NCBI GenBank assembly: GCA_937897265.1
Contig: CALCPT010000319.1
Span: 1-13,421 of the forward strand
DNA length: 13,421 nt
From: an uncultured Alcaligenaceae bacterium
Lineage (GTDB): Bacteria; Pseudomonadota; Gammaproteobacteria; Burkholderiales; Burkholderiaceae_B
Reading direction: 5' to 3'
Made by a program: the position numbers and the translations under genes
Notes under the pieces: model-generated
Database searches by the model: none
The model's input: only the letters and a program-made list of their open reading frames with translations
Told to the model about the DNA's origin: nothing
Shown here: one piece after another, positions 1-13,421 of the stretch
How positions within the stretch are numbered: the stretch's first letter is position 1
Layout of the letters: each line of letters begins with the position of its first letter

Positions 1-1
1 T

Positions 2-1363
2 GCTCCAGCGTTGATTGTGCTCATGAACGTCTTGCACGCCGCGCTAGTTGGCGACCTCTCGCGTGCTGCCTTGCCCATCCACGGCGCGGTGCAAGTGATC
101 GGGCTCATCGCTCTTTGCGCACCGATCATCGTTTTACTGTTGGGCTTACTAGGGTTTCGCCAAGCGACTGTGCGTACCGTGTTGCAAAGCATAGTCACCT
201 ATCCACTGGCCTTCTACCTCGATATCGCAGGTATTTTGCTTGGTCTGTTAGATTGCCTGATCGGGCAAAATCGCTGGCGCGCCGTGTCTCGCGCGCACCG
301 TCACGCAACACCCCCCGCTACACTGTTTGGCGTGACCGCACCCGTTACTGCTTTTTTTTCTCGGATCTCCACCATGCTGCGCGCCGTACTTGTTTTTGCC
401 GTCGTGATTTTTGCTGTTGGCGTGCTGTATCGACCAAGCAGTTCAATTCCTGCCGCAGCAGTTTCCTGCACTGCGCAGCAATTTGATACCGATCCCTGGA
501 TCGTCCCGTTCAAGAGAGAGTCAAATTATTGCCCGAATACACCAACGGCCACTCCAATTGCTGGTAGCCGCTCAGGCAACTTTAAAGCGTTACGAAACGA
601 CACCTTCAAAACCATCGACCCAACCTACTGGGAGCGGATGGACACCACATTCTTTTGTAATCAAGCGGTATTTTCACCAAAAAATATCGTGCAAATGCCT
701 GAAGGCGGGATCAAGCTCAACATCGAACGCCAAGCCGCACAAGACCGTGCGTACACCGCCGCCGACCTCACCACCAAAGACACCCCAGAGGCCAAATTTA
801 AATTTGGTCGCTTCGAAACAGTCTTTAAACCCACCAAAGAGCCCGGTGTCGTATCCAGTTTCTTTTTGTATCGCTTTGATCCCTGGCAAGAGATCGACGC
901 CGAGTTTTTAGGTAACGATACGACTAAGATCTTGCTCAACGTTTTTTATAATCCAGGGCAAGACGGCGACCTCTATAACTACGGCTTGCGTGGCACCCCA
1001 GTCGTGATTGACCTTGGCTTTGATGCTTCTCTCGAGTTTCATCGTTACGCGATTGAATGGGAGCCCGATGAAATTCGCTGGTTTGTCGATGACAAACTCA
1101 TACATGTGCGTAGAGATGGAGCACCGACCCCGGTCCCTCAATTACCGATGCGCTTTCACATCAACACCTGGCCGATCTGCAGCGAAGAGCTTGCCGGCAA
1201 ATTCGCCCCCACTCGAGACTCAATGGGCTCTGACTTACAGTCGGTGACGATTTCACAATGGGTGCCACCGCCACAAAAGCGTTTGATGGATTTTTTAAGT
1301 TCGTTGAAATGGTGGGGCGGCAACACTGACTGGCGACAATCTGCGCCTTGGTTACAGCGGTAA
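2..1363 (+). CDS. Glycosyltransferase-GH16 fusion protein, C-terminal part (5' truncated by window edge)
   Basis: The reading frame is open to the left edge, so the true start lies outside the window. Numbered from the TTG at 11, hydrophobic helices lie at about 24-48 and 60-84, followed by a basic loop (86-121), a third helix (122-140) and a large domain (about 190-420). That domain is glycoside hydrolase family 16: the E-I-D-A-E signature falls at 294-298 within WQEIDAEFLG, giving nucleophile E294 and acid/base E298. The ExDxE form without the beta-bulge is typical of lichenase and xyloglucan endotransglycosylase relatives. The downstream FHRYAIEWEPDEIRWFVDD stretch is also characteristic. 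The N-terminal helices resemble the last membrane segments of processive family 2 glycosyltransferases, but the GT catalytic domain itself is not visible, so that part is inferred. The basic loop suggests a cytosolic side before the third helix and a periplasmic GH16 domain. A role in making and trimming a beta-glucan is plausible. Confidence 0.85.
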   Translation, partial: APALIVLMNVLHAALVGDLSRAALPIHGAVQVIGLIALCAPIIVLLLGLLGFRQATVRTVLQSIVTYPLAFYLDIAGILLGLLDCLIGQNRWRAVSRAHRHATPPATLFGVTAPVTAFFSRISTMLRAVLVFAVVIFAVGVLYRPSSSIPAAAVSCTAQQFDTDPWIVPFKRESNYCPNTPTATPIAGSRSGNFKALRNDTFKTIDPTYWERMDTTFFCNQAVFSPKNIVQMPEGGIKLNIERQAAQDRAYTAADLTTKDTPEAKFKFGRFETVFKPTKEPGVVSSFFLYRFDPWQEIDAEFLGNDTTKILLNVFYNPGQDGDLYNYGLRGTPVVIDLGFDASLEFHRYAIEWEPDEIRWFVDDKLIHVRRDGAPTPVPQLPMRFHINTWPICSEELAGKFAPTRDSMGSDLQSVTISQWVPPPQKRLMDFLSSLKWWGGNTDWRQSAPWLQR

Positions 1364-2980
1364 TCAATCTTCAACTTTCCATAGTTGCAAAAACAAATCC
1401 TCAAACACAAGCCTTGTCTTGACTTGATTATTTTTTTCTAACGCGTGGCGAAACTGATCGGTTGGGCTATACAAGTACACCGCACCTTGATGTGCAGGTA
1501 GCGTCCAAGTTGATTCTTGTGCAATTGGCACAAGCTGCAACTTGACTTCGGGCTTTAAGATATTTGCCAGCGCAAACAAATTGCCCGGATGATGCCGTTC
1601 TTGGTTACCGACAAGCAAAGGGCTCGCAGATTGATTCACGATCTGAGCGACCTCTGGCAGGCTGATGCTTAGCGATTTGGCCCATGGGGCTTGCTGCCGG
1701 GCATGCCTGATATTGGTGACCATCGCCAGCACAACAAGGCACAACACACTCAACCAAACCAAGGCTTTCAACACGCCGTTACGACTGTGCATACGCTCAG
1801 AAACCGAGGCCACGCTCACTCGCAGCAACGCCTGATCTAAGGCAATTGCTAGCACCGCAATCACACCCAACCACACAGGCATTAAATAACGCGCATTAGA
1901 CGAGCGAATTCCTCCAAACAACAAATCAGGCACCAAGAGCAACGAAGTTGGTAGCACAAGCAACAAGACGAGATAGAGTCGCGTCTCGCGCCGAGCGGAT
2001 CGCAACACCCACACCGCCGCACAGACTACGGCCATGGTGCACGTCACAGACGCCGCAATGGGCAACCATTGATCTTGTACAACGTCTGGCCAAAAATCAA
2101 AGATATTACGCGTGACGTTCAACGATAAAATTCTAAGCACAGCGGTGCGAGGGATCACGATCACCGACGACCAAGCCATTGAGGCGCTAAAGGCATCAAA
2201 GTTGCGCAGCAAGTTTAGTGCCCAAGGCAAGAACAGCAGGCCTACTGTACTCAAGCTGACGATAAAGCCGTATAAGGCACGCGACCATCGCAGACGCGTG
2301 ACACAGGCGACATACAAAACCTGAACCAATATTAAAGATAGCGTGGATAGCGACGTGTAGACAGCCACCAGCAGGCAACAACCATAAAGCAGCCAAGCGC
2401 GGCGTGCGGCTGACTCAGGCCCCACGCTTAAGCGCAGGGCACTTAACAGCGCTGCGCTTGAGGACAATAGGGCAAGCGACCATAAGGCATATTCGCGTGC
2501 CTCTTGACCATACAAAATGAATAGCGGCGATACGCACATCAACAACAGCGCTAGCGCAGCCGCCCGGCGACTGGCTGCTAACTCACGCAGCAGCCAATAC
2601 ATCGCCGGTAAGCTCAGTGCACTGAACAACACCGAGAGTGTGCGTAAGGCATACACCGAGTCACCCCAGAGGTCGACCCAGAGTTTGGCTAGCAGGTAGT
2701 ACAGAGGGGGATGCTGCGGATCATGGCGCGCCAGATCCACGATCAGCGCGAGCACCGAGGTCGCTTGCTGCACTTGCTGATACTGCAGCACTTGACTCAC
2801 CGCCATGACCTGACCGTGGTACAGGCCCTGCATTTGCGCTGCCATCGTTGCACCAGCCGCTAGTACCCGGGTCGCTACCTCGTCATGCCAAACGATTTTG
2901 TCTTCAAGACCATAGAGCCGAAGTAAAACGCCAAACAGCACCAAGCCCACGACCAAAACGACCGTCTTATTAGGGTTCAC
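1364..2980 (-). CDS. GT39/ArnT-like membrane glycosyltransferase (GT-C fold)
   Basis: This is an integral membrane protein of about 538 residues with many hydrophobic helices. From a GTG start at 2980, the first helix (6-23) is followed by a periplasmic-loop H-D-E motif (H32-D33-E34), then HDPQHPPLYY (86-95) and YGQEAREYA (157-165). These are hallmarks of family 39 dolichyl/polyprenyl-phosphate-sugar transferases (PMT/ArnT group), which move a sugar from a lipid-phosphate carrier to a periplasmic acceptor. The acceptor cannot be read from sequence. The start is uncertain: the frame stays open upstream to 3208 over the divergent binding-protein gene, but that extension has no membrane-protein character. 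GTG 2980 or TTG 2992 are the sensible starts, and neither has a clear Shine-Dalgarno. Its stop codon directly abuts the stop codon of the GH16 fusion gene on the opposite strand. Confidence 0.85.
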   Translation of the reverse strand: MNPNKTVVLVVGLVLFGVLLRLYGLEDKIVWHDEVATRVLAAGATMAAQMQGLYHGQVMAVSQVLQYQQVQQATSVLALIVDLARHDPQHPPLYYLLAKLWVDLWGDSVYALRTLSVLFSALSLPAMYWLLRELAASRRAAALALLLMCVSPLFILYGQEAREYALWSLALLSSSAALLSALRLSVGPESAARRAWLLYGCCLLVAVYTSLSTLSLILVQVLYVACVTRLRWSRALYGFIVSLSTVGLLFLPWALNLLRNFDAFSASMAWSSVIVIPRTAVLRILSLNVTRNIFDFWPDVVQDQWLPIAASVTCTMAVVCAAVWVLRSARRETRLYLVLLLVLPTSLLLVPDLLFGGIRSSNARYLMPVWLGVIAVLAIALDQALLRVSVASVSERMHSRNGVLKALVWLSVLCLVVLAMVTNIRHARQQAPWAKSLSISLPEVAQIVNQSASPLLVGNQERHHPGNLFALANILKPEVKLQLVPIAQESTWTLPAHQGAVYLYSPTDQFRHALEKNNQVKTRLVFEDLFLQLWKVED

Positions 2981-3054
2981 ATGAATAGACAAAGCAACAC
3001 CACGCGCACAAAATCGCAGAGTATCAGAACTACAAGAAAACACGGGATAACCCC

Positions 3055-4083
3055 ATGATTGACATCTCTTTTGCCAAGGCGTGGATGACCATTGGCGCGC
3101 TTTTGCTTGCGCCTCTTCTCGCCGTTGCCCAACAGACTGCACCCGCAGGTCTAGCAAACACAACTGTTGCCGCAAACCAGGCCAGCCCAGCGTGGCCGAC
3201 CAAGCCAATTCGTATTGTCGTACCCTTTGGCGCGGGGTCGTTTACAGATATTGCAGCGCGCACAGTTGGGGCCGAACTCTCGACTAAGCTTGGGCAGCCC
3301 ATTATTGTCGAGACCAAAGGTGGTGCAGGTAGCACCTTGGGTACCGATCTAGTCGCCAAGGCAGCGCCTGATGGCTATACCTTTTTAGTGACCGACAACT
3401 CGTTTGCGGTGTCCTCGGCGCTGTATGAAAAGCTGCCTTATTCACCGAAAGACCTGGTGCAAGTATCGTTACTCGCCGACGCCCCTGCGGTCTTAGTCGG
3501 CCGTCCGGGCTTAGCCGCTAAAACGCTCAAAGACGTCGTTGAACTTGCGCGCAATAATCCCGACAAACTGACCTTTGGCTCAGGCGGACAAGGCTCATCG
3601 GCTCAGTTGGCAATGGAAGCCTTCTTATTGCAAAACAAACTGCAACTCGTGCACGTACCCTTTAAGGGCATCGCGCCGGCCTTGATGGAGGTTGCGGCAG
3701 ATCGGGTCGACATCGCCATCAGCAGTGTGGGCACCGCAAGCCCCTATATCAAAGATGGCCGACTACTTGGCTTGGCCGTAAGCAGCGAAAAACGCCACCC
3801 CAACATGCCAAACGTACCGACGTTCACTGAGGCGGGCTTTTCTAACTACAAGATGATGTATTGGTTTGGCATGATGGCGCCAGCCGGTACGCCGCCTGCG
3901 ATCATTGACCGCATGCAAAAAAAGATCGTTCAAGCCGTTGCCACCCCAAAAGTGATTGAGGTGTTCGCTACAACTGGTGTGCGGGCTGTATCAACCTCAT
4001 CCGCTACGTTTACCAAGATGGTACAAAGCGAAACGGCCTTATGGGCTGAAGTCATTACACGCGCAAAGATCCAGCCCGAATAG
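3055..4083 (+). CDS. Bug/TctC family tripartite tricarboxylate transporter substrate-binding protein
   Basis: This is a periplasmic solute-binding protein of 342 residues, the usual family length. A Sec signal peptide (about 1-25) ends in AVA before QQT, with likely cleavage after A25. The mature protein shows the Bug/TctC pattern: WPTKPIRIVVPFGAG near 52-66, GGAGSTLGTD near 91-100, AAPDGYT near 105-111, YDP-type YSPKD near 130, HVPFKG near 199-204, and MMAPAGTP before the last helices. Family members bind carboxylates (citrate, phthalates, nicotinate and others) and pass them to TctA/TctB membrane subunits. No TctAB genes are in the window, as is common for orphan Bug proteins in Burkholderiales. 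The ATG at 3055 has a weak GGGA upstream; ATG 3085 is an alternative start that keeps the hydrophobic core. The position before an aldolase and a lactonase-like hydrolase suggests the ligand is that pathway's substrate. Confidence 0.93.
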   Translation: MIDISFAKAWMTIGALLLAPLLAVAQQTAPAGLANTTVAANQASPAWPTKPIRIVVPFGAGSFTDIAARTVGAELSTKLGQPIIVETKGGAGSTLGTDLVAKAAPDGYTFLVTDNSFAVSSALYEKLPYSPKDLVQVSLLADAPAVLVGRPGLAAKTLKDVVELARNNPDKLTFGSGGQGSSAQLAMEAFLLQNKLQLVHVPFKGIAPALMEVAADRVDIAISSVGTASPYIKDGRLLGLAVSSEKRHPNMPNVPTFTEAGFSNYKMMYWFGMMAPAGTPPAIIDRMQKKIVQAVATPKVIEVFATTGVRAVSTSSATFTKMVQSETALWAEVITRAKIQPE

Positions 4084-4106
4084 TGCAATCGTCATTCTGA
4101 ATGCAT

Positions 4107-4129
4107 CGCAGATGGCTTCGCCATATGCG
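4107..4129 (+). promoter_or_regulatory. Intercistronic stem-loop after the TctC-type gene
   Basis: The arms CGCAGATGGC and GCCATATGCG form a 10-bp stem with a single mismatch around a TTC triloop. No T-run follows, so it is not a canonical intrinsic terminator. Its position between a binding-protein gene and two enzyme genes fits a transcript-stabilising or partial-attenuation hairpin, which would give more binding protein than enzymes. That function is inferred. Confidence 0.5.
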
Positions 4130-4177
4130 TTGTCTGCAGGGTACGATTAGTTATCCAAACAAAAAAGGTCATCACAC

Positions 4178-4969
4178 ATGGAAAACACACTCAAAGCCCG
4201 CCTCGCAGCAGGCGAAGTCTCGTTATGTATTGGCTTGCGCCAATCGCGTACGGTTGATATTGGTCCCTTGGTTGCAGCGGCCGGCTTTGATTGCTTGTAT
4301 GTCGATATGGAACACAGCCCGATTGGCTTTGAAGCCACCTCGGCAATTTGCATCACCGCAATCGCTTACGGTGTCACAGCGCTGGTGCGCGTGCCCGGCC
4401 ATCTTGGGCAAGATATCTCGCGGGTACTGGATGGTGGCGCGCAAGGCGTGATTCTTCCGCACGTCAATACACCCGAGCAAGCACGCAGCATCGTGTCATA
4501 CGCCAAGTACCCGCCGCTTGGGCATCGTTCGGTCATGGGCGCAGGGCCTGCTACTGCTTACAAGGCGATGCCCCTGGCCAAGGTCAACGAGTCGGGTAAC
4601 GCTGACACGATGGTCATCATCATGCTTGAAACCCCCGAAGGCATTGCCAACGCCGAAGCCATCGCAGCGATACCCGGCGTGGATATGCTATTGATCGGCT
4701 CAAATGATCTTTGTACTGAGATGGGTATCCCAGGGCAGCTGCGCCATCCGAAGCTTCTTGAGGCTTATCAAACAGTTGCTAAGGCCTGCAAGAAGCACAA
4801 CATCGCCATGGGCATCGGCGGCATCCGCGGCGACACTGAATTACAAACACAGTTGATTGAACTGGGCGCCAAATTTTTGATTGCTGGCAACGACACGGCC
4901 TATCTGGCTGCTGCTGCCAGCAAAGACGCCGCGGCCTTGCGAGAGCTGATTGGTGCGATGAAGACGTAA
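4178..4969 (+). CDS. HpcH/HpaI family aldolase
   Basis: A class II, metal-dependent aldolase of 263 residues, close to the length of HpaI and GarL. These enzymes cleave 4-hydroxy-2-oxo acids to pyruvate plus an aldehyde. The active site is complete: D43-M-E-H46 corresponds to the catalytic Asp/His pair, R71 (in LVRVPG) to the substrate arginine, and E151 (LETPEG) and D177 (GSNDL) to the two metal ligands. GAQGVILPHVNT (87-98) and the RS-GAGPA region are also typical. The ATG at 4178 follows an AAAAGG Shine-Dalgarno ending at 4168, 9 nt upstream. The protein is cytosolic. Its exact substrate is not readable: 4-hydroxy-2-oxoheptanedioate (aromatic catabolism) and 5-keto-4-deoxy-glucarate (sugar diacids) are both handled by this family. 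It lies 41 bp before the LigI-like hydrolase and is probably in the same transcript. Confidence 0.92.
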   Translation: MENTLKARLAAGEVSLCIGLRQSRTVDIGPLVAAAGFDCLYVDMEHSPIGFEATSAICITAIAYGVTALVRVPGHLGQDISRVLDGGAQGVILPHVNTPEQARSIVSYAKYPPLGHRSVMGAGPATAYKAMPLAKVNESGNADTMVIIMLETPEGIANAEAIAAIPGVDMLLIGSNDLCTEMGIPGQLRHPKLLEAYQTVAKACKKHNIAMGIGGIRGDTELQTQLIELGAKFLIAGNDTAYLAAAASKDAAALRELIGAMKT

Positions 4970-4997
4970 AATCAAACCTTTACCTTTTGCTATTCGC

Positions 4998-5002
4998 CGG
5001 AG
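4998..5002 (+). promoter_or_regulatory. Ribosome binding site fixing the GTG start of the amidohydrolase
   Basis: CGGAG lies 8 nt before GTG 5011. It favours that start over the in-frame TTG at 4987, which has no comparable site. Confidence 0.6.
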
Positions 5003-5010
5003 CCCCTCTC

Positions 5011-5877
5011 GTGTCTTTTGATTTAAACGAAAAAGTTGCCTTTACTGCGCCCGCTAACGCCTGCGATGCGCACTTTCATGTGTTCGGCCCGGCCGACAAA
5101 TACCCGTATGGCTCTGATCAGTTACGCTACGCGCCACCACTCGCACCTCTGTCTGAATATCTACAGTTAGCCAAACACCTTGGCCTCACGCGTTATGTGT
5201 TTGTGCAACCAAGTGCCTACGGCCGCGATAACAGTTGCATGCTCGACGCCATGCGCGAAGTTGGCATTACCCAATCGCGCGGCATCGTTGATATCGATGA
5301 AGATGCGCCTGATTCATTGTTGGCTGAGATGGACGCACTTGGCGTACGCGGCGTACGCATCAACTACAGCCCAATTCATCCCTACGAGCCCGGCTTATCT
5401 AAAAAAATGCAGCCACGCATCGAGCGCATTGCCGCACGTTGCAAAGAGTTAGGTTGGCACCTTGATTTCTTGCTACCCGGTTGGCTCACCACCGAAATGA
5501 TCCCGTTGATGAAGACGCTACCCGTGCCGTTTTCAATGGCGCATATGGGGATGAATCTTGCCAAAGATGGCCCCGAAGCACCCGGTTTTAAAGCTCTGCT
5601 CGACTTGATGAACTACGGCGATCGCAAAGCGTACGTCAAGTTCACTGGTATCTATCGTATGTCTAAAGTCCCTAACTTTACCGACTCAGATGCGATGGCC
5701 CAGGCTCTGATCAAAGCGGCCCCTGATCGCATCATCTGGGGCAGCGATTATCCGCATCTATCGTTTGGCGAGAACAGCTCGATTGAGTTGTTTAATCTTT
5801 TGGCACGCTGGACGAACGATGAAGGCGTGCGCAAATTGATTCTTGCCGATAATCCGGCAAGGTTGTTTGGGTATTGA
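5011..5877 (+). CDS. Amidohydrolase-superfamily protein, LigI / COG3618 type (lactonase-like)
   Basis: A TIM-barrel hydrolase of 288 residues from GTG 5011. The strand-1 H-x-H is H21-F-H23 in DAHFHVFGP, a barrel histidine is H178 (AHMGMN), and the strand-8 aspartate is D246 in WGSDYPH. This set matches 2-pyrone-4,6-dicarboxylate lactonase (LigI) and D-galactarolactone isomerase, which belong to the same group. Arginines R113 and R116 (RGVRINY) could hold a carboxylate substrate. The end, LADNPARLFGY, is the standard C-terminus of the family. It has no signal peptide and is cytosolic. Together with the TctC-type protein and the aldolase it suggests uptake of a cyclic or lactonised carboxylic acid, ring opening, then aldol cleavage. 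Whether the substrate is an aromatic-derived pyrone or a sugar-acid lactone is open. Confidence 0.87.
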   Translation: MSFDLNEKVAFTAPANACDAHFHVFGPADKYPYGSDQLRYAPPLAPLSEYLQLAKHLGLTRYVFVQPSAYGRDNSCMLDAMREVGITQSRGIVDIDEDAPDSLLAEMDALGVRGVRINYSPIHPYEPGLSKKMQPRIERIAARCKELGWHLDFLLPGWLTTEMIPLMKTLPVPFSMAHMGMNLAKDGPEAPGFKALLDLMNYGDRKAYVKFTGIYRMSKVPNFTDSDAMAQALIKAAPDRIIWGSDYPHLSFGENSSIELFNLLARWTNDEGVRKLILADNPARLFGY

Positions 5878-5941
5878 TAATGACTGAAGTGCAAGATGTC
5901 GAGCACCTCGCGCCAAGTTCAATTCTTAGAAAACAATCGAC

Positions 5942-5947
5942 AGAGGA
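5942..5947 (+). promoter_or_regulatory. Ribosome binding site deciding the start at 5956
   Basis: AGAGGA lies 8 nt before ATG 5956, directly ahead of a signal peptide. The frame also has an upstream start at 5896, but it would bury the signal peptide behind 20 extra residues, so 5956 is preferred. Confidence 0.7.
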
Positions 5948-5955
5948 TCTTTGAT

Positions 5956-7689
5956 ATGCCACGAATGGCTCTGCTCTTCCGCCAATTCTTGTTCGGACTA
6001 ACCATCTTGCCTTTAACAATCCACGCGGCCAATACTGACTATGATGGAGCGTGGGATGTAGTCGCAAATTGCGGGGTAAATGCCTCTAATGGACGGCCTG
6101 GCTTTAGCTCAAGGCTTGAGTGGAACATTAAACACGGCAAAATTCAAGAGGTGCAAGTCCATCGCAACGCGAGCCCGCGCGAACAAACGACTTGGGATGG
6201 AGCCGTTCGAGAGGGGCGAGTAGAACTGGTCGGTGTTGGTACGCGCGAGCCTAGCGACAAATGGACTTGGCGACTCAGTGGTTCGGCCATCAACAATCGC
6301 CTCATCAAACTCAGCGGTGCAATGGTAGCCGGAGACCGACACCTTCGTGACTGTTCGATTGAAATGTCCTTGCGGGAGCCTCAACCGATCAGCCTAGCTG
6401 GACGAGCAATCAGTCAAAGCCAAGTCAATAGCCCCCCAACCTCTCAAGCCGATGCGACCTCCGCGACAACAAACCCCAAAAATCCAGCCAGCGTCACCTC
6501 TCTTAAAGAACCGCTTCCGATTGTGCAAGAGTCGGTTGGTGTACAAACGGTTATTGCAGAAGGCATAGGCAAAGACTTGCCAAGCGCTAGCCAAAATGCA
6601 GCTCAAAATGCATTGATCAACGTGGTGGGATCATTTATCGATGCAGCCAAACTGCTTGAAAAGCGCACCACCATTGAAGAAGGGATTCGAACCCAAACCT
6701 CCCAAATACGCAGCGATGTCAAAGAATACTCTCAAGGCACGATCAAATCTTTTGAGATTGAGTCGCTATCGACGCAAAATGGATTAACGCGCATCACCGC
6801 AAAAGTATCTGTACGCGTCGAGGACTTCCGAGCTTATGTTAAAAAACTAGCCGAAGGAACCGTTAGTGTAGACACTAGTCTGTTTGCCAAAATTACCACC
6901 GAGCAAAAGCAAAATCAGAATCGCGTCGCCTTTTTAACCGAGAACGTTTTTCTTCCAGTACAACGCGGCGAGGTGATTGTTCTGAATGTCGGTGCGCCCG
7001 TTCCGATTTCGCAGGCAGACCTGTCGCGCGAAGAGAGAAAGCTTGCTGGTGAATTAGAAAAAAATTATGGCGCCAGTAGCGTTGTCACGTTCGATGTTGC
7101 CATGTCACTGAACCCAGATTTTTGGGTCAATATGAGCAAAACCCTGCAATCGATTTCGACCAAGTCGGTAAAAAAACAAATCTCGGATAATCAAGTCAAC
7201 AATCTTCCGGCAACGTTGCACCAATTCTGCCAAACGGAATTTCATCCCGTTCCAAAAAGCGATTTTTGCGCTGCAATATTATCCAAAGACGACAAGACCA
7301 ACTGGCTGCAATTGCATTTTGCAACCGGTATACACATTGATCTCGAAAAAGCTGTGCCCTGGTGGTTTAAAACTGATCCAAAAAGTCCGCTAACTCGGCC
7401 CACCCTTGCCATTAGTCTGATCGATTCTGCTGGTCAGAATCTTCAACTCGAGGAGTTAGACACCACTCCTCACTCACGTAGTGGCCTAATCAGAAACGAT
7501 AAGATGATCGTATACAGTCTAGACCGTAACAACTCCTCTACGATTCCGTGGTCACTTACATCAACATTACCGACACCTTACCCGACGATTTTTCAACAAG
7601 GTAAGTTTAGAGTCATGCTAGCCGTCAACACGGAAGCACTACGTGACACTCGAAAAATAAATGTTAAATTGCAACGACGCGCCCCCTAA
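5956..7689 (+). CDS. Exported protein of unknown function with an LPP20/FlgT-like central domain
   Basis: This 577-residue protein begins with a Sec signal peptide (1-24, ending IHA before ANT). Residues about 27-137 form an N-terminal beta-rich domain opening with YDGAWDV, with cysteines C39 and C133 that could pair in the periplasm. A Ser/Thr/Pro/Ala-rich linker (about 140-185) follows. The next segment (about 198-300) has the pattern seen in LPP20 lipoproteins and the FlgT N-domain: an EGIGKDLPSASQNA helix, VVGSFIDA, an IEEGIRTQ stretch, then KEYSQGTIKSFEI and RITAKVSVRVEDF. The remaining 270 residues match nothing I recognise. There is no lipobox. Stop to next start is 20 bp, so it is probably co-transcribed with the following signal-peptide protein, which shares the LPP20-like pattern. 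The family assignment rests on pattern recognition only, and the function is unknown. Confidence 0.85.
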   Translation: MPRMALLFRQFLFGLTILPLTIHAANTDYDGAWDVVANCGVNASNGRPGFSSRLEWNIKHGKIQEVQVHRNASPREQTTWDGAVREGRVELVGVGTREPSDKWTWRLSGSAINNRLIKLSGAMVAGDRHLRDCSIEMSLREPQPISLAGRAISQSQVNSPPTSQADATSATTNPKNPASVTSLKEPLPIVQESVGVQTVIAEGIGKDLPSASQNAAQNALINVVGSFIDAAKLLEKRTTIEEGIRTQTSQIRSDVKEYSQGTIKSFEIESLSTQNGLTRITAKVSVRVEDFRAYVKKLAEGTVSVDTSLFAKITTEQKQNQNRVAFLTENVFLPVQRGEVIVLNVGAPVPISQADLSREERKLAGELEKNYGASSVVTFDVAMSLNPDFWVNMSKTLQSISTKSVKKQISDNQVNNLPATLHQFCQTEFHPVPKSDFCAAILSKDDKTNWLQLHFATGIHIDLEKAVPWWFKTDPKSPLTRPTLAISLIDSAGQNLQLEELDTTPHSRSGLIRNDKMIVYSLDRNNSSTIPWSLTSTLPTPYPTIFQQGKFRVMLAVNTEALRDTRKINVKLQRRAP

Positions 7690-7698
7690 AATAGTCTT

Positions 7699-7702
7699 GG
7701 AG
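7699..7702 (+). promoter_or_regulatory. Ribosome binding site for the 231-residue exported protein
   Basis: GGAG sits 7 nt before ATG 7710, inside the 20-bp gap after the previous stop, supporting translation of both genes from one mRNA. Confidence 0.6.
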
Positions 7703-7709
7703 ACCGATC

Positions 7710-8405
7710 ATGCTCAGCTTTAAACTTGCACTTTCTTCTGCTTCTCTAGTCGCTGTCACAGTAGGGTTTACAGCTCATGCCCAAACCGCTCCCGCTGCCG
7801 AAGGCTGTGCAGCCTACCCGTATACTGTCGGAACCAATATTGAAGATGTTCAGGGCGGCACTAAGATTCTTTCGACTGCCTCGGCTAACGTATCGTTTGA
7901 TGATATCGACTCGATTAAGGATGCCCGAGAGGAGGCTGAGTTAGAGGCAAAAGCTGCGATCGCCAAATTCTTAAGTGAAGGCATTCGAAGCGACACCGTG
8001 ATCAATCGCGCGATCGACGAAACTAAGACGATGAGCGGCCAGCAAAAAGAAGTTTTGCGTAAAGAGGTTTCTTCTCGCGTTAAGCAGTTGGCCAGTTCCT
8101 CGCAAGCCCTGCTGCGTGGGGTCGTCGTCTTAGGTGACTGCTACACCAAAGGGAAAGAATACCGCGTGAGCGTCGGCCTGAAGCCTGAGACCATTGCCGC
8201 TGCCGGTAACTTGGCCAGTGGCATGGGCTCATCACTATCAGCCCAGCCAACTCCCACGACCGCAAACCAATCGGCTTCAGCCGGTGGTGCGCAGGCACCG
8301 AGCACTCAGCAGGGCAGCGGCCAGACTGGCGGATCAAACTCCGCTTCTCGCCCCTTGCAGGGTTCAGATAGCTTCAGCAACACGCAACGTTTACAAAAGT
8401 TTTAA
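7710..8405 (+). CDS. Small exported LPP20-like protein with a low-complexity tail
   Basis: A 231-residue protein with a Sec signal peptide (1-24, AHA before QTA). The folded part (about 30-165) resembles the LPP20/FlgT-N pattern of the gene upstream: an acidic ARE-EAELEAKAAIAKFL helix (72-88), an ETK-S block (104-109), KEVSSRVKQLASSSQALLRG (118-137), then a closing strand KEYRVSVGLKPET (149-161). C33 and C144 could form a disulfide. Residues about 168-225 are rich in Ser, Gly, Gln, Ala and Thr and look disordered, possibly a linker to the cell wall or a partner. No lipobox or membrane anchor is present, so a soluble periplasmic or secreted protein is likely. It ends 1 bp before the stop codon of the convergent kinase gene. 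No known function is recognised. Confidence 0.85.
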   Translation: MLSFKLALSSASLVAVTVGFTAHAQTAPAAEGCAAYPYTVGTNIEDVQGGTKILSTASANVSFDDIDSIKDAREEAELEAKAAIAKFLSEGIRSDTVINRAIDETKTMSGQQKEVLRKEVSSRVKQLASSSQALLRGVVVLGDCYTKGKEYRVSVGLKPETIAAAGNLASGMGSSLSAQPTPTTANQSASAGGAQAPSTQQGSGQTGGSNSASRPLQGSDSFSNTQRLQKF

Positions 8406-8406
8406 C

Positions 8407-9756
8407 TTAACCGCACGTTAAATTAGTCAATAACAGGTCGAGCTCACGCTCGATCTGTTGAAATAGCGGGCGTTGCAGCACAACTCTCGTTAAACAGCGA
8501 TCACGTAATCGTTCAATTTTTATAATAATCGCAAGGTATATTGCCCGGTTGGCACATCCAGCATTAAGACGCTCAAGTAACTCTTCAAGCAAACACCCGA
8601 ACGCTCGCACTTCTATCTGCTCAAGCGCCTGCGCAACAGCGCTGTCGCTTTGATCGTAAAAAGCTGCCGCACCAAAATCCCCTAACACTGCATGGCCACC
8701 CTCACCAATTAAGGTGTTGTGCGCATACAGATCACCATGTGTCAGCCCGCGACTATGCAATTGGCGAGCCAAGCTTGCTACACCATGCGCCACGCGTAAC
8801 GCGTCGTTCAAACTAAAGCGCAGGTCAGCTGCATAGACATCACGGGTGCAAGATTGCAAACTGGGTGGTGCGGCGAGGTTGCGATAGCTTGAATCAACGA
8901 GCTGCATGACTAAGGCCTCAGTCTTCTCTGGATGGCCTGTCACCTTGCCAAGTAAATTGATGAGATACGGATGCGAGCCCGCGCTCAGGTAGGCCGCGAT
9001 CTCACTGTGTGGCAAGCCATCACTCGTCAGCGCCCCTTTAAAGACCTTGACCGCTACCTCTTGCGAAGCTCCCGCAAGCGCAGCCTGATAAATCACACCC
9101 GAAGCACCTTCACCAAGCTTTTGCTGAAGCTGAAGACTGGCCCAGGGGATTTGAGCCAAGGCGACTTGGCCCGTCAGCGCTCGAGCCTCGGCCGCCGCAC
9201 AAACCGGATTACCTGAATACCCCAACCACGAGAGCCTAGGCATACTTAGCAACCACTCAGGCAACGCCTCAAAGCGATTTGCAGCAATTCGCACCAATTC
9301 AAGCTTGGTACAAGTTGCCATCTCAACCGGTAACGTCGTTAACAAATTGCCAGACAACGCTACCTTTTGCAGTTCGTGGCACGCACCAATTTCAGGCGGC
9401 AGCGCAGAAAGCTGATTTCCCATCAAAATTAGCCAACGCAACTTAGGCGGCAGGGCTGCACCCTGAATCGTCGCAATTTGATTGGTGCGAAACCCAAGCA
9501 TGCTCAAGTTTTGGCATTGTCCCAACACAAGGGGCAATTCAGTAAAGCGATTACCAGCGCAGAACAGTACCTTTAAGCGGTGCAGCCGAGCAAAATCCTC
9601 AGGCAGGCTTGCCAACGCATTGCCCGACAAATCCAAATATTCAAGCGTATCGGCCAAGGTAAAGATTTCGCGCGGAAACTGCGTCAAGCCCTCTGACAAA
9701 ACCAAGCGAGTCGCGCCGGCCAGTTCACCCCGGCGAAGTTGTTTAAGAGTATTCAT
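8407..9756 (-). CDS. Leucine-rich-repeat protein kinase, cytosolic
   Basis: A 449-residue protein with no signal peptide or membrane segment. Residues 38-187 hold six full 22-23-residue leucine-rich repeats plus a partial one (pattern LxxLxLSxNxLxxLP; repeats begin at 38, 61, 84, 106, 129, 152 and 175). A degenerate first repeat lies at 16-37. A eukaryotic-type protein kinase domain (about 207-400) follows, with glycine loop LGEGASG (214-220), VAVK lysine K237, alpha-C glutamate probably E252, catalytic loop HGDLYAHN (D342, N347; HGD instead of HRD) and DFG at 360-362. All catalytic residues are intact, so it is probably active. The activation segment is very short: only about 20 residues separate DFG from the EVRAFG helix, and there is no APE motif. 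The LRR domain probably binds the substrate or a regulator. No cognate phosphatase or substrate gene is evident; the divergent neighbour is rmlB. ATG 9756 lacks a clear Shine-Dalgarno. Confidence 0.92.
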   Translation of the reverse strand: MNTLKQLRRGELAGATRLVLSEGLTQFPREIFTLADTLEYLDLSGNALASLPEDFARLHRLKVLFCAGNRFTELPLVLGQCQNLSMLGFRTNQIATIQGAALPPKLRWLILMGNQLSALPPEIGACHELQKVALSGNLLTTLPVEMATCTKLELVRIAANRFEALPEWLLSMPRLSWLGYSGNPVCAAAEARALTGQVALAQIPWASLQLQQKLGEGASGVIYQAALAGASQEVAVKVFKGALTSDGLPHSEIAAYLSAGSHPYLINLLGKVTGHPEKTEALVMQLVDSSYRNLAAPPSLQSCTRDVYAADLRFSLNDALRVAHGVASLARQLHSRGLTHGDLYAHNTLIGEGGHAVLGDFGAAAFYDQSDSAVAQALEQIEVRAFGCLLEELLERLNAGCANRAIYLAIIIKIERLRDRCLTRVVLQRPLFQQIERELDLLLTNLTCG

Positions 9757-9862
9757 GACGTCAGGTTAACAAATTCAATTTCTTTTGCCTCAAGAGTAGA
9801 TCGCAAGGCTGAACAGGGTAGAATTTAAAGCACCCACCTATCCTCTTTTACTAAGCATTCTT

Positions 9863-10918
9863 ATGATCCTCGTCACTGGTTGCGCCGGCTTTATCGGAAG
9901 TAATTTTGTTCATAACTGGTTGGCTAGCCACGACGAGCCTATCTTGAATTTGGATAAGCTTACGTACGCGGGTAATCTCGCAAACCTTTCTGCCCTCGCA
10001 CAAGATAAACGACATATTTTCGTACAAGGCGATATTGGCGATAAAGAGCTCGTCACCAAACTGCTAGCCGAACATCAACCGCGCGCTGTCTTAAATTTTG
10101 CAGCCGAATCCCACGTTGATCGTTCGATTCTTGGACCAGGCGAATTTATCCAAACCAACGTCGTTGGCACCTTCAACTTGCTTGAGGCCGTGCGTGCGTA
10201 TTGGTCTGAGCTAGACGACGCTAAAAAACAAAGCTTCAGGTTTTTGCATGTGTCGACGGATGAGGTGTACGGCACACTTGCGCCACAAGACCCACCGTTT
10301 TCTGAAACGAATCCGTTTGAGCCTAATAGCCCCTACGCTGCCAGCAAAGCGTCGTCTGATCACTTGGTGCGCGCCTGGCACCACACGTATGGCCTACCCG
10401 TGCTCACCACCAATTGCAGCAACAATTACGGGCCGTTTCATTTTCCTGAAAAACTTATCCCGTTGGTGATCTTAAATGCGCTCGACAGCAAGCCCTTGCC
10501 GATCTATGGCGATGGCCAGCAAGTGCGTGATTGGTTATACGTGCAAGACCACTGTCGCGCCATCGCACGCGTGCTTGAAGCCGGCCGCCCTGGCGAAACC
10601 TATAACATTGGTGGCGCCAACGAAAAAGCCAACATCGATGTCGTCAAAACTATTTGCGCCCGCCTGGATACGCTACGCCCACGCGCAGACGGCAAAGGTT
10701 ATGCCGAACAAATCACCTACGTCAAAGACCGCCCCGGTCATGATCGCCGTTATGCCATCGACGCCACCAAGATCGCACGCGAACTCAACTGGACGCCGCA
10801 AGAGACCTTTGAATCCGGTATTGAAAAAACCGTGCAGTGGTACTTGGATAATACCGAGTGGGTGCAAGGTGTGAAGAGTGGCGAATACCGTAAGTGGCTT
10901 GGGAGGCAGTACGGTTGA
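9863..10918 (+). CDS. rmlB: dTDP-glucose 4,6-dehydratase
   Basis: This 351-residue extended short-chain dehydrogenase converts dTDP-glucose to dTDP-4-keto-6-deoxyglucose, the second step toward dTDP-L-rhamnose and related deoxysugars. The NAD-binding [10 protein letters not shown] (G6, G9, G12) and acidic D31 after strand 2 are present. So are the family-specific STDEVYG (131-137, with the catalytic T-D-E triad) and the YAASK pair Y158/K162. [12 protein letters not shown] (78-89), NNYGP and the GGANEK region are diagnostic of RmlB over other epimerases. The length is normal. rmlA, rmlC and rmlD are not in the window, so it is either a detached copy or feeds another dTDP-sugar. The ATG at 9863 is preceded by only a weak Shine-Dalgarno. 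The following GT-B glycosyltransferase starts about 63 bp downstream and could use a product of this pathway. Confidence 0.95.
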
Positions 10919-10963
10919 TTCGCCTTGCGTCTTAGCCTTTCGCTATTCAACGAGCAATAAAAA

Positions 10964-10976
10964 AACCCTCCGGGGT
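10964..10976 (-). terminator. Small GC hairpin with T-run on the minus strand, also covering a possible Shine-Dalgarno
   Basis: ACCC-TCCG-GGGT forms a 4-bp GC-rich stem flanked on the left by seven A (10959-10965), which read as a T-run on the minus strand. That makes a weak terminator-like element in the minus direction, although no minus-strand gene obviously needs it. On the plus strand the GGGG at 10972-10975 is the best Shine-Dalgarno for TTG 10982, so the hairpin might reduce translation of the next gene. The stem is short and either role is uncertain. Confidence 0.25.
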
Positions 10977-10981
10977 GAGCA

Positions 10982-12235
10982 TTGTTAAGAGGCTTGCAGG
11001 GTGTTGTTGGTAGAGCTATCTCACAATTTTTTGCTGCTGTCTATTCCGTGATCCCATCTACGCCCCACCCCCCACACCTCTTAGTCGCCATCTCATCTCA
11101 CGGCTTTGGGCACTTGTCGCAAGTGGCCCCGGTGGTGAACCGGCTGCATGAGCTCATCCCGCAATTAAAAATCACCGTTCGCGCGGCCCTGCCTGAAGCG
11201 CAGCTTCGCAGCCGCCTTCATCACTTAGACGCCTTGCAACACGCGACGGATGATTTTGGGATGATGATGAATCATGCGTTCAGCGTTGATACCGAAGCAA
11301 GCTTGGCGCGGTATCAGAGCTTGCATCAAGGCTGGGATGACAAGGTCAACGCGCTTGCAAAGCAATTTATCGATGCTCACGTTGACGTTGTCTTGGCGGA
11401 TGTACCTTATCTTCCACTCGCTGCAGCGCAAGTTGCTGGTATCCCATCCGTCGCACTTTGCTCGCTGAACTGGGCTGATATTTTGTCGCACTATGTCGCG
11501 CTGGATCTGGCGCAGACTACCGCTAGCACTATGGGGCTTTCGCGTACAGAGCCGACTCACGTCTCGCAGGCTGCTACCCAACCGCAAGCCATCATCAACA
11601 CCATGTATGCGGCATACCAATCCGCACGCAATTTTTTACAGCCAGCGCCAAGCATGTCAATGCCTAAGCTGAATAATCAACGCGCCATCGGCCCCTGCTG
11701 CGCGCCAGGTGTCGCGCAAAGAAAAACTCTGCTGAACGCAATCCAGCAACACAAACACCTAAATAACCCGTGGCTAATTCTCGTAGGCATGGGTGGCATC
11801 CCGTTTGAATTGTCACTTGAACACTGGCCAACCCAACACCAAGGCCGCCCGCTTTGTTACCTCGTCCCACCCATTAGCGCCAACACCCACCCTAAAGCGT
11901 TATCTGTTGACGCCACTGGCCTGTCGTACTCTGACCTAGTCGCCTCGGTGGATGTGATCATCACCAAGCCGGGCTATGGCATGTTTGCCGAAGCTGCAGC
12001 AGCAGGTGTACCGGTATTATTTACCGCAAGAGGCGACTGGCCAGAAACTGAAGCGCTTGTTCCGTGGTTACAAGAGAACGCACATTGCGCTCAAATCACC
12101 ACTGACGCGCTCAGGGCGGGTGCGTTTGAGCAAGAGCTATCGCAGCTGCTCGATCAAGGGCCTTACACTCCGGTTACACCAACCGGCAACGATGAAGCCG
12201 CTGCGTTGATTGCTGGGCTGTTTACGCGCACTTAG
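10982..12235 (+). CDS. GT-B fold glycosyltransferase, MurG/GT1-like
   Basis: A protein of up to 417 residues in the UDP-glycosyltransferase/MurG superfamily. The N-terminal Rossmann domain opens with LLVAISSHGFGHLSQVAP (33-50), the glycine-rich acceptor-side loop with a potential catalytic histidine (H40 or H44). DVVLADVPYLPLAAA (135-149) and GIPSVALCSLNW are typical of the N-domain. The C-domain holds the nucleotide-sugar motif DVIITKPGYGMFAEAAAAGVPVLF (about 324-347), similar to MurG and to the N-terminal domain of plant L-arabinokinases. Donor and acceptor are unknown; a dTDP-sugar is possible because rmlB is just upstream. The start is doubtful: TTG 10982 has GGGG 6 nt upstream, while GTG 11048 begins right before the first strand but has no Shine-Dalgarno. 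The 22 extra N-terminal residues are hydrophobic and basic and could be a membrane-association helix. The last codons form the first unit of a tandem repeat. Confidence 0.85.
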   Translation: MLRGLQGVVGRAISQFFAAVYSVIPSTPHPPHLLVAISSHGFGHLSQVAPVVNRLHELIPQLKITVRAALPEAQLRSRLHHLDALQHATDDFGMMMNHAFSVDTEASLARYQSLHQGWDDKVNALAKQFIDAHVDVVLADVPYLPLAAAQVAGIPSVALCSLNWADILSHYVALDLAQTTASTMGLSRTEPTHVSQAATQPQAIINTMYAAYQSARNFLQPAPSMSMPKLNNQRAIGPCCAPGVAQRKTLLNAIQQHKHLNNPWLILVGMGGIPFELSLEHWPTQHQGRPLCYLVPPISANTHPKALSVDATGLSYSDLVASVDVIITKPGYGMFAEAAAAGVPVLFTARGDWPETEALVPWLQENAHCAQITTDALRAGAFEQELSQLLDQGPYTPVTPTGNDEAAALIAGLFTRT

Positions 12236-12324
12236 ATCACCACGCTTTGTACGCGCGCCTAGGTTGCTACGCTGTTTACGCGCGCCTAAATTGCCAAGCT
12301 ATTTACATGCACCAAAGCGGCGAA
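12217..12324 (+). repeat. 27-bp tandem repeat, four degenerate units across the glycosyltransferase stop codon
   Basis: Units start at 12217, 12244, 12271 and 12298, all beginning GCT and sharing the core TTTACGCGCGCCTA. By direct comparison units 1 and 3 agree at 21 of 27 positions, units 2 and 3 at 21, units 1 and 2 at 19, and unit 4 is weaker (18 against unit 3). Because 27 is a multiple of three, the stop codon of the gene in unit 1 (TAG 12233) recurs in phase as TAG 12260 and TAA 12287. The array therefore looks like a duplicated 3' gene end. Confidence 0.75.
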
Positions 12325-12342
12325 CTGACAATAACAATCAAC

Positions 12343-13005
12343 TCAAACCCCAAGCAAGTCAAAATAATAAGTCTGACTCCCGTACTCTGGCGGCGACACA
12401 TACGTTTCTTTACCCAAACTCTTCCAGGGCACAGCCTCTGCAAAATTTGGCCCATCGTAAACAAACGTATGAAACTCACCGTTTTCACCGCACGCATCGA
12501 CCCCAGCAGGCAGGCGATCAATAAAGGCTTGATCAAACTCACAGCCCACAAACGAGGCGTCTAAAAAGCGTCCGTCTACACACACCACACGTGCTTTAAA
12601 CCCAAGCGCCAAAAACTCTTGCACTAACGCCAAACGATTTTCGTTCCATAACGGTAAGTGAGCTTGCACGCTCGCTTTAGCACATACTTTTTCTTCCCAC
12701 TCTTTGTGCGGCACAAGATCAATATCGCCAAAGATCACATCCTGCGCACCGTCAGCGGCGGCGGCCTGCAGTTGTTCAATAAACAAACTCTCGTACTCAG
12801 CCCAGGTGGCAGACAGAAAATAGTTTTTCAACCCCAACGCTTTTGCCTGCGCCACAAGCAACGCACGACTCACCCCGTGCGAGCGCGCCTTTAAGCCGGT
12901 TTCATCTAAGGCCGTTAATAGACCTGTTACCCGCATCGTCTGTTGGCTTCGATACAACGCGAGGCAAGAGTCCTTGCCACCACTCCATGAAACGATTGAG
13001 GTCAT
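12343..13005 (-). CDS. Dph6-like ATP-pyrophosphatase (diphthine-ammonia ligase family homologue)
   Basis: A 220-residue cytosolic protein of the adenine-nucleotide alpha-hydrolase superfamily. The PP-loop is SWSGGKDSCLAL near the N-terminus (S8-G-G-K-D-S13). Further family marks are VIFGDIDLVPHKEWEE (about 89-104), PLW in the middle, and the C-terminal signature GENGEFHTFVYDGP. This matches the single-domain Dph6/MJ0570 group. The eukaryotic and archaeal enzyme amidates diphthine on elongation factor 2 using ATP and ammonia. Bacteria lack diphthamide, so the bacterial substrate is unknown, and an adenylation-plus-amidation reaction is the safest statement. ATG 13005 has only a weak AAGA upstream, but a strong promoter candidate lies at 13041-13069. 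It is convergent with the glycosyltransferase across the 27-bp repeat array. Confidence 0.88.
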   Translation of the reverse strand: MTSIVSWSGGKDSCLALYRSQQTMRVTGLLTALDETGLKARSHGVSRALLVAQAKALGLKNYFLSATWAEYESLFIEQLQAAAADGAQDVIFGDIDLVPHKEWEEKVCAKASVQAHLPLWNENRLALVQEFLALGFKARVVCVDGRFLDASFVGCEFDQAFIDRLPAGVDACGENGEFHTFVYDGPNFAEAVPWKSLGKETYVSPPEYGSQTYYFDLLGV

Positions 13006-13040
13006 TTTTTCTTAGTCATAGATGCTTAGAATTGTGAGTG

Positions 13041-13069
13041 AGTCTACGGTGATCACTCTCCACCGTCAA
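13041..13069 (-). promoter_or_regulatory. Sigma70-type promoter with embedded inverted repeat, upstream of the Dph6-like gene
   Basis: On the minus strand TTGACG (13069-13064; 5 of 6 to the -35 consensus) is followed by a 17-bp spacer and TAGACT (13046-13041; 4 of 6 to the -10). Transcription would start near 13034, about 29 nt before ATG 13005. An inverted repeat ACGGTG-N9-CACCGT (13046-13066) spans the spacer, and a perfect GTGATCAC palindrome (13049-13056) sits inside it, so a repressor operator is possible. Confidence 0.45.
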
Positions 13070-13329
13070 ACCTCTTCCAATCATGCCGCTGTGATGGCAG
13101 CATGAAACAAAACACACATTCAGAAACACTCAGTTACACACGTTTCCTAAACCCTTTGCTATGCTCAAAACATCCATGCGTAGTCAATTTGCCGACAAGA
13201 TCAAGAGACAATGCCGAGCGCAAATTTTGCATGTATGACTAGCGTCGACTGAAAAATCATTTCCTTCATCTCAGCTCGATCGCTTACACACTAATCGCAT
13301 CAACACTATCTTCAGCCGGAACCACACCT
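13070..13329. other. Non-coding stretch near the contig end, no gene supported
   Basis: I find only very short open frames here, such as a 25-codon one from ATG 13161 without a Shine-Dalgarno. An imperfect stem (ATG-CCG-CTG opposite CAGCAT, 13083-13102) is present but not terminator-like. A weak TACACA-N16-TATCTT pair near 13290-13310 could serve a downstream gene. No RNA gene, repeat or mobile-element end was recognised. Confidence 0.5.
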
Positions 13330-13373
13330 ATGCATGCACTAGCTTACCGACAAGTTTCTATCGATCTCGATCC
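13330..13373 (+). CDS. Possible 5' end of a truncated gene
   Basis: ATG 13330 is preceded by GGAA 8 nt upstream and opens a frame (MHALAYRQVSIDLD) that runs until the adapter begins. Only 14 genomic codons are visible, so no product can be named. The Shine-Dalgarno spacing is the only positive evidence. Confidence 0.25.
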
Positions 13374-13421
13374 AGATCGGAAGAGCGTCGTGTAGGGAAA
13401 GAGTGTCTTCGCCTGTGTAGA
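13374..13421. other. Illumina TruSeq adapter with i5 index (sequencing artefact, not genomic)
   Basis: AGATCGGAAGAGC at 13374 begins the TruSeq i5-side adapter, followed by GTCGTGTAGGGAAAGAGTGT (13387-13406), an 8-base index CTTCGCCT (13407-13414) and the start of the next adapter block GTGTAGA (13415-13421). The reverse complement of the index is AGGCGAAG, which from memory is i5 D505. The last 48 bases should be removed from any biological reading. Confidence 0.97.

Follow-up and report, generated by a model that had tools for sequence, protein, structure and literature searches.

What is the sequence with which this contig ends, and does it belong to the bacterium? The stretch analyzed here, which we call the window, is the entire contig C319 of an uncultured Alcaligenaceae draft genome (G000:C319:1-13421, 13421 bases), so the window end is the contig end. 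The draft genome (G000) comprises 3,746,496 bases in 728 contigs. The initial annotation had read the terminal bases as a TruSeq adapter that includes an 8-base i5 index and marks a true contig end. All of this holds, as the contig itself finishes at 13421 and its last 48 bases, 13374-13421, are identical (48/48, 0 mismatches) to the beginning of the TruSeq read-through adapter on the i5 side, with CTTCGCCT as its index (Table 1). The reference for this comparison is the TruSeq adapter sequence, and CTTCGCCT/AGGCGAAG is presumably index D505 of the TruSeq HT list. A 21-base portion of the reference, CGTCGTGTAGGGAAAGAGTGT, appears in print in Moeller et al. 2024 (PMC11536531). Fixed adapter letters account for 40 of the 48 tail bases, and the chance of such a match anywhere among the 1456 contig ends of the genome is p ~1e-21. 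The adapter core, AGATCGGAAGAGC, has a single occurrence in the window at up to 2 mismatches (13374-13386), and no adapter was seen by eye in the first 80 bases. At other contig ends in the same genome the flow-cell arm extends further, to ...GTGTAGATCT. We conclude that the last 48 bases are leftover Illumina library adapter and sample barcode and are not bacterial DNA; no observation spoke against their identity as adapter.

TABLE 1 Features at the end of the contig (window coordinates)
Feature	Position	Strand	Basis or remark
Genuine gene start, first 44 bases, truncated by adapter	13330..13373	+	Congeneric loci
False open frame MHALAYRQVSIDLDPDRKSVV, stop inside adapter; not to be annotated	13330..13395	+	Translation
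Adapter stem and read-primer region	13374..13406	+	33 bases, exact; artefact
i5 sample index CTTCGCCT, 8 bases, reverse complement AGGCGAAG	13407..13414	+	Artefact
Flow-cell arm, first 7 bases, GTGTAGA	13415..13421	+	Artefact

The adapter recurs at numerous contig ends in the draft genome. At up to 1 mismatch, the 13-base core has 119 copies (57 forward, 62 reverse), compared to 3 matches for the reversed control pattern; an exact 13-mer would be expected 0.11 times by chance. Many copies in one genome are also what a mobile repeat would give, and the tail could in principle be genuine bacterial DNA, either adapter-like by chance or a real contig-end repeat. Against this, the 115 exact junctions examined of the 119 core matches, located via searches for the core and for the arm-specific parts, all lie at contig ends, with the adapter pointing outward in every copy read and none internal. 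In addition, both arms of the library are found within this one assembly, each with one fixed index. Among the 115 tails, 53 are from the i5 side and 60 from the i7 side, one is too short to assign, and one (in contig C151) has a one-base insertion that fits a PCR or sequencing error. The i5 index is CTTCGCCT in all 26 tails that show it in full, as had been read from the window, and the i7 index is GCCAATGT in all 27 that show that index in full. As every full index agrees, the tails derive from one library. Measured from the start of the core, the tails run for 13 to 52 bases before the contig ends, and their commonest length is 50 (22/115). The suggestion that similar artefacts may sit at other contig ends is thus borne out at no fewer than 115 of the 1456 ends (about 8%), a minimum because tails shorter than 13 bases were outside the search.

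The adapter tail, an ordinary assembly artefact, cuts short a real gene. Translation from the ATG at 13330 gives 21 codons before a TAG, at 13393-13395, that belongs to the adapter, as does the sequence behind the protein end, DRKSVV; the earlier caution against reading the final open frame through to its apparent stop was well placed. Relatives were sought with 12300-13373 as the query in 61 genomes (its own included), of which 10 matched. Six loci, all from the same genus, align to within 3 bases of the junction, and the other three relatives match the earlier part only. Long reads or another genome of the same species continuing through 13374 with the adapter letters had been named as the finding that would refute an artefact, and such a continuation was looked for among congeners, no other genome known as the same species being among those compared. 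All six congeneric loci run past the junction with other sequence, and the adapter core is absent from their next 600 bases, which argues further against genuine DNA. The frame from the shared ATG encodes 178 amino acids (aa) in five of the six and 96 aa in the sixth (L122). A search of the window's own genome for the continuation of the gene, run without a positive control, found none, and the break was not closed within the assembly; an empty result of this kind shows nothing by itself. In one relative (G007, L121:2529-4054, the continuation of window position 13330), the 178-aa frame is followed by a 122-aa frame overlapping its end; next comes another frame of 178 aa that resembles the first one. 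Judged by eye, the 122-aa frame presumably resembles a HEPN-type small helical protein. No family was found for the three proteins of this relative in Pfam (E 0.001) or in PADLOC and NCBIfam (both E 0.1).

The same letters occur well beyond this genome. The full i5 adapter with CTTCGCCT is present in 79 stretches of genome_contigs, in 53 assemblies, and these stretches span phyla as distant as Planctomycetes, Spirochaetes, and Clostridia. The search pattern itself had 47 bases. Contigs in other public metagenome assemblies thus carry at their ends the same adapter and i5 index as this draft genome. Tails are 47 to 52 bases long in the 23 records with metaWRAP, CONCOCT, or MetaBAT in their titles; the remaining 56 comprise one inward-facing copy and 55 outward tails with lengths between 47 and 94, among which 2 are only partly adapter. 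The longest tail is therefore 52 in both our genome and the 23 titled records, whereas it reaches 94 in the others, a contrast that suggests a different assembler k. The inward copy (L035, CAISHO010000046.1, locus 6435-6481) has the same index, lies 66 bases from the end of its contig, and in its placement differs from the 78 others; it is perhaps a chimera. The presence of the same letters in such distant phyla also counts against genuine bacterial DNA. Since placement, indices, and relatives are all against a chance match or genuine repeat, we dropped that explanation, to which we assign a vanishingly small probability. Among 60 relatives searched, i5-side tails were found at contig ends in 3, all of the same genus (G001, G003, and G009). 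Their i5 indices are CTTCGCCT in G001 (L220), GCCTCTAT in G003 (L221), and AGGCTATA in two of the three tails of G009 (L222-L224).

It is practically certain, in our judgment, that the tail arose by read-through of a short insert, with the adapter then assembled into the contig. A read longer than its insert would continue beyond the genomic DNA and into the adapter with its i5 index. If the adapter portion were left on the read, a de Bruijn assembler would prolong the genomic path into it, and the extension would halt where adapter k-mers merge with k-mers of other inserts or where reads run out. Through the merging of shared adapter k-mers, each contig would retain at most about k bases of adapter, less any genomic bases shared by chance. 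The longest tail of 52 and the commonest of 50 therefore suggest a k of about 55, and the metaSPAdes default includes k=55. The tails of the 23 records with metaWRAP, CONCOCT, or MetaBAT titles, which also stop at 52, agree with this. The base preceding the junction is unselective among the 115 tails (C 33, T 30, G 26, A 26), and a near-even composition is expected of random fragment ends. The adapter might instead have entered through an adapter-ligated chimera or an adapter dimer, and the inward-facing copy in L035 raises the possibility that assemblies of this kind contain chimeras. However, all 115 copies read in our genome face outward, and their parts, to the extent that the tail includes them, follow the order of a read-through (genome, then stem, index, and arm); we consider this route very improbable.

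Read-through of a short insert leaves an adapter in the assembly if trimming was missing or incomplete, and we infer one or the other here. The initial annotation had gone further, taking the tail to mean that reads were not adapter-trimmed. That adapter was left in the assembly is correct, but a lack of trimming cannot be taken as the sole cause, as incomplete trimming fits equally well. Several of the 56 records without metaWRAP, CONCOCT, or MetaBAT in their titles, with sample names such as LaPlata and Alinen, keep the adapter with the CTTCGCCT index at contig ends. Both are names of lakes that occur in PMC8121793, which describes assembly with MEGAHIT and adapters clipped with Trimmomatic. 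The likely records of a Trimmomatic-clipped data set thus still have tails, and therefore an adapter tail is no proof of skipped trimming.

The pair of indices can also be followed from one assembly to another. We sought the i7 side in all 53 assemblies, in 47 of them with the exact index GCCAATGT and in 6 with the index left open. The exact index was found in 0 of the 47, which is weak evidence, as those assemblies may contain few readable i7 tails. The open search gave a reading in two of the six assemblies and none in four. In the first of the two (G112, uncultured Polymorphobacter sp. isolate SRR6231136_bin.14), the index is GCCAATGT in 11/11 i7 matches; in the second (G108), it is TCCGGAGA in 2/2. 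The Polymorphobacter assembly has 63 exact cores, and the 27 tails read there are 15 to 51 bases long; 26 of these fit the same two adapters exactly, and one lacks a base. Because they share the index pair and the tail limit, this assembly and the genome of the window are probably from the same library. This is not certain, because index pairs get reused: the congener G001 also has the i5 index CTTCGCCT, with a tail of 68 bases. A literature search for SRR6231136 or SRR62311 found no paper. We consider it likely that such tails amount to a legible mark of the library: their i5 and i7 pair traces drafts to the source library and, in this case, links our draft genome to SRR6231136_bin.14.

The tail has no biological meaning; its use is practical, in cleaning up the assembly. 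We recommend trimming the 48 terminal bases and removing the frame at 13330-13395 from the annotation; no fewer than 115 of the 1456 contig ends in this genome call for the same trimming. Otherwise, spurious proteins with translated adapter at their ends (e.g., DRKSVV) could enter protein databases. The index pair, in turn, can be used as provenance evidence for a draft genome. Elsewhere in the window, the minus strand at 8407-9756 encodes a 449-aa protein with leucine-rich repeats and a protein-kinase domain (PF13855, PF07714), a combination better known from eukaryotes. Another minus-strand gene, at 12343-13005, encodes a Diphthami_syn_2 (PF01902) protein in a bacterium; its match to the NCBIfam model Dph6_archaeal is below the cutoff (82.4 versus 197.3 bits).

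Adapter contamination of contig ends has already been published, and the case described here adds no new biology. According to Moeller et al. 2024 (PMC11536531), 1110 of 15,657 species reference assemblies have significant adapter enrichment (p<0.01), with the enriched adapter concentrated at contig extremities. The case presented there resembles ours in that the core and an arm-specific part lie at contig ends and the reverse complement lies at contig starts, and in that an assembly contains many adapters, with contigs broken by them. It differs in that the assemblies tested there come from MGnify catalogues, both host-associated and marine. Index pairs are unreported in the abstract and Results of that paper; in our draft genome, by contrast, both the i5 and the i7 index are readable and identify one library.
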